Positions 1-64,000 of a stretch of 64,000 nucleotides of DNA are shown piece after piece. The notes below the pieces were generated by a model. The model worked only from the letters and a program-made list of their open reading frames with translations, searched no databases and was not told where the DNA came from. The translations under genes were made by a program, and so were the position numbers. This DNA is from Pseudanabaena sp. Chao 1811 (GTDB lineage: Bacteria > Cyanobacteriota > Cyanobacteriia > Pseudanabaenales > Pseudanabaenaceae), in contig NZ_CP101416.1 in NCBI RefSeq assembly GCF_027942295.1, positions 3,396,501-3,460,500 on the forward strand, in the 5' to 3' direction. Within the stretch, counting starts at the first letter, position 1. Every line of letters begins with the position of its first letter.

Positions 1-104
1 TCACATTCAAGGAATCAATTTTTTAAAGGTGAAATAAAAAACTATAAAAAGGGTAAATTATATCTAAATAACTACAATACTTATTTAAACAGGCACTCTA
101 AAAT

Positions 105-569
105 ATGAATAAGCCTTTTTTTCTATTCCTTCTTATTTCTTGCTTTTTGGCGATTTTTCCAATCGATTCAGTTTTTGCTGACAATACGAAATGTAAGCTC
201 ACAATACAAGAAATAAGATCGTCTTTAGAAGAAAAGAAGATTTACATAAAATCAGTAACATTTAGACTTAATTCTTCTTCTCCCTATAGGAATGCCAATC
301 AAGAGGTTATTTTTGTTTTAAGCGGTGGACGTTTTGAGAATCAGAAATCTTTAGATTTTTTAAACAGTAGAAAACTTCAGTTAGATATAGCAAGTCAAGT
401 AGTAGAAGTATGTGATCCAGTTGTTAGGGTTGTATTCGGTTTAGATCACAGTGATTTTACTAATGGCTATTCCTACCATAAAGGTATGGGTGTGAGAAAA
501 GACGAATGCAGTGAATATCAACCTAGGGGCAATAATTATCTTAATTGGGGGGAAGAGCGTTGTTTGTGA
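105..569 (+). CDS. Secreted hypothetical protein, 154 aa
   Basis: I do not recognise the family. The first ~25 residues form a Sec-type signal peptide: a basic start, a hydrophobic stretch of Phe, Leu and Ile, and a likely cleavage after VFA. The mature part has four cysteines (about residues 30, 103, 134 and 153) that could form two disulphides outside the cytoplasm. No membrane segment follows the signal. The gene stands alone in an AT-rich stretch, and the coding sequence is itself AT-rich compared with the housekeeping genes downstream, so it may be accessory. Export is well supported; function is unknown. Confidence 0.6.
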   Translation: MNKPFFLFLLISCFLAIFPIDSVFADNTKCKLTIQEIRSSLEEKKIYIKSVTFRLNSSSPYRNANQEVIFVLSGGRFENQKSLDFLNSRKLQLDIASQVVEVCDPVVRVVFGLDHSDFTNGYSYHKGMGVRKDECSEYQPRGNNYLNWGEERCL

Positions 570-668
570 ACAATCCTTTCTTATTGGAAATATTTAGATA
601 TTAGTCAATCTAAGTTATGTGGAATATCATAAAAAAATATCATTGATTATGTTGACGCAATTAAAATT

Positions 669-896
669 ATGACTAAATTACTTGAAAAAGCCTTTAAAGA
701 AGCCCAGAAGCTCTCAAATAATCTTCAAGATGAAATTGCGCGGCAATTGCTGGAAGATATTCAGAATGAGTTGAATTGGCAAAAAACTTTATCTGATCCA
801 GACATTGATCTAGGTATATTTCAACAAATGGCTCAAGCAGCTATAAAAGATGATGATGCGGGTGAAACCGAAGAGAAGGGCTTTGGGCAGGAATGA
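669..896 (+). CDS. Putative antitoxin, 75 aa
   Basis: A small, helical, acidic protein (many Glu and Asp, with an EKAFKEAQKL start). It ends four bases into the next gene through an ATGATGA overlap, so the two are translationally coupled. The partner looks like a RelE/ParE-fold toxin, and a short acidic protein encoded immediately upstream is the usual arrangement for an antitoxin. No DNA-binding motif is obvious, so the assignment rests on context. It would neutralise the toxin and probably autoregulate the pair. Confidence 0.6.
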   Translation: MTKLLEKAFKEAQKLSNNLQDEIARQLLEDIQNELNWQKTLSDPDIDLGIFQQMAQAAIKDDDAGETEEKGFGQE

Positions 897-1171
897 TGAG
901 ATCTTCTCGAACCAAAGATTTTCAGAAATTATTTGTAAAGCTACCTCAACACGTCAAAGAAACTGCCAAAAAAAACTACGAACTCTGGAAAGATAATTCA
1001 TCTCATCCGAGCCTAGAGTTTAAAGAAATTATCCATAATCAAAATATTTGGTCTGTTAGAGTGGGTATTGGCTGGAGGGCTTTAGGTGTTATCAAATCAC
1101 AAGAAGAAAAAATCGTATGGTTTTGGATAGGTTCACACGCTGAATATGACAATATTTTAAAAAAGAAATGA
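893..1171 (+). CDS. RelE/ParE-superfamily toxin, 92 aa
   Basis: A basic 92-residue protein with the short alpha-beta pattern of RelE/ParE-type toxins: an N-terminal helix pair with LPQHVKETAKKNYELW, then beta strands including WSVRVGIGWRALGVI and IVWFWIGSHAEYDNIL. The last motif (strand, then a GSHxEYD-like ending) is common in this superfamily. The start is taken at the first of two adjacent ATGs, overlapping the putative antitoxin stop. RelE members cleave mRNA at the ribosome and ParE members poison gyrase; the sequence alone does not tell which applies. A hairpin follows at about 1181. Confidence 0.7.
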   Translation: MMRSSRTKDFQKLFVKLPQHVKETAKKNYELWKDNSSHPSLEFKEIIHNQNIWSVRVGIGWRALGVIKSQEEKIVWFWIGSHAEYDNILKKK

Positions 1172-1180
1172 TGGTTATAG

Positions 1181-1209
1181 TGAGAGGTGGCGCGAAGTGT
1201 CGCCTCTCA
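1181..1209. terminator. Hairpin between toxin gene and sigma gene
   Basis: Imperfect inverted repeat TGAGAGG...CCTCTCA with G-T wobbles and a central CGCGAAG. It lies between two converging genes, so it can serve as a bidirectional terminator. It belongs to the window-wide GC-rich hairpin set. Confidence 0.5.
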
Positions 1210-1214
1210 TAGGG

Positions 1215-2420
1215 TTATTCAATAGGTGTAGCCAAAATCTTTTTGAGGGCAGTTAAGCCTTTTTTGAGCTGTCGTGACACCGTAACTGCACTAATTCCTA
1301 AGGTGTCGGCAACTTCGCGATGGGTAAATTCTTTTAAAAACACAAATTCCACTACTTCACGGGTGCGATCTTCTAGAAGATCGAGAGCTTGCTGCAAACG
1401 AATATTATCTTCTTGGGCAAGTTGAAAACTTTGATATTTTTGATCAGTGACCAGATCGCCAATCGATGTAGTGCTATCTTCACTCTGATCAACGGGGGTA
1501 TCGAGACTAATGGGTGATCGGTTTTGGCAAGCAAGTTTAATGTCATACCACTCGCTGACAGTAATACCTAGCTCTTTAGCAATTTCTTGGCTAGATGGTT
1601 CACGCCCAGTCTCAGTGCGCTTGTTGCGAATAATTTTGCAGCCTTGGTTGTAGGTGGCTAGCCAAGCACGGGGCATTCGCACCGTTGGGCTTTTATCCCG
1701 TAAGTAATGCTGAATTTCCCCCTTGATATATGGCACAGCAAAGGAGCTAAAGGCATGACCCTTGCTCACATCAAATCGTTCGATCGCATTGATTAAACCA
1801 ATTGAGCCAACCTGCATCAGATCTTCAAAACTCTCTTGGCATTGATTTTTCCAGTGATAGGCTTCACGACGAACTAAGCCAATATTCAGATTTACCAGTT
1901 GATTACGGAGTTTTGTCGTGGGCTTAGCACGATAGGCTTGTAAAATTTCGAGAGTTTCCTGTTTACGATTAATCGTGGGGGTAATATCCACATCTTGCTC
2001 GCCCTGCGGCTCATTGCGGCTATCCAGATTTTGTCTTTGCAAAAAATTCTCTAGGTGTTGATAGATTTGTGATCGCGCAAATTCCGAAAAATTTGTATCT
2101 TGCTCAGGATTAAATTGAACTAGAGCTTTTTTAAATCCTATTTTGCCGATTTCGAGTAGCTCGCGATCGCTTTCTCGACGTTCCCCTGTTCTGCGATTGG
2201 ACACACGACGCTCAGCTGCCACTGGACGATCTCTAGATCGGCGATCACCAATCCTCGTCTGATTAATTAGCGATATGGGTAGGTCAGAGATCGTTTCACG
2301 GATTAAACCCATATAAATCTCGACAATCTGCTCTTGCAAGTTTGCCGATGGAGAAACTCTATATGCCCTCAAGAGAGGCAATATATTCTCATTCGCTAAT
2401 TGATTTGAATCTGATGGCAT
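1215..2420 (-). CDS. Sigma-70 family RNA polymerase sigma factor with duplicated region 2
   Basis: The C-terminal ~245 residues form a complete group 3 (SigB/SigF-like) sigma factor. Region 2 contains DLMQVGSIGLINAIERFD and AFSSFAVPYIKGEIQHYLRD, region 3 follows, and region 4 ends with the helix-turn-helix THREVADTLGISAVTVSRQL. The N-terminal half repeats the region 2 fold: LLRAYRVSP parallels LQAYRAKPT, and LLEIGKIGFKKALVQFN parallels the core helix. An Arg-rich linker of RRxxDR units separates the helices of the first copy. I prefer the ATG at 2420 because GAGGA lies 10 bases upstream; an ATG at 2489 would add 23 hydrophobic residues. The N-terminal copy is degenerate and may be regulatory. 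Confidence 0.85.
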   Translation of the reverse strand: MPSDSNQLANENILPLLRAYRVSPSANLQEQIVEIYMGLIRETISDLPISLINQTRIGDRRSRDRPVAAERRVSNRRTGERRESDRELLEIGKIGFKKALVQFNPEQDTNFSEFARSQIYQHLENFLQRQNLDSRNEPQGEQDVDITPTINRKQETLEILQAYRAKPTTKLRNQLVNLNIGLVRREAYHWKNQCQESFEDLMQVGSIGLINAIERFDVSKGHAFSSFAVPYIKGEIQHYLRDKSPTVRMPRAWLATYNQGCKIIRNKRTETGREPSSQEIAKELGITVSEWYDIKLACQNRSPISLDTPVDQSEDSTTSIGDLVTDQKYQSFQLAQEDNIRLQQALDLLEDRTREVVEFVFLKEFTHREVADTLGISAVTVSRQLKKGLTALKKILATPIE

Positions 2421-2722
2421 ACGGCAGACATCCTCAAAGATGTAAGCGGCTAGAAGATATGCCCAACACATAAGATGAGAACTTTGCATACATGTGCTTT
2501 ATACCGATAGTTTTCACTTGCACACAGAATCTAACAGAGAAGGCTGTATTGCCTCACTTTTTGCTAGCCCCAATTTAATTAGTGTAAGAACATTTTAAAG
2601 ATATAAACAATATAAAAACATAAATCTTATATAGTTTACATTTTGCGCCCATGTCAATGCTCTAGATTATACATGTATAGCAACATGTAGAGAGAATTCA
2701 GAAGTTTTTTGACAATACTCCC

Positions 2723-3997
2723 TTAAATCATCATTATTTGCACTTCATCTCCTGCGGGTACATAGGTCTGATTTACACGCATTACAGCCATTGCATTTAT
2801 GCCGATCGCACTAATCAAATTGCCAGAAATATCGTTCTGAGTTGGCTGAAAAATTGGACTTCCGTTCTGATAGGTGAGTTGTCCCCATAGGTAAGTTTCT
2901 CTCCTACCCTGTGCCTGTAAATCTTCAGTAGTCATAGCTTTGACGAATTGGGGATACCAGTAAGTGGGATTAGCTCCATTCAGTTTCGCGATCGCCCCCC
3001 GAATAAATCTCCAGAAACTCAGCATTGCCGAAACAGGATTTCCTGAAACTCCGAAATAGAGAACTTTATCCTCACTTCTGTTCACATTAGGATTCACATG
3101 AAGAGAGGGAGTGAGGGAAGCTACAGTAAGAGGTTTTCCGGGCTTAATCGCTACTGACCGTACATGAATATCAACTCCGATTTTTTCTAAAACTTCTTCG
3201 ACATAATCATAATCACCAACAGAAACTCCTCCTGATGAAATGACAATATCGGCACTAGAGAGCGCTTGTCGCATGATAGTTTCTAGCTCTGCGCGATTAT
3301 CACGAACTGCACCAAAGGGAAGAGCGATCGCCCCTGCTTGGGTAATTAGTGTTGACAGGGCATAGAGATTGGAATCAATAATTTGTCCTAATTGAAGTGG
3401 TTGAGAACTCCCAAGACTGACTAATTCGTTACCTGTGGAAATAATTGCGACTTTGGGCTGACGATAAATTTGCACCTGTTGACATCTTGAGGAAGCTAAA
3501 GCACCTATTTCTGTTGCTCCTAGTTTTATACCTGCACTGATGAGAACTGTACCTGCCTTAATAAATTCACCTTTTCGGCGCACATATTCTCCTGGGGTGG
3601 GCTTAACCTTGAGATATAAAAAATTGCCTATGCGTTCCGTATCTTCCTGCATAACTACGGTATCTGCGCCCTTTGGCAGCATCCCACCTGTAAAAATTCT
3701 GGTACATTCACCTTGTTTTAGGGATGTAGCAATGGTCGTACCTGCGGGAATTTCATGGGAGGCGATCGCTAATTTAAAATTTTGCCAATCAGTAACATCA
3801 GCAATATCAGCATAACGTAGCGCATAGCCATCCATCGCTGAGTTGTCCCAATGGGGAAAGTCTAATTTGCTTGTAATATCCTCTGCTAAAATTCGGTTAC
3901 TAGCCTGCGACAAGGGCAAAATTTCACTATCAATTTCAGGTGCAAAAGGTTTTACCAAATTTAAAATTATTTTTTCGACTTCAGATACAGGCAACAT
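2723..3997 (-). CDS. moeA: Molybdopterin molybdotransferase MoeA
   Basis: Catalyses insertion of molybdenum into adenylylated molybdopterin, the last step of molybdenum cofactor synthesis in the cytoplasm. Diagnostic stretches are DNSAMDGYALR, the RIFTGGMLPKGADTVV segment, VAIISTGNEL and SSGGVSVGDYDYV, in the normal order for MoeA domains. Length from the chosen start is about 424 residues, typical for the family. The open frame extends upstream to 4075, but that would overlap the trmD start on the other strand, so the ATG at 3997 (MLPVSEVEK) is more likely. It is divergent from trmD across 58 bases. Confidence 0.93.
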   Translation of the reverse strand: MLPVSEVEKIILNLVKPFAPEIDSEILPLSQASNRILAEDITSKLDFPHWDNSAMDGYALRYADIADVTDWQNFKLAIASHEIPAGTTIATSLKQGECTRIFTGGMLPKGADTVVMQEDTERIGNFLYLKVKPTPGEYVRRKGEFIKAGTVLISAGIKLGATEIGALASSRCQQVQIYRQPKVAIISTGNELVSLGSSQPLQLGQIIDSNLYALSTLITQAGAIALPFGAVRDNRAELETIMRQALSSADIVISSGGVSVGDYDYVEEVLEKIGVDIHVRSVAIKPGKPLTVASLTPSLHVNPNVNRSEDKVLYFGVSGNPVSAMLSFWRFIRGAIAKLNGANPTYWYPQFVKAMTTEDLQAQGRRETYLWGQLTYQNGSPIFQPTQNDISGNLISAIGINAMAVMRVNQTYVPAGDEVQIMMI

Positions 3998-4010
3998 AGC
4001 TACATTAAAG

Positions 4011-4041
4011 GTAGAGGGCAGCGCGTAGCGCTGCCCTCTAC
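4011..4041. repeat. Perfect hairpin in the divergent moeA/trmD gap
   Basis: A 14-bp perfect stem (GTAGAGGGCAGCGC and its complement) with a three-base GTA loop. Both flanking genes read away from it, so it cannot be a terminator for either. It would sit in both 5' leaders or the shared promoter. Confidence 0.7.
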
Positions 4042-4055
4042 TATAGAATTTATTT

Positions 4056-4724
4056 ATGCGTATAGATATTGTCACCCTATTTCCTGAATTTTTTACATCG
4101 CCTTTGCAGACCAGTTTGCTAGGAAAGGCGATCGCTAATCAAATTGCTGAGGTACATCTCACTAATCCTAGAGATTTCACCACAGACAAACACCATCGTG
4201 TTGATGATGAACCCTATGGGGGCGGTGTAGGCATGTTAATGAAGCCTGATCCTATTTTTGCGGCAGTAGAATCTTTGCCAATTTTGCCCAAGCGCGAAAT
4301 TATCTACATGACTCCGCAGGGTGAGCCGATGAAGCAGGAGATGTTTAAAGAGTTGGCTAATTACGATCAGCTAGTTCTCATTTGTGGTAGCTATGAAGGT
4401 GTGGACGAACGGGTATGTGAACATTTAGTAACTCGCGAAGTTTCCCTCGGTGATTTTGTGCTGACCTGTGGTGAGATTCCTGCGCTAGCACTCATTAATG
4501 GAGTAGTGCGCTTGCGTCCGGGAACAGTGGGGAAAGAAGATTCTCTCAAGTTTGAGAGTTTTGAAGATGGATTGTTAGACTATCCACAATATACGCGCCC
4601 ATCCATATTTCGGGGTTGGGAAGTTCCCGAAGTATTGCGATCGGGCAATCATAAATTGATTGCTGAATGGAGAAAGGAACAACAAATTTTAAGAACAAAG
4701 CAACGCCGTCCCGATTTGCTATAA
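4056..4724 (+). CDS. trmD: tRNA (guanine-N1-)-methyltransferase TrmD
   Basis: Methylates G37 of tRNAs that read CNN codons and prevents frameshifting. The SPOUT/trefoil-knot signatures are present: DIVTLFPEFF at the N-terminus, DDEPYGGGVGMLMKPDP, LICGSYEGVDERV and SLGDFVLTCGEIPALALI, followed by the C-terminal helical domain with YPQYTRP. Length of 222 residues fits. It starts at an ATG just downstream of the moeA/trmD hairpin. Two strong hairpins follow the stop. Confidence 0.96.
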   Translation: MRIDIVTLFPEFFTSPLQTSLLGKAIANQIAEVHLTNPRDFTTDKHHRVDDEPYGGGVGMLMKPDPIFAAVESLPILPKREIIYMTPQGEPMKQEMFKELANYDQLVLICGSYEGVDERVCEHLVTREVSLGDFVLTCGEIPALALINGVVRLRPGTVGKEDSLKFESFEDGLLDYPQYTRPSIFRGWEVPEVLRSGNHKLIAEWRKEQQILRTKQRRPDLL

Positions 4725-4772
4725 CCCAAAATACAAGTAGCGACGCGAAGCGTCACTACTTGTATTTTGGGC
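4723..4772. terminator. Long hairpin 1 after trmD
   Basis: Stem of about 22 bp with one mismatch around ACGC-GAA-GCGT; the arms read CCAAAATACAAGTAG and its complement. It lies between convergent trmD and cobJ and probably terminates in both directions. Confidence 0.7.
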
Positions 4773-4777
4773 TAGTT

Positions 4778-4814
4778 CATGCTGTGCCGCCCGCCTAGCG
4801 GGCGGCACAGCATG
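4778..4814. terminator. Long hairpin 2 before the cobJ stop
   Basis: Perfect 17-bp GC-rich stem (CATGCTGTGCCGCCCGC) with a CTA loop, five bases after the first hairpin. The doubled arrangement in a 107-bp convergent gap is notable. Confidence 0.7.
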
Positions 4815-4831
4815 TATTTATGCTGAGCTAC

Positions 4832-6241
4832 TTAATATTTGCGTGGGGTATAAACCCTCAAGCGATCGCCTAATTCTAAAACCTTAGTCTTGCTCGATCC
4901 CACGATAATCACCGTTTGCATATCGGCAAGTTCAGGCTCTAATTCCGCAAGCGTAATCACCTTCACATTTTCGCCTTTACGTCCCATCTTATGACCGAGA
5001 ACTACTGGTGTATTAGGCGATCGCCATTTTAATAACGTATCTTTGGCGGCTGGGAGTTGCCATTTGCGCTGTGTGGAAATGGGATTATAAATCGCAATCA
5101 CAAAATCTGCTTGGGCAGCGGCGGATAATCTCTGCTCGATAACTTCCCAAGGTTTGAGAATATCTGATAGAGAAATAGTACAGAAATCATGTCCAATGGG
5201 TGCGCCAATGGCGGCGGCGGCGGCTTGGGCAGCAGATATGCCAGGGGCAACATGAATATCAATCTGGTTCCATTTGGGACTATCTTGATCAACTACTTCA
5301 AATACAGCAGAAGCCATGCCATAGATTCCCGCATCTCCCGATGAAACGATAACCACAGATTTCCCTTCGGTAGCTAATTCAAGGGCATGACGAGCGCGAT
5401 CAAGTTCGACCCGATTATCGGAAGCATGGATCGTTTTTCCTTTGGTAAATTCTTTAACTAGATTCACATAGGTTTTATAACCGACAAAATCTGTAGCCGC
5501 TTCCAAAATTGCCTTGACTTCGGGCGACATCCATTTCGCTGCCCCCGGTCCTGTGCCAATAATCGATACTTTACCGATGCTGCTGGGATTTGGAGAGGAT
5601 TCTGTTTGATATACCAAGTATTTAGAGCTTAGTTTAGAAGCGATCACCTCTAATTTCACTTCCTCAGAAATTACTTCGATTTGATGTGTAGCATCATCAG
5701 CAAAGGGAAGATTGCTATCGCTTAGCCAAGTTGCCTCACCGATGAGCTTAACCCTTGCTCCTGCTAATAAATCTGCCAAAAAGGTCTTTGCTTCTTCATC
5801 GGAATTTAACAACCGATAATTAGGAGGTGGGGCTAACAATGAAGTTTGAAAGCGTAAATCGCCTGTGGTTGTGATTGCTGGTTGGACTTGCAGTGATTTG
5901 GCGATCGCTCTTGCAAGGTCGTTAGCGCCATTTAATCCGCCCAATAGCGGCACAACTGCACTGCCATCTTCTGCGATCGCAATTACGGGTGGTTCGGCGC
6001 GTTTATCTGAGAGGAGAGGAGCTAGCGATCGGATGAGGATACCTGCGGCACAAATGCCAATGATTGCATGTCCTTGGCTAAATAGTTCATTGACAGTTTC
6101 GCTAAATTTGTCATAGGTATGATCGGCGGTTTGGGTGCGTGAGGCAAGCCCATAAATTGTGGCGTTAGGAATTACGGTTTGCACTTGTCTCGCGATCGCA
6201 ATACTCTTTTCCCCTAAGACAATGATTACAGATGATTTCAT
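4832..6241 (-). CDS. cobJ: CbiG-like / precorrin-3B C17-methyltransferase (CobJ) fusion
   Basis: A two-domain corrinoid enzyme of 469 residues. Residues ~1-150 resemble CbiG (GHAIIGICAAGILIRSLAPLL, then AVVPLLGGLNGANDLAR), which opens the ring lactone in the cobalt-early pathway. From ~225 on there is a SAM-dependent tetrapyrrole methylase, with VSIIGTGPGAAKWMSPE, DFVGYKTYVNLV, VVIVSSGDAGIYGMA and HVAPGISAAQAAAAAIGAP, which methylates C17 with ring contraction. Such fusions are common in cyanobacteria. No other cobalamin gene is adjacent and no cobalamin riboswitch was recognised upstream. Confidence 0.92.
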   Translation of the reverse strand: MKSSVIIVLGEKSIAIARQVQTVIPNATIYGLASRTQTADHTYDKFSETVNELFSQGHAIIGICAAGILIRSLAPLLSDKRAEPPVIAIAEDGSAVVPLLGGLNGANDLARAIAKSLQVQPAITTTGDLRFQTSLLAPPPNYRLLNSDEEAKTFLADLLAGARVKLIGEATWLSDSNLPFADDATHQIEVISEEVKLEVIASKLSSKYLVYQTESSPNPSSIGKVSIIGTGPGAAKWMSPEVKAILEAATDFVGYKTYVNLVKEFTKGKTIHASDNRVELDRARHALELATEGKSVVIVSSGDAGIYGMASAVFEVVDQDSPKWNQIDIHVAPGISAAQAAAAAIGAPIGHDFCTISLSDILKPWEVIEQRLSAAAQADFVIAIYNPISTQRKWQLPAAKDTLLKWRSPNTPVVLGHKMGRKGENVKVITLAELEPELADMQTVIIVGSSKTKVLELGDRLRVYTPRKY

Positions 6242-6454
6242 TTGTTTTTTGCTGTTTGACTGCTATTTTTACTGTTTATTTATTAATTTGTTCCTAGATG
6301 AAATAGGGGCAATTAGTAATATTTTTGAGGAACAGATCGTCCTAACTTTAGTGTAGTTTTTTGTAGCTTTTCTTGACTTAGCTTTTTAATTTGGCTATAT
6401 TTTAATCCATAGATTGTCAGCAAAATTTCCTCTAAAATTACTGTGTCTTAAAAC

Positions 6455-7240
6455 TTGATGAGCCGCGTAAATCCCACCTTAGGTGAAATTAACCAGTGGT
6501 TAAATGAATTGCCAACGATTGAAGATCTTAAGCAAGTTCCGGGGTTTGAGATTGGCAAAGCATACTATTTTGTGCGAATTGGTGGCAAATGGCGCATTGG
6601 GAAAGAAAATCCATATGTTGATGTCAAAAATATTGCAGGTAAAACCGATAATATTCTTTGCTTTGCAGATGGTGATGAAATCAATAAAAGAATTGCGGGT
6701 AAAAGAGACTGTGAATCAGCGAGTCTGCATACCATTAGAATAAAAGCCGAAAAAAAAGATGCTAATAGCTTAGATAGGTTGTTGGTAGGTATAGGCTTAC
6801 GCAAGGAGTTTTTAGAGTTTGTCTGGGATAAGAGTCCAAGGGAGCTTTATGAGAAGCAGATTGCAGACTATAAAAAATCACATAATATTAATAATGGCAT
6901 AACAATCCTCGCTTTTCTGATTGTTGTTGTAATTATGATGTTCCCCTATGGTAATAAATTGATATCTTTTGATTTCACAGGTAATCTCCAAATTTCTAAT
7001 GATAGCTTGATGGATGGACTAAGTTGGAAATATCAAAACCTATCACCAGATAAGAAAATCTTGTTTTTACAAAAAGCTGGTTTAGATAGGACACTAAGTG
7101 CAAAATGTACTCTTGAAAATAGTGATTTAAAGGAGCTAATTTCAAGATACTTAGATAGTAATAAAGAGCGATTTAATGACAATACGCAAAGGGATCTATT
7201 TTTGAAAAAGCTATCTAATGAAATTAGCCATATCCAATAA
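6455..7240 (+). CDS. Membrane-anchored hypothetical protein, 261 aa
   Basis: Not recognised. A charged N-terminal domain of ~145 residues contains a small beta-rich patch (AYYFVRIGGKWRIGKENPYV). One hydrophobic helix follows at about residues 148-163 (ITILAFLIVVVIMMF), then a charged, Lys-rich C-terminal domain of ~95 residues. With no signal peptide, a single-pass inner-membrane or thylakoid protein is likely. Base composition is AT-rich. It abuts the insertion-sequence cluster and may be accessory. Confidence 0.55.
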   Translation: MMSRVNPTLGEINQWLNELPTIEDLKQVPGFEIGKAYYFVRIGGKWRIGKENPYVDVKNIAGKTDNILCFADGDEINKRIAGKRDCESASLHTIRIKAEKKDANSLDRLLVGIGLRKEFLEFVWDKSPRELYEKQIADYKKSHNINNGITILAFLIVVVIMMFPYGNKLISFDFTGNLQISNDSLMDGLSWKYQNLSPDKKILFLQKAGLDRTLSAKCTLENSDLKELISRYLDSNKERFNDNTQRDLFLKKLSNEISHIQ

Positions 7241-7280
7241 AAAGCCCTCATGCGATCGCATGGGGCTATGAGGGAGTTTT
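7241..7280 (+). terminator. Terminator-like hairpin
   Basis: CCCTCAT...ATGAGGG stem directly after the stop, enclosing the palindrome TGCGATCGCA and followed by TTTT. Confidence 0.5.
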
Positions 7281-7307
7281 CAAACAGTTCGAGAAGCCTT
7301 AACTAAC

Positions 7308-7530
7308 CTAAGTTGCTACCCATAGATTAACGCTAAGAGCAAGGACAAAGAGCATGACTTTAAGCTCAAATCCCTTGGCAGTAACAGCATGAATCGATTT
7401 AGGTAAAAATTGTGATATCAAACTGCCAGAGGTTTCAATTACTTTACGCTTATGGTGCTGGAGAAATTGAACATAGGCAGGTACAGGTCGTTTTGAATTG
7501 CGTTTTCGCATAGCTGAGAGCTGGATATTC
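7308..7530 (-). pseudogene. C-terminal fragment of the IS982 transposase
   Basis: Encodes the last ~74 residues of an IS982 transposase, including RKRNSKRPVPAYVQFLQHHK, KVIETSGSLISQFLPK and AVTAKGFELKVMLFVLALSV. It lies in the same frame as the fragment at 8858-9473 once the IS256 insertion is removed (NIRE becomes NIQLSAM). The family's final conserved glutamate region is expected around here. On its own it is not expressed as a functional protein. Confidence 0.85.
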
Positions 7531-8857
7531 GAGACTGTCAAGTAAAATGTGTAAAGTCTAGAAGCTAGACGTGGAGACGATCCTCGAAGAGGATGGCAAA
7601 GCGATTAAGAGCAGGTTTCCAATCACGAATCGGCATCGTCCACTTCTTCGAGATATTCCGCATTGCTAAATAAACGAGCTTGAAAGCAGCATCATCAGAG
7701 GGAAAAATCTGTTGGGATTTAATCACCTTCCGCAAACTACTGTTCATCGACTCAATCGCATTGGTGGTATAAATCGCCCTGCGAATCTCGGTCGGGAAAG
7801 CAAAGAAGGGGATAATGTTTGCCCAATGACTGCGCCAAGACTTGGAGATTGATGGATATTGCTTGTCCCACTTTTCAGCAAAGAGTTCGAGATTAAACTC
7901 AGCCTCCGATTCCGTCGCCGCGCTATAAATAGCCTTGAGGTCAGCACAAACTTGCTTGCGTTGTTGCCAAGGTACAAAAGCGACCGAGTTTCTGACCATG
8001 TGGACAATGCATAACTGCACCTGAGTTTTAGGAAATACCGTCTCAATCGCATTAGGGAAACCAGTCAAGCCATCGACACAGGCAATCAAAATATCTTTGA
8101 CCCCACGGTTGTGAATTTCGGTGAGTACTGACAACCAGAATTTCGCACCTTCATTCGGAGAAATCCACATACCCAGTAATTCCTTGTACCCGTCCATATT
8201 CACGCCCAAGGCAAAGTACAAGGATTTGTTAATCACTCTGCCATTGTCTCGGACTTTGATGACTAGACAGTCCAGAAAGACGATTGGATAGACTGCTTCA
8301 AGGGGACGGTTTTGCCATTGCTTCACCTCGTCAATTACTGCATCTGTAACATTGGAAATAAGTGTTGGTGATACTTCAACACCATACATTTCTTGCAACT
8401 GGGCTTGAATATCCCTGACACTCATACCTCGTGCGTAGAGAGCAATGATCTTTTCATCTAGTCCTGACAAGCGACTTTGTCCTTTCTTCACCATCTGCGG
8501 TTCAAACTCCCCTTGCCGATCTCGGGGGACTGCGATTTCGGCTACGCCAAAGTCACCTTGCACTTTTTTCTGGCTATAACCGTTGCGACTGTTAGTTTGT
8601 CCTTCTGGTCTAGGTTCGTGCTTACCGTATCCCAGATGGGTTGATAGTTCTGCTTCCAATGCTCTCTCCACCAACGCGGTTGTCAGTTGTTTCAGGATTC
8701 CTCCTTCTCCGAATAGGTCAGGTGGTGTTTTACATTCTTGCAGCAATTCGTCGAGCAATTCTTTGCGTATATTCATCAGTTTTAGTGTTGGTAATTGTGT
8801 GTCTAGATCATCTCTCTGTATATATCCCAGACTTTACACACTTCACTTTACACTCTC
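7531..8857 (-). mobile_element. IS256-family insertion sequence with 8-bp target duplication
   Basis: Terminal inverted repeats of about 32 bp: the left end begins GAGACTGTCAAG and ends TGTGTAAAGTCT; the right end complement begins GAGAGTGTAAAG with the same TGTGTAAAGTCT. The direct repeat GGATATTC occurs immediately outside both ends (7523-7530 and 8858-8865), the 8 bp expected for IS256. Length is 1327 bp with one intact transposase, so the element may still be active and the insertion is recent. Confidence 0.95.
7565..8776 (-). CDS. IS256-family transposase, intact
   Basis: A mutator-type DDE transposase of 403 residues, the standard length. It shows the N-terminal [16 protein letters not shown] motif and [10 protein letters not shown], then [13 protein letters not shown] (first Asp), [13 protein letters not shown] (second Asp), and [14 protein letters not shown] with the catalytic Glu. 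No frameshift or stop is present. It is the only gene of the element and is read on the minus strand. Confidence 0.95.
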
Positions 8858-9473
8858 GGATATTCTCGGCTTCCAGCAATAAATCTTCCACTTCATAATC
8901 GTTGTAAGCTTTATCTGCATAGACTAGAGAGCCTTCAGGTAAAGCAAATGGAAATACTTTCAACCCTCTAACATCAGCAAATGAGCCTGAAGTTAGAAAA
9001 AACTCCACAGGTTCTCCCGACTCTGTCGCTATCAAATGAATTTTAATACCGTAAAAGTACCGTTTCTTGCTGGCTTGATAGCCTCGATACTCTTCATTTC
9101 CATCATAGATTTTTGACCTTGGTATGCGGATATTGTCACAAACGGGTATCGGAAAACTATCAATGCTGTAAATCGATTTGGTGTTCAGTTGTTTCCATGC
9201 TTGTCCCAAAGCTTCAAACAACATCAATAGCATCGGTTCCACCCTATACAATCTGCGGTTGAACCGACTCCGACTAAGCATTTTGGGAATGTATTGTGGC
9301 TCTGACAAATGTTTTCTTGCCTTCTCGAAATTTCCACAAAAATACACAACTGCAACTATAACTGTAGTCATTACTTCAGCATCACTCATCTGTTGCTGGC
9401 TATCGTCCCGATGATTCATCGCTCGAAGAATGTCATCACACAGGCAATAAATCGCTACAATTTCATCATTCAT
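8858..9473 (-). pseudogene. N-terminal fragment of the IS982 transposase
   Basis: About 205 genuine residues of an IS982-family transposase: the N-terminal helical domain, then SIYSIDSFPIPVCDN with the first catalytic Asp and GSLVYADKAYNDYEVEDLL with the second. The open frame runs on to 8808 into the IS256 end and adds about 17 foreign residues. The missing C-terminus is at 7308-7530. The start ATG at 9473 is followed by MNDEIVAIYCLCDDIL, normal for the family. Confidence 0.9.
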
Positions 9474-9549
9474 TTTTCTTGCTGCTACTTGGCTTTTGTC
9501 CTTTGTAGCAGCATTTTTTTGTTATAGCTATTAGGTCGCAACTTGGGTT

Positions 9550-9658
9550 AATTTATCAATAATCATGACTGTAGATGTGCTTTTTCTTTTTCATCTACTT
9601 TAGGCAGTTTATATCTCTTTTACTCTGCCTTTTTTTCCTTTTTTAGTCTAGACTCCAG
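9550..9658 (-). mobile_element. Remnant of a second copy of the neighbouring DDE-transposase IS (5' end only)
   Basis: This stretch resembles 10925-11019, the upstream end of the intact element. Both carry GGCAGTTT, a TGCCTTTCTTTTC-like run, TTTTTAGTCTA and CCAG in the same order. On the minus strand it still has an ATG followed by codons for Ile-Ile-Asp-Lys, comparable to MIFQKL of the intact copy, before the IS982 end begins. I read it as a transposon whose gene was hit by IS982 near codon 6 and whose remainder has been lost. This is inference from a short alignment. Confidence 0.5.
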
Positions 9659-11019
9659 TTTTTGAGGGGTGTTTTTTAACGGTCGGATAGCGAATACGAG
9701 GAGGAAGGCGATCACCCTTGGAGCGCTCAGGGGTGATCGCGTAGTTTAGGAGGGATTGCAGGAGTACCAATCGCGGCAATAATTACCGCAAAGGATTGAG
9801 CGACCCGACCAGGAGAAAGATTATCCTGAGGAGACTGCCAAGGTAAAGGAGAATCAACACAATCGAGGTGAGCGAACCAAAGTTGCCAAGTCATTAAAGG
9901 CATCAAAGCACTCCAACGCTCAGTCGCCTGAGTGGAGGTAATCTGGGGCAGAGTCCAATGTAGACGTTGCTTAGCAAAACGATACCAATGCTCTAGGGCA
10001 AAGCGACGCAAGTATTTTAAAAACAGGGTCTCCAAAGCAGGTCTCGTTTTACCCAACCAAGCCAACCACATGGGCTGAAACTTACGGTTGCGTCCCAAGG
10101 GTTCAATCACCTCAACTCTAAAAATCTGCATTGGTCGTTCTGGAGAAGTACGGAAATGAAAGTCACGCCAATGAGTTACCTGTACCCGACCGATTTGGGG
10201 GTCTGTAATTTCGATGGTGGTGTCGGCAACAGACCAAGTTTCTGGGGCATTCAGTTTGAATTTATGACCATGCTTACATGGTGCGCCACGACCACTATAG
10301 GCTGGCGGAACTCCCCAAACACAGTGATTAGATGCCAAACGCAGCAATAGATCTGCCTCAATATTCGCTGTTGCTTTGACAAAACTAGCATTCCCATATC
10401 CTCGGTCATAGACAGCTAGTGGGCGTACGCTTAACTGCTCTGTGACTTGTTTGAGTTGGAAGGCTGCTTTACTCACAGGAGTCTCGAAACTGCTGATCCG
10501 CTCATGTTTTATCGGTAGTGCCCAACTCCCACTTGCTTCGGGAATCCACGCAAAGGTGCTGTAGCTTTGTCCTACGTCGATACTTTCGTCTTTGCCATGA
10601 TGGAATCCTCTTTCCTTCAGTGTTTCTGCATCTGGTCGCAACCATACGCTATTATCTCCTGCTAACAAAGGTTGCTCTTCCGTGGGCAACTCTTGCACCA
10701 TCAGTTTCATCAACTTTGCTCTGACTGGTCGACTATCCCGCAGTCCCTCATAAATACTTGACCATTTTCGCCGAAATAATGGATTCATTGATAGACTCAC
10801 ATACGAGCTAATGCTCGGACTTGTCAGGACGGCATCCATTATTTCAAATACTGCATCTTTTCCTGTCCCAAGGTATTCATATATCGACTTGCGAAATTCT
10901 TGTAGTTTTTGGAAAATCATAGTAGTCAATGTCAATTTGGTTTATTGATCATTGCTCTTTTGGCAGTTTGTGCCTAGCACTTCCTGCCTTTCTTTTCTTC
11001 TTTTTAGTCTAAAGTCCAG
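9659..11019 (-). mobile_element. Insertion sequence carrying an intact DDE transposase
   Basis: The right end is well placed at about 11019, because the IS630 coding sequence breaks off exactly there. The left end is not clear; I saw no perfect terminal inverted repeat and place it between 9659 and 9726. An inverted repeat (GCGATCACCC / GGGTGATCGC, 9708-9740) spans the transposase stop codon. The right terminal ~57 bases are repeated directly at 9603-9658. Confidence 0.6.
9727..10935 (-). CDS. DDE superfamily transposase (IS4/IS701-like), intact
   Basis: A 402-residue protein with an RNase-H-fold DDE layout: LLAGDNSVWLRPDAETL (first Asp region), PLAVYDRGYGNASFV (second Asp) and LRRFALEHWYRFAKQRLHW (Glu). 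The family is frequent in cyanobacterial genomes as a putative transposase. There are no stops or shifts. The start could be the first ATG (MTLTTM) or the internal one five codons on. The upstream leader on the minus strand is pyrimidine-poor and shared with the 9603-9658 remnant. Confidence 0.8.
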   Translation of the reverse strand: MTLTTMIFQKLQEFRKSIYEYLGTGKDAVFEIMDAVLTSPSISSYVSLSMNPLFRRKWSSIYEGLRDSRPVRAKLMKLMVQELPTEEQPLLAGDNSVWLRPDAETLKERGFHHGKDESIDVGQSYSTFAWIPEASGSWALPIKHERISSFETPVSKAAFQLKQVTEQLSVRPLAVYDRGYGNASFVKATANIEADLLLRLASNHCVWGVPPAYSGRGAPCKHGHKFKLNAPETWSVADTTIEITDPQIGRVQVTHWRDFHFRTSPERPMQIFRVEVIEPLGRNRKFQPMWLAWLGKTRPALETLFLKYLRRFALEHWYRFAKQRLHWTLPQITSTQATERWSALMPLMTWQLWFAHLDCVDSPLPWQSPQDNLSPGRVAQSFAVIIAAIGTPAIPPKLRDHP

Positions 11020-11724
11020 GGAGTAAGTCACAAACACTTTGAGCATTGATGTAAGAATCATTAGTCACAGTAATCAACTCATGAGTAACAGCATTAAGTG
11101 CACCGAGGACATTAAAACGCTGCCTTCCAGCCCCAGATTTGACAAACAAGCGTTCAAAACACCACAAAAAGCCTAAATAAGCACCGAGGACAAAATGTGC
11201 CGCATCGACAAAGAAAACGGCTCTTTGTCCAGATTTAGTTTCCTCTAAGCGTGGTTCTAGTTTTTTTTGAGAAATTCCTCTTGTGCTGCTGGGTCAGCCT
11301 TAGCAGGTATTAGACCCACTCGGTGACAACTCATTCCCATCGATTTCAGGAAATGACGCACCTGTTCTCGACTTCGGACAATCCCTGTCAACTCGCTAAT
11401 TTTTGCTGCTGCATGAGCTAGTGTTTTGGGTGGATGTTCTCGAAAATATATCTCTATACTTTCTTGATGCTTTTTTAGTTCACTCTGGGGGCGATTAAAG
11501 GTTAGTTCTTTGAGTTTGCTTATCCCACCTTCTTTATAATCTCGTAAATAGCTCAACAGTGTCGGTTCACTGATTCTTAGCAGTTTTGTGATTTCTTTGT
11601 GTGGGTAGTTCTGACTTTTTAGGTATAGTGCTTCCATTTTTCTCTGTACTCGTGGATGCGGATGATGGAATCTTTCGTAATGTAGCGCATCTATTTCTTC
11701 TTTGGTAAATGTTAGTCGGATCAT
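11009..11724 (-). pseudogene. IS630-family transposase, two frames, truncated by the adjacent IS
   Basis: The first frame (155 aa, start at 11724) is the helix-turn-helix half: HKEITKLLRISEPTLLSYLR and LTGIVRSREQVRHFLKSMGM. It stops after an A8 run (11261-11268 region). A -1 shift on AAAAAAAAC continues into the DDE half: LEPRLEETKSGQRAVFFVDA with the first catalytic Asp, then ELITVTNDSYINAQSVCDLL. Such a -1 slip is a known way IS630-type elements make the full enzyme. The second half ends at the junction with the neighbouring IS, so the rest of the catalytic domain is missing. Confidence 0.8.
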
Positions 11725-11736
11725 CTTGGAACAAAG

Positions 11737-12638
11737 TTAACGTTTCTTCCATTCTTCCCCTTTTGAAAAATAAAGTCTACTCCCAGTCAAAGTATACAAA
11801 TATTTTTTGTGAATACCGCGAAAGGGACGCAGGAAATTGCGTAAACCAACCCAAATCCCCTCCATAGTATTGCAATGAACCTCACAAAAGCCATCTTGAT
11901 CGTCATCGCGAGCATACTCGCGCTGAGAGTGACAAACAGTTTGACGCTCACGACCAGAATCAGGTATGCGATTGTAAGCATCAGATTCATCGGTATAGAC
12001 TGTTGTATTTGGTAAAGTTGTTACCTCTACCTGCGGCTGAATCGTGATTTGTTGAGTATTGTCACAGACCTTCATGCGGATCTGACCACTGTTGCGTCCA
12101 ACCGTGCCGACAACAGGTGGACGGTCATTTGCCATTGTTCCTTTGCCTTTGCGTTGATTCCCTCGTCGTCTTGGTGGGTCTGCTATTGGATCTTTTTTTT
12201 GGCTCCCTTTTCTCCTGCATTCTGAAACATCTCGTCCATCTCGGTTTCAGCATCGGGCAGATTACCATTAATCAAATGGGCAAATCCTCATCGTTGGATG
12301 CGATGCCGCCAAGACAATAATGTCCCATAGTCGAGTCCTAGTTCCTCGGCTATGTGTTGGGTCGTTTGTCCTTGTAAGAATCCACGCAATATCAGCACGA
12401 TCTGACCACAGGTGTAATGACTTCCTGATAAGTCTGTTCCTGTAAAAATATGGAACACTTTCCCACATCCCCGACACTTATATTTGACGATTGGTTCGCG
12501 TTGGCGATCATGCGGTGCTTGTCCCACTGGTATTGCGTGTCCATTGGGACAATACAATCCTTTCGGATGTAGAATTTCTAATAACCATTCATAGCTGGCT
12601 TGCTCATCTAATAATTTTGTCAGGGGAAATTTGATCAT
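11737..12638 (-). pseudogene. IS1595-family transposase, disrupted
   Basis: Three pieces make one protein. From 12638 a 116-residue zinc-ribbon domain (YCPNGH and YKCRGCGKVF, four Cys) with a helix-turn-helix ends in an in-frame TGA at 12288. The same frame continues with LINGNLPDAETEMDEMFQNA, which carries the first acidic residue. An A8 run (12193-12200) is followed by a frame change into 11737-12135. That last part has VYTDESDAYNRI (second Asp) and HCNTMEGIWVGLRNFLR (final Glu). One nonsense codon plus one shift argue for a dead copy, although the A8 run alone could be a programmed slip site. Confidence 0.8.
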
Positions 12639-12793
12639 CGCATCTTTATCGATTCATGAAGATGACTCCCCCCTATTTTGCCATTTCACCTGCTTCCCCA
12701 TATGAGCGAAAACATCTTTACTCGCCTAATATTTACTAAAACAGAGATAAGTTTAAAAGATCGTGTTGGTTTGGCTTGTTATATATTTAAACA

Positions 12794-14239
12794 ATGGCAA
12801 AAGCAAAAAGTCGATATGTTTGTAATAACTGTGGTGAAGACTTCCCGCAGATGTATGGGAAATGTCCTGCTTGCTCCAGTTGGGGAACATTGCAAGAGGA
12901 ACTTATTCCTGTCATCTCCACAAATACCAATGCGATCGCTACATTCTCGCATCTCGGTACAACCAAATCCACAGGTAAAGCCAAACCTAGAGAATCCTTA
13001 ACCCTCTCGCAAATTACCGATAACGACCAAGCGCGATCGCCTTCTGGTTATGAAGAACTCGATCGCGTATTAGGTGGAGGCATTGTCGCAGGTTCCCTTG
13101 TGCTGATTGGTGGTGAACCGGGGATTGGTAAAAGTACACTCTTATTGGGTATGGCGCAAAAATTGATGAGCCGCTATCCCACGCTCTATGTCTGTGCCGA
13201 GGAGTCAGCGCAACAGGTAAAACTGCGATCGCAACGATTGGGAATCTTAGAGGAGAATTCCGATGATCTCTATTTGTTAGCGGAAACAGATTTAGAAACG
13301 GTCTTGAGAGAATTGCAATCTCTTCGTCCCAAGGTTGCTGTAATCGATAGTATTCAAGCCCTCTACTTCTCCAACTTAAATGCTGCCCCCGGTTCCGTTT
13401 CGCAAGTGCGGGAATGTACGGCAGCTCTGATGCGGGTGGCGAAGCGCGAGAATATCTCGCTATTTATCGTTGGTCATGTGACTAAGGAAGGCTCGATCGC
13501 GGGGCCAAAAGTATTAGAACATATGGTCGATACAGTTCTTTATTTTGAAGGCGATCGCTTTGCTACTCACAGATTATTGAGATCGGTCAAAAATCGCTTT
13601 GGCGCAACGCAGGAAATCGGTGTATTTGAGATGATCGATCGCGGCTTGCGTGAAGTTTCCAATCCTTCCGAATTATTTCTCGGCAATCGCGATGAATCTG
13701 TTCCCGGAACCGCCACAATTGTCGCCTGTGAAGGTACGCGCCCAATTGTGGTGGAATTACAAGCCCTCGTCAGTCCCACCAGTTATTCTTCACCACGCCG
13801 CACCACTACTGGTATCGAGACTAATCGTTTCCTACAAATTCTCGCGGTTCTCGAAAAGCGGATTGGGATTCCTTTATCAAAACTTGATGCCTATGTAGCG
13901 GCGGCGGGTGGCTTAAACGTAGCGGAACCTGCGGTGGATCTAGGAGTAGCGATCGCAGTGGCAGCAAGTTTTCGCGATCGCACCGTCGATCCGCGTACAG
14001 TGATGATCGGTGAAGTGGGTTTAGGTGGACAGGTGCGCCCCGTATCGCAATTAGATATGCGATTAAAGGAAGCAGCAAAATTGGGCTTTAAACGGGCGAT
14101 TATTCCGAGTATGCAGGTGATGCAAAATTACGGCATGGAAATAGTGCCTGTAACTAAGGTTTTAGATGCGATCGTGGCAGCTTTACCTCGCACCAAGTTT
14201 GAAGCTTCTAAGCCAAGTGATGACTCACTGGATGAATAA
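12794..14239 (+). CDS. radA: DNA repair protein RadA (Sms)
   Basis: A RecA-like helicase that drives branch migration of recombination intermediates. Order of motifs: C4 zinc finger at Cys10, 13, 24 and 27 (YVCNNCGEDF, GKCPACSSW), Walker A GGEPGIGKSTL near residue 106, Walker B VAVIDSIQALY, the RadA-specific KNRFG near 265, and a Lon-protease-like C-terminal domain (AAGGLNVAEPAVDLGVA). Length of 481 residues is normal. It is the first intact chromosomal gene after the IS cluster and converges on smc. Confidence 0.97.
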   Translation: MAKAKSRYVCNNCGEDFPQMYGKCPACSSWGTLQEELIPVISTNTNAIATFSHLGTTKSTGKAKPRESLTLSQITDNDQARSPSGYEELDRVLGGGIVAGSLVLIGGEPGIGKSTLLLGMAQKLMSRYPTLYVCAEESAQQVKLRSQRLGILEENSDDLYLLAETDLETVLRELQSLRPKVAVIDSIQALYFSNLNAAPGSVSQVRECTAALMRVAKRENISLFIVGHVTKEGSIAGPKVLEHMVDTVLYFEGDRFATHRLLRSVKNRFGATQEIGVFEMIDRGLREVSNPSELFLGNRDESVPGTATIVACEGTRPIVVELQALVSPTSYSSPRRTTTGIETNRFLQILAVLEKRIGIPLSKLDAYVAAAGGLNVAEPAVDLGVAIAVAASFRDRTVDPRTVMIGEVGLGGQVRPVSQLDMRLKEAAKLGFKRAIIPSMQVMQNYGMEIVPVTKVLDAIVAALPRTKFEASKPSDDSLDE

Positions 14240-14294
14240 AAAGCCGAAATGTTGTGTCACATGCTTAGCATGTGGCACAACATTTCGGCTTTTT
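14238..14294. terminator. 27-bp hairpin between radA and smc
   Basis: Stem of 27 bp with one wobble (arms AAAAAGCCGAAATGTTGTG...), loop TTA, ending in T5. It overlaps the last base of the radA stop and reaches to within two bases of the smc stop, so it is shared by the convergent genes. Confidence 0.8.
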
Positions 14295-14295
14295 A

Positions 14296-17200
14296 TCAAC
14301 TCGATCGCAGTTCTAAGCCTAATACCTGAGTATGAGCGCCGCGTGCTTGAGTTACGCCGATGGTGCGCTCAGAGGCTTCGATCATGGGACGACGGAGACT
14401 TACTACGATGAATTGGGCAAGATTGGCTTGCTTGCGTACCATTTTCGAGAGGCGCTCTACATTTGCACCATCGAGGAACATATCCACCTCATCAAAGGCG
14501 TAGAAGGGAGAAGGACGATAGCGCTGGAGAGCAAAGATAAAACTAAGTGCCGTGAGGGATTTCTCGCCACCAGACATGGATGAAAGGTGTTGTACCTGTT
14601 TGCCTTTGGGGTGGGCAACGAGGGTTAAACCACCACTGAGAGGGGCATTGGGGTTTTCTAATTGCAGATAGCCATCACCATCGGAGAGTTCAGCAAAGAT
14701 CTCTTTAAAATGTCCATTGACAGCATCAAAAGCCTGCATAAAGGCGCGTTGACGCAAAGTTGTGAAGTTCTCAATTCTAATTAGCAGTTCAGTCCTTTCT
14801 TGATTAAGGGTTTCCAGACGGCTACTGAGTTCATCGAGACGTTCGGATGTGGCTTCGTATTCAGCGATCGCCATCATATTGACAGGTTCCATTGACTGAA
14901 TGCGTTTCAGCAAGCGACGTTGCTCTAGTTGTAACTGTTCTAGAGTCATCGTCTCAGGGACTTCAGGCAATGGATCAGGTAGTTCAATTTGCTCGAGTTG
15001 TTCTTTATACTGAGCGATTTGTTGTTCTAATTCAGCTTGACGCTCACGATTTTTCTGGAGTTGCCATTCCTGTTGCTGTTGCTGTTGCTGTTGGGCACGG
15101 AGCGATCGCTCGACCGCATCACGTTCTTGTTTTGCCGCACCGATGGTTTGTTCGAGAACTTCTAGGCGCGATTGGTAAGAGGCGATCGCATTTTCAGTTT
15201 GTTTAATTTGATTTTGGATTTGGGCAGTACTATTGATCAGTTCTGTTTGGGTGCTACGCAGTTCTTGGAGACGGGTCTGGCGCTGTGCCATTTTTTCTAG
15301 GGCAAGTTTATGTTGATTTTCTAATTCACCCAATTGTTGTTTCGCAGTCCGCAATTCAATTTCGGCACTATTGAGCAGAGCTTCTTGACCTTGCAAAGCT
15401 TCTTGACCTTGGAGCCAACGGGAATGCGTTCCCGACTTCTCTAATTCCGCAAGCTCGGCACGTTTAACCAGTAATTTTGCTTCTAGTTCGGCAATGTTGC
15501 CATCAAGGGTATTTAGTTGTGCTTGCCCGATTTCAATAGCAGCACGGGTTTGTTGAATTTGATCTTGGAGGCGAGAGCGATCTCGGCTGTTACGTTCGAT
15601 TTGTTCGTAAATGCGATCGCGTTTGAGTTGTGCTTCACGGTGGGTGGTTCTGGCGGCTTGCAATTGCTCCTCATACTTAGCAATGCCTGTCAATGCACCA
15701 CGTAACCGTTGATTTAGTCGCGCTAACATTTGATCGATTTCCAAAAGGCGATCGCGCAATTGCTTAGTTTCTGAAGATTCCGCAGGCTTGGCATTACCGA
15801 AATGAAGGCTGGTATGCAAAGGTGCGCTCCCGCCCGTCATCGCCCCTGAAGTTTCGAGGATTTCGCCTTCGAGTGTGACCATGCGATATTTGCCAATGTG
15901 GAATCTCGCTTGATCAAGATTCTCAAAGACGAGGGTATTGCCAAATACGAAGGAAAAGACATCTTGATAGCGATCTTCATAGGTGACAAGATTAAAGGCG
16001 TAATCAATTGCCCCTAATTTCTTCGCTTCTACCCGTGATGGAAATTTGGCAGGCTGTAATTTATTTAATGGTAGAAAAGTTGCCCTTCCTGCCCTTTCTT
16101 TTTTGAGTAAGGCGATCGCCTCAGCAGCTACCTCATCGCTCTCAACGACAAGGTTGCCTAAACGCCCACCTGCACAGATTTCTAGCGCCAATTGATAGCG
16201 AGGTTCCACTAGCCCTAATTGCGCGACCAGTCCATAAACCCCTGACATATCTGCTTCGATAATCACTTGTGAAGCTTTAGTTCCTTGAACCTCTCGACTT
16301 GCCTGTACCTGTGCCTCTAGTTTATCCAGTTGGCGGGTTTTGATGCGTTGTTCTTGATTAAGACGATCAATGGTTTCATTCTGAAGTTGTACTTCTAGTT
16401 GGGCTTCCGCAAGATTTTTAGCGAGGGTTTGGACAAGGGATTCAGCCCCACTAACTTCTGCTTCTTGTAAACGCAAAGCATCTTCTAAAGACTGATTAGA
16501 GAGCATATCCACGGCATAGCGACCTTCACCAGCCATGATTTCTTGCAGTTCCTTTTCCTGCGATTCTAATTGGAGCGATCGCTGATTGAGTACTTCACGA
16601 ATTCTAGTTTGTTCCTGCTTTTGCGGATCGAGTTCAGCTTGAGCGCTATCTACATCTTGTCTGAGTTGTGTTTGTTGGCGCACCCATTCCGACGAAGCAG
16701 AGGCGATCGCTTGGACTTCCTTACGATATTGGGAAACAATCGCAGCCTGTTGATCGCGAGCCTTTTCCGCAGTAGCTACTGCTTCTTCTTTAAATTGTTT
16801 TTGCGATTCTAATTCTTCTGCTTCCCTTAGAAGTCGATCAATTTCCTCTTGGGTGTTAACAATGTGATTTTGATTGTTTTGATAGGAACTAGTTAGGGAC
16901 TGTTGTTGCCTTTGTAAACCACGCAATTCTGCCTGTTGTGCCGATAGATTGCTGGAAACCGAGAGATATTCCTCTTCGCCAAGGGTATGTACGCGATCGC
17001 TAAGTTCATTAAGCTGAACCGTTCCCGTTTCAATTACCTGTGCGATTTCCGCTAAGGACTTAGCTAAATTACTACATTGCTCCTTATTATTGACCAGTTC
17101 GACATTGCGGATTGACTGCTGATAGGTAATTTCCCTTTGTTTGAGTACCGCTTCCGATGCTTCCATCTGTTCATATTCAGCTCGTAGCGCCTTATACTTC

Positions 17201-17892
17201 TCAGCCTTAACGCGATCGCCCTTTAGTTTTTCTTTATTGGCAACTAGTTCCTGTTCAACAATCCGAAATCTCTCTTCTTGAGTTTTGACATCATCTAATT
17301 TGTCCTTAGCTGTAGAAATCTTGCGATCGAACTCGCCGACACCTGCCAACTCATCAATAATCTCGCGACGTTCTCGCGAATTCATGGAAATAATTCCTGT
17401 AACATCCCCCTGTAATACCACATTATAGCCTTCAGGATAAATGCGGAATTTGGCTAATTGTTCGTGCAATTCACTTAAATTGCAAGGTGTGCCGTTGATG
17501 TAATAGGTGGAAGTATAAGTACCCTGACTGGTCACGCGCAGCTTCCGCATTACCGTCCATTCGCCAATAGTTTGTCCCTCAGCCTTAGGAATATCTACCC
17601 CTTCGCTCTGCAAAGCCGCCATTTCTTCTTCTTCGAGGGCAAAGGTCACGGTTACACTCGCCTCGACCATTCGCCCCTTTTTGCTATGGGCTTGGTTGAC
17701 CAAATCTGGCAAGCGATCGGCGCGCATCCCCTTTGAGCCTGCTAGTCCTAGCGCAAATAGCAACGCATCAAGAATATTTGACTTGCCCGATCCGTTAGGA
17801 CCCGAAACCACCGTAAACCCTTGCAACAGTGGTATTGATGTGGTCGAGCCAAAGGACTTAAATCTGGTGAGTTCTACATTTTTAATGTACAT
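14296..17892 (-). CDS. smc: Chromosome segregation protein SMC
   Basis: The core ATPase of the bacterial condensin, which folds and segregates the chromosome. Walker A GPNGSGKSN is at residues 31-39. Two long coiled-coil arms flank a hinge near 520-650 (SGVYGLVAQLGLVEPRY, then EGEILETSGAMTGGS). The C-terminal head has the signature SSMSGGEKSLTALSF and the Walker B FYAFDEVDMFLDGANV. Length of 1198 residues is typical. The second coiled coil contains a run of eight Gln encoded by a CAA/CAG repeat (about 15071-15093), a possible site of length variation. No scpA or scpB gene is nearby. Confidence 0.97.
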   Translation of the reverse strand: MYIKNVELTRFKSFGSTTSIPLLQGFTVVSGPNGSGKSNILDALLFALGLAGSKGMRADRLPDLVNQAHSKKGRMVEASVTVTFALEEEEMAALQSEGVDIPKAEGQTIGEWTVMRKLRVTSQGTYTSTYYINGTPCNLSELHEQLAKFRIYPEGYNVVLQGDVTGIISMNSRERREIIDELAGVGEFDRKISTAKDKLDDVKTQEERFRIVEQELVANKEKLKGDRVKAEKYKALRAEYEQMEASEAVLKQREITYQQSIRNVELVNNKEQCSNLAKSLAEIAQVIETGTVQLNELSDRVHTLGEEEYLSVSSNLSAQQAELRGLQRQQQSLTSSYQNNQNHIVNTQEEIDRLLREAEELESQKQFKEEAVATAEKARDQQAAIVSQYRKEVQAIASASSEWVRQQTQLRQDVDSAQAELDPQKQEQTRIREVLNQRSLQLESQEKELQEIMAGEGRYAVDMLSNQSLEDALRLQEAEVSGAESLVQTLAKNLAEAQLEVQLQNETIDRLNQEQRIKTRQLDKLEAQVQASREVQGTKASQVIIEADMSGVYGLVAQLGLVEPRYQLALEICAGGRLGNLVVESDEVAAEAIALLKKERAGRATFLPLNKLQPAKFPSRVEAKKLGAIDYAFNLVTYEDRYQDVFSFVFGNTLVFENLDQARFHIGKYRMVTLEGEILETSGAMTGGSAPLHTSLHFGNAKPAESSETKQLRDRLLEIDQMLARLNQRLRGALTGIAKYEEQLQAARTTHREAQLKRDRIYEQIERNSRDRSRLQDQIQQTRAAIEIGQAQLNTLDGNIAELEAKLLVKRAELAELEKSGTHSRWLQGQEALQGQEALLNSAEIELRTAKQQLGELENQHKLALEKMAQRQTRLQELRSTQTELINSTAQIQNQIKQTENAIASYQSRLEVLEQTIGAAKQERDAVERSLRAQQQQQQQQEWQLQKNRERQAELEQQIAQYKEQLEQIELPDPLPEVPETMTLEQLQLEQRRLLKRIQSMEPVNMMAIAEYEATSERLDELSSRLETLNQERTELLIRIENFTTLRQRAFMQAFDAVNGHFKEIFAELSDGDGYLQLENPNAPLSGGLTLVAHPKGKQVQHLSSMSGGEKSLTALSFIFALQRYRPSPFYAFDEVDMFLDGANVERLSKMVRKQANLAQFIVVSLRRPMIEASERTIGVTQARGAHTQVLGLELRSS

Positions 17893-18076
17893 AATGGCGA
17901 TCGCGGGCTGACCGAGGTATGACGAGCATTGGGGATAGGACTATGCGCGAGGTCAATTTTGACAGCACGAAAGTGCCAATACGTTATCACAACTTGGCGA
18001 AAATGGCGTATTGATCCTCAAGATTTTTGCATCTATAGCAAATGATATCCCTCACTCCAAGGCTACTTTGTACAGA

Positions 18077-18183
18077 TTAAGTTGTGAGTTCGATAACGCC
18101 ATTTGCGCGGCGCAAATGGCGAAAAATGGTAAAAACCGCTTAGCGGTTTTTACCATTTTTCGCCTTCGTCGAACTGACGTTAA
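18077..18183. repeat. MITE-like element, TTAACGTSAGTTCGA family, copy 1
   Basis: Ends are TTAAGTTGTGAGTTCGA and the complement of TTAACGTCAGTTCGA. Inside are two hairpins sharing a region: a 10-bp one (GCCATTTGCG, 18098-18120) and a perfect 22-bp one (18118-18164, loop TTA). The left end with ATAACGCCATTTGCGCGGCG recurs at 43551. Confidence 0.65.
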
Positions 18184-18240
18184 GTTAGCAATATCATGAG
18201 TTACCAAAAATCTCCCTAAATCCCACTTTTTAACGGCATT

Positions 18241-18362
18241 TATACTTGATGTACCAAATCTTTACCCCCTCTAACTCACCCTTGCAAGGGTGAGGATTTA
18301 ACTTTCCCTACCTTTCAAGGCGGGACTGAGGGGGTAAAGATTTGTACGGTGTGCCAAGTATA
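18241..18362. repeat. MITE-like element, TATACTTGA family, copy 1
   Basis: A 122-bp unit with inverted ends TATACTTGATGTACCAAATC and (complement) TATACTTGGCACACCG, enclosing CCCCTCTAACTC and GACTGAGGGGGT arms. A near-identical layout lies at 37756-37880. The TA-ending termini suggest insertion at TA. Confidence 0.7.
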
Positions 18363-18499
18363 TGAGTGCTGTTTTAAGGGAGACTTACGTAAGAAGCTCT
18401 AAAACTTAGATAGGCGACTTATGTAGCAATTGGAGGGGAATATCACTGCTTTTTTGTCAAATTTGTCAGAGTAGTTAAAGAATCGTCTGAATCTGGAGT

Positions 18500-18835
18500 T
18501 TAGCTGCTAGAACCAGAGCCAAAACGAATTGAGTATACTTCCTGCTCTTTGTCGGTGTAGATTTCGACATCGGACTTGGGATATGACACGCAGAGGAGAA
18601 TATAGCCTTTAGCATCTAGTTCTTCACCCATGCCGCCAATACCCATGCCTTGGCTTTGGTCAACTTCACCCTTCACAATTTGAGCAGCACAAGTTGTACA
18701 TACCCCTGCATAACATGAACAGGGTAAATCCACACCTGCGGCGATCGCTGCATCAAGAATTGCTTGATCTTCGGGGACAGGGACAGTAAAGGTTTGTCCT
18801 TGGTGGTGAAGGGTAGCTGTAAAGGTCTGAGTCAT
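18500..18835 (-). CDS. [2Fe-2S] plant-type ferredoxin
   Basis: A small electron carrier of 111 residues. Cluster ligands are visible as C41-x4-C46-x2-C49 in PCSCYAGVCTTCAAQIV, plus C82 in YILLCVSYP. The N-terminal strand (FTATLHHQGQTFTVPVPEDQ) and acidic patches are as in photosynthetic ferredoxins. It ends in a short extension (SIRFGSGSSS). Electron donors or acceptors cannot be told from the neighbourhood. It is transcribed divergently from nusB with about 67 bases between the chosen starts. Confidence 0.93.
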   Translation of the reverse strand: MTQTFTATLHHQGQTFTVPVPEDQAILDAAIAAGVDLPCSCYAGVCTTCAAQIVKGEVDQSQGMGIGGMGEELDAKGYILLCVSYPKSDVEIYTDKEQEVYSIRFGSGSSS

Positions 18836-18902
18836 TTTTTATAAGTTACAGTGCGTAAAGTGAATGATAAGATATGCAATTGGCTTAATTTTATCTCCTC
18901 AT

Positions 18903-19544
18903 ATGCAACCCCGCCACATCGCCCGCGAACTCGCACTATTTAGTATCAACCAGTTACCTAGCCAATCCCAAAAGCTAGAGACTAAAACCCTTGATGACAT
19001 CATTACCGCCGTTGTGCGATCGCTACATGATGAGACCAAGGAATTATTGCAAACTGCCAGCGCTGAGTTGCAACGTGGTCAAGAACGCATATCTTCTAGC
19101 GAGACTCGGACTGGTGACATCCGCCAAGATATTCAAGCTGTGGAAGGGATGGTGCGTGAGGCGATCAATCTCACTAAAAATGCGATCAACAATATTGGCT
19201 CGGCTCTAGAGTTTCCGATAACGCTAGTACTATCTCAACGTGCTGAAGTTCGTAACTATACGATCGATATTCTGAAAACTGTAAATACTAAACGATCGCA
19301 GATTGATGAAACTATCAGTAGTGCCTTAGTTAATTGGCAAATTGATCGCCTTGCCCAAGTTGATAAAGATATTTTGCGGATTGCCACTGCGGAAATGATG
19401 TTTTTGAATGTAGCGAGTAAAATCGCGATCGATGAAGCGGTGGAACTAGCTAAGCGTTATAGCAGTGAAGATGGCTATCGATTTATCAATGGTGTTTTAC
19501 GCCGCATTGACGATCAACTTAAAGAATCCCGTAAAGCCAAATAA
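18903..19544 (+). CDS. nusB: Transcription antitermination factor NusB
   Basis: Binds boxA RNA with NusE in ribosomal RNA antitermination. I chose the ATG at 18903 (MQPRHIARELALFSINQLP), because the RxxAxxxLFxxxQ start is the normal NusB N-terminus; the frame is open from 18864. The middle (residues ~50-110) carries an insertion seen in cyanobacterial NusB proteins. The C-terminal half is canonical: RLAQVDKDILRIATAEMMF, IAIDEAVELAKRYSSEDG and FINGVLRRI. Length of 213 residues fits that group. Confidence 0.92.
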   Translation: MQPRHIARELALFSINQLPSQSQKLETKTLDDIITAVVRSLHDETKELLQTASAELQRGQERISSSETRTGDIRQDIQAVEGMVREAINLTKNAINNIGSALEFPITLVLSQRAEVRNYTIDILKTVNTKRSQIDETISSALVNWQIDRLAQVDKDILRIATAEMMFLNVASKIAIDEAVELAKRYSSEDGYRFINGVLRRIDDQLKESRKAK

Positions 19545-19612
19545 CTGATATTACATGGAACCCTCATCCCCCAACCCCTTCTCCCGCAGGAGAAGGGGAG
19601 CAAGCCCATATT
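19543..19612. repeat. Half copy of the GTTACGTGGAA repeat element
   Basis: AACTGATATTACATGGAACC followed by CTCATCCCCCAACCCCTT and the small palindrome CTCCCGCAGGAGAAG. The same sequence forms one half of the inverted element at 48611-48755. It begins on the nusB stop codon. Confidence 0.6.
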
Positions 19613-19625
19613 ATTTCAATAAGTA

Positions 19626-19656
19626 AGTATGGGCGGCGCGAAGCGTTGCCCATACT
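19626..19656. terminator. Hairpin after nusB, GAA loop
   Basis: A 14-bp stem with two G-T wobbles (AGTATGGGCGGCGC), loop GAA closed by GC pairs. It lies between convergent nusB and the anti-sigma gene. Confidence 0.6.
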
Positions 19657-19665
19657 AAAATACTT

Positions 19666-20220
19666 TTATAGAAAAGTATCATCTAAAGATGTCTTCACAA
19701 AAAATATACAGCCTGCGATCGCTGTTGGTGAATGAACAGATCCAGCCTTGGAATAAAGATAGTCCCCTGCTTTATAGGTAACACCGCGATCAATTAGCTC
19801 ACCTTGGAGCATAAAAATTTCTTCCCCTGTTGCATGGTGATGGGATGGATACTCAACATCCTCATCCGCACGGATTAGGGCTGATATCTCGCGTTTTTTG
19901 GGATCAATTTTTAACACAGCCATCATTAAACCTTTGACAGGATGAGGTTTCCACTTCAGTTCCCCCGATCGCAAAGCCACATAATCTAAGACTTCTGTTT
20001 CCTGTTGAATGCGATTAAATAGTCTTTGTTTGAGACCAGCAGGAACATCTAAAGGAGTTTCAGTATAGGCGAGGGTTGCCACAGTATTCTGGAGTGATCG
20101 CAGTTCTTGCTCTATTTCTGGTGATGCGGCAGCAAGTTCTTCCACGGATTGGATTTCGTCAGGAGCGATCGCTGCAATGGCTGATAAGGCTAATAGATTT
20201 TGAAGTTCTTCTTGGTTCAT
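19666..20220 (-). CDS. ChrR-like anti-sigma factor with cupin domain
   Basis: Residues ~1-80 are a small helical anti-sigma-like domain (ALSAIAAIAPDEIQ..., then LDVPAGLKQRLFNRIQ). The usual ChrR zinc motif HxxxCxxC is absent, so inhibition is probably zinc-independent. Residues ~95-184 form a cupin with metal-type ligands: HHHATGEEIFMLQGEL (His and Glu) and AGSVHSP (His). It lies 99 bases downstream of an ECF sigma gene on the same strand, the usual partner order. The pair is expected to answer singlet oxygen or peroxide, by analogy with RpoE-ChrR; the signal here is inferred. Confidence 0.85.
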   Translation of the reverse strand: MNQEELQNLLALSAIAAIAPDEIQSVEELAAASPEIEQELRSLQNTVATLAYTETPLDVPAGLKQRLFNRIQQETEVLDYVALRSGELKWKPHPVKGLMMAVLKIDPKKREISALIRADEDVEYPSHHHATGEEIFMLQGELIDRGVTYKAGDYLYSKAGSVHSPTAIAGCIFFVKTSLDDTFL

Positions 20221-20319
20221 GCAGTTTAGATCCTGATTTTTTTGCTATTGGCTTTTAGCTATTGGCTATTAGCTGTTAGCTTTGTTGATATTTGGTTTAG
20301 TGGTTATGGTTAGCTTTCC

Positions 20320-20922
20320 CTAAAAGTTAAACCACTCGTCGCCGATCGCTTCGCGTAATTTTTTTAGTCCCAGACGAATTCGGGTTTTCACCGTGCCAAG
20401 GGAAATACCTGTTTTCGCAGCAATTTCACTATGGCTGAGTCCACTAAAGTAGGCAAGTTCTAGAACTAGGCGCTGTTCTTGGGGGAGTTCGGCTAGACAA
20501 GTTTTAATGTAGGAACTACGCTCTTGCAGTAAAACATCTTCTTCGGGGCTATCGGTGTGTGAGTGGATCTTGAGAACATCTTCAGAAGCTGCTACTGCTT
20601 TGTCAAACCTTGCATGACTGCGTAGCCGATCTAGGGCGCGACTGCGTGTAAGCATAAATAGCCATGTGTCTACTCTGCCCTTTTGGAAATTGTAGTTTTT
20701 GGCAATCCTCCATACTTGAGTAAATACGTCTAAAACAATCTCTTCGGATTCCTCTGAAGAATTAAGAATTTTATAGGCAATCGTATAAATAACTTTGGCA
20801 TAGCGATCGTAGAGTAACGATAGGGCGGATTGATCCTGCTCCGCAATGCGACTAATGAGGGTAAGTTCATCTCGCTTGCTTTCACTGTCTATTTTAAGAA
20901 ATTTGCGATCGCATGAATCCAA
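20320..20922 (-). CDS. ECF-type RNA polymerase sigma factor
   Basis: A 200-residue sigma factor with only regions 2 and 4. Region 2 includes LSLLYDRYAKVIYTIAYKIL and EEIVLDVFTQVWRIA, with DTWLFMLTRSRALDRLR for promoter melting. Region 4 contains LPQEQRLVLELAYFSGLSHSEIA and the recognition helix GISLGTVKTRIRLGLKKLR. The start is a TTG at 20922: no in-frame ATG precedes the domain, and GAGGA lies seven bases upstream. It is co-directional with the ChrR-like gene and divergent from a ferritin-like gene, which is a plausible target. Confidence 0.92.
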   Translation of the reverse strand: MDSCDRKFLKIDSESKRDELTLISRIAEQDQSALSLLYDRYAKVIYTIAYKILNSSEESEEIVLDVFTQVWRIAKNYNFQKGRVDTWLFMLTRSRALDRLRSHARFDKAVAASEDVLKIHSHTDSPEEDVLLQERSSYIKTCLAELPQEQRLVLELAYFSGLSHSEIAAKTGISLGTVKTRIRLGLKKLREAIGDEWFNF

Positions 20923-21060
20923 GATCAGATCCTCTTCGTATTCTTATTTGAATCAGCGATTTCAACGATCTCTAGGAGCTTGTCTTTTGCACTAGGCAAC
21001 AGACAAACTCAAAACCCTCGCTGACCAGCCACAACTGATTTTTTAACTATATATTATCTG

Positions 21061-21717
21061 GTGAAAACCATGTCTAGAACAGAAAGATCTTCTCGTTCCG
21101 CTTCGCGCCGCGAATTAATTAAAGCTGGGTTATTTGGAGCAATGGGGATTGCGGCTAGTACCGCAGTTGTTCCTGCGGTGATGGCAAAACCTAAGGGTGA
21201 TGTGGCTAATGACATCAAGGTACTCAATAAAGCTCTATTTTATGAACATCAAGCGATTTGGGCCTATGGATTTGCCGCAGGTAAACTCACTGATAGCAAT
21301 GTGGGCAAGGCAGTTTTGGCGATCGCTTTAGCGAACCAATCCGATCACAAAGCCCATCGAGATCTACTCGCGAGTGTCGTGAAGCAGCTAGGTGGTACAC
21401 CTGTAACTGCGAAGATGGAATATCTGAAAACTGTTACTCCCTACATTGAGAAAGGTGAGGGGAATTTAGATTCTGATGTGAATATTGCGAAGCTTGCCCT
21501 TGCGCTGGAGGTCGATGCTGCGATCGCCTATGGTCGAGAAGTGGCTACTCTCAAGAATCCTGATCTCATCACCGCAGGTGCAAGTATTGGTTCCACTGAA
21601 GCTTCCCATGCCACGGTAATTCGTGCCGCATTCCAATCTCTAGGTGTTTCTTTGAATGTTGTTCCTGCTGCTTTTGTGAGCAAAGATACTCGCAATGATT
21701 GGATTCTTAAAGTTTAA
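21061..21717 (+). CDS. Tat-exported ferritin-like domain protein
   Basis: A GTG start is followed by a twin-arginine signal: SASRRELIKAGLFGAMGIAA and a cleavage site near AVMAKP. The mature domain (~residues 45-215) is a four-helix ferritin-like fold. Likely di-metal ligands are Glu in FYEHQAIWAYGF, the His residues in NQSDHKAHRDLL, Glu in ALEVDAAIAYG, and a final pair in GSTEASHATVIRAA. Its start is 138 bases from the divergent ECF sigma gene, suggesting shared control and a role in periplasmic oxidative or metal stress. The enzymatic activity is unknown. Confidence 0.8.
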   Translation: MKTMSRTERSSRSASRRELIKAGLFGAMGIAASTAVVPAVMAKPKGDVANDIKVLNKALFYEHQAIWAYGFAAGKLTDSNVGKAVLAIALANQSDHKAHRDLLASVVKQLGGTPVTAKMEYLKTVTPYIEKGEGNLDSDVNIAKLALALEVDAAIAYGREVATLKNPDLITAGASIGSTEASHATVIRAAFQSLGVSLNVVPAAFVSKDTRNDWILKV

Positions 21718-21785
21718 ATAAAATTTGGGAAGTATTGCAAAGTAATACTTCCCAAAGATTTTACTAATTATAAATATCGCGACTA

Positions 21786-22994
21786 ATGCTGCAAACTACT
21801 GCTTTCCCAAGTCCTCCGACTAAAATTCTTTGGCGACAAGTCTGGGGACTCGCCGCCCTATTAGCTGCTATTACCTTTAGCTGGATTGCTTACGGATTTT
21901 ATCAGCCGCGAATTTTGGCAAGGATTGGATTTGTAGATTTAGCTGCATGGCTAGGCATTTTTCAGGGATTGCTGGGAGCAGTTGTGGAACCAATTGTCGG
22001 CTGGTTTTCCGATCGCCTTCTCGGTCGATTTGGGAGTCGTTTGCCGCAGATTGTTGTGGGCGTGACTCTCGCAGGACTCATTTTTGTGATTGTTTCTTGG
22101 TTAGTCGAAGTGCAGCTTGCTGAGCAACTACGTTGGATTGTGCCAGTAATGATGACAATTTGGGTAATCGCCATGATTATCTTTCGCGGGCCCGCGATCG
22201 CCTTACTTCAAGGGTTTGCGCCAACGAGTCAACTACCTCAAGCTAATTCCATTTTAGCGCTTGTATTAGCAGTTACGAGCGCCACCAGTCCCATATTAGG
22301 ACTCATCCTCAAACAGCTTGGTGCTTCTCTTACTTTTATTTTGGGAGCGATCGCACTTTTAATTGGTTCAGTGTTGCTATGGGCATCCATGCCCAGACAT
22401 TTAGCAACGGCAACAAGCCCCGAACCTACCATCGCAAATTTAACGCCAAATTCGGCGATCGCCTACAGCTTGCCTTTTGTGGTTGGTCTAGGCTCTGGCT
22501 TAGAAATTAATTTACTACTCCATATCCTCCCCCATCATCTTTTTGCAGCAATTGCTCGTCTTCCAGTGGAATATTCTCAATCAGGAATACTGTTAATTGC
22601 TGGTTTGGCGACATTACCTTTGCGATCACTATTTGGTAGACAGAAAACAGCCTTTGGCATGGGCTGGGGATTAACCATAATTGCTGGTTGTCTTACGCTT
22701 TTATTACTGAGCGAAAATGGAATTTATTTAATATTGATAAGTGCGATCGCTTCTATCGCGCTAGGTTTAGTTTTAACTAATACGATTCCCTTAGCCTTAG
22801 CGATGGTTCCGCCACATCAAGCTGGCTTTGGGACAGGATTATATTTTGGCGGCAGTGGTTTAGCAACAGCAATTTTTGCAAGTGGTGTTATTGCACTAGG
22901 AGAAATTCCTGTCATTTATGGAGCATTTTTGAGCGTATTTGCCTTAGCTATTTCTTTAATCTGTTTAAAGAATTTCATAAACTCCACAGTGTAA
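21786..22994 (+). CDS. Major facilitator superfamily transporter
   Basis: 402 residues with about twelve hydrophobic helices. The family loop motif appears after helix 2 as EPIVGWFSDRLLGRFGSRLPQI. The two six-helix halves are separated by a hydrophilic loop near residue 205 (ATATSPEPTIANLTPN). No substrate can be named. It follows the ferritin-like gene by 68 bases and could be cotranscribed with it. The coding sequence ends shortly before a long hairpin. Confidence 0.85.
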   Translation: MLQTTAFPSPPTKILWRQVWGLAALLAAITFSWIAYGFYQPRILARIGFVDLAAWLGIFQGLLGAVVEPIVGWFSDRLLGRFGSRLPQIVVGVTLAGLIFVIVSWLVEVQLAEQLRWIVPVMMTIWVIAMIIFRGPAIALLQGFAPTSQLPQANSILALVLAVTSATSPILGLILKQLGASLTFILGAIALLIGSVLLWASMPRHLATATSPEPTIANLTPNSAIAYSLPFVVGLGSGLEINLLLHILPHHLFAAIARLPVEYSQSGILLIAGLATLPLRSLFGRQKTAFGMGWGLTIIAGCLTLLLLSENGIYLILISAIASIALGLVLTNTIPLALAMVPPHQAGFGTGLYFGGSGLATAIFASGVIALGEIPVIYGAFLSVFALAISLICLKNFINSTV

Positions 22995-23014
22995 ACAACA
23001 AAATTAAACCCAAC

Positions 23015-23067
23015 AAAGTTTTGAGGGTTTCAATTTGCCTATGGCAAATTGAAACCCTCAAAACTTT
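23015..23067. terminator. Perfect 25-bp hairpin between MFS gene and gvpJ
   Basis: Arms start AAAGTTTTGAGGGTTTCAAT; loop TAT. It is shared by two converging genes. It has no obvious poly-T tail beyond its own arm ends. Confidence 0.75.
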
Positions 23068-23073
23068 ATGAAG

Positions 23074-23412
23074 CTACTTTTCTTGATTTCCCTCTAATTG
23101 CCTAACTGCGGCTAATTCTCTTTCTAATAAATTTACACGCTCTAATAATTGTTGGTTAGAAGCGAGTAATTCCTGCGTTCTTGAAGACAAATAGGGATCA
23201 GACTCCCACCAGTTAATCCCGATTTCTTTCGCTTTATCCACCGAGGCTACTAGCAATCGAATTCTGATACTCAACAACTCCACACTGCCCACGGACACTG
23301 TGATATCACCCGCAATGACAATGCCCTTGTCTAATACTCTTTCCAGAATATCGGCAAGGGAAGAGCCAGTTGTACTAGTGTTTATTGCTTGAGATTTAAT
23401 CGCTTGAGACAT
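23074..23412 (-). CDS. gvpJ: Gas vesicle protein GvpJ
   Basis: A GvpA-related minor structural or assembly protein. The conserved core is SLADILERVLDKGIVIAGDI, VGSVELLSIRIRLLVASVDKA and GINWWESDPYL, the last motif separating GvpJ from GvpA. A C-terminal coiled coil follows (LLASNQQLLERVNLLERELA). Its ATG overlaps the gvpN stop by one base (TAATG), so translation is coupled. Length of 112 residues is within the family range. Confidence 0.93.
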   Translation of the reverse strand: MSQAIKSQAINTSTTGSSLADILERVLDKGIVIAGDITVSVGSVELLSIRIRLLVASVDKAKEIGINWWESDPYLSSRTQELLASNQQLLERVNLLERELAAVRQLEGNQEK

Positions 23413-24293
23413 TAAGGTATTTGATCCAATAATTTAGCGAGTCCAAGTTCCGACTCAGGCTCACCACTACCATAGCGAGAAATCAACACATCAAAGCACA
23501 GTGCGCGGAAGTCATCATCTTTGCCAGAGACAGGAATTTCATGCTCAACGCAAATCTTACCAATCAGCAAACAGGCTCTCAAACTCGATGCTTTGCTGCA
23601 TTGCACTTGACGACGATAGCCACGAATCAAGTTGATCAATTTCAGGGCTTGAGTGCGATCTAAGCCTACGCGATTCACCAAAATTTGCTTTTCGGTTTCA
23701 ACGTCCGCTTCGCCAATATTAATGGTGATCATGCGATCGAGTAGCGCGTCCTGTGTGGGATGTACCCCTGCATATTCCTCAGGATTGGAAGTAAAGATTG
23801 CCCGAAATAAGGGATGTACCCGCACATATTCCGATTGGGAACTGTCAGGAGGCAAGACGATGAGCTTCTCTTCGAGAGCGCTGAGCAATACGTTATTTAC
23901 TTCAGGGCGCGATCGGTTGAACTCATCATAAATCAGTGTGAAGCCTTCCTTTGCTGCCAAAGTTAAACGCGAGTCTGTCCAATTTTGACGCAGATCATCT
24001 TCAACTTTCAAAACTGAATGGATATAGTTATCGACAACTTTTTTACGGGAATAGCCTGAGTTAGAACCAACCAATTGGGACGATCGCAAGTCTTCATCAC
24101 CATAGATCAAAACCATTGGTCTACCGACTAAGCCTGCAAGATGCATCGCTAAAGTAGTTTTGCCCGTACCAGCAGGCCCGCGCAAATGAATTGCAAAGCC
24201 CGATTGTAAATAGCGTAGCGCCCGACGGACAATTTGCTTAGTAAAGTCCGTGCTGACAAATTGACGCGCATTGGCATGGAGAACTGTGGTCAT
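23412..24293 (-). CDS. gvpN: Gas vesicle ATPase GvpN
   Basis: A MoxR-like AAA+ ATPase needed for vesicles to widen to full size. Walker A is GPAGTGKTTLA at residues 39-49. Walker B is in TLIYDEFNRSRPEVNNVLLSAL, sensor 1 in FRAIFTSNPEEYAGVH, and the arginine finger region in QDALLDRMITI. Length of 293 residues is normal. The start ATG overlaps the gvpC stop by four bases (ATGA). Confidence 0.95.
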   Translation of the reverse strand: MTTVLHANARQFVSTDFTKQIVRRALRYLQSGFAIHLRGPAGTGKTTLAMHLAGLVGRPMVLIYGDEDLRSSQLVGSNSGYSRKKVVDNYIHSVLKVEDDLRQNWTDSRLTLAAKEGFTLIYDEFNRSRPEVNNVLLSALEEKLIVLPPDSSQSEYVRVHPLFRAIFTSNPEEYAGVHPTQDALLDRMITINIGEADVETEKQILVNRVGLDRTQALKLINLIRGYRRQVQCSKASSLRACLLIGKICVEHEIPVSGKDDDFRALCFDVLISRYGSGEPESELGLAKLLDQIP

Positions 24294-25432
24294 GTTGATG
24301 AGCCTTCTGCCATTTGTAGTAAGGTGTTCAGGATATCAGAAGGATCGACTTTGAGCGTGTTTGCACCTTGAGCCAGTAAATCTCTAACGGTGTCGCGATC
24401 GTTGACAACTTCTAACAGGCTAGAGTTTGTCGATAATTGAGCCACATAGTCAACCACAAATTGCTCGATTTTGCTGGAGGCTTTGGGAGTCTCCTTAGGA
24501 GTTTCCTTAGGAGGCTCCACAGCAACAGGCTTGGCAATCTCTGGCTCTGGGGTTACAACCACACTTTCCGATTTAGAACCTTTCTTTTTCGGCTTAGGGC
24601 TAAGGCTAGCGGAGTTGTCATCGGCAGTGTTGGCTGATACCTTGGCAATAGGCTGAGATACAGCAACAGAGCGGGAGCCAGCCCAAACTGAAGCACTTAA
24701 GTTAGCACGGAAATTGTTTAGTTTGGTCGCCTGCGCTTGAGCTTCGGCAAGACGAGTGGATTCAAGTTGTTCTAAAGATGTTTTGACATTTGCTACGCGA
24801 TCGCTAAATTCTTTAGCTCTTGATGCAGTATCTTGTTTTGCTTGGGCAAGTCTTTGCTCAGTCGTAGCTTGGATTTGGGCTGAGACTTCAGCCGTTCTTG
24901 CTTGTACCTCTTGAGATCTCTGATCTGCCGCAGCCTTCGCATTAGCTAAACGCGCCTTATTGAGATCTTCGATTTGCATTTGCGTAAAGGCAGCTCGCTC
25001 TTGAGTAAGTTGTTGACGTTGATCACGATCCGCTTTCCCCATGCGAATCCTTGCTTTGTGGATATGTTTTAACTGCGATCGCGTTTTGAAAGTGCGAGTT
25101 CTAACTTCTTGGGCACGTTCTTCGCTGTCTTCGGTAGCTTGCTGAGCACGATTTGAACTGAGATCTTGCAAATATTGCAATACCTGATTAGCACGATTTT
25201 GCAGTTCTTCCTGTCGAGATGCCAAAGCATTTTCAGCGATCGCCTGTCTACCTTGTTCCCATGCTAGACGAGTTTGCTCAGCATGAGCCAAATATGCAGC
25301 CGTAGCTTCCGACTGTGCTTGTAGAGCTTTTTCTCGCTCTTGTCGTGCCAACTGTTGCTCAGCTAAAAAATTTGCACGCTCCTGTAGTCGTTGTTGCCTT
25401 GCTTCTGCAAATTCTTGCATCAAAGAAGCCAT
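24290..25432 (-). CDS. gvpC: Gas vesicle outer protein GvpC with long C-terminal extension
   Basis: GvpC wraps the ribs of the vesicle and sets its strength. The first ~250 residues are helical and rich in Gln, Arg and Ala, with imperfect 33-residue-type repeats such as RQQRLQERANFLAEQQLAR and RAQQATEDSEERAQEV. Beyond ~250 comes a Pro/Lys/Glu-rich linker (PKETPKETPKAS) and a compact helical tail (QFVVDYVAQLSTNSSLLEVV...DILNTLLQMA). At 380 residues it is longer than the classic ~190-residue GvpC. GAGGA lies about eight bases before the ATG. Confidence 0.88.
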   Translation of the reverse strand: MASLMQEFAEARQQRLQERANFLAEQQLARQEREKALQAQSEATAAYLAHAEQTRLAWEQGRQAIAENALASRQEELQNRANQVLQYLQDLSSNRAQQATEDSEERAQEVRTRTFKTRSQLKHIHKARIRMGKADRDQRQQLTQERAAFTQMQIEDLNKARLANAKAAADQRSQEVQARTAEVSAQIQATTEQRLAQAKQDTASRAKEFSDRVANVKTSLEQLESTRLAEAQAQATKLNNFRANLSASVWAGSRSVAVSQPIAKVSANTADDNSASLSPKPKKKGSKSESVVVTPEPEIAKPVAVEPPKETPKETPKASSKIEQFVVDYVAQLSTNSSLLEVVNDRDTVRDLLAQGANTLKVDPSDILNTLLQMAEGSST

Positions 25433-25920
25433 AACGTTATCCTCAAATTCACTCTTTCAAATCAAATTTATCAAATCAACATAGATTCGACTCTATACCA
25501 ACCACCCGTGCAAAATGATTGCTCAACTTTGCTCGCCCTAAACTGTTTCATCCATCAATAAACTGAGTCAAACCCAAAAATCAAACTTATGAGAACTTAT
25601 ATCCCTCCTCACTATACTAATACCCTGCTAACAAATTGGCGTTGCATTATTTTCATAATGAAACTGTTAGAGACAACCCCCCGCGGTTGTCCAAAAGCTC
25701 ATAGGGTAGGTACGGGGACGCTACTCCACGGGATAAATCCAGTAAATCACTACTATGTTTTGCAACGCCCAAGATTTACTGTTTTGTCAATAAAAAATTA
25801 ACAACAATAAACTACAAAATCAACAAGATATTTATTAGTGAGAAGGGAGCAAAGAAGAATTCGGTAGGCTAATAGATCTATTGTTTAGTAACTTATGACT
25901 AGCATTGCTAGATATACTTA
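25433..25920. other. 488-bp gvpC-gvpA gap, no confident gene
   Basis: A 70-residue open frame here (25589-25801) has no recognisable features and I do not call it. A possible small element lies at 25637-25768: left end GGCGTTGCA and right end TGCAACGCC, with a small stem GACAACC/GGTTGTC inside. The rest is AT-rich. In many cyanobacteria gvpA and gvpC are much closer, so this gap may be expanded. Confidence 0.5.
25637..25768. repeat. Possible decayed MITE between gvpC and gvpA
   Basis: Short terminal inverted repeat GGCGTTGCA / TGCAACGCC about 130 bp apart, enclosing the stem GACAACC...GGTTGTC. There is only one copy in the window, so the call is weak. Confidence 0.35.
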
Positions 25921-26139
25921 CTAAGCAGCAGGTACTGCCGCCGAGGCTGTGAGACCAACTGCTTCAGCATATTTGAGATATGTTTCCACAGAGGCAATGA
26001 CGACGCGAGCTTCAATTGATAGCAGTTCGATTCCCACCAATGAGACTCGTACCCATGCATCAATGACAATGCCCTTATCCAAAATACGATCAATAACTTC
26101 CGCTAGACTAGAGGAAGAGTTGACTTTTTCGACTGCCAT
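25921..26139 (-). CDS. gvpA: Major gas vesicle structural protein GvpA
   Basis: The 72-residue rib protein, almost invariant across cyanobacteria: [38 protein letters not shown] and the short tail [26 protein letters not shown] lies eight bases before the ATG, a strong ribosome site consistent with very high expression. Only one gvpA copy is present, whereas many genomes carry tandem copies. It is the first gene of the gvpA-C-N-J order. Confidence 0.98.
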
Positions 26140-26475
26140 AGTAATGTTCTCCTTGAATTAACTATGTTCGGCATTTAAATTCTGCCTGTGCTTACTGTAC
26201 TACACAACAGCAAAATTACTTATACTGATTTTGTACTAAATTATCCTGACTAGAAGATCAAGATATTGTATTAATTCTATAGGTTATAGCTAATGTTGAT
26301 GATAAACTTTCTTTAAGGAAATATAAACAAGACAAGACTAATTTTTAACTAACATTCCTTAGTTATGAAGTTTGGCTTATAAAAATAGCAATCTAACTAT
26401 GTATCTTAGGTTACCTATTGTCTAAAATACTTAACATTCATTTTTAACTCTAGATAAATTACTACAACTAAAATA
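26140..26475. other. 336-bp divergent gap upstream of gvpA
   Basis: No gene. It must contain the gvpA promoter (minus strand) and the promoter of the DUF3285 gene (plus strand). It is very AT-rich. I could not assign a specific sigma-factor site with confidence. Confidence 0.5.
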
Positions 26476-26688
26476 ATGAATAGCGATCTAAACACCGAAT
26501 CGAATATCCCTAGCAACAATAGCAGTAATACCATTAGCAAACAATCGACTAGTCAACCGCAAGACAGTTTTGTCAAAATTGCTATGCGCAATATGGTCAA
26601 GAAAGGTAGTACTTCTTTATTCCATTTTTCTTTAACTATTTTTGGCGTGGTCGCTACCTTGCTAGTACTTGCGATTATTTTTCACTAA
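26476..26688 (+). CDS. DUF3285 family small membrane protein, 70 aa
   Basis: Ser/Asn-rich N-terminus of ~30 residues, then FVKIAMRNMVKKGSTSLFHF and one C-terminal transmembrane helix (LTIFGVVATLLVLAIIF). The MRNMVKKGSTSLFHF block is the hallmark of the cyanobacterial DUF3285 family. Function is unknown; a small single-pass protein of the thylakoid or plasma membrane is expected. It stands alone, divergent from the gas-vesicle operon. Confidence 0.8.
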   Translation: MNSDLNTESNIPSNNSSNTISKQSTSQPQDSFVKIAMRNMVKKGSTSLFHFSLTIFGVVATLLVLAIIFH

Positions 26689-26938
26689 CAATTCAAAAAG
26701 AGTCAAGAATATTCTATTCTTGTCAAGGAACACATAGCCTAACTCTAATCCAATTAGAAATTTTTATTTGAGAATAAAGTCGATAACTATCAACTAATTA
26801 AGTTTTGTTAAATCGACTTTTTGTGAATTTGTAGAGATGATTCGCAACAGGATTATGATTAATTAGATCCGTTTTTTACTTTTGTTTTTACTGATACCAG
26901 TTGTCCCTTTTCTTTATATTTATTGAGGTTCCCAATCA

Positions 26939-27430
26939 TTGAGCTTTGATCTATATTGCGAAATCTATCCTGAAGTTGCCGATCGCCATCCTGTTAAAGA
27001 AGAACAATGGCAAGATTGGTTTGCTACTTGGGAGAAGTACCTTGCATCTGAGCAAGTGATCGTTGATGGAGAATATGAGCTATCCCTCGCGATTACTGAT
27101 GATGCCACAATTCAACAATTGAATCTGCAATATCGTCAGCAGGATCGCCCGACGGATGTTTTATCTTTTGCGTCTTTGGAATCAGAGGTTCCCGAAATTC
27201 CTGTAGATGAAGATGATTATGTTGAACCAACTTATTTAGGCGATATCATCATCTCCCAAACAACAGCGATACGCCAAGCTCAAGAACGTGGTCATTCACT
27301 GACCTATGAATTAGCTTGGTTGGCAGCCCATGGATTGTTACATTTGCTTGGCTGGGATCATCCCGATGATGAAAGCCTAGAAGCTATGCTTAAACAGCAG
27401 GATCTCATGCTAAACCTGATTTTACTATAA
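26939..27430 (+). CDS. ybeY: Endoribonuclease YbeY (rRNA maturation factor)
   Basis: A zinc metal-dependent RNase for 16S rRNA 3' processing and ribosome quality control. The metal site is HGLLHLLGWDH (H131, H135, H141). Other family motifs are YRQQDRPTDVLSFA and YLGDIIIS. The start is TTG at 26939 (MSFDLYCEI); no ATG in frame gives a normal N-terminus. Length of 163 residues is typical. It is followed within 70 bases by dgkA, the usual cyanobacterial and firmicute order. Confidence 0.93.
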   Translation: MSFDLYCEIYPEVADRHPVKEEQWQDWFATWEKYLASEQVIVDGEYELSLAITDDATIQQLNLQYRQQDRPTDVLSFASLESEVPEIPVDEDDYVEPTYLGDIIISQTTAIRQAQERGHSLTYELAWLAAHGLLHLLGWDHPDDESLEAMLKQQDLMLNLILL

Positions 27431-27538
27431 ATCAAGACGGAAGCAGTTGAAAATAGCTAGGATTGAGCGCATAATTTCGGTAAACTAATCTCCAGAATCT
27501 TGACAATTGCTTGGCAAAATCTAGTTGGAATTACATCC

Positions 27539-28033
27539 ATGAATATCGATTTACCGCTTTCAAGACTACTTTTAATCAAATCGACTTCTTTATCCGAGCA
27601 AATGACACAGATCGACGAGTTTGAAGAATCTGAAGAAAAAGCGATTCAGCGTAGTGATTCTTTTCAAATTGCCACAAATTTATTCCTGAGTTTTAAATAT
27701 GCTGGACAGGGTGTCAGCTATGCCTTTCGTACTCAGAGAAATTTTCGGATTCATTTGCTAATTGGGGCGATCGCTTTATCCCTCAGTCTTTATTTCAAGT
27801 TGTCTGCTGTCGCCTGCTCGATTATTAGCTTGACGATCGCCCTAGTTTTAGTACTGGAATTACTAAATACAGCTTTGGAAGCGGTAGTAGATTTGACGGT
27901 GGGTCGCGAGTTTCATCAGTTAGCCAAAATTGCTAAGGATTGCGCGGCTGGGGCAGTACTTATTGCGGCGATCGCTGCTCTACTCATTGCTGGAGCATTG
28001 TTATTGCCGCATATTGTGCTTGCAATTGCCTAA
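27539..28033 (+). CDS. dgkA: Diacylglycerol/undecaprenol kinase family protein DgkA
   Basis: An integral membrane lipid kinase. The catalytic motif LELLNTALEAVVDLTVG holds the conserved Glu and Asn residues; it is preceded by SFKYAGQGVSYAFRTQRNFRIH. Three membrane helices span about residues 84-102, 106-122 and 148-172 of the longest frame. The frame opens with a TTG at 27500; I favour the ATG at 27539 (MNIDLPL), with another possible at 27602. It is probably cotranscribed with ybeY. Confidence 0.88.
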   Translation: MNIDLPLSRLLLIKSTSLSEQMTQIDEFEESEEKAIQRSDSFQIATNLFLSFKYAGQGVSYAFRTQRNFRIHLLIGAIALSLSLYFKLSAVACSIISLTIALVLVLELLNTALEAVVDLTVGREFHQLAKIAKDCAAGAVLIAAIAALLIAGALLLPHIVLAIA

Positions 28034-28080
28034 GCCCCAAAGAGAGTGGCGGAGCAAGGCTCCGCCACTCTCTTTGGCTT
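28032..28080. terminator. Hairpin after dgkA
   Basis: Stem of about 22 bp (CAAAGAGAGTGGCGGAGC and complement) with an AAG loop and a two-base bulge. It starts on the dgkA stop codon. Confidence 0.7.
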
Positions 28081-28256
28081 AAAAAGCCTAAAGGTTAGTC
28101 ATAGCAACAAACAGAAATTTTGGTAAGGCTTATCTTAGAATATACTTGAGCTTATGATAGGTAATGCAATGTGCTGCCTATTATGGCTAGAACTAAAATA
28201 TTTCAGCAGTCAGTGGCTAGATCTATTGCTTAACTCTTCATTCTTACATCTCAGCC

Positions 28257-31200
28257 ATGCTGCTATCCATATCTGACTTTTTTATCAGACGACCTGTGTT
28301 TGCGACAGTCTGTTCTGTCATCATCACATTATTGGGAACGGCTTGTATCTTTATCTTACCTGTTGCTCAATATCCTGAAATTACGCCACCTAAGGTAACG
28401 GTTACGGCAAACTATGTCGGTGCAAATGCCGAAGTTGTGGAATCTACAGTTACTAATATTCTCGAAAGAGAATTGAATGGGATTGAAGGAGTTCGCTACA
28501 TTACTTCCACTAGCGCCAATAACGGAACTAGTTCTGTCAACTTAGTTTTTGACCTAGGCAAAAATAAAGATATTGCCGCCGTGGATGTGCAAAATCGCGT
28601 CTCCAGTGTGCAATCACAGCTACCTGCCCCAGTTCAACAAACGGGAGTCAGAGTCAGTAAGGAATCATCAGGATTTCTCTTTGCGATCGGTGTTTATTCC
28701 GAGAAGGGAGAATATGACGATCTATATTTGAGTAATTACGCTGATCTCTATATTGTCGATGCGATTAAGAAAGTCAAAGGCGTTGGTAATGTGATCATCT
28801 TTGGTGAACGCAAGTATGCCATGCGGGTATGGCTTGATCCTAATCGGCTCTCTGCAAGAGGCTTAACGGCTCAGGATGTCGTAGCGGCGATTCAGCAACA
28901 AAACTTGCAAGTGGGTGTCGGACAAATTGGACAGCAACCCAATCTCCCAGATCAACAATATCAACTATCAATTTCTGCTACAGGGCGTTTAAAAAACACT
29001 GAAGAATTTTCGGATATTGTGATTAAAACTGCGAGTGATGGCTCACTGATCAAGCTCCGTGATGTCGGAAGGGTAGAGCTAGGTGCAGAAAACTATGGAT
29101 CAGCTCTAAGGTTTAATGGTACTCGTGGGATTGGTTTAGGTGTATCTCAATTGCCTGATGCTAATGCCTTAGATGTGGCTCATGCTGTAAAACATGTTCT
29201 AGAAGATTTGAAGCCAACTTTTCCTCCTGGTCTAAACTATGAGATTGCCTTCGATACCACTAGTTTTATTGAGGCAGGAACTGAGGAAGTAATTATTTCG
29301 CTACTGATTGCGATCGCTCTCGTTATCGTCATTATTTATCTGTTCCTGCAAAATTGGCGCTCTACGTTAATTCCTGCGATCGCTATTCCTGTTTCTTTGA
29401 TTGGGACATTCATTTTCATCAAGCTGCTGAATTTTAATATCAATACCCTGACGCTATTTGGCTTAACCCTTGCCACAGGGCTAGTGGTTGATGATGCGAT
29501 CGTGGTTGTAGAGGACGTGACACGCCGCATTCAAGAAAAAGGAGAAACACCTGTTAAAGCTGCGATCGCGGCGATGAATGAATTGCAGGGGGCAGTCATT
29601 GCTAGCTCGATGGTGTTGATTGCGGTGTTCGTGCCTGTTGCTTTTTTCCCTGGAACAACAGGGCAATTGTATAAACAGTTTGCGCTAACGATTGCTTTTT
29701 CGATTACTGTTTCCACTTTCAATGCTTTGACTCTTTCGCCAACCTTAGCGGCTTTCTTATTAAAACAGGAGACACCACGTAGCAATTGGTTTTTTGATCG
29801 CGTGAATTGGGTGATTGATGGCACAAGAAATCACTACCAGAAGATTCTCAATAGGTCAACCCATTTAAAAGGCTTGGTAATGCTCCTATTTGTGCTCTCT
29901 CTGTTTGCTACCTATTGGGTATATACAGTTGTGCCAAGAGGCTTTTTACCTCAGGAAGATCAGGGCTATTTCATTACGATTGTCCAAGCTCCTGAAGGTG
30001 TATCGCTTAATTACACTGAAAAGGTGCTAGAAAATATCGAAGGTATTATGCTTCGTAAAGATGAAAAGGGAGAACCAGTTTATCCTGAAATCTCGAATAT
30101 CTTTGCGATCGCAGGATTTAGCTTTAGTGGCAATACGCCCAACAATGGCATTGTATTCACCACACTGAAACCTTGGAAAGAAAGATCGCGATCGGCTTCG
30201 GAGATAATTGGTGGATTTACGCCCAAGCCCTTTGGTTTACTGCCTTCTCTCATTTCCATTAAAGATGCTTTTGTAGTTCCCTTCCCACCACCAGCAATTC
30301 AAGGCTTGAGTAACTACGGTGGTTTTGAATATCAGTTACAGGACAAAGCGAACCAAGGCTTCCCAATCATCGAGCAAACCATGGGAGCCTTATTAGGCAA
30401 GGCAAGTACCTATCCTGATCCCAATCGTCCGATGCTGGCAGGGCTACGCCCAAGTTTTAATGGCAATACGCCACAGTTGACCGTCGATGTTGATCGCGTT
30501 AAGGCAAATGCGCTGCAAGTATCTTTGCAAGATATTTACAACACCTTGCAGACATTGCTTGGTTCTCAGTATGTCAATGATTTCAACACCTTTGGGCGTA
30601 CCTATCGCGTCTATGTCCAAGCCGATGCTCAATTCCGTGCTAATCCCGACGATATCAATAAGCTCTATGTGCGATCGCGGACAGGACAGTTAATTCCCCT
30701 CAGCAATTTAGTTAAAGTTACTCAAACCGTTGGTCCTTCGATTATTAATCACTATAATCTCTTCCGATCTGTGCAAATCACAGGTAATACTGCTCCGGGA
30801 GTCAGTTCAGGACAAGCGATCGATATTATGAACAAGATTTCTAAGGAAGTTCTGCCCAAGAGCTTTAGCTATGAATGGTCAGGCTTATCTTTAGAAGAAA
30901 TTGGTTCGGGTAGTAGTGCTTTCTTCATCTTTGGTTTAGGAGTTGTATTTGTATTTTTAGTACTGGCGGCTCAATACGAAAACTACATCGATCCCACGAT
31001 CATCATGCTCACTGTGCCCCTTGCTGTACTGGGCGCACTTTTAGCGGTAATGTTCCGTGGCTTATCGAGTCCCAATTTTGCTAATGATGTTTATACCCAA
31101 ATTGGCTTGGTGATGTTAATTGGTATGGCAAGTAAAAACGCTATTCTGATTGTAGAGTTTGCCAATCAGCTACATGAAAGTGGGTTGAGTATTACAAAAT

Positions 31201-31643
31201 CTGCAATTGAGGCTTCTCAACAGAGATTACGTCCCATTCTAATGACAGCTTTTTCGACTATTATCGGGATTTTTCCTTTGGTGATTGCCACAGGTGCAGG
31301 TGCGGCAGCTCGTCAATCAATTGGGACTGCAGTGATGGGTGGCATGTGTGTGGCGACATTCTTAAGTCTCTTCATCGTCCCCGTTCTATATATTGTCGTG
31401 AAGACTATTGAGAAACGGATGAAATTAGATGTCCATGATCCCAAAACTATAAACATTGTTGAGTCGGCTCTAGTTGCTGAGTATGGTGATAGTTACAGCA
31501 ATCACTTTCATAGTGTTCATGGTAATTCAAGCAGATTGAATCAGGATCAATTGAATGGCAATCATGACAACCCCAATAGCAACTCACCTAGCAATCATAG
31601 TGACTCTTCAGAAAAGTCACAGGAAGACAACAAACCTGTATAA
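28257..31643 (+). CDS. RND multidrug efflux pump, HAE1 (AcrB) family
   Basis: Inner-membrane proton-driven pump of 1128 residues. It starts with ISDFFIRRPVFATVCSVIIT and shows the duplicated layout of two six-helix halves with large periplasmic loops. The proton-relay helix carries GLTLATGLVVDDAIVVVEDV (the Asp pair), and the second half has GLVMLIGMASKNAILIVEFA. The C-terminal ~70 residues are a hydrophilic Asn/Ser/His tail unusual for AcrB. No periplasmic adaptor or outer-membrane factor is adjacent, so it must recruit partners encoded elsewhere. It opens 0.2 kb after the dgkA hairpin. Confidence 0.95.
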   Translation: MLLSISDFFIRRPVFATVCSVIITLLGTACIFILPVAQYPEITPPKVTVTANYVGANAEVVESTVTNILERELNGIEGVRYITSTSANNGTSSVNLVFDLGKNKDIAAVDVQNRVSSVQSQLPAPVQQTGVRVSKESSGFLFAIGVYSEKGEYDDLYLSNYADLYIVDAIKKVKGVGNVIIFGERKYAMRVWLDPNRLSARGLTAQDVVAAIQQQNLQVGVGQIGQQPNLPDQQYQLSISATGRLKNTEEFSDIVIKTASDGSLIKLRDVGRVELGAENYGSALRFNGTRGIGLGVSQLPDANALDVAHAVKHVLEDLKPTFPPGLNYEIAFDTTSFIEAGTEEVIISLLIAIALVIVIIYLFLQNWRSTLIPAIAIPVSLIGTFIFIKLLNFNINTLTLFGLTLATGLVVDDAIVVVEDVTRRIQEKGETPVKAAIAAMNELQGAVIASSMVLIAVFVPVAFFPGTTGQLYKQFALTIAFSITVSTFNALTLSPTLAAFLLKQETPRSNWFFDRVNWVIDGTRNHYQKILNRSTHLKGLVMLLFVLSLFATYWVYTVVPRGFLPQEDQGYFITIVQAPEGVSLNYTEKVLENIEGIMLRKDEKGEPVYPEISNIFAIAGFSFSGNTPNNGIVFTTLKPWKERSRSASEIIGGFTPKPFGLLPSLISIKDAFVVPFPPPAIQGLSNYGGFEYQLQDKANQGFPIIEQTMGALLGKASTYPDPNRPMLAGLRPSFNGNTPQLTVDVDRVKANALQVSLQDIYNTLQTLLGSQYVNDFNTFGRTYRVYVQADAQFRANPDDINKLYVRSRTGQLIPLSNLVKVTQTVGPSIINHYNLFRSVQITGNTAPGVSSGQAIDIMNKISKEVLPKSFSYEWSGLSLEEIGSGSSAFFIFGLGVVFVFLVLAAQYENYIDPTIIMLTVPLAVLGALLAVMFRGLSSPNFANDVYTQIGLVMLIGMASKNAILIVEFANQLHESGLSITKSAIEASQQRLRPILMTAFSTIIGIFPLVIATGAGAAARQSIGTAVMGGMCVATFLSLFIVPVLYIVVKTIEKRMKLDVHDPKTINIVESALVAEYGDSYSNHFHSVHGNSSRLNQDQLNGNHDNPNSNSPSNHSDSSEKSQEDNKPV

Positions 31644-31675
31644 ATAGCATTAGTTGGGGTTAAGCTGGCAAACTT

Positions 31676-31730
31676 TAAAAGTCCAAAAGTAAAAGCCTTG
31701 CTACGCAAGGCTTTTACTTTTGGACTTTTA
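31676..31730. terminator. 26-bp hairpin A after the RND gene
   Basis: Perfect 26-bp stem (arm begins TAAAAGTCCAAAAGTAAAAG), loop TAC. Its right arm overlaps the left arm of hairpin B. Confidence 0.75.
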
Positions 31731-31766
31731 GATAGGGTTTGGCAAGCAAACCCTATCTAAAAGTCC
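31722..31766. terminator. 20-bp hairpin B sharing an arm with hairpin A
   Basis: GGACTTTTAGATAGGGTTTG pairs with CAAACCCTATCTAAAAGTCC across five bases. Positions 31722-31730 can pair either leftward (hairpin A) or rightward, so the two cannot both form fully. Confidence 0.75.
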
Positions 31767-31776
31767 GTTTCAAATA

Positions 31777-31806
31777 AAGAAGAGGGTGCTTTAGCACCCT
31801 CTTCTT
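31777..31806. terminator. 13-bp hairpin at the pdxJ 3' end
   Basis: AAGAAGAGGGTGC pairs with its complement across TTTA, directly beside the pdxJ stop on the minus strand. Confidence 0.7.
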
Positions 31807-32538
31807 TTATGGATTTATAAGCTCTTTCATTTCCCGAATCGCTTTATCTAAACCTACTAACACGGCACGGCTAATAATGCTATGTCCAATGTTTAACTCC
31901 TCCATTCCCTTTATTTGTGCCACAGGACGAGTATTCCAATAGGTTAAGCCATGCCCTGAATTCAGTCTTAGTCCTAAGCTAATTGCTAATTCTCCACCTT
32001 TAGTCAATAGTTCTAGCTCACGGGTATGCTCTTCTTCATTTTTGGCGTTGGCATAAGTACCTGTATGTAATTCCACAAATTTTGCGCCAGTTCTTGCGGA
32101 AGCTTGCAATTGCTCTGGCTCAGCATCCACAAACAGGCTCACAGGTATACCTGCACCTTGCAATTGATGCACAAATTTACCCAAGCGATCGCATTGTGAT
32201 TTTACATTTAACCCACCCTCTGTCGTGATTTCTTCGCGCCGTTCAGGTACGAGGGTAATATAGTCAGGCTTGACATCAAGGGCGATCGCGACCATTTCAG
32301 GGGTTGCTGCCATTTCGAGATTGAGCCTAGTACGGATAGTTTGTCTGAGTAATCGAACATCTCGCTCTTGAATATGACGACGATCTTCACGTAAATGAAC
32401 GGTAATGCCATCAGCCCCTGCTAATTCGGCGATCACTGCGGCGGCGACGGGATCGGGTTCGACACCTCGACGCGCTTGGCGAATAGTCGCAATATGATCG
32501 ATGTTTACTCCCAGAGTAGGCAAAACTTTATTCCTCAA
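31807..32538 (-). CDS. pdxJ: Pyridoxine 5'-phosphate synthase PdxJ
   Basis: Condenses 1-deoxyxylulose 5-phosphate with 3-amino-2-oxopropyl phosphate in vitamin B6 synthesis. TIM-barrel markers: [17 protein letters not shown] at the N-terminus, [42 protein letters not shown] and [12 protein letters not shown]. Length of 243 residues is normal. It converges on the RND pump gene through three stacked hairpins. Confidence 0.97.
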
Positions 32539-32841
32539 AATTTTTCAAAATTTGTCATATATCTATACTTTACGATAGCAATCGTCATAATGCTTAGAAC
32601 AAATCACATCGCTTTTTACAGCACTTTGCGCTCAAACCCGAACCAAGACAAGAAAATTTTTAAAAGTGTTGCAAAGCAACGCTTTTAAAAATTTTCTTGT
32701 GGTTCTTTTGATCAAAAACTGCTGTATGACCAAGTTTTGGAGAGGTAGTCCAATGCCCTACCTTTGCATTTGGATATCGACTAGACAAAATCAATCAAAT
32801 TCGCGTAGGATCATAAGCCGCCAAAAAAATCCCATAGACTA
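32539..32841. other. 303-bp divergent gap with one inverted-repeat element
   Basis: No gene. It holds the pdxJ promoter side, the element at 32617-32726 and the leader of the methionine gamma-lyase-like gene. Confidence 0.6.
32617..32726. repeat. MITE-like element, TACAGCA family, copy 1
   Basis: Ends TACAGCACTTTGCGCTCAAA and (complement) TACAGCAGTTTTTGATCAAA. The middle is a 25-bp hairpin (32648-32700, one wobble, loop AAA). A second copy is at 61188-61288 with the same core GTGTTGCAAAGCAAC. Confidence 0.75.
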
Positions 32842-34098
32842 ATGACCTCTGACAAAATGAAACTGCTGGTTGCAGAAGCAGTTACAGCCCTTGCGCCTAC
32901 TTTCACTAAAATCGATCTTCATGTAAAAACAAATCTCGAAAGAGTTTTGCAAGCTTTTCGCGATCGCCGTGTGGGCGCACATCATTTTGCCAGTGTGTCA
33001 GGCTATGGACATGGGGATATGGGACGCGATGTCTTGGATGAAGTTTTTGCACAGGTTATGGGCGCAGAGTCCGCCGCCGTGCGGGTGCAGTTTGTCTCAG
33101 GAACCCATGCGATCGCCTGTTGTCTATTCGGGATTTTGCGGCCCCTTGATGAGCTTTTATCTGTAGTCGGCGCACCCTACGACACCCTCGAAGAAGTCAT
33201 TGGCTATCCCCTCACCTCCGATAGTACAGGTGCTAACTATGCAGGTTCGCTCAAGGATTTTGGAATTACCTATCGTCAAGTAGAACTCACCCCTGAAGGC
33301 GGCGTAAATTGGGAAGCTTTAGCAAAAGCAGTCAAACCCCAAACGCGGATGGTTTTAATCCAGCGTTCCTGCGGCTATGCGTGGCGGCAGAGTTTATCGA
33401 TTGAAGATATCGAAAGAATTATTCAATTGGTTAAGCAACAAAATCCGAATACTGTCTGTTTTGTCGATAACTGCTATGGCGAATTTATTAGCGATCGCGA
33501 ACCAACGGCAGTAGGTGCTGACCTCATGGCAGGTTCCCTGATCAAAAACCCAGGGGGAACGATCGCTACCGCAGGCGGCTATGTGGCAGGCAAAGCCGAA
33601 TATGTCGAACTTGCTGCCCAAAGGCTCACTGCCCCCGGAATTGGACGAGAAGGCGGCGCAACCTTTGACCTTAATCGACTTCTATTTCAAGGTTTATTCC
33701 TTGCACCACAAATGGTTGGCGAAGCGATGAAGGGGAGTCACCTTGCAGCCTATGTCTTTGATAAATTGGGCTATCAAGTCAAACCCCTACCCTACGAGCC
33801 TCGACGCGATATTATTCAAGCGATTCAATTGGGCGATCCGAAAAAATTAATTGAATTCTGTCGTAATCTTCAGCGCTTTTCCCCCATTGATTCCTATGTC
33901 GATCCTGTCCCTGGGGAAATGCCAGGCTATGTTAGCCAGTTAGTCATGGCAGGGGGAACCTTCATTGATGGCAGTACCTTAGAGCTTTCCGCAGATGGTC
34001 CCCTGCGTGAACCCTATACTGTATTTCTCCAAGGCGGAACCCATTGGACGCATGTTGCGATCGCCCTTGAGAATTTCCAGATTGATGATTTACAGTAG
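32842..34098 (+). CDS. Methionine gamma-lyase family protein (PLP enzyme)
   Basis: A fold-type I PLP enzyme of the family sometimes annotated as 'aluminium resistance protein'. Motifs: FASVSGYGHGDMGRDVLDEV, VQFVSGTHAIACCLFG (cofactor phosphate region), CFVDNCYGEF with the PLP-binding Asp, and GSLIKNPGGTIA, where K235 should form the Schiff base. It then shows GRGGATFDLNRL-like GREGGATFDL. The 418-residue length matches. True substrate is not known for most members; cleavage of a sulphur amino acid is inferred from family. Confidence 0.9.
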   Translation: MTSDKMKLLVAEAVTALAPTFTKIDLHVKTNLERVLQAFRDRRVGAHHFASVSGYGHGDMGRDVLDEVFAQVMGAESAAVRVQFVSGTHAIACCLFGILRPLDELLSVVGAPYDTLEEVIGYPLTSDSTGANYAGSLKDFGITYRQVELTPEGGVNWEALAKAVKPQTRMVLIQRSCGYAWRQSLSIEDIERIIQLVKQQNPNTVCFVDNCYGEFISDREPTAVGADLMAGSLIKNPGGTIATAGGYVAGKAEYVELAAQRLTAPGIGREGGATFDLNRLLFQGLFLAPQMVGEAMKGSHLAAYVFDKLGYQVKPLPYEPRRDIIQAIQLGDPKKLIEFCRNLQRFSPIDSYVDPVPGEMPGYVSQLVMAGGTFIDGSTLELSADGPLREPYTVFLQGGTHWTHVAIALENFQIDDLQ

Positions 34099-34108
34099 TT
34101 TTTAGTTT

Positions 34109-34221
34109 TATAGCTGTCGCCAAGTGTATTAGCACATAAAAGCCAAGAAGAGAACGGCGACGCTTTGCGTTGCCGTTCTCTTCTTGGCTTTTGATTTTGT
34201 CTTAACACAAGCGACGATATA
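34109..34221. repeat. MITE-like element, TATAGCTGTCGC family
   Basis: A 113-bp unit with ends TATAGCTGTCGCCAAGTG and (complement) TATATCGTCGCTTGTG. The centre is a 26-bp hairpin (34138-34192, one wobble, loop TTT). TA at both tips would fit an IS630/Tc1-type target. Confidence 0.6.
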
Positions 34222-34285
34222 GGCGCAATTAAATATGAAACCCACAAAACTGTGGCGCACGCGCAGCGTGCGCCACAGTTTTCTA
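34222..34285. repeat. Partial copy of the GCTAAGTAGCTGGGC palindromic element, with hairpin
   Basis: GGCGCAATTAAATATGAAACC is followed by a perfect 17-bp hairpin (34246-34282, arm AAAACTGTGGCGCACGC, loop GCA). The same flank and core, in the other orientation, appear at 52750-52965 and 43982-44046. It lies just before the Rec-EAL gene stop and can act as a terminator. Confidence 0.6.
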
Positions 34286-34286
34286 C

Positions 34287-35546
34287 CTAACTATCAGTCA
34301 TAAATACCTTATTGTTTTCCAGTACTTGGTAAGCAGATTCAGTATCGAGAGGCTTAGAAAATAAGTATCCTTGTCCATAACATTTCGTGAGAGAAGAAGA
34401 AAATAGAGTTTTGAGCATTTTTAATTGTGAAAGTGTTTCTATTCCCTCAACTACAACACTTTTTCCTAAAGTAAAAGCTAGAGAACCAATAGCTTTGACA
34501 ATTATCCACTCTTCATTGTAGATAAAAGAACGATCAATCTTGAGAATATCAATGGGAAAATCCGTTAATCTCCGCAAAGATGAATAACCTGTACCAAAGT
34601 CATCAATGCAAAACTGAATATCTAAATCTTTAAGTTGATGAATAATTTGCAAAGTGCGATCGCGATCGCCCATGACCGTAATTTCCGTGATTTCTAACTT
34701 TAAGCAATTAGGATTAATTTGATAATTGTCTAAAATTTTTCTTATGTTTTCCACTAAATTAAACTCTGTTAGTTGTTTTGTGGATACATTGACACTCATG
34801 GTCAAATTGACATAATTAGGAAACTTTTGTTGCCAAGATTGGAGTTGCTTACAAGCAGTCTCTAAGACCCATAGACCAATCGGATATACTAAGTTGGTTG
34901 TTTCCATAAGTTCCACAAAGCTTACGGGTGAAAGAATACCATGTACGGGATGCTGCCACCGAATTAGGGCTTCAAATCCAGTAATTAGCTCTGTTCTTAA
35001 ATTGACAATTGGTTGGTAAAATAATCGTAATTCTTCGCGCTCAATAGCACTTTTTAAATCTGCATATAAATCCCAATTAAATCCCGTTAAATTGGAAATT
35101 TCTGTTTTTAAAATCAGATTTTGATTCTCTAAAAGTTGAGTTTGCTCTAGAAGTTGAGCTTGCAGAGAACTAATTCGCAGGTGAGTTTCGATTCTTGCTA
35201 ATACTTCAACTAAATGAAATGGTTTATTAATAAAGTCAATCCCACCGACAGCAAAAGCTTCGACTTTTTCTTCGATTCTATCAATAGCACTAATAAAAAT
35301 AACTGGTATTTGCTGGGTTAATGGATCGCTTTTTAAGTTAATACAAACTTCATAACCATCCATATCTGGCATTTTAATATCCAGCAAAATTAAACTTGGT
35401 ATATTCGTCTTAGCAAGATTAATCGCACTGATACCATCTGTTGCTTCTAAAACATCATAGCCTTGGTTAATAAGAATATTTGAGAGCGTTTGTATATTGT
35501 ATTGTGTATCATCGACAACAAGAATGGTCGCTTTGTTTTTGATCAT
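34287..35546 (-). CDS. Response regulator with EAL phosphodiesterase domain
   Basis: Residues ~5-122 are a receiver domain: D12/D13, phosphoacceptor D56 in LILLDIKMPDMDG, and K108. A short coiled coil (126-148) leads to an EAL domain from ~165 to 410. The catalytic set appears complete: FEALIRW (EAL motif), SVNVSTKQL, LEITEI, IDDFGTGYSSL, ILKIDRSF, VVEGIET and YGQGYLFSKP. It therefore probably hydrolyses cyclic di-GMP under phosphorelay control. No histidine kinase is adjacent, so its partner lies elsewhere. Confidence 0.93.
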   Translation of the reverse strand: MIKNKATILVVDDTQYNIQTLSNILINQGYDVLEATDGISAINLAKTNIPSLILLDIKMPDMDGYEVCINLKSDPLTQQIPVIFISAIDRIEEKVEAFAVGGIDFINKPFHLVEVLARIETHLRISSLQAQLLEQTQLLENQNLILKTEISNLTGFNWDLYADLKSAIEREELRLFYQPIVNLRTELITGFEALIRWQHPVHGILSPVSFVELMETTNLVYPIGLWVLETACKQLQSWQQKFPNYVNLTMSVNVSTKQLTEFNLVENIRKILDNYQINPNCLKLEITEITVMGDRDRTLQIIHQLKDLDIQFCIDDFGTGYSSLRRLTDFPIDILKIDRSFIYNEEWIIVKAIGSLAFTLGKSVVVEGIETLSQLKMLKTLFSSSLTKCYGQGYLFSKPLDTESAYQVLENNKVFMTDS

Positions 35547-35716
35547 CAGAGATTAAGATGCCAAAGTAGTAATCAAAAATTATATAGCGTTTATAAAATT
35601 ACTAATATTAACTGATGTTACGTGAAATTAAGATTTACATGCTTTGATCATGGCTAGTTTCAAGGGTTGGATAACAATGACTTTATTGACTTCCCATAAA
35701 ACTAATAATATGCATA

Positions 35717-35813
35717 TAGCAATCCTAACTCATCTGTAGATTTTGGGATTTGTGGAAGTGCACCTCATTGGAGTACGCTTCCACAAATAATTTGGGATTG
35801 CTAGATTCAGTAG
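35717..35813. repeat. MITE-like element, TAGCAATCC family
   Basis: A 97-bp unit with ends TAGCAATCC...GGATTGCTA and an inner stem GGATTTGTGGAAG / CTTCCACAAAT. Only one copy is in the window. Confidence 0.55.
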
Positions 35814-36007
35814 CTAGGTACCATTAAACATAAAATCTCTAGAAACTTTGCTTACGAGCAGTGTGCGTATAATTGCCCAAATATTTATCTAGTCTTCATG
35901 CGTTAAATATTGTTTTTTATTTTATCTACGGTAAAGTAAAAATCTTCGTAGTATTTATGATCTTGGAATGTTGATTACAGTTAATGCAACGTCTTAGTTT
36001 GAGGTAT

Positions 36008-36133
36008 AGGTTCTCAGCTAAGTAGTTGGGCATAATCAAAAAACAGAACCAAAACCCGTAGCGCACGCTGCGCCTGCACTACGGGTTTTGTTCTTTTATG
36101 TTTAATTGCACCCAGCTACTTAGCTGAGAACCT
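36008..36133. repeat. Palindromic element, AGGTTCTCAGCTAAGTAG family, full copy
   Basis: A 126-bp element. The outer arms AGGTTCTCAGCTAAGTAG (36008) and its complement (ending 36133) match almost perfectly. The inner arms form a hairpin AAAACCCGTAGCGCA... around 36050-36098. Degenerate or interrupted copies are at 34222, 43940, 48492 and 52738. Confidence 0.75.
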
Positions 36134-36185
36134 CCATGTTAAGAAATTAGTATAAAATGAGTAAGCCCGATGCGATGAGAACTTT

Positions 36186-37741
36186 ATGGAGTCCGATCAA
36201 TTTCCCGTAGAAGAAAATTTAAATCCATCTGACCAAGGAGAATCCCACGCAGAAATTACCTCATCAGTAAGTTTAGAAGAGCTTAGCGCTGAAAATATTG
36301 CTGATACGACCTTTCCGCATAGCGATGAAGTCATACCTGAAATTGCAGAGATCTCTAGTGAAGCCAATAAAGAAGCTCACTATGAAACTGGTGACGAAAG
36401 CAATAAAAATGATCATTCCGACTCTGTAGTCATTGCCGAAACTACAATAGAAGCAGAACCTGAAACCATAGAAACACCTGAAATATCTAAAATATCTGAG
36501 ATATCAGAAAAATTGGCATATATTGACAAATTAAAACAAGAAGAAGCTGCCCTAAAGTTGGAACTAGAGCAACTTAAAACCACAAAGTCTAAGATTTTGC
36601 AAGATCAGATAGATGATCTCCAGTCAGGGATTATCCGTTTGGCTCAGGCGGATGTGGCAAGGCTCGAATATCAAAAGCAAGAGTTGCAAGCAGCGATCGC
36701 TGTTCTTGAGAAGCGCAAGGATCGCCTTGATAAAGAAATGACTAGTACCTATGCGGGAGCCAACAAGACATTGCGGTGCGGGTACAGGGCTTTAAGGATT
36801 ATCTTGTCGGTAGTTTGCAAGATTTAGTTGCTAGTGCTGAGAAACTTAATCTGGTTGCGCCGCCAACTAAACCTGAAGCCGAAGTAGTAGTTACTGAGAA
36901 GAAACCCGCCAAGGAACCAGAGCCTCCCATCCTATCTGAACAGACCTTTGCTGAATATAAACAACGAGTGGAGCAGCTCTTAGATCGTTATCGAACTCTA
37001 CCTGACTATTATGGTCCTGCATGGAAACTGCGGCGTACCTTTGAGCAAGTTCACGCCGATCGCGTATTCAAATGGTTTTTTGAGCAGTCAGGTCGTGGAG
37101 CTATCCGCACAATGGGAACTCGTCTGCAAAATATTCTGGTTACATCGGCGGCGATCTCTGTCCTCAAAGCCATTTATGGGGAAAAATTGCGAGTACTTGT
37201 TTTAGCAACTTCTCCTGAACGTCTTGGTGAATGGCGACGGGGTTTTCAAGATTGTTTAGGCTTGACCAGAGAACATTTTGGCTCCGATAAAGGTATTGCT
37301 TTGTTTGAAGATCCTGAGCCTCTAGCTACTAAAGGCGATCGCCTTGTCAAAGAAGGACTTAGCCCTTTAGTTGTCATTGATGAATCAGAAGAATTAATAG
37401 CCGTAGACTTGCTACGTTTCCCCTTGTTAATTGCCTTTGGTGGCGCACCTGATGTTAAACCTGCGGCTCCTTCAACTTACATAAATCGCGATACTAATCG
37501 TGATTCCTATCGAGACAATCAAAATAATCGTGATTACACCCGTGAACCCCAGCAAGACTATTCACGCAATGTCAATAGAGATGCAAATCGCGAACCAAAT
37601 CGTGATTATGGTGTGAGAGAACGAGATAGTCGTGACTATGGCTCAAGAGACTATTCCAGCCGTAATTATGGTGATAATCGTGATACTGGATATGGTGGTG
37701 GTCGCGGTCGCAACAATCAAGATTCTGATTGGGACTGGTAA
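36186..37741 (+). pseudogene. DUF3086 domain protein, split by a one-base frameshift
   Basis: The first frame (36186-36827) gives an acidic N-terminus (many Glu/Ser) and a coiled coil (LKQEEAALKLELEQLKTTKS...). It then loses the family sequence after TYAGANK. Reading from 36767 in the next frame restores DIAVRVQGFKDYLVGSLQDL, and the DUF3086 domain runs on to 37741. Loss of one A in AACAA(A)GAC explains the break. The tail is a low-complexity repeat of Asn-Arg-Asp, Arg-Asp-Tyr and Gly (residues ~245-321 of the second frame). DUF3086 is a cyanobacterial family of unknown function. A real mutation and a sequencing error are both possible. Confidence 0.82.
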
Positions 37742-37755
37742 AAAAAAGCATTAAC

Positions 37756-37880
37756 ATACTTGACGCACCAAATCTCTAAAAACCCCCTCTAACTCCCCCT
37801 TGGAAGGGGGAGAACTTAGACTTCCCCCCTTGAAAGGGGGGACTGAGGGGGGTAAAAATCTGCGCAGTGTGTCAAGTATA
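37756..37880. repeat. MITE-like element, TATACTTGA family, copy 2
   Basis: About 125 bp with ends ATACTTGACGCACCAAATCT and (complement) TATACTTGACACACTG. The internal arms are ACCCCCTCTAACTCCCCC and CCTTGAAAGGGGGG. It corresponds base for base in layout to 18241-18362. Confidence 0.7.
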
Positions 37881-37889
37881 TTAACGCAA

Positions 37890-37920
37890 AAAAAAGAGGG
37901 CGCTTTGCGCCCTCTTTTTT
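37890..37920. terminator. 14-bp hairpin beside the Tic22-like stop
   Basis: AAAAAAGAGGGCGC pairs perfectly across TTT. A and T tracts on the outside make it a good bidirectional intrinsic terminator. Confidence 0.8.
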
Positions 37921-37921
37921 A

Positions 37922-38743
37922 CTATTTCTTAGGAGTTGCCTGAGGTGCTAGTTGGGGATTAGCAGATTGCTTGCTATTTTTGAGAATGTACTCAAAGGAA
38001 GTTCGTGACGGCACAAACTGGAAGCGATCAACTTCAGGATTGGGTTTGTTATCCTTAGAAACCATTGAGTCTAGGACTTGGAACAAAGATGCCACTTGGA
38101 TCTTTGTTGCCTTGGTGATATCAGGTTGATCTTTGCTAGCGCGATCGAGCAAATTTTGCAGATCAGACTTATCAAGGAAGAAAGGAACTACTTGCTCCTT
38201 CTTGCCATTTTGATCAATGCTCATGGTTAACAAGCCTTGATTTTTATCTTGACCACCGATCGCAAAGAAAACAGGAACATTGGGAATTTTATCAGCCGCA
38301 ACGCCTTGAGCTGTCAAGATGGTTCTCGCTGATTCGATGCTAGCTTTAGCAGGAATAAACTGGAACAGCACCTTTTTGTCCTTGTTTTGGCGGATCACTT
38401 GATAGGCATCATTCATTGATCTCACAATGATCTGTGCTTTTTTGCCCACTTCAGGATTAGATTTCTGAACCTGACTTAGCATTTGCTGCGCTTCATCGGG
38501 ACCAAGGAAGAAGAATAATAGCTGACTATCATCAGCCTTAGCATTGGGTTGCTGAGGTACTGCACCCAATAGAGGCGAACCCTTATCATCGGTGATCGTA
38601 AAAACAGGAATACTTCCCAACCGTTCTAAAACTTGCGCCTCAGTTAGAGCTTCAGCCTTGAGAGTAAATATGGGACTAACAGCGATCGCACCTGCAACAC
38701 TTGCGGTGGCTGCTAGTTTAACCAACGACTTGAATACGGACAT
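37922..38743 (-). CDS. Tic22-like family protein
   Basis: A periplasmic or thylakoid-associated protein related to the chloroplast import component Tic22. The signal peptide is MSVFKSLVKLAATASVAGAI followed by a cleavage near KAEALT. Two similar alpha-beta lobes follow: LERLGSIPVFTITDDKGSPL with LFFFLGPDEAQQML, and PNVPVFFAIGG with VPFFLDKSDLQNLLD. I place the start at 38743, where AGGAG lies four bases upstream; the frame is open to 38812. In cyanobacteria the family is linked to outer-membrane biogenesis. Confidence 0.9.
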   Translation of the reverse strand: MSVFKSLVKLAATASVAGAIAVSPIFTLKAEALTEAQVLERLGSIPVFTITDDKGSPLLGAVPQQPNAKADDSQLLFFFLGPDEAQQMLSQVQKSNPEVGKKAQIIVRSMNDAYQVIRQNKDKKVLFQFIPAKASIESARTILTAQGVAADKIPNVPVFFAIGGQDKNQGLLTMSIDQNGKKEQVVPFFLDKSDLQNLLDRASKDQPDITKATKIQVASLFQVLDSMVSKDNKPNPEVDRFQFVPSRTSFEYILKNSKQSANPQLAPQATPKK

Positions 38744-39048
38744 ATTTCTCCTAGCTACAATATGCTTATGGGGTTTGTTTGGGAAAGTTGAGTGAGACAC
38801 AAGTAAAGGCAAAAGGTAAAAGCGAAAGAATTTAGTTACTTAAGAGTTACTTGGGCGCAACTCTAACAAGATCCTGCTTCAAAAGGCAACCTTTTTAGAT
38901 CAGCTTTAGTGCAACTCGACATTGAGTTGTTACCCTTTACGACTCGAATATCATAATTATAGTTCCTGCAAAATAGTTACCACATAAGATTCCCAAAATC
39001 CTAAAAATCTTCATACAACTCCTAAAACTAAATCCTAAAACCATATTT
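38744..39048. other. 305-bp divergent gap
   Basis: Divergent promoters for the Tic22-like and GTPase genes must lie here. I see no repeat, RNA or small gene in it. Confidence 0.5.
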
Positions 39049-40485
39049 ATGCCTAGCGATGTTATGCCACAAGATGAAAATTTTCTCAGCTTTGACGAGA
39101 TTTTTGAGGAACTAAATTATCGCCAAGCGCAACGGACATTGCGCGACATTGTGGCTAATTTGGACTTGTCCGAACGGGAACGGCGTGGGCTAGAGGAACC
39201 CCTCGAAGAACTTCAGCAAATGCTCGATAAACTAGAGCGTCAAGTCCTGCAAATAGCTGTATTTGGCATGGTCGGTCGTGGTAAATCGTCAGTGCTGAAT
39301 GCCTTGATGGGAGGACAGTTTTTTGAGACTGGCCCCCTACATGGGGTGACAACGAGTCGGCAAGCGGCGGAATGGCAGATTTCCCGCGAGGCGATGCAGT
39401 CTAATGGCGATCGCACTATTCTCAAAGCCTCATTTCAGGGACGTGGCGAGGCACGGATTGAATTAATCGACACCCCCGGAATTGATGAGGTTGACGGCGA
39501 AGGTCGTGCGGAACTTGCCAAACGGATCGCGCAACAGGCGGATTTAATCTTGTTTGTCGTCGCAGGAGATATTACTAAAGTTGAGTATGATGCGCTTTCG
39601 GAACTACGAGGTGCTAGTAAACCGATTTTGTTAGTATTTAACAAAATCGACCAATATCCCCCTCAAGATCGGATGGCAATCTATGCCAAAATTCGCGATG
39701 AACGGGTGCGTGAACTATTAACTAAAGATGAAATCGTGATGACCGCAGCTTCGCCCCTTGTGGCTAAGGCGATCCGTCAGCCCGATGGCTCCTTTGAAGC
39801 AGAACTAGTCAATGGTAAGCCGCAAATTGAAGATTTAAAGCTGAAAATCCTTGAGGTACTTGATCGCGAAGGGAAATCGCTCATTGCCCTAAATACAATG
39901 ATGTTTGCGGATATGGTGCAGGAGCGGGTAGTCCAACGCAAAATGTTTGTGCGCGATCGCCAAGCCAATCGCATTATTTGGAATTGTGTGATTACTCAAG
40001 CCGTAGCGATCGCGGTTAATCCCATCACTGTAGTTGATGTAATTACCAGTGCGATTATCGACGTGTCGATGATCGTGGCACTATCAAAGCTCTACGGCAT
40101 TAATATGAGTAATCGTGGCGCAATTTCTCTGATGCAAAAAATTGCACTGGGTATGGGCGGCATCGGCGCAAGTGAATTTCTAGCTACCTTCGGCTTAAGT
40201 TCTCTCAAAAGTTTGCTCGGTATCGCTGCCCCTGTAACGGGTGGTCTCACGATGGGTGGTTATGTGTCAGTAGCGATCGCCCAAGCAGGCGTAGCAGGTT
40301 TCTCCACCTATGCGTTGGGACTAGTCACGAAGGAATATCTCGCCAATGGCGCATCATGGGGAGCCGATGGACCTAAAGCTGTGGTTAAAAGAATTTTGGA
40401 AACCATTGACGAAGATTCGATCTTGGCAAGAATCAAAGATGAACTCCGCGCCAAAATTGATTTGCGTAGGTTGAGAAAGATCTAG
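39049..40485 (+). CDS. Era/dynamin-like GTPase with C-terminal membrane (DUF697-like) domain
   Basis: G1 is GMVGRGKSS at 73-81, G3 DTPG at 141-144, G4 NKID at 198-201. An N-terminal helical region (EELNYRQAQRTLRDIVANLD) precedes the G domain. From ~295 on, hydrophobic helices resemble DUF697/YcjF membrane domains (AVAIAVNPITVVDVITSAII, LGMGGIGASEFLATFGL). It is likely a membrane-associated GTPase; cargo or partner is unknown. Length of 478 residues is usual for this cyanobacterial group. Confidence 0.85.
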   Translation: MPSDVMPQDENFLSFDEIFEELNYRQAQRTLRDIVANLDLSERERRGLEEPLEELQQMLDKLERQVLQIAVFGMVGRGKSSVLNALMGGQFFETGPLHGVTTSRQAAEWQISREAMQSNGDRTILKASFQGRGEARIELIDTPGIDEVDGEGRAELAKRIAQQADLILFVVAGDITKVEYDALSELRGASKPILLVFNKIDQYPPQDRMAIYAKIRDERVRELLTKDEIVMTAASPLVAKAIRQPDGSFEAELVNGKPQIEDLKLKILEVLDREGKSLIALNTMMFADMVQERVVQRKMFVRDRQANRIIWNCVITQAVAIAVNPITVVDVITSAIIDVSMIVALSKLYGINMSNRGAISLMQKIALGMGGIGASEFLATFGLSSLKSLLGIAAPVTGGLTMGGYVSVAIAQAGVAGFSTYALGLVTKEYLANGASWGADGPKAVVKRILETIDEDSILARIKDELRAKIDLRRLRKI

Positions 40486-40577
40486 CGATATGCCCCTGCG
40501 ATCGCTGTACTGCAATAGTCATTCGCTGCTAGACTAGCAAAAGAAAAATTTTTAAGATTAGCACCAGTACTGAATCG

Positions 40578-41606
40578 ATGCCTCAAGATACCGTTGCAAC
40601 TGTTTCGACTTCTGCACCTAACATAACTACAGAAGAAGCCCTAATTGTTTACGAAGACATGGTACTGGGGCGTACTTTTGAGGATAAGTGCGCGGAAATG
40701 TATTATCGCGGAAGAATGTTTGGGTTTGTGCATTTGTACAATGGTCAAGAAGCCGTTGCTACTGGCGTGATCAAGGCAATGCGCCCCGATGACTATGTAT
40801 GTAGCACCTACCGCGATCACGTTCATGCCCTCAGTGCAGGTGTTACCGCCAATGAAGTCATGGCAGAACTTTTTGGTAAAGAAACAGGATGCAGTAAGGG
40901 GCGCGGCGGCTCCATGCACATCTTCTCCGCTAAGCATAATTTCTTAGGTGGCTATGCTTTCGTTTCTGAAGGTATTCCCGTAGCGGCAGGTGCAGCATTT
41001 CAGTCCAAATATCGCCGCGAAGTAATGGGCGATCCTAATGCCGACCAAGTGACTGCTTGTTTCTTTGGTGATGGTGCAAGTAATAATGGTCAATTCTTCG
41101 AGACGCTGAATATGGCGGCTTTGTGGAAGTTGCCAATTATTTTTGTAATCGAAAATAATGACTGGGCAATCGGCATGAAGCATGTTCGCGCAACTTCTGA
41201 TGTCCGCATCCATAAGAAAGCAGAAGCTTTTGGGATGCCCGGATTTGAAGTTGATGGTATGGACGTAGTCGAAGTGCGGAAATATGCTCAAGAAGCAATC
41301 CGCCGCGCTCGTGCTGGTGAAGGACCTACGGTTTTAGAATGTATGACCTATCGCTTTAGAGGTCACTCCCTCGCTGACCCCGATGAGCTACGCAGCAAGG
41401 AAGATAAGGACAAGTGGTTTGGACGCGATCCGATTAAAATCTTCGCTAGCTATGCGCTTGAGCATGGTTTAGTCAATGAAGGTCAGTTAAAAGATATTGA
41501 TAAGAAGATCCGCGATGTGGTTGAGGAATGTGTTCGCTTTGCCGAAACTTCTCCTGAACCCGATCCTAAGGATCTATTCCGTTATCAGTTCGCTGAAGAC
41601 GAGTAA
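40578..41606 (+). CDS. pdhA: Pyruvate dehydrogenase E1 component, alpha subunit
   Basis: Decarboxylates pyruvate with thiamine diphosphate and passes the acetyl group to lipoyl E2. The thiamine motif starts [12 protein letters not shown] at residue 164 and ends in FVIENND about 30 residues later. The phosphorylation-loop region [15 protein letters not shown] and the substrate region [14 protein letters not shown] are present. Length of 342 residues is standard. The beta subunit gene is not adjacent, as is common in cyanobacteria. Confidence 0.97.
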
Positions 41607-41613
41607 AAGACGA

Positions 41614-41654
41614 TTTAAAAAAGAAGGGACGCAAAGCGTCCCTTCTTTTTTAAA
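41614..41654. terminator. Perfect 19-bp hairpin after pdhA
   Basis: TTTAAAAAAGAAGGGACGC pairs with its complement across AAA. It is shared with the convergent pentapeptide-protein gene. Confidence 0.8.
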
Positions 41655-41664
41655 GGGGCGATCG

Positions 41665-42423
41665 CTATAATTTGCATCGTGATATTTGGGCTTGTTCCCA
41701 ATTAACGTCATCTGTAATCGCGTTAGTAAAATCACAACTAATTAAAGTGGCATTCTGAAATGAGGCTTTAGTGAGATCGGCATACTGAAATTGTGTGCCT
41801 ATAGCTGTGCGTGAGGCATTGATAGCAATACGAAATAAGTAGAGACTGCCAAAAACTTGTAATGGCTCGATCGCTAAAAAAGTGAGTAAAGCCGTGAAGC
41901 TATTAAATTTAATCGAACCAGCGATCGCATTAAAAGCACCAGAAACTAAGATTTTCGTAAATGTTGAGCCAAAGTATCCTGACACAAAGGCAATAATCAG
42001 AGTAATAGGAATTGCGGTAAGAATTCCTTTGCTATGAGAGAAAGTGAAGTTGATGGTAAAAGCGATCGCAAAGCCTACGGCAAATACCACTATCGCGATA
42101 ATCGCCACCCAATAGATCGTCTCGCGATTGACAATATTTGTACCAAAGATGAACGTGAGAATAAAAGTGATCAGTAGGATCGTCGCAATCAAGGCTGTTC
42201 CCGCAAACATCAATGCCATCACAAACGAGGTAAAGTTGGCGATCGCGATTTGCCTTGGGCTTTTGCCAGTTCGCACATTGGCAAAATTGGCAAACTTTAA
42301 TTGAGAGCGATAAAAATTACATCCACGTAGATCCGCGCCGCTAAAGTCAGCCCCGATCAGGTTTCTACCTTGAAAGGAGCGATCGCGCAAATCTTGGTTT
42401 GCAAAGTTAAGACCTTGACTCAT
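41665..42423 (-). CDS. Pentapeptide-repeat membrane protein
   Basis: Residues ~4-50 are pentapeptide repeats of the A(D/N)LxX type (FANQDLRDRSFQGRNLIGAD, FSGADLRGCNF). Four or five transmembrane helices occupy ~60-205. A second short pentapeptide block closes the protein (FQYADLTKASFQNATLISCD). Membrane regions flanked by right-handed beta-helix segments are common in cyanobacteria, but no function is established. Confidence 0.82.
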   Translation of the reverse strand: MSQGLNFANQDLRDRSFQGRNLIGADFSGADLRGCNFYRSQLKFANFANVRTGKSPRQIAIANFTSFVMALMFAGTALIATILLITFILTFIFGTNIVNRETIYWVAIIAIVVFAVGFAIAFTINFTFSHSKGILTAIPITLIIAFVSGYFGSTFTKILVSGAFNAIAGSIKFNSFTALLTFLAIEPLQVFGSLYLFRIAINASRTAIGTQFQYADLTKASFQNATLISCDFTNAITDDVNWEQAQISRCKL

Positions 42424-42508
42424 AGAGTCCTTGGATATGCTTTGAGTTTATTTGAGTGTATTTTATGTGAGAGCCATGTCTGGCATAGATCTCAAATAGT
42501 AGGTGATT

Positions 42509-43432
42509 TTAAGACCAATCAGCTGAAGTTGGCTTAGAAATATGTGGCAATCCCCACCCTAACTTTTCCCGTAAGACTTTAAAGAATTCACCTTTTTGAA
42601 GGCGAATAAACCTTGCAGGATATTGCGATCGCTCAACCTCAACCCGATAATCAGGATAAACATAGCAACCTGCATTACCATCGACCACTAACACCAAACG
42701 GTGACGATTGGCGGGAGTAACGATCGCTTTTTCGGTATTAGCAAATACTAAAGCCCGTGATGCCATGGAATGGGCGCAAATGGGAATTAGCTGAAATACA
42801 GGAATGCCGGGTTCAATGACGGGACCACCTGCCGATAGGGCATAGGCAGTTGAGCCAGTGGGGGTGGAAATGATGACACCATCTGCCGCAATATCTACAG
42901 GCATGTGGCGACCAATCTGCACCTCAAAATGACACATACTGGTCAATGGCTCACGATGCAATACCATTTCATTGAGCGATAGAGCCTCCCACAGTAGACC
43001 TTGGCTATCGTAGACCCGCACGGTCATCATCGATCGCTGTTCAACGACATATTGTCCCTCGACAATTTGGGAAATTGCTTCTTCCCAGTTCGTCAAGTAA
43101 GTTTCTGTTAAAAAACCCATATGCCCTGTATTTACATTGAGCAGGGATAAACCTAATGGGGCAATTTGGCGACAAGCTGATAAGACAGTACCATCTCCGC
43201 CTAAAGCCACCACAAACATAATGTCGCGATCGAAGCCTATGGGGACTAGGCTTTCGATTGGAGTGTGGCATACGGGAGCATCTGGCTTACCATAGCCCAA
43301 AATACCGCCATTTCCTGTCGCCAGCACAGTCTGAATATTGCGCTTTTCAAGCCACAACTTCATATCTAATGCGACCTGCTCAGCGACTGGTTTTGCGTCG
43401 TTATAGACAATACCGACTTTTGGCACGCTCAA
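42509..43432 (-). CDS. nadK: NAD kinase
   Basis: Phosphorylates NAD to NADP. The ATP-NAD kinase motif GGDGT is at residues 78-82 ([16 protein letters not shown]), followed by [10 protein letters not shown], the [14 protein letters not shown] glycine-rich loop, and VDGNAGCYV near the C-terminus. Length of 307 residues fits the cyanobacterial enzymes, which often occur as two paralogues. Confidence 0.96.
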
Positions 43433-43467
43433 TGACTACCTAGACTATTCAAAAATTTTGTCTGTTG

Positions 43468-43547
43468 GGTAATTATAGCTTTTAGCAATTAGCTTTTAGC
43501 AATTAGCTCTTAGGCTTTTAGTAATTAGCTGTAGGCTTTTGGCGATT
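43468..43547. repeat. TTAGCTTTTAGC-type short repeat tract
   Basis: Repeated 7-13-base units of TTAGCTTTTAGCAATTAGC type (GCTTTTAGCAATTAGCTTTT and similar). The same units appear at about 20243-20283 and 52048-52170. Confidence 0.6.
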
Positions 43548-43550
43548 TGC

Positions 43551-43613
43551 TTAACGTGAGTTCGATAACGCTATTTGCGCGGCGCGAAGCGCCGCGCAAA
43601 TAGCGTTATCGAA
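43551..43613. repeat. Perfect 25-bp hairpin in the TTAACGTGAGTTCGA element, copy 2
   Basis: TTAACGTGAG leads into a 53-base hairpin (43561-43613). The two 25-base arms are fully complementary, start TTCGATAACGCTATTTGCGC, and enclose loop GAA. The left flank matches 18077-18110. Confidence 0.8.
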
Positions 43614-43716
43614 TTGATGGTGATCAAGATCACTATCAATGTAGCAATTAATCACAAGATAGGAGGACAACAGGAGCAACAATAATATCGATTGAATCTG
43701 GATGTATGGAGTTTTT

Positions 43717-43899
43717 ATGAACTGCCGATTCTGTAAAAATTATGCTCCACAAGGTCGAAACGGCGGATATTGTAGTTTGTTGTCAGTTCCAGTTCAAGGT
43801 AAATGGGAGTCTTGCCGCTTATATTTAGCGAGCTTTCCTGAAAAGTCTTCACCTATCGTAGTATCCAGTAATATCACCCCTCATCTAGTTTTGTTATAG
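43717..43899 (+). CDS. Small four-cysteine protein, ~60 aa
   Basis: From the ATG at 43717: MNCRFCKNYAPQGRNGGYC followed by a fourth Cys in WESCRLYL. The pattern C3-x2-C6-x12-C19-x13-C33 would suit one zinc ion or a small iron-sulphur site. I recall similar short Cys proteins in cyanobacteria but can name no function. The frame is also open from 43702 (MYGVF), which is less likely. The spacing of Cys and the compact positively charged core suggest a real gene. Confidence 0.6.
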   Translation: MNCRFCKNYAPQGRNGGYCSLLSVPVQGKWESCRLYLASFPEKSSPIVVSSNITPHLVLL

Positions 43900-43903
43900 C
43901 TAT

Positions 43904-43938
43904 TAAAGAGTGGCGGAGCATTTCGCCACCACTCTTTA
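43904..43938. terminator. Hairpin after the four-Cys gene
   Basis: TAAAGAGTGGCGGAG...CCACCACTCTTTA imperfect stem just after the stop, flanked by A and T runs. Confidence 0.5.
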
Positions 43939-43981
43939 CTTTGAGCCATGCTTTGCCCGTTTTAAAGTGTGACTAAATAGT

Positions 43982-44022
43982 AAAAACCTGTGGCGCACAC
44001 TGTATATGCCCCACAGGTTTTT
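43982..44022. repeat. Hairpin of the GCTAAGTAGCTGGGC element beside a MITE
   Basis: AAAAACCTGTGGCGCA pairs with TGCCCCACAGGTTTTT (one mismatch). It is followed by TTTTATATTTAATTACGCTTAG, shortened here to note only TTTTATATTTAATT. The flank equals that at 52941, placing it in the same element family. Confidence 0.6.
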
Positions 44023-44053
44023 AAGTTTTATATTTAATTACGCTTAGTTAATC

Positions 44054-44197
44054 AACCCAAGTTGCTACCTATTAAAAATCGGCTCAAAACAAGTTAAAAA
44101 CAGCCTCGCTAAGTCCAAAATGACGCTATTTTTATATAAAAATCTAGCATTTTTTATTTTAACTTTAGTCTTAAATGAATAGGTAGCAACTTGGGTT
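44054..44197. mobile_element. IS982-related MITE, copy 1 (144 bp)
   Basis: Terminal inverted repeats of 20 bp, AACCCAAGTTGCTACCTATT, perfect at both ends. The 144 bases appear identical to 52797-52940. The ends match those of the IS982-family element at 7305-9549. Short direct repeats (TAATC) flank it. There is no coding capacity. It inserted two bases beyond the stop codon of the SPFH-like gene. Confidence 0.9.
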
Positions 44198-44199
44198 AA

Positions 44200-46236
44200 T
44201 CAGTGGGAAGACAAGTTAGGGAAATTATCAACTTTTGTTTCTTTTGCTTCTTTAGTTTGATTCCAAAGCATCATTCCTAATACACCATCCAGCAAGCCGC
44301 CGCCGCGATCGCCACCATTAACTGCGACATCTGGCACGACTCGGACTTTACCTTCACCGATCGCTTGCATCATTTGTAGCGCCACATAGGAATTACCACC
44401 GAGGGCATTGACCCCAGCACGATAGGCATCAGCTTTAGCTTCACCAGTAACACGAATTGCTTCCGCCTCACCACTTGCCTCCTTGACTTTGGCATTAGCT
44501 TGTAGTTCGGCAATGCGAACACCCTGCTCTGCGGTAACAACTTCCCTCTGAATATCGGCAAGCGAAGTTTCCCGTACCAGTTCTTGACGCTGCGTTTGGG
44601 ATATACGCTGGACTTCGTAGGTTTTACGCTGTTCTTCGGCAATTTTGCGATCGGTCAGCGTTTGCATTAGGGTTTCTGGTGGCGCGATCTGCCCTAATAG
44701 CGTATCAACGGCTTGGACATCATAGGATTGCAAAGCCGTATGAATAAAATCAGCGGCTTCCGCTTGGCGATCGCTACGAGCGATTAGGAAATCCAACACG
44801 GTATAAGCCTGTGCAGAATTACGGAAGTAATTGCCAACGGTCGGACGCAGTACATGATCGACAAGATTTTGCATGGAACCAACCCTTGAAATCACTCTAG
44901 GGGCATCTAAGGCTCCCACATGAATGATCTGGGCTACTTCCAAATTGAACGCAAAACCATCAATCGATCGCACATTCAAGGCTTTGAGCTTAGAGTCATA
45001 ACCATGCTCTTCGTTACGATCGCTAAAGTTCAGCACAATATTGGTCGTGGGTACGAGTTCCACTTTCATGATGTGCGTATTGAGAGGATGTTTACCGGGG
45101 TAAAGCGGCTCAATCCATACACCTTTATCACCGACATTCACTAAATGCCCGTGGGTAAATAGAGCGCCACTGACATCATCTTGAGCGCCACCGACAAAGG
45201 AAATTACTACGCCCACATAACCAATGGGAATCTCGGTCATTTTCACCTGTTCCACTTTGGCAAACCAAGGATTGAGATTCCATGAACCCGATAGAATTAC
45301 TTGCTCCTGTAAGCCCCGCCGACCGCCGCCATCGATGAATAACTGAGCATTTTGGAAGTTATCATGTTCAGGAATAATCGCCCCTGCGATTGCCCCTGAT
45401 TCAATGGGAATGCCATCTAAAGTGGTGACAATACCTACTTTTTCGGTTTCCACAGAATAGAGTTTCAGGTCATTGGGTGACATTCCATTTTGACCAGCAT
45501 TCACCGAAGTAATAATTGTAAATAGAGCCGTATTAATCCGATAGGTTCCTGCGGTTAAGATGCCAATCTGTCTACCCTTTTCACCACCAGCTAAGAGGAA
45601 CTGTCTCGCATTTTGGAAGTTGTCACAGGGAACGGTTTTGCCGAGAATGCGATCGGGGGGAATGGATTTACCATCGTTAGCAATAATTAAGCCAATTTCG
45701 CCTTGGGGAATTACCACTACCGATTCTTTGCGAATTCCATATTGCCAAGGATAATAGCCAAAATACCAACCGGGGGCAAGGGTATCGGCTTGATAGCCTG
45801 CTTCGCCATTGATGGCAACTAATTGTCCGGGAGGTAAGTCACCACGGAAGGAGAATTTCTTAACGACGATGCCGACTTCGCGCTCACCAATTACAATTAA
45901 GCCTAAAATCCATCCCACCTGTGGCAAAAATACAAATACCAACACCACGCCACCAATTACCCATACCCAAATGGGAAAGTTAAAATCGCCTGCCTGCATT
46001 AACTGCATTTGCGGGGCTTGAGCAGAGTTCGATCGCTGCTGTGATTGATTTTGTTGAGCAATGAGTTGATTGTTTTGCTGAGCGATCGCTTGATCATTAC
46101 CATTTACTACAGTCCATGTCACTGTCCCAAGCATGGCGATCGCTGCCCCTGAAACAAGCGATCGCGCCCAAAACTTTTTGCTAATTTTTTTGATCAAGTT
46201 TTGGTGAATATCCTGAATCTGCATTAGTTTTTTCAC
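44200..46236 (-). CDS. SPFH/band-7 (flotillin-like) membrane protein
   Basis: 678 residues. Two hydrophobic segments (~26-46 and ~88-116) flank a Gln/Asn-rich stretch. A band-7-like region contains EREVGIVVKKFSFRGDLPPG and SIDGFAFNLEVAQIIHV. Before the band-7 core, a unit appears twice: CDNFQNARQFLLAGGEKGRQ with GTYRINTALFTI, and HDNFQNAQLFIDGGGRRGLQ with GSWNLNPWFAKV. The C-terminal coiled coil is rich in Ala/Glu/Gln (VKEASGEAEAIRVTGEAKAD), as in flotillins. It is likely a membrane microdomain scaffold; function is inferred. Confidence 0.85.
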   Translation of the reverse strand: MKKLMQIQDIHQNLIKKISKKFWARSLVSGAAIAMLGTVTWTVVNGNDQAIAQQNNQLIAQQNQSQQRSNSAQAPQMQLMQAGDFNFPIWVWVIGGVVLVFVFLPQVGWILGLIVIGEREVGIVVKKFSFRGDLPPGQLVAINGEAGYQADTLAPGWYFGYYPWQYGIRKESVVVIPQGEIGLIIANDGKSIPPDRILGKTVPCDNFQNARQFLLAGGEKGRQIGILTAGTYRINTALFTIITSVNAGQNGMSPNDLKLYSVETEKVGIVTTLDGIPIESGAIAGAIIPEHDNFQNAQLFIDGGGRRGLQEQVILSGSWNLNPWFAKVEQVKMTEIPIGYVGVVISFVGGAQDDVSGALFTHGHLVNVGDKGVWIEPLYPGKHPLNTHIMKVELVPTTNIVLNFSDRNEEHGYDSKLKALNVRSIDGFAFNLEVAQIIHVGALDAPRVISRVGSMQNLVDHVLRPTVGNYFRNSAQAYTVLDFLIARSDRQAEAADFIHTALQSYDVQAVDTLLGQIAPPETLMQTLTDRKIAEEQRKTYEVQRISQTQRQELVRETSLADIQREVVTAEQGVRIAELQANAKVKEASGEAEAIRVTGEAKADAYRAGVNALGGNSYVALQMMQAIGEGKVRVVPDVAVNGGDRGGGLLDGVLGMMLWNQTKEAKETKVDNFPNLSSH

Positions 46237-46323
46237 GGGAGGAACCCCACTTTCAGAACTGCTGCTAATCTAGCGCAATTGTCAGAAAATCCTCAAAACT
46301 AACTAAAAAAATTAATAACCCCA

Positions 46324-46358
46324 AACAAAAACTGGTCGCTTCGCGACCAGTTTTTGTT
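46324..46358. terminator. Perfect 16-bp hairpin after ispH
   Basis: AACAAAAACTGGTCGC pairs with its complement across TTC. It lies between ispH and the SPFH gene, which run in the same direction. Confidence 0.8.
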
Positions 46359-46367
46359 GTGCGGCAA

Positions 46368-47576
46368 TTAACCCTTAAGTTCAAAAATTCGATTGATCAC
46401 ATCTTCGACAACGCGATCGGGGGTGGATGCGCCTGAAGTTACGCCAATCTTGATTTTGCCTGCGGGGAGCCAATTAGTGGCTTGCTCGATCGATTTTCCT
46501 AATGGCTTATGTTCAATTACTTCAGCCGAAATAATCCGATGCACATCATCAATGTGATAGGAAGGAAGATTGCGCTCGATCGCAATTTCTTGTAAATGGG
46601 TGGTATTAGAAGAGTTATAACCACCAATCACGATCATCAAATCGATCGGATCTTCGACAATCTCGAACATCGCATCTTGACGCTCTTGAGTAGCATCACA
46701 AATGGTGTTAAAAGCGAGAAAATGCTCATTGAGATGTTCGACACCATACTTCTGCATCATTGTGCGTTCAAACAGCTTGCCGATCGCTTCCGTTTCGCCC
46801 TTGAGCATCGTGGTTTGATTAGCGACACCGACTCTTTCTAAATCACGATCTGGGTCAAAACCGACGGACATGGCTTTGCTGAACTTCGCGATAAATTCTT
46901 CTCTGTCGCCGCCATTGAGCATGTAATTAGTCACATATTCGGCTTCCTTCATATTCAGTACTACTAAATAGCGATTGGCGTAGGAACTTGTGGCGATCGT
47001 CTCTTCGTGATTATATTTACCATGCACAATCGAGGTGAAATCTGATTTCTTATGCTTCTCGACCCGATTCCAAACCTTGGATACCCAAGGACAGGTGGTA
47101 TCAACAATTTTCGTGCCAAGGCGATCGAATAATTGGGTTTCCTGAACGCTAGCGCCAAAGGCAGGCAAAATCACCACATCACCCTGCTCAATGCCTGAGA
47201 AATCCTTAGTTCCATCACTATTTACAGGAACAAATTGAACTTCCATTTCCTTCAATTTGGCATTAACGGAAGGATTGTGAATAATCTCATTGGTAATCCA
47301 GACTTTTTCTGTCGGAAACTGGGTACGGGTTTCATACGCCATGGCTACTGCTCTTTCGACACCCCAGCAAAAGCCAAAGGATTTCGCTAAATAAATCGTG
47401 ACATCGCCTTGCGTGTAGATATAGTCATGCTCACGAATAGTTTGGATCAGGTCACTATGATATTGCGATCGCATGGTCGATTCGGCTGCTTCGCCATGCC
47501 CAAAGCCTTGACGGAAATAGTTGGGAGACTTTTGCAAAGATCTCCGTATTGCTTGTGTATCGAGCGTATTGTCCAT
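46368..47576 (-). CDS. ispH: 4-hydroxy-3-methylbut-2-enyl diphosphate reductase IspH (LytB)
   Basis: The last enzyme of the MEP isoprenoid pathway; it makes IPP and DMAPP for carotenoids and chlorophyll. The three iron-sulphur cysteines are in [28 protein letters not shown] and [13 protein letters not shown]. The C-terminal [17 protein letters not shown] motif is intact. At 402 residues it belongs to the long cyanobacterial/plant type. Confidence 0.97.
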
Positions 47577-47677
47577 GCGCTTAGATGATTCTAGGTAATT
47601 GTGCTGAAAGTATTATATAGCCCATCGTGGTTTGCAAATGAGTACGCCCTCATTTGCAAACACAAAATCCAAAACTC

Positions 47678-48409
47678 TTATTGTTTATACCAATCCTTGC
47701 GCCATTTCTTCATTTGATCAATTTCAGTTTGTTGAGAAGAGATAATTCCCTTTGCTAATTTCGTGATGTCTGCTCGCTTTGACTTAGCGATCGCATCCTC
47801 TGCCATCACCACTGCCCCCTCATGGTGAGGAATCATCGCATTGATAAATCTCAAGTCAAAATCTTGACCAGCCTTACCCAAATCCAAATCCATTCGCATG
47901 GTTGCTCTTTGTTCGGCAGTCATCGGCATCATGTGATTCATCTCCTTATGCCAAGCCATTGGCGTATCACTGACATTGGGATACCATGCTTTACGCCATT
48001 TCTTCATTTCTGCAATCTCTTTCTCTTGCGCCTGAATAATCTCATTGGCAAGTTTTTTCAATTCTGGACGTTGAGAATTTTGCAAGACTGCCTTTGCCAT
48101 CACCACTGCCCCCTCATGGTGAGGAATCATCGCATCAATAAAGCGCAAATCATAATCAGAATCGGCTGCCCCTAAACTCATTTCTCCATGATTCATCCCA
48201 CTATGGTTTGTGGTTTTAGCGGTAGTCGGACTGGTTGAGCTGACAGGCTGAGTTTGCGCTTTTGGAGCTTCAGTACTTGGAGAATTCGTCGCAGTGTCAT
48301 TAGGGTTACTACAGGAAGTACTAAGTCCACCAATAGCGATCGCTACTAGCAGCGATCGCTTTAGCGACTTGGGAAACTGATCAAACCCTAAGGAATTGAG
48401 AATCTTCAT
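47678..48409 (-). CDS. Lipoprotein with two DUF305 domains
   Basis: A signal peptide ends in the lipobox-like GGLSTSC (Cys33), so it is probably lipid-anchored on the outer face. Two copies of DUF305 follow: YDLRFIDAMIPHHEGAVVMA with MKKWRKAWY, and FDLRFINAMIPHHEGAVVMA with MKKWRKDWY. The IPHHEGAVxMA motif supplies a His pair in each copy. DUF305 proteins are ferritin-like and often sit beside copper or other metal-resistance genes, as here. Metal binding is inferred. Confidence 0.87.
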   Translation of the reverse strand: MKILNSLGFDQFPKSLKRSLLVAIAIGGLSTSCSNPNDTATNSPSTEAPKAQTQPVSSTSPTTAKTTNHSGMNHGEMSLGAADSDYDLRFIDAMIPHHEGAVVMAKAVLQNSQRPELKKLANEIIQAQEKEIAEMKKWRKAWYPNVSDTPMAWHKEMNHMMPMTAEQRATMRMDLDLGKAGQDFDLRFINAMIPHHEGAVVMAEDAIAKSKRADITKLAKGIISSQQTEIDQMKKWRKDWYKQ

Positions 48410-48491
48410 TATTAAAATGCTAACTTACAGTAAAAAAGCTAAATTTTAAATTTAAACTTACAGAATATTATACTTTTCTTCACAAGCTTGA

Positions 48492-48585
48492 TAGGTTCTC
48501 AACAGGAACAGTTTTATCGTTAAAAAATAGAGCCAATAGCGCACGATGTGAGTGCGCTATTGGCTTTGAGTTAGCTACTTAAGCC
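48492..48585. repeat. Degenerate copy of the AGGTTCTCAGC palindromic element
   Basis: It starts AGGTTCTCA and ends near TAGCTACTTAAG. The central stem AGCCAATAGCGCAC / GTGCGCTATTGGCT (48531-48565) is perfect, with a seven-base loop. Confidence 0.55.
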
Positions 48586-48610
48586 ATTTTGCGAAAAGCT
48601 TGTCATTTAT

Positions 48611-48755
48611 GACTGGTGTTACGTGGAAGGTTGTAAAGCCCTCACCCCTAGCCCCTCTCCCGCAGGAGAGGGGAACAAGAAAATAATATGGGTTTTGCTC
48701 CCCTTCTCCTGCGGGAGAAGGGGTTGGGGGATGAGGGTTCCACGTAACATCATTC
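48611..48755. repeat. Inverted element with GTTACGTGGAA ends, full copy
   Basis: Ends GACTGGTGTTACGTGGAA and (complement) GAATGATGTTACGTGGAA. Each half carries CCCTCA...CCCCT, the small palindrome CTCCCGCAGGAG and a flank of ATATTATTTTCTTG type. A half copy lies at 19543, and an isolated end at 35630. Confidence 0.7.
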
Positions 48756-48860
48756 ATGAATTGCATTAAGTTTTATTGAATTAAGATTGCTAGATCTGGA
48801 GTTTCATTCCGAGTTCATTTTTTTGAACTAGGCTAGAGATATGAGTTCAGGAGAACAGTT

Positions 48861-49631
48861 ATGAAATCAACAGAACCTAGAGACTCTAATCTAAAACGTC
48901 CACCAGTAAGCGATCGCAAACACTATCGATTATGGATCTTAGCGATCGCTGGTATTGTTGCTGGTGGTGCGATCGCCATGACAAGTGCAATGACAAACCT
49001 TGTCCAAGCACAAACAACGAATCCTCCCAAGAAGCCCCTTGATGCTGCTGCTTGTCCCAACGCCACAAATGCTGCCATAAGGACAAATCAAGGGATGCCC
49101 AATCACATGATGATGAGTGGCGAATTTGCTGATCGCCACTTCATTGAGATGATGATCCCACACCATGATGGAGCTGTGAAGATGGCGGATCTGGCGCTGA
49201 AGCGATCGAAAAATGCTGATGTGCTGAAACTAGCGGCAGCAATCAAACGTGACCAAGTTCTCGAAATTACTCAGATGCGAGATTGGTATAAGGAATGGTA
49301 CAAAGCTGATGTCCCCGATATGCCTAGCCGTCCTATGAAATCCTCTAATTCCATGATGGGTATGAATCACGGCAAAATGGGCATGGGCAACATGATGGGT
49401 AAGCGTAATATGATGGCTACCGATCTCAAAACACTCGAAACCGCTAATGATCGTGATTTTGACAAGGAATTTTTAGCAGAGATGATTCCCCATCACAAGA
49501 TGGCATTGATGATGAGCAATATGATCGTGGATAGCGATCGCCCTGAAATGCGTAAGCTTGCTCAAAACATTTTGCGATCGCAAAGCCAAGAAATTGACCA
49601 GATGCAAGGCTGGTACAGCACTCTTCGCTAA
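48861..49631 (+). CDS. DUF305 protein with N-terminal membrane segment, two domains
   Basis: A hydrophobic segment at ~26-48 (LWILAIAGIVAGGAIAMTSA) acts as a signal or anchor and ends near VQAQTT. Two DUF305 copies follow: FIEMMIPHHDGAVKMADLAL with MRDWYKEWY, and FLAEMIPHHKMALMMSNMI with MQGWYSTLR. Between them is a Met/His-rich stretch (SMMGMNHGKMGMGNMMGKRN) well suited to bind Cu(I). It lies directly upstream of copA and probably helps in periplasmic copper handling. Confidence 0.87.
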   Translation: MKSTEPRDSNLKRPPVSDRKHYRLWILAIAGIVAGGAIAMTSAMTNLVQAQTTNPPKKPLDAAACPNATNAAIRTNQGMPNHMMMSGEFADRHFIEMMIPHHDGAVKMADLALKRSKNADVLKLAAAIKRDQVLEITQMRDWYKEWYKADVPDMPSRPMKSSNSMMGMNHGKMGMGNMMGKRNMMATDLKTLETANDRDFDKEFLAEMIPHHKMALMMSNMIVDSDRPEMRKLAQNILRSQSQEIDQMQGWYSTLR

Positions 49632-49670
49632 AATTCTGCCAGTGCCGCAAAGCGGCACTGGCAGAATTTT
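49630..49670. terminator. Perfect 19-bp hairpin after the DUF305 gene
   Basis: AAAATTCTGCCAGTGCCGC pairs with its complement across AAA, followed by TTTT. It starts inside the stop codon and separates this gene from the copA promoter. Confidence 0.8.
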
Positions 49671-49681
49671 TTGTTTACCCC

Positions 49682-49713
49682 TTGACTCTCCATCTCACTG
49701 GAGAATGCATGAT
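49682..49713 (+). promoter_or_regulatory. MerR-type promoter of copA
   Basis: -35 TTGACT (49682-49687), 20-bp spacer, -10 CATGAT (49708-49713). The spacer carries a dyad CTCTCCA...TGGAGA, as in CueR/MerR operators placed between over-spaced elements. The same TTGACTCTCCA...GAGAATG arrangement precedes the chaperone gene at 59329. Confidence 0.8.
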
Positions 49714-49787
49714 ATATCCAGTCCAATCAAGAAGTGTTGCGAAAAACGCGACACTTCTTGATTCTATAAGAATTTCAAGAGGTAAAC

Positions 49788-52052
49788 ATGGAAACGACGA
49801 CGCTGAAATTACGAGGGATGAGTTGTGCTTCCTGTGCCAGTAGCATTGAAAGAGTCGTTAGCAATGTCTCAGGTGTTGAAGTATGTAATGTCAACTTTGG
49901 CGCAGAACAAGCCACTGTCACCTATAACCCTAGAGCCGTTGACGTTAACAAAATTCAACAGGCGATCGCCGATGCAGGCTATTCTTCGCAATTACTAAAA
50001 GAAGAAAATCCCTTAGTTACTGATGACGAGGAGCAGGCAACTCGACGCAAAGAAGAACAGGATCTCAATCGGAAGGTGAGCGTTGGTGGTGCGATTAGTC
50101 TATTTCTAGTAATTGGCGGATTACCGATGATGACAGGACTGAGCTTGCCCTTCATTCCTGCATGGATGCATAATTCTTGGTTGCAACTAGTGTTGACGAT
50201 TCCTGTGCAGTTTTGGTGTGGTGCAAGTTTCTATATTAATGCCGCCAAAGCTTTCAAACGTCACGCTGCCACGATGGATACTTTGGTTGCCACTGGCACA
50301 GGAGCCGCCTACGGATATTCCATTTTTGCTACGGTTAATCCAGCCTTTTTTACTTCGCAGGGTTTAACTGCCGATGTTTATTTTGAAGCATCCTCGGTGA
50401 TTATTACTTTGATCTTGCTCGGCAAACTCTTTGAGAATCGCGCTAAGGGAAGCACCTCTGAGGCAATTCGCAAATTAATGGGTTTGCAAGCGAAAACGGC
50501 ACGAGTGATTCGGCATGGTCGAGAAATGGATATTGCGATCACCGAAGTACAACTCGATGATGTGATCTTAGTACGTCCGGGGGAAAAGATTCCCGTCGAT
50601 GGCGAGATTATTGAAGGCAGTTCCACCATTGACGAAGCGATGGTCACAGGCGAAAGTGTTGCCGTGAAGAAGCAAGTCGGTGATGAGGTGATTGGCGCAA
50701 CCATCAATAAAACTGGTAGTTTCAAGTTTCGCGCTACCCGCATCGGCAAGGACACTTTCTTGGCGCAAATTGTGAAATTAGTGCAGCAAGCCCAAGGTTC
50801 TAAGGCTCCGATTCAACGCCTTGCTGATCGCGTCACAGGTTTCTTTGTGCCAATCGTGATTGCGATCGCCATTTCCACTTTTATCATCTGGTATAACTTC
50901 ATGGGTAATGTCACCCTTGCGGTGATTACCACCGTCGGCGTGTTGATTATCGCCTGTCCCTGTGCCTTGGGCTTAGCCACCCCCACATCGATTATGGTGG
51001 GAACGGGCAAAGGTGCAGAGAATGGAATTCTGATCAAGGGTGCGGATAGTTTGGAACAGGCGCATAATTTGCAAACAATTGTTTTAGATAAAACAGGAAC
51101 AATTACCGAAGGTAAGCCCAGTGTCACCCATTTCGTCACCACCGCAGGAATGCCCGATCGTAAGGTTTTAGAACTATTAAGCATGGTTGCCACCGTGGAA
51201 CGCTATTCTGAACATCCCTTAGCCGAAGCGATTGTACGTTATGCCAAGGCGCTCAAAGTGGAATTAACTGATGCTCAAGATTTTGAAGCGATCGCAGGTA
51301 GCGGTGTACGTGCCTATATTGGCGAACATTTGGTACAAATTGGAACCTATCGCTGGATGCAAGAGTTGGGAATTACGACAGAATCGTTAGAACAAACTTG
51401 GGATACGCTAGAGAGAAAAGGTAATACCGCAATCTGGATTGCCGTCAATGGCAAAGTCCAAGGCGTGATGGGCATTGCCGATGCGGTCAAACCTTCATCA
51501 ATCAGAGCGATCCGCACATTACAGCGCATGGGCTTAGAAGTGGTGATGCTCACAGGCGACAATCGTCGCACTGCCGAAGTAATTGCCCACGAAGTTGGAA
51601 TTGATCGCGTGTTTGCGGAAGTTCGTCCCGATCAGAAGTCTGCTCAAATTCAGCTTTTACAAAATGAAGGTCGTCAAAAAGATAAAATTGTGGCAATGGT
51701 GGGCGATGGCATCAATGATGCGCCTGCCCTTGCTCAAGCAGATGTCGGCATTGCGATCGGTACGGGTACAGATGTAGCGATCGCCGCCAGTGACATCACG
51801 CTCATTTCGGGCGATTTACAAGGCATCGTCACCGCGATCCAACTATCTCGCGCCACCATCCAAAATATCCGCCAAAATCTCTTCTTCGCCTTCATCTACA
51901 ACATCCTCGGCATTCCCATCGCCGCAGGGATTCTCTTCCCCTTCTTCGGTTGGTTGCTCAGTCCCGTGATTGCAGGCGGCGCAATGGCATTTAGTTCTGT
52001 TTCAGTGGTGACGAATGCTTTGCGATTGAAGAATTTTAAGGCTAGCGATTAG
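49788..52052 (+). CDS. copA: Copper-translocating P-type ATPase
   Basis: P1B-type ATPase of 754 residues that pumps Cu(I) across the membrane. One N-terminal heavy-metal domain carries GMSCASC (Cys13, Cys16). The transmembrane metal site is CPC at 390-392 ([15 protein letters not shown]), typical of Cu(I)/Ag(I) pumps. The actuator loop has VTGESV, phosphorylation is at D434 (DKTGTITEG), the nucleotide domain has [10 protein letters not shown], and the hinge is [14 protein letters not shown]. It has its own MerR-type promoter. It could be the plasma-membrane or thylakoid form; sequence alone does not decide. Confidence 0.95.
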
Positions 52053-52170
52053 CGATTAGCTTTTAGCTTTTAGTGATTAGCTTTTAGCTTTCACACTACT
52101 AATTTTGCAGACCATAAACTGTTTATTTTTTCAACTCCATAGCTAACAGCTAACAGCTAACAGCTAATAA
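52048..52170. repeat. Short TAGCTTTTAGC / GCTAACAGC repeat tracts
   Basis: TTAGCGATTAGCTTTTAGC units after copA and inverted GCTAACAGCTAACAGC units 90 bases on. They could pair loosely. The copA stop lies inside the first tract. Confidence 0.6.
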
Positions 52171-52200
52171 CTAACAGCCCATTAATCAAGGAAAACTATC

Positions 52201-52728
52201 ATGTTAAAAAAAGCTACATTCTTTGGAACTCTAGTTGGTATTGGCTTTCTGTTCGGAGCCATCTCTGGGGCGATCGCTTCTGAAAAAATGCCTGATGATC
52301 ACAATATGCAAACTGAGACTGCTAAACCTACTCAATTTAAGGTGATCGATCAACCACTAGCAAACAAAATTATTGTTACTGTGGTTGGTGCTGGATTAAT
52401 CGGTGCAGAGCTTTGGTGGTTTCTCCTCAGTAAGCCTAAGTCTAAAAAAGCCGAATCTGAATCTGGTATTCAAGAAGTAACCGTCGTCGTTGATGGTGGT
52501 TACGAACCTTCAAGAATTGTCGTCAATGCTGGTCAACTTGTGCGCCTCAACTTTCTCCGCCGCGATCCCAGCAGTTGCTTAGAAGAAGTCCGACTCGCTG
52601 ATTTCCACATCGCCCAGTATCTAGAATTGAATAAAACTACAACCATCGAATTCACGCCGCCCAAGGCTGGAAACTATGAGTTTGCCTGTGGCATGAATAT
52701 GTTTCGCGGTGCGATCGAGGCAAAATAA
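52201..52728 (+). CDS. Membrane-anchored cupredoxin-domain protein
   Basis: An N-terminal hydrophobic segment (~7-26), a second one at ~57-77 (IIVTVVGAGLIGAELWWFLL), then a cupredoxin fold from ~92 to 175. Copper ligands would be Cys126, His136, Cys163 and Met165 or Met167 (PSSCLEEV, ADFHIAQY, FACGMNMFRG). The arrangement resembles the cupredoxin-like domains encoded beside copA in many bacteria. It probably accepts or buffers copper outside the cytoplasm. It follows copA by ~150 bases on the same strand. Confidence 0.85.
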   Translation: MLKKATFFGTLVGIGFLFGAISGAIASEKMPDDHNMQTETAKPTQFKVIDQPLANKIIVTVVGAGLIGAELWWFLLSKPKSKKAESESGIQEVTVVVDGGYEPSRIVVNAGQLVRLNFLRRDPSSCLEEVRLADFHIAQYLELNKTTTIEFTPPKAGNYEFACGMNMFRGAIEAK

Positions 52729-52737
52729 TAGAAATAA

Positions 52738-52970
52738 GGTAAGTAGCTAAACCTGTGGCGCACGCTCAGCGTGCGCCACAGGTTTTTTGGTTTTATAACC
52801 CAAGTTGCTACCTATTAAAAATCGGCTCAAAACAAGTTAAAAACAGCCTCGCTAAGTCCAAAATGACGCTATTTTTATATAAAAATCTAGCATTTTTTAT
52901 TTTAACTTTAGTCTTAAATGAATAGGTAGCAACTTGGGTTTTTATATTTAATTGCGCCCAGCTACTTAGC
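52738..52970. repeat. Palindromic GCTAAGTAG element interrupted by the MITE
   Basis: The left end GGTAAGTAGCTAA and right end CCCAGCTACTTAGC match the full copy at 36008. Inside is a perfect 16-bp hairpin (52750-52784, AACCTGTGGCGCACGC, loop TCA). The 144-bp MITE lies within the right half, duplicating TTTAT. Confidence 0.7.
52797..52940. mobile_element. IS982-related MITE, copy 2 (144 bp)
   Basis: Appears identical in all 144 bases to 44054-44197, with 20-bp perfect inverted ends. It is flanked by TTTAT on both sides. Both copies are in the same orientation and both lie beside the same palindromic element family. Confidence 0.9.
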
Positions 52971-53050
52971 TTCAAAAAAATAGTCAATTTGTTTGAGATC
53001 AAAAATTACCTGTAATCTATAGAAATCTACTTATTTGTATTGGCGAAAAT

Positions 53051-54967
53051 ATGTCTAGCTCTGAAACCATCCTTGCAGGAAGATATCAGATCATTAGCCC
53101 GCTAAGAAGTGGTGGTTTCGGGCAGACTTTCTTAGCAAAAGACAATCATCTATTTGGTTCTTCCTTATGCGTTGTTAAACAACTCAATCCTAAATTTGAT
53201 AACCCACAAGACTTAGAGATTGCTAAGCGCTTATTTGAACGCGAAGCAAAAACGCTGCATTATTTAGGTAGTCATGATCAGATTCCACGTCTGTTTGCCC
53301 ATTTTGAGCAAGATGGTGAGTTTTATTTAGTACAGGAATTGATTGAAGGGCAATCCCTTGAGAGCGAAATTGTTGCTGATAAAACATGGACTCAATCTGA
53401 AGTAATTGCATTCCTTGAAGATATTCTTCAAGTTCTAGCTTTCGTTCATAACTCTCAGGTGATTCACCGTGATATCAAACCTGCTAATTTAATGCGCCGT
53501 AGTAGCGATCGCAAAATTGTTCTGATTGATTTTGGTGCAGTTAAGTTATTAGGGACAGGAGCTACTGCAAGATCAAGCAACGAACAAACCTCAAGTCAAA
53601 CTGTAGTAGTTGGTTCTCCTGGCTATATGCCTAGTGAGCAACTTGCAGGTAATCCTCAACCTAGTAGCGATATCTATGCGATCGGGATGGTCTGTATCCA
53701 AATGCTGACGGGCATTAAAGATTGCCTCACAATTCCCAAAGACAACCGCAGCGAAATAAATTGGCAAAATCTTGTTGGATCTTCTATTAGTCCTCAACTT
53801 ATTACGATTTTGGATAAGATGGTTTGCTATGACTATCGTCAACGCTTTGAGAATGCCACGATTGCTTTAAATGCACTATCAAACTTGCTAGCAAATAGCA
53901 ACAGAACCACAGTAATGACTAATCTTGAGCGTCCTTATCCTTTAGAAGAGCCTGATGGACAAATTTCTTCAAATTCTCCCTTTTATATTGATCGTCCGCC
54001 CATAGAGCATGACTGCTTTGAAGCAATTGAGAAAACGGGAGCGCTTATCCGCATTAAAGCACCTCGACAGATGGGCAAATCTTCACTGATGGGCAAAATT
54101 TTGCACCATGCTTCCAGTCATGGATGTCAATCTGTTTCTCTCAACTTTCAAAGTGCTGATAGCTCTGTGTTTGCCGATCTAGATAAATTTTTACGATGGT
54201 TCTGCGCCAATGTAGGCAGACAACTCAAACTCAAAAGTAGAATTAGTGACTCTTGGGATGAGATTTTTGGCAGCAAAGATAATTGCACGGCATATTTTGA
54301 GGATTACATTTTCCCAGAGATTGGTGGAGCGATCGCTCTGTCACTGGATGAAGTGGATTTGATTTTTCAATATCGCGCGATCGCTGAAGATTTTTTCGGC
54401 TTACTGAGAGCATGGCATGAAGCCGCAAAAAGTGATGATTTATGGAAGCGCTTGCGGCTGATAGTTGTTCATTCTCAAGAAGTATACATTCCATTAAATA
54501 TCAATCAATCTCCGTTTAATGTAGGACTTCCAATCGAATTGCGAGAATTTTCGCGTGAACAAGTGACAGATCTTGTGGGGCGGCACAGACTAAAATGGAC
54601 AGATAGTGAGATAGAGCAACTTATGGCGATGGTGGGTGGTCATCCCTATTTAGTCCGTGTTGCTCTGTACTACATTGCGCGAAATAATATCAATCTTGTC
54701 GATGTGTTAAAAAATGCCCCTACTGAGGCAGGTATCTATAGCGATCATCTCCGTCGCCATTTATGGAATCTTGAACAAAATCCCAAACTGGCGGAAGCAA
54801 TGAAAAAAGTTGTCAGTAGTAAAGGACCTGTGCGATTGCCATCAGAAGAGACTTTTAAACTGGATAGCATGGGCTTAACATTGCGTCAGGGAAATGATGC
54901 GATCCCGCGTTGCAATCTTTATCAACTTTATTTTAGCGATCGCCTTGAGGTGGTTAGCAATCTATGA
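53051..54967 (+). CDS. Serine/threonine protein kinase fused to an AAA-like NTPase domain
   Basis: Residues ~10-280 are a Hanks-type kinase with a complete active site: [13 protein letters not shown] glycine loop, K43 in [15 protein letters not shown] at 139-147, DFG at 160-162 and SPGYMPSEQ activation-loop end. Residues ~295-630 are an AAA-like (AAA_35-type) domain with Walker [11 protein letters not shown] at 337-346 and [12 protein letters not shown] as Walker B. There is no membrane segment. The stop overlaps the next start by four bases (ATGA), so the two proteins are coupled. It is probably a cytoplasmic signalling complex. Confidence 0.92.
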
Positions 54968-57900
54968 CCAGTCTGAATTACAGCTATCAAGCAGGAGGCT
55001 GTCTTCCTGCCAACGCTCCTACTTATGTTCGGCGACAAGCTGACGAAGATTTGTATGAAGGCATTCAGGCAGGAGAGTTTTGTTATGTGTTGAATTCAAG
55101 ACAGATGGGTAAGTCTAGTTTGCGAGTGCAGACAATGAAACGTTTGCAAGCAGAAGGGTTTGCCTGCGTTGAGATTGATATGACTTCCATTGGTAGCCAA
55201 AATCTTACCGCCGATCAGTGGTATGCCAGCATCGTCCGCAATTTAGTAAGCGGCTTTAATTTGGGAGAGAAAGTTAATTTAAGAACTTGGTGGCGCGATC
55301 GCGATCTCATTACCTCGGTACAAAGGTTTAGTGAATTTATCGCAGAAGTTTTATTAGAGTACGTCCCGCAAAGAATTGTGATCTTTATCGATGAGATTGA
55401 TAGTGTACTGAGTCTTCCCTTTAATGCTGATGATTTTTTTGCATCGATTCGGGCATTCTATAACAGCCGTGCTAATCGTCCAGACTTTTATCGACTGACT
55501 TTTGTTTTACTTGGTGTTGCAACTCCTTCTGATCTACTTAAAAGTAAACATATCAGTACGCCTTTTAATATTGGTCGGGCGATCGAGTTAAAGGGATTTG
55601 AAATTGATGAAGCTCAATCTCTTGCAGAGGGTTTATCAAGCAAAGCTGCAAGCCCTCGTGCGGTAATACGGCAAATTCTTTACTGGACAAAAGGACAACC
55701 TTTTCTTACTCAAAAGGTCTGTAGGCTGATTATTGCTTCTGAGGATTATATTGAGTCAAATACAGAAGCAAAATATGTTAAAAATCTGGTTTGGGAATCA
55801 ATTATAGAAAATTGGGAAAGTCAAGATATTCCCGAACATTTACGGACGATTCGCGATCGCTTGTTGTGGCGTAGCGATCGGACAAGCCAGCTTTTGGGGC
55901 TTTATCGTAGTGTTTTGATGAAACAGGTAGTCATATTTGATGGCAATAGCCAAGATCAAATGGAATTGCGGCTATCTGGTTTAGTGATTAACTATCAAAA
56001 TCGATTAATCTCTCATAATATTATTTATCAAAAGATATTCAACATTGCTTGGATAGATAGTATAGTGACAAATCTTTGTCCCTATACTGAAAAAATGTCT
56101 GCTTGGTTTGCTTCTAATAAACTTGATGACTCATTTTTACTTTATGAGGAAGAATTACAATTAGCTCTAGAGTGGGCAAGGGATAAATCTTTAAATGTCA
56201 ATGATTTTCAGTTTCTTACCGCTAGCCAAAACCACGATAAAATATCACTTCGTCAGGAATTGGAGATTGCTAGAGAGCAATTTAAAAGATTTGAGCAAAA
56301 ACATAATATCCAGAAAAAAGCAACACAGTCAGAAATTCAAACTTTAGATGCGGTGGCAAATAGGGCAGAAGTGGCAAATAGAGCATTAGACATGTTTGAA
56401 TCTCAAGAGCTAGAATCTTTAGTTTTAGCAATGCAAGTAGTGCAAGATCTTAAACTACTAATTGATAAACAAACCTATCCTGAGAATTATCCTACATTTA
56501 CTCCTAAGTATGTCTTACAAACTATTTTAAGTAATATTCACGAGCGAAATTGTTTGATAGCTCATCGACAGGGGGTTAATGTTGTAAGATTCAGCCCAGA
56601 TGGCAAGATGATTGCAACAGGTGGTGGTGATGGAACTATAGCTCTATGGGAGCTATCGGGGCAAAATATTATTAAATGGAATTGTAATAAAACTCAAGTT
56701 AATGACTTATGTTTTAGTCCAGATGGTAAAACGATCGCTTCATCTGGTTTTATGACTGGAGATGTTCATTTATGGGATCTACAGAGCAATAAAATTGCTG
56801 TTTTTAGTGGTCATCAAGGATCGGTTTGGAACGTGGCATTTAACGCAGATGGTCAACAAATTGCCACAATGGGTGAAGATTCCACAGTCAGATTTTGGAG
56901 TATATCTGGTCAGCAAATAGAACAGAAGAATACTAATCATGGCGTAGGTAGAGGTATTAGCTTTAGTCCAGATGGAAGATATATCGCCTCTGTAAGAGAA
57001 AAGGGGGTAGTTTATCTTAAAAGCTTAATTCAGGGAAGAAAATTTGATCGATGGGTAACTCATCAAGACTGGGTTAAAAATGTAATTTTTAGCCCTGACA
57101 GTCAAAAATTTTTAACTATCAATCAGGATCTCAAGTTAAGAGTTTGGGACTTAGATGGTAAAGAATTAGCAAGATTTAAATGCTATCCCCACATGATAAC
57201 AAGTGCTTGTTTCAGCCTAGACAGTCAGAAAGTTATTACTGGTGACACATCGGGAGCAATCATAATTTGGGAGATTTCAGGGAAAAACACGATTCATTTA
57301 AACGGACATGAAAAATCGGTTAGGAGTTTATCTTTTAGCCCTAAAGGGGATTTACTTATCTCTGGAGGTTCAGATAGTACACTTCGCTTTTGGGATTTAT
57401 CAGAAAAGGGTTTAGTTCACGAGATTGAAGATCTTGAAAAGCTTTTGTCTGATAAAGATAAGCAAGAGAACTTTGTTGGTCTAAGTTTAAATCTCTTGCT
57501 TATAAAAGGTTATCAGTGGTTAGAAGATTATCTTGTAATTCATCCCGAAAAATTAGAAAAACTGGATATAAACAAAAACTTAATTACTAGAAGTGATTCC
57601 AGTAATGACAAGTTGATGAGTCAAGTTGAGCAAGCAGTTACTTATTATGACAAGACCGTAGAAACTGAATTAGACGATACAGGTAAAGAAGAGAATATGA
57701 ATCTAACTTTACTTGATTTGCCTCCATTAATTGAGCGCGATCTCAGGAATAATGACTATAAACGATTAAGAGAGCTGCTATCAGCTAAGAGATGGGAAGC
57801 AGCAAATAGAGAAACCAACTTTCTCATATTAAAATTAGCTAATCGCTCAAAAGGAGGGTTTCTTAGAGAAGAAGACATCAAAAACATTTCTCCAATAGAG

Positions 57901-59151
57901 ATTTGTACTATTGATAGACTATGGCTAATTTATAGTAATGGACATTTTGGTTTCAGTGTCCAGATGAGGATTTGGAATAGTAGTATCAAAGATGGGAACT
58001 ATAAAAACTATGAATTTGCTGATCAAGTTGGATGGCGTATTCATTATTCATGGTCTCTGGGGAACCATATGAACTATTCCTTAAGCGCCCCTAGAGGACA
58101 TCTACCAATTTTAGGGCTGCATAGATTAGGCTCGGAAGAATTTTTGTTTTTTCTGCAAAGTTTTTTTGCTTATTTTGAAGATAGTCTTCAGCTATATAAA
58201 CATAATGCTTTGATTGTTTCAAATCAGGTATTACAACCATTCGCTAATGTTAGTGAGAGTGTAAATTTAGAGTTGCCTGATTTGTCTACACAATCTGATA
58301 ATAAACTTATCTCCTTTGTGGTTAATACTAATAGTTCTGAAGATATAGTTTTGTTTCTCCCTAATGATGTCAAGCTAGAATTAGTTAATATTCCCGATGG
58401 CAACTTCATGATGGGAAGTGACGAAAATATAAATGAAAGCCCAATGCATAAAGTTAATATCAAAGGATTTAAAATGGGGAAATATCCGATTACTCAGAAA
58501 CAATATCAGGCAGTAATGGGGAAAAATCCGTCGTATTTCCGAAATAATGATAACTTGCCAGTGGAATCTGTATCATGGGATGATGCAACTGCTTTCTGTA
58601 AGAAACTCTCATTAATGACTGGACAAAAAATACAACTTCCCAGTGAATCACAATGGGAATATGCTTGTCGTGCAGGTAGTTCTACCAAATATTATTTTGG
58701 TGATGATGTTAATAATTTAGAAGATTATGCATGGTTTGCAAATAACAGTGGAGATACATCAATTGATGATTTAGAGCTTTGGGAAAATGATCAGAAAAAG
58801 TCTTGGGAATTGCTCAACACCTATAACTGTAGAACTCATATGGTCGGAGAAAAGTTACCCAATGCTTGGGGACTATATGATATGGGTGGCAACGTCTATG
58901 AATGGTGTGAAGATATTTGGCATGATAATTATATAGGCTCACCAAATGACGGAAGTGCTTGGCTAATGAATGGTGAAGCATTTATGCGCTCGATTAGAGG
59001 GGCAGCTTGGTATAGTCTCAATCGATATTTTTATTCAGCATTCCGCAACAAATTTGATGAACATGGACGATTTTATGGAATCGGTTTCCGAATTGTAGTT
59101 TTAGATTTTGGGGAGGTACTTCGTGGTCACTGGACAGTTAAAGAGGGATAA
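54964..59151 (+). CDS. AAA-like / WD40 / GUN4 / FGE-sulfatase domain fusion, 1395 aa
   Basis: Four modules in order. (1) AAA-like domain ~5-370: Walker [11 protein letters not shown] (44-53), Walker [10 protein letters not shown] (138-146). (2) After a helical linker, six or seven WD40 blades at ~535-815, each with FSPDGK and LWDL-type ends. (3) A GUN4 domain at ~915-1070 ([40 protein letters not shown]), which in other proteins binds porphyrins. (4) A formylglycine-generating-enzyme-like domain at ~1138-1380 ([44 protein letters not shown]). The active Cys pair of true FGE is not visible after RGAAWY, so this module is probably a binding domain. A tetrapyrrole-sensing STAND-like device is my inference. 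Confidence 0.9.
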
Positions 59152-59428
59152 ATACTGAAACGCCCATTTCATGACGATGAAAAAGACGCAAATACGTCGA
59201 TCACACTTTAGCTTTCCAGTGCCGCTTAGCAAAAACACCCTAGAGTGAAATTAGAAATGCTGAGTGCGATCGCAATAAAAACGAAAAAGATGTGGCGCAA
59301 AGCACCGCATCTTTTTCGTTTTATCCCCTTGACTCTCCAGTCGAATAGAGAATGTAGAGTTGTTTTTGGATAGAGAAGTCGGTGTTTAATTTCTCTTTTT
59401 AGTCCAAAAATAGAAGTTATCTAAAACT
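59152..59428. other. Gap before the chaperone gene
   Basis: It holds a hairpin (59274-59324, arms ATAAAACGAAAAAGATG-like, loop AAA) that can terminate the signalling pair, then the MerR-type promoter at 59329. Nothing else was recognised. Confidence 0.6.
59329..59360 (+). promoter_or_regulatory. MerR-type promoter of the chaperone-lipoprotein-merR genes
   Basis: -35 TTGACT (59329-59334), 20-bp spacer, -10 TAGAGT (59355-59360). The spacer reads CTCCAG...GAGAATG and matches the copA promoter in the -35, the CTCTCC half-site and the GAGAATG half-site. It is a likely binding site of the MerR protein encoded at 60703. Confidence 0.8.
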
Positions 59429-59623
59429 ATGACTATTCAACTCACAGCCCCTAAAATTGCCTGTTCTAGCTGTGTCAATACAGTTACAGCCGCAATTAAA
59501 AACGTTGATGCTAACGCAGAAATTCAAGCTAATACCAAAACAAAACTGATTGTTGTTGAAACTCAAGCATCGGAGTTAGCAATTCGAGAAGCTCTTATCA
59601 ATGCTGGCTATCCAGTCGCCTAA
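59429..59623 (+). CDS. Atx1/CopZ-like copper chaperone
   Basis: A 64-residue heavy-metal-associated domain with the ferredoxin-like beta-alpha-beta fold. The metal motif is ACSSCVNTV (C-x2-C). It would deliver Cu(I) to CopA. The family's usual Met before the motif is replaced (KIACSSC). It is the first gene behind the second MerR-type promoter. Confidence 0.88.
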   Translation: MTIQLTAPKIACSSCVNTVTAAIKNVDANAEIQANTKTKLIVVETQASELAIREALINAGYPVA

Positions 59624-59712
59624 TCATTTACAGAAATATGCGTTCAAATCTGAAAGCATATTTCTATCGCTCTTTAACCCGCAAAAGCATTATAAATCAA
59701 GGAATAACTACG

Positions 59713-60582
59713 ATGAACAAACTAATTACCGCGATCGCACTGACCTCTGTTTTGGCATTGACTCAAGCTTGCTCCTCATTGTCCACCATATCTAATGCCG
59801 AAGAACCAAAACCTGTTGCTAAAGACAATCATGCTAATAAGCATGGAGAACATAGTGACCACCAAAAGACATCATCGGAAACAACAATTGCTGAGGCAAA
59901 GTTGACGACTCCCCTCAATATACTTCCTAATACTACTGTGCCATTATTGATCGATGTTCAAGACCTCAATGGCAAAGCTGTTGAAAAATTTGAGGTGTTT
60001 CAAGAGAAGCTGATGCATTTGATTGTTGTCAGTGATGATCTTCAGTTCTTTGATCATATTCATCCCAGCTACCAACACAATGGACGATTTAAAGTGTCGG
60101 TGAACTTTCCACAGGCGGGAAAATACACCTTGTTTAGCGACTACAAGCCTGCTCAGTCTCTAGAACAAATTTCCGTTCTTAAAACACAAGTTATTGGCGA
60201 AAGTCCATTGGATAAACCGATTAACTTCGATCGCACCAAGACCTTTGGCAAAACCCATATTAATTTGAGCAGTTCTCAAGATCACATTAAAGCTAGTGAG
60301 GAAGTGACCTTAACCTTTGACCTCAAAGATACTGATACTAATCAGCCGATTACTGATTTGCAACCCTACTTAGGCGAAAAAGGACACCTTGTGATCATCA
60401 AAAAATCAACCCCATTGACTGCCTCTGATTATATTCATGCCCATGCATTAGATAGTAGCTCTGAAGGGAAAGTTACTTTCATGACCAAGTTCGCAAAATC
60501 TGGAGAATATAAGCTCTGGGGGCAGTTTAACCGCAATGGCAAAATTGTCACGGCTGATTTTGGGATTCATGTGCGCGATTGA
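59713..60582 (+). CDS. His-rich lipoprotein, YtkA/FixH-like fold
   Basis: From the ATG at 59713 a lipoprotein signal peptide ends in ALTQAC. A His-rich stretch (DNHANKHGEHSDHQK) follows. The rest (~85-289) shows two beta-sandwich-like halves: LNILPNTTVPLLIDVQDLNG with FFDHIHPSYQHNGRF, and VTLTFDLKDTDTNQPI with DYIHAHALDSSSEGKV. The paired IHP and IHAHA motifs look like copper-binding sites. It is probably an outer-face metal-binding protein cotranscribed with the chaperone. The longer frame from 59638 would add 25 residues without a good signal. Confidence 0.7.
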   Translation: MNKLITAIALTSVLALTQACSSLSTISNAEEPKPVAKDNHANKHGEHSDHQKTSSETTIAEAKLTTPLNILPNTTVPLLIDVQDLNGKAVEKFEVFQEKLMHLIVVSDDLQFFDHIHPSYQHNGRFKVSVNFPQAGKYTLFSDYKPAQSLEQISVLKTQVIGESPLDKPINFDRTKTFGKTHINLSSSQDHIKASEEVTLTFDLKDTDTNQPITDLQPYLGEKGHLVIIKKSTPLTASDYIHAHALDSSSEGKVTFMTKFAKSGEYKLWGQFNRNGKIVTADFGIHVRD

Positions 60583-60605
60583 TAGAATGGTTGTGGTAAT
60601 TCTAA

Positions 60606-60637
60606 ATGTAGGGGCAATTCATAAATTGCCCCTACAT
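60606..60637. repeat. ATGTAGGGGCAATT hairpin
   Basis: A perfect 14-bp stem with loop CATA, between the lipoprotein and merR genes. GTAGGGGCAATTC palindromes are widespread in bacterial intergenic DNA. It may attenuate readthrough into merR. Confidence 0.6.
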
Positions 60638-60702
60638 GAAATCAAGTTTTTAAGGTGCTTTTGCGTAATTCCTAAAAATACAAAAACAGAGAGAAAAGAG
60701 AT

Positions 60703-61164
60703 ATGCAAGCTCAAGAGGAACTCAAACAAATTGGTGCGATCGCCAAAGAAAGCGGTATTCCTATCAAAACAATTCGCTATTATGAGGAGCTAGGTCTATT
60801 AGAATCATCAGGAAGAACTGAAGGTGGATTTCGATTATTTGCCAATAATGTCATTAATCGCCTCAGTTTTATTAAACGTTCTCAAAGTCTAGGCTTGAGT
60901 TTATCGGAAATCAAAGAGTTTCTATCCATCCATGATCAAGGCGAGTTACCTTGTGTTCATGTCAAGGTCAAACTCCAAGATAAAATCGCTGAAGTCGATC
61001 GCCAAATTCAGCAGTTACTAACTCTGCGCTCTGATTTAGAGGCACTCCTTGTTGGTGAACCGCTAGTCTCAGAGAATGCTGAAACAATCTGCCCCATAAT
61101 TGAACTTGCCGAAGTCAAAGAATTAGCAGGTCATAATGGTATGGGTTCCCTAAAAAAATATTAG
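60703..61164 (+). CDS. MerR-family transcriptional regulator
   Basis: Residues ~8-75 are a winged helix typical of MerR (IGAIAKESGIPIKTIRYYEELGLL, then GFRLFANNVINRLSFIKRSQ and LGLSLSEIKEFLSI). A dimerising coiled coil (~85-118) and a short effector loop follow. Candidate metal ligands are Cys84 and His86 (LPCVHVKVK) and Cys130 (ETICPIIE). That is not the exact CueR spacing, so the metal cannot be fixed from sequence; copper is inferred from the target genes. It lies in the chaperone transcription unit and probably autoregulates. Confidence 0.9.
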   Translation: MQAQEELKQIGAIAKESGIPIKTIRYYEELGLLESSGRTEGGFRLFANNVINRLSFIKRSQSLGLSLSEIKEFLSIHDQGELPCVHVKVKLQDKIAEVDRQIQQLLTLRSDLEALLVGEPLVSENAETICPIIELAEVKELAGHNGMGSLKKY

Positions 61165-61187
61165 CCCCAAAACAGATTACTATTTTT

Positions 61188-61288
61188 TACAGCAATACCC
61201 GATCACACAAAGCAAGAAATTTTTAAAAGTGTTGCAAAGCAACACTTTTAAAAATTTCTTGATTCGGATTTGAGCACAAAATGTTGTA
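61188..61288. repeat. MITE-like element, TACAGCA family, copy 2
   Basis: Ends TACAGCAATACCCGATCAC and (complement) TACAACATTTTGTGCTCAAA. It has a perfect 23-bp hairpin inside (61213-61261, loop AAA). The right end matches the left end of the copy at 32617. Confidence 0.75.
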
Positions 61289-61334
61289 GATACCCATCGC
61301 ATTAGCTAATTCAAAGCTGTTCTCTAATTTTTCA

Positions 61335-61970
61335 ATGAACTATCTTTATTTACATGGCTTTGCTTCTAGTCCCAATTCCTATAAAGCTAACTATATGCAG
61401 CAAAGGTTTGCGGAATTAGGACTAACCTTGCATGTGCCAGATCTGAATCTTACTGATTTCTCCAAAGTTACCCTTTCTGAGCAGCTAGCTTACCTCGATC
61501 TCACCTATCTCAAAACCCATGAACCGATCGCTGTAATTGGCTCGAGCCTCGGTGGATTTTTAGCGGTATTACTTGCAGCCCAAAATCCCTTAGTCCAGAA
61601 ATTAGTACTATTTGCCCCAGCTTTTGGCTTTGGCGATCGCATTACCCAGAATATCGGTGCAGAGAATGTCGCGCAATGGGAGCAGGATGGCAGCCGTGAG
61701 TTCTACCACTACGGATTAAAACGTAATGTAAATTTACAATTTCAGTTTTTAGTTGATGCTCAAAAATATTCAGAAGCTCAACTCACGCGAGCACTACCAA
61801 TTCTGATCTTTCATGGCATCCACGATGATGTTGTACCCGCATCCATGAGCGAAGAATTTGCCAAAAGGCGATCGCAAGTAATCTTAAAATTACTCAATGA
61901 TGATCATGCCCTTGGTAGTGATTTAATAAATATTTGGCAAGATACCAAACAATTCTTGGAAATCAGCTAG
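61335..61970 (+). CDS. YqiA-like alpha/beta hydrolase
   Basis: 211 residues with the start MNYLYLHGFASSPNSYKANY, typical of the YqiA/esterase group. The nucleophile elbow is GSSLGG (69-74, Ser71). The acid is probably Asp in FHGIHDDVVPASM and the base His in LLNDDHALGSDL. It is a cytoplasmic esterase-like enzyme of unknown substrate. Confidence 0.87.
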   Translation: MNYLYLHGFASSPNSYKANYMQQRFAELGLTLHVPDLNLTDFSKVTLSEQLAYLDLTYLKTHEPIAVIGSSLGGFLAVLLAAQNPLVQKLVLFAPAFGFGDRITQNIGAENVAQWEQDGSREFYHYGLKRNVNLQFQFLVDAQKYSEAQLTRALPILIFHGIHDDVVPASMSEEFAKRRSQVILKLLNDDHALGSDLINIWQDTKQFLEIS

Positions 61971-62069
61971 AGTTTAAATACTCATTCCAAAGGGTAGTTT
62001 CCTTTGATACAAAATATCCGCTAGGATTTGAAATAAGCAGTTGCATTTAAGAAAAAGGTTTAAAAACCG

Positions 62070-62849
62070 TTGAAAAATATCATCAAAACGCTGCAAGCCG
62101 ACTTCAAGATCATTTTTGAACGTGATCCTGCTGCCCGTAACTGGCTAGAAGTCTTGTTATGCTATCCCGGACTCCATGCCATTTGGCTCTATCGCTTTGC
62201 CCATTGGCTAAATATGCTCAAGCTACCTGTGATCCCTCGGATGATCTCACAGATGGCAAGATTCTTCACAGGCATTGAGATTCACCCTGGGGCAAGAATT
62301 GGTAAGGGTGCATTCATTGACCACGGTATGGGCGTAGTAATCGGCGAAACAGCGATCGTTGGTGAATATGTGTTGATCTACCAAGGTGTCACCCTCGGCG
62401 GCACAGGTAAAGAATCAGGTAAGCGTCACCCCACCCTTGGCGACAACGTGGTTATTGGCGCTGGAGCCAAAGTCCTTGGCAATATCGAAATTGGCAGCAA
62501 TTCACGGATTGGTGCTGGCTCTGTCGTTGTCAAATCCGTTCCTCCCGATTGCACGGTAGTGGGTATCCCCGGGCGGATTGTGCATCGTCATGGTGTCAAG
62601 GTTTCGGCTCTCGATCATAGTCAAGTTCCCGATCCTGAAGGTGATGTCATTCGTTCTCTGATTGGTCGTGTGGAGCAACTAGAGAAAAATGCTGAGTTGC
62701 ATAGTTTACATCCTGTCAACAACTACATTATTGATTCAGAACTGCTCAAAAATGTCCGCCCGCGCCATCTCGTACCTTCTGATCATTCTCCAAAACCATT
62801 TGACCGTCATCAAGAGTATGAAGGATTTTCCGAAGGCGGCGGTATTTAA
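62070..62849 (+). CDS. cysE: Serine O-acetyltransferase
   Basis: First step of cysteine synthesis. The left-handed beta-helix of hexapeptide repeats is clear ([57 protein letters not shown]). The catalytic His is in [12 protein letters not shown], and acceptor loop residues are in [16 protein letters not shown]. It starts with TTG at 62070 and is followed by a C-terminal tail of ~70 residues. The N-terminal helical part is short, as in the cyanobacterial type. Confidence 0.96.
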
Positions 62850-62855
62850 AAAATA

Positions 62856-62918
62856 TTGTCCAAAATTCATAATAAAAAGGCTCGCATTGCGAGCCTTTTT
62901 ATTATGAATTTTGGACAA
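62856..62918. terminator. Perfect 30-bp hairpin after cysE
   Basis: Arms begin TTGTCCAAAATTCATAATAA; loop ATT closed by CTCGC/GCGAG. This is the longest perfect stem in the window. It sits between genes that run in the same direction. Confidence 0.8.
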
Positions 62919-62959
62919 GCCGCTATAATGCACTCAAAAATGCATTACTAACAAATTCT

Positions 62960-64000
62960 ATGGATCACCAGTTTCGATCGCGTCGTCAAGGTTTTCGGTA
63001 CTTCTGGAAAAATCTCTGGCGCAGAATTTTGTCTAACAAAATGTCCAAGCAATTCTGGCAACGCCCGATCGCTTGGTTGATCACAGGATTATGTCTATTT
63101 TTGTGTTTATTTACTCTCGCCGCCTGTGAGCCAGTCCCAACGCCCGATCAAGTCAATGGAAACAGTGCTGGAAATCGCGACTACCTCAAAACTGTGTTGA
63201 AGCGGGGCAAATTAAATTGTGGAGTTAGTGGTGAGTTACCTGGATTTAGTTTTGTTAATAAAGAGGGCAAATATTCGGGGCTAGATGTTGATATTTGTCG
63301 GGCGATCGCTGCTGCATTATTTGATAATCCTGATGCCGTACAATTCCGTAATCTCAATGCGAAAGAACGCTTCACTGCTTTGCAGTCGGGGGAAGTGGAT
63401 GTGCTGAGTCGCAATACCACATGGACATTGAGTCGTGATACGAGTTCGCGCCTATCGTTTATGCCCGTAGTTTTTTATGATGGACAGGGGCTAATGGTTC
63501 GCAAAGATAGCAATATTAAGGAGATCGGTGATCTTAAAGATGCTGATATTTGCGCTCAAACAGGGACAACTACTGAACAGAACCTCGCTGACCAGATGCG
63601 TAAGCGCAACATTCCCTATAAGCCTGTGGTATATGAAGAGGTCAATGCCACCTTTAATGCCTACCAATCAGGACGTTGCAAGGCAATTACCGCCGATCGC
63701 TCAGCCTTAGTAGTACGTCGTACTCGTCTTGCCGATCCTGAGAATCATGTAGTTTTAGATTTTGTAATTTCTAAGGAACCGCTTGCGCCAGCCGTTAGTG
63801 ATGGCGACTCGAAATGGTCAGATATTGTGAAATGGATTATTTTTTCAGCGATCGAGGCAGAGGATTTAGATATTTCTTCAGCCAATTTAGCCACGCAATT
63901 ACAAAGTAAAAATGCGGAAGTGCGCCGATTTTTAGGTGTGGACGGCAGCCTTGGCAAGGATATGGGTATTAGTAATGACTTTGCGGTAAAAGTGATCAAG
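62960..64000 (+). CDS. General amino-acid ABC transporter substrate-binding protein (partial)
   Basis: The frame opens with ATG at 62960 and stays open to the window edge (347 codons). A basic N-terminus leads to a hydrophobic segment and the lipobox TLAAC. The mature part is a type-2 periplasmic binding domain of the AapJ/BztA group: KRGKLNCGVSGELPGFSF, KYSGLDVDICRAIAAALF, DVLSRNTTWTLSRD, ICAQTGTTTEQNLAD and AYQSGRCKAITADRSAL. It binds polar or acidic amino acids for an ABC importer whose genes should follow. Only the C-terminus is missing. Confidence 0.9.
   Translation, partial: MDHQFRSRRQGFRYFWKNLWRRILSNKMSKQFWQRPIAWLITGLCLFLCLFTLAACEPVPTPDQVNGNSAGNRDYLKTVLKRGKLNCGVSGELPGFSFVNKEGKYSGLDVDICRAIAAALFDNPDAVQFRNLNAKERFTALQSGEVDVLSRNTTWTLSRDTSSRLSFMPVVFYDGQGLMVRKDSNIKEIGDLKDADICAQTGTTTEQNLADQMRKRNIPYKPVVYEEVNATFNAYQSGRCKAITADRSALVVRRTRLADPENHVVLDFVISKEPLAPAVSDGDSKWSDIVKWIIFSAIEAEDLDISSANLATQLQSKNAEVRRFLGVDGSLGKDMGISNDFAVKVIK

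Follow-up and report, generated by a model that had tools for sequence, protein, structure and literature searches.

What do two overlapping genes of Pseudanabaena sp. Chao 1811 do together, given that a protein kinase stands on one product, a row of WD40, GUN4 and FGE-like modules on the other, and a related AAA_35 ATPase on both? The pair was analyzed in a window of 64,000 nucleotides, which is the whole stretch of DNA under study, and its relatives were followed through other cyanobacterial genomes.

Domain organization, motifs and predicted fold

The A gene (ORF1, 53051..54967, + strand) was called as an open reading frame of 638 aa. Its product carries a protein kinase domain (residues 13-267; 53087..53851, +) with HRD and DFG motifs, identified by Pfam, followed by an A-type AAA_35 domain delimited by Pfam and a structure model (residues 301-629; 53951..54937, +). 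The B gene (ORF2, 54964..59151, +) encodes a 1395-aa protein composed of a B-type AAA_35 domain (residues 12-359; 54997..56040, +; Pfam and model), a helical linker (56101..56553, +), and three further Pfam-defined regions: a WD40 propeller region (residues 534-815; 56563..57408, +), a GUN4 domain (residues 928-1052; 57745..58119, +), and an FGE-sulfatase/C-type-lectin-like domain (residues 1139-1378; 58378..59097, +). The two genes share an ATGA overlap (54964..54967, +), which is consistent with translational coupling. The preliminary description had proposed a kinase-AAA gene overlapping an AAA-WD40-GUN4-FGE gene, and the open reading frames and Pfam search bore this out. ORF1 matched Pkinase at 121.8 bits and AAA_35 at 489.5 bits, and ORF2 matched AAA_35 at 111.7, WD40 at 147.1, GUN4 at 114.1 (cut-off, 29.2) and FGE-sulfatase at 156.8 bits, all above the gathering cut-offs. 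The propeller-type matches covered about residues 534-815, and the GUN4 limits given earlier (915-1070) enclose the Pfam match.

The RQMGKSSL sequence that had been noticed in both AAA domains proved to be the Walker A motif of each, at about 54065-54088 in ORF1 and about 55099-55122 in ORF2. The ORF1 domain also has a GGHP sequence corresponding to the GxP motif and a C-terminal winged-helix-like part. The GxP motif behind the ATPase core is a feature of STAND proteins. In alignments of 87 A domains and 70 B domains, the Walker A lysine and the G and P of GxP were invariant, and the Walker B Glu was kept in 70/70 B domains and 67 of the 87 A domains, being replaced in the other 20. In the ORF2 linker, the family motif L-L-x-G-x-x-L...W is partly altered (LLYEEEL), and a strong hydrophobic segment, which is present in 56 of 83 B proteins, was not found. 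The kinase of ORF1, which has HRD, DFG and a VAIK-like lysine, is of the Hanks Ser/Thr type by its HRD and DFG; among the kinase-type A proteins, HRD and DFG were found in 20/20 and a VAIK-like lysine in 17/20. In PADLOC, 37 models matched ORF1. The 25 that were listed all fell within the kinase region or close to it (residues 1-299); they were mostly PD-T4-6 models (best, 2.9e-95), together with MAD6, MkoA and C3a189 models. The GUN4 domain of ORF2 also matched one PD-T4-6 model. These matches look like generic kinase and GUN4 similarity.

Sequence comparison of the A-type domain with proteins of solved structure returned RecA pieces only, and folds were therefore used instead. The models of the A- and B-type ATPases had pLDDT values of 90.6 and 90.2, respectively. 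The A model aligned with 2qen (Z 20.8), RPP1 (18.2), CED-4 (18.0) and APAF-1 (15.2), and the B model aligned with the same structures at Z 20.6, 16.6, 15.5 and 15.4. The alignments with RPP1, CED-4, APAF-1 and one NAIP5-NLRC4 inflammasome chain fell within model residues 7-372 (Z 13.7-18.2), and Foldseek matches of both models included Avs3/Avs4. The nearest folds are archaeal ATPases, with NLRs, CED-4 and APAF-1 coming next, and Orc ATPases scored as high as several NLRs. By computation, both modelled ATPases thus share their fold with STAND and Orc ATPases and retain an intact P-loop and GxP motif. In the models, a P-loop ATPase core runs into helical and winged-helix parts, as expected of a STAND ATPase. 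The named STAND families of Pfam appeared below threshold only, in one of seven AAA_35 domains (NACHT, 0.023; ATPase_2, 0.012), and no NB-ARC was among the Pfam matches listed for the seven.

Formylglycine-generating enzyme (FGE) has a cysteine pair in its last conserved stretch. The FGE-like domain of ORF2 has no Cys between RSIRGAAW and GFRIV, and its best match among solved structures was PvdO. By eye, this end of ORF2 looks like the ends of variable proteins. A diversity-generating retroelement was rejected for the organism's own genome, in which RVT_1 had no match and a search for another copy of the ORF2 gene end gave nothing but short matches at chance level (E 0.2 or worse).

A recurrent ATPase pair with exchangeable effectors and sensors

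The AAA_35 domains are either ORF1-like (type A) or ORF2-like (type B), and the family was present in 44 of the 53 genomes sampled. The Pseudanabaena sp. Chao 1811 genome has three A and three B genes, arranged as three A-B pairs (3/3). Across 18 genomes, including this one, 27 of 49 listed A matches (weakest, 166 bits; fragments included; at most 16 candidates scored per genome) had a B match within 5 kb downstream, compared with 0.10 expected, and for 17 of the 49 neither strand had a B within 5 kb. Ten of the 60 rows of this survey were left out, namely eight extra pieces of split matches and two weak ones. At loci fetched through A matches, a same-strand B gene lay within 3 kb of 57 of the 72 A genes whose downstream DNA was long enough, a further 7 A genes having no room downstream. 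When all fetched loci were considered, 20 of which had been picked by B matches, 80 of 96 A genes were paired with B, and 30 of the 80 pairs were at most 20 bp apart. Several B genes follow a single A gene in G002 and G057, and none of the five cyclase-TIR A genes found has a partner B.

The A and B domains co-diverge (Mantel r 0.895 over 73 pairs, 0 of 2000 permutations, a value that includes shared species history), also within the family (r 0.96, 23 pairs). Locus L030, from the same genome as L069, and L062, L063 and L065, which were taken as near-identical to L061, were dropped from the fetched-locus pairing, the scan of B modules, the Mantel analysis and the counts by near-identical A domains. 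The contig profile search of relatives kept 80 of at least 534. The recurrent pairing and co-divergence agree with the earlier suggestion that the two genes form a unit. Their homologues do co-occur, and this recurrent unit matters more than the list of modules. Accidental adjacency of two unrelated genes, which might be argued from the minority of A and of B genes that stand alone, is refuted by the pairing survey and has a negligible probability in view of the ATGA overlap, the 3/3 pairs in the genome, the excess over the 0.1 expected, and the co-divergence.

The N-termini of 100 of 101 A proteins (L069 left out) carried, by Pfam, CHAT in 38, TIR_2 in 33, a kinase in 20, a sigma70_r4-like HTH in 7, trypsin in 5, guanylate cyclase in 5, and caspase in 1; GT4 and HEPN were absent from the 22 families matched. 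The B C-termini, listed for 84 of 88 ends (L061, L062, L063 and L069 left out), carry swappable modules including WD40, TPR, GUN4 and CHASE2. Because some B C-termini hold enzymes (CHAT, trypsin) or a second NTPase (NACHT), the placement of effectors on A and sensors on B is a tendency. In a local profile scan of 93 B proteins or fragments, GUN4 was found in 5, and GUN4 and FGE occurred together in ORF2 only; the four-module order is thus as unusual as first supposed.

At A-domain distances below 0.1, there were 55 comparisons, not independent of one another, in which the effector was retained 49 times and the B C-terminus 25 times; 59 of 73 pairs were used, those cut at contig ends being dropped. 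Same-genus versions at 84-88% A-domain identity join a kinase to WD40-TPR-GUN4-Macro (L029) and a cyclase to TPR-GUN4-Macro (L069). A nuclease-like gene lies inside 18 of 34 CHAT-type pairs compared with 3 of 46 other pairs, or, counted by groups of near-identical A domains, in 6 of 17 CHAT groups compared with 2 of 36 others. Non-nuclease genes also occur between A and B: in a group of three, a TPS secretion domain was matched by one gene, and one gene matched no family. These computed results show an ATPase pair that stays constant while the effectors and sensors joined to it are exchanged.

Probable insertion site and alternative explanations

In five relatives (L144, L145, L147, L148 and L149), homology to the window stops at 52730-52735 and restarts at 59284. 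The missing stretch (52733..59283), whose only long ORFs are the gene pair, is most simply read from this alignment as 6.55 kb of DNA inserted into a copper locus. Near its left end lies a MITE-like element (52797..52940) with 20-bp terminal inverted repeats and many copies in the genome. The apparent insertion and 37 plasmid records suggest mobility. Carriage by phages was rejected, since the 50,697 records of the phage collection held no match. No MoxR ATPase or vWA genes, as in VMAP/iSTAND ternary systems, were present, the insertion having only two long ORFs and the named flanking genes being copper genes.

The genes flanking the pair (CopM, CopA, a CueR-like gene and, by eye, a cupredoxin-like gene) would suit a regulator of copper or metal stress. 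The empty site in five relatives indicates that this neighbourhood is coincidental: CopA, cupredoxin and the downstream gene stand together there without the pair, and in both G147 and P. frigida the pair's relatives sit elsewhere. A copper function was rejected as a conserved link and is very improbable. A pairing with pigment genes had been named as potential support for tetrapyrrole signalling, and this was not borne out, the flanking genes being copper genes whose presence is itself coincidental. In such signalling, GUN4 would bind a porphyrin or bilin and set the activity of the kinase, linking phosphorylation to the photosynthetic state, as the available part of PMC7159879 proposes for GUN4 fusions. 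The GUN4 region does match solved Gun4 structures by sequence, and it was retained in the three intact same-genus versions of the pair that were examined, whose other modules vary. However, of the 93 B proteins or fragments scanned, 5 carry GUN4, so that it cannot be the general input, and the pair is an apparent insertion amid copper genes. Furthermore, LxNxLR is described in the accessible text of PMC10156173 as the bilin motif of true GUN4 orthologues, whereas ORF2 reads ILGLHR and lacks the bilin-binding Asn. With the residues numbered as in the parts available of PMC10156173 and PMC8967248, the equivalents of Asn211, Leu213 and, by hand count, Trp192 are Gly, His and Gly, respectively, and that of Arg214 is kept. 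We consider tetrapyrrole-status signalling unlikely.

The same STAND mechanism might instead serve non-defence signalling or the recognition of kin (self/non-self). The wide occurrence in the class (44/53 genomes) and the cyclase, kinase and HTH N-termini, which could yield a regulatory, non-lethal output, speak for it, and for related sensors the possibility of kin recognition is brought up in the available part of PMC10907252. Against it, CHAT, TIR, trypsin and the added nuclease-like genes suggest destructive outputs, and the sensing end changes fast; this explanation is also rather improbable.

A putative split receptor and its relation to known systems

We somewhat favor the interpretation that the A-B pair is a putative split NLR-like (STAND) receptor. 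In B, a STAND-like ATPase is followed by the WD40, GUN4 and FGE-like modules, and this protein would be the sensing end; A, with a kinase before the sister ATPase, would be the effector end. The succession of enzyme, STAND-like ATPase and repeat or ligand module is the design of conflict receptors, in keeping with the conflict role raised in the preliminary description, and the putative receptor is probably defensive. Ligand binding by B would switch its nucleotide state, and switched B would nucleate a mixed A-B oligomer. The kinases crowded in it would be activated by trans-phosphorylation and would phosphorylate host targets, leading to growth stop or cell death. Less certainly, the trigger may not be an ordinary metabolite but a product of non-kin or of an invader, either a phage or other mobile DNA. 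A wider proposal is offered only tentatively: AAA_35 pairs may form an undescribed class of bacterial immune receptors, two-protein NLRs in which sensor B and effector A co-assemble, so that cyanobacteria would swap the sensing end fast and the killing end slowly, like plant sensor/helper NLRs. In the CHAT type, the nuclease gene would supply an additional effector, which might be a substrate of the protease.

If this is true, bacteria too divide NLR sensing and killing over two sister ATPases, like plants (sensor/helper) and mammals (NAIP/NLRC4); cyanobacteria would offer a large natural collection of matched pairs that differ in their sensors and effectors, and how a sensor ATPase activates its partner would become directly testable. 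GUN4, WD40, macro and lectin-like modules would share a role as exchangeable inputs. A Pfam 'AAA-like domain', on which the partly accessible literature yielded almost nothing, would become a testable system. Among the papers found, in the portions available, none dealt with the AAA_35 gene pair; one (PMC11119718) mentions AAA_35 in its accessible part as an infrequent accessory domain in sigma factors.

Several known systems resemble the pair in part. DUF323 is presumably the older name of FGE-sulfatase. Npun2340/2341 are two consecutively numbered genes, which we take to be from Nostoc punctiforme. A STAND family within the MNS clade is named after them (Leipe 2004, as cited in the available part of PMC8195603), and it may be the very same pair. 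According to that part of PMC8195603, nSTAND2 is likewise a mobile two-gene operon with a constant STAND ATPase core in both proteins and variable effectors on one, in which one ATPase is eroded and the effectors are mostly GT4 or HEPN. Compared by this description, the AAA_35 pair differs as follows: both proteins retain the P-loop lysine, neither ATPase having lost its NTP-binding motifs; the effectors include CHAT, TIR and kinase; and the second protein has a variable sensing end. Cyanobacterial kinase-GUN4, kinase-WD40 and kinase-DUF323 proteins (PMC2176072, in the part available) carry the same modules on single chains, whereas in the AAA_35 pair they are divided, the kinase being on one protein and the sensing modules on the other, and both proteins have the ATPase. 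With Avs, bNACHT and NLR/AP-ATPases, the pair shares the effector-ATPase-repeat/ligand logic and a predicted ATPase-to-winged-helix fold that aligns domain-wide. Unlike them, it puts effector and sensor on separate proteins that both have an AAA_35 ATPase; its modelled folds are nearest to archaeal ATPases, and it is known here from sequence and models. In plant sensor/helper NLR pairs and in NAIP-NLRC4, the sensor and effector receptors are separate sister ATPases, and the A and B proteins may be likened to these by analogy.

Genes and modules of the window pair

A Pfam search found a kinase joined to an AAA_35 domain (PF14516, 489.5 bits) in ORF1 (53051-54967, 638 aa), and a far more divergent AAA_35 domain (111.7 bits) followed by WD40, GUN4 and FGE-like modules in ORF2 (54964-59151, 1395 aa). 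The two plus-strand ORFs overlap by ATGA, and the gene pair, overlap and module list of the preliminary description were thereby confirmed. The RQMGKSSL that it had noted in both proteins indeed reads as the Walker A motif of both AAA_35 domains. As it had also claimed, the four-module order is unusual: the window B protein stands out by joining GUN4 and an FGE-like domain in one protein. The GUN4 profile matched eight places in the same genome.

The best match of the FGE-like domain was PvdO (4e-25), followed by a Treponema variable protein (7.5e-23), which we take to be a DGR target. The cysteine pair of FGE belongs in its last conserved stretch, and this stretch of the window domain contains no cysteine. 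The window GUN4 aligned with the solved Gun4 structures 1z3x (1e-16) and 1y6i (3e-15), with ILGLHR opposite LLNQ of Synechocystis Gun4, where the alignment ends; the Synechocystis stretch presumably reads on as LLNQLR. In PMC10156173, the bilin motif of Gun4 is given as LxNxLR, paralogues are reported to be without the Asn, and an Asn-to-Gly change in the Chlamydomonas protein stops bilin binding, not porphyrin binding. The equivalent of Trp192 is Gly by hand count on the alignment; W192A altered porphyrin binding, as cited in PMC8967248. Based on ILGLHR, the Trp192-to-Gly change and the cysteine-less FGE-like end, neither module is assignable to its textbook ligand or activity.

Copper genes adjoin the pair, and a short frame in the copper flank (about 59413-59610), found in relatives too, has by eye the look of a heavy-metal-associated (CopZ-like) chaperone. 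In five relatives (L144, L145, L147, L148 and L149), homology to the window stops at 52730-52735 and restarts at 59284. L145, L147, L148 and L152 have CopA, the cupredoxin-like gene and the downstream gene side by side, and L149 runs on into the start of the downstream gene; the right flank is absent from the available stretch of L146 and L150, and a MerR-like gene takes the place of the downstream gene in L151 (P. frigida). Most simply, the window's genome has gained an insertion of 6.55 kb, with the pair as its only long ORFs. A MITE-like element (52797-52940), bounded by terminal inverted repeats of 20 bp, lies near the left end of the insertion. Its end had 42 genome matches at up to 2 mismatches, mostly paired about 144 bp end to end, and the reversed end used as a control had none in the genome. 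A-type matches were present in 37 plasmid records and in none of the phage records.

Pairing and distribution of A and B genes

The AAA_35 search of the window's own genome gave six matches in three pairs, with all 20 candidates scored: three of the A type (365-492 bits) and three of the B type (94-116 bits). Pair 2 combines a kinase A with a WD40 B. It seems to be the conserved pair of the genus, because B homologues of 1152-1164 aa, 42-43% identical to window B, recur in many Pseudanabaena genomes. Pair 3 consists of a CHAT-like A (labeled by eye and with a local profile), a 134-aa gene and a WD40 B. The WD40 repeats of this B protein (L016:6215-10060, minus strand; G000:C1:858214-862059) are nearly identical to each other by eye, which suggests recent repeat shuffling; repeats nearly identical to one another are also found in fungal allorecognition NLRs.

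Among the 80 named loci fetched via A hits, taken from at least 534 relatives, 72 A genes had a long enough stretch of DNA behind them, and 57 of these had a same-strand B within 3 kb; 7 more had no room downstream. In all fetched loci, including 20 picked through B hits, A was accompanied by a same-strand B within 3 kb in 80/96 cases, 30 of the 80 being spaced at most 20 bp. In 18 complete or near-complete genomes, the own one included, 27 of the 49 A matches listed had a same-strand B within 5 kb downstream, compared with about 0.10 expected by chance; 5 had B on the opposite strand and 17 had none. Conversely, A lay within 5 kb upstream of 30 of the 50 B matches listed and within 15 kb for 6 more. 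One A was followed by runs of four B genes in genome G002 and three in G057.

Other arrangements were also observed. Five A proteins with cyclase and TIR domains before AAA_35 (L060, L064, L083, L084 (183-2306) and L091) all have no B partner and are possibly a self-contained form. At G082:C3:2733224-2735434, a B-type and then an A-like AAA_35 match, each listed in an open frame of 1288 aa, represent a possible one-chain fusion of A and B. Proteins of about 1860-1880 aa with a kinase-like start (by eye) and a B-type AAA_35 end (L073:11031-16673, L093:11717-17347 and L126:3648-9218) lie close to an A gene, on the opposite strand in 2/3, and form another arrangement of the pair's parts.

AAA_35 was nearly limited to the window's class: among the matches listed in a 116-genome phylum sample, it occurred in 44 of the 53 genomes of the class (including the own genome and one with a weak match only; class totals from table order), and the two matches outside the class were both weak. 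None of 14 control genomes had a match.

Module exchange, and genes lying between A and B

The N-termini of 100 A proteins matched CHAT (38), TIR_2 (33), kinase (20), Sigma70_r4_2 (7), Trypsin_2 (5), Guanylate_cyc (5) and caspase (1) in Pfam, some carrying two domains. WD40 was present in 52/84 B C-termini and GUN4 in 5/93 B proteins or fragments; TPR, GAF, CHASE2, CHAT, trypsin, NACHT, peptidoglycan-binding and macro modules, checked one by one in Pfam or with local profiles, were also found, as was FHA by eye. Two same-genus versions have an A-domain 84-88% identical to that of the window: L029 combines a kinase with WD40-TPR-GUN4-Macro and is flanked on both sides by transposase-like ORFs, and L069 (P. 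frigida) combines a cyclase with TPR-GUN4-Macro; the L029 macro domain was found by its similarity to the L069 one. Thus kinase/cyclase, WD40/TPR and FGE/macro vary, and GUN4 and the ATPase pair are constant. In a second, broken window-like pair of genome G147 (L031:6179-7290, 9631-11972), a cyclase-like ORF stands separately, and transposase-like ORFs lie close by.

A and B distance matrices were correlated across 73 pairs (r 0.895; 0/2000 permutations) and across 23 pairs within the family (r 0.96), both values including shared species history. The nearest A neighbor was among the three nearest B neighbors for 48/73 pairs. At A distances below 0.1, complete pairs kept a homologous effector in 49/55 comparisons, which are not independent, and a homologous B C-terminus in 25/55. 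The order flips at larger distances (e.g., effector 60 versus B C-terminus 187 of 473 at 0.3-0.4), in our reading because WD40 is common to many B proteins. A steady effector with a fast-changing sensing end in close relatives is the pattern of immune receptors.

One gene family of about 208 aa lies between A and B in 18/34 CHAT-type pairs versus 3/46 others; since many CHAT pairs are near-identical, counting by A-domain groups gave 6/17 versus 2/36. An I/V-E-A-K motif is present in 22 of the 23 members found, and both members run in Pfam matched HSDR_N, a restriction endonuclease domain. Smaller groups of between-genes include HNH, Uma2 and XisH matches. Some do not look like nucleases: one, drawn from a three-member group, has a TPS secretion domain match, and one is without family. 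Kinase-type pairs mostly carry no extra gene, the gap being no longer than 250 bp in 13/16. The nuclease-like between-genes favor a destructive output of the CHAT type, which would imply defense.

ATPase fold and relation to known systems

The A domain and B residues 1-450 were modeled with AlphaFold2 (pLDDT 90.6 and 90.2, respectively), and the best matches of both models were two archaeal ATPases, 2qen and 2fna (Z 20.8/20.3 for A, 20.6/20.1 for B). Matches over nearly the whole domain followed (Z for A, B) with RPP1 (18.2, 16.6), CED-4 (18.0, 15.5), NRC4 (17.2, 16.5), APAF-1 (15.2, 15.4) and a NAIP5-NLRC4 inflammasome chain (14.4, 13.7); Avs3 and Avs4 were among the Foldseek matches. Because origin-recognition ATPases (1w5t; 18.0, 17.3) score about level with several NLR-type matches, the modeled fold alone points to the STAND/Orc clade and does not say immunity. 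Neither the Walker A lysine nor the GxP motif varies in either type, whereas a Walker B Glu was retained by 70/70 B but 67/87 A domains, those without it being of CHAT, kinase and HTH/other types.

The AAA_35 pair is a real, recurrent two-protein putative-receptor design of cyanobacteria. Beyond the pairing, modular exchange, fold, motifs and empty site observed here, we infer that the B protein would do the sensing, a mixed oligomer would form and the kinase would be activated by proximity, with growth arrest or death as the probable output and defense as the probable role. The closest published idea is the two-gene nSTAND2 operon (PMC8195603), which differs in its eroded ATPase and its effectors. 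The Npun2340/2341 STAND family cited in PMC8195603 could be the AAA_35 family, and is the main risk to the novelty of the pair.
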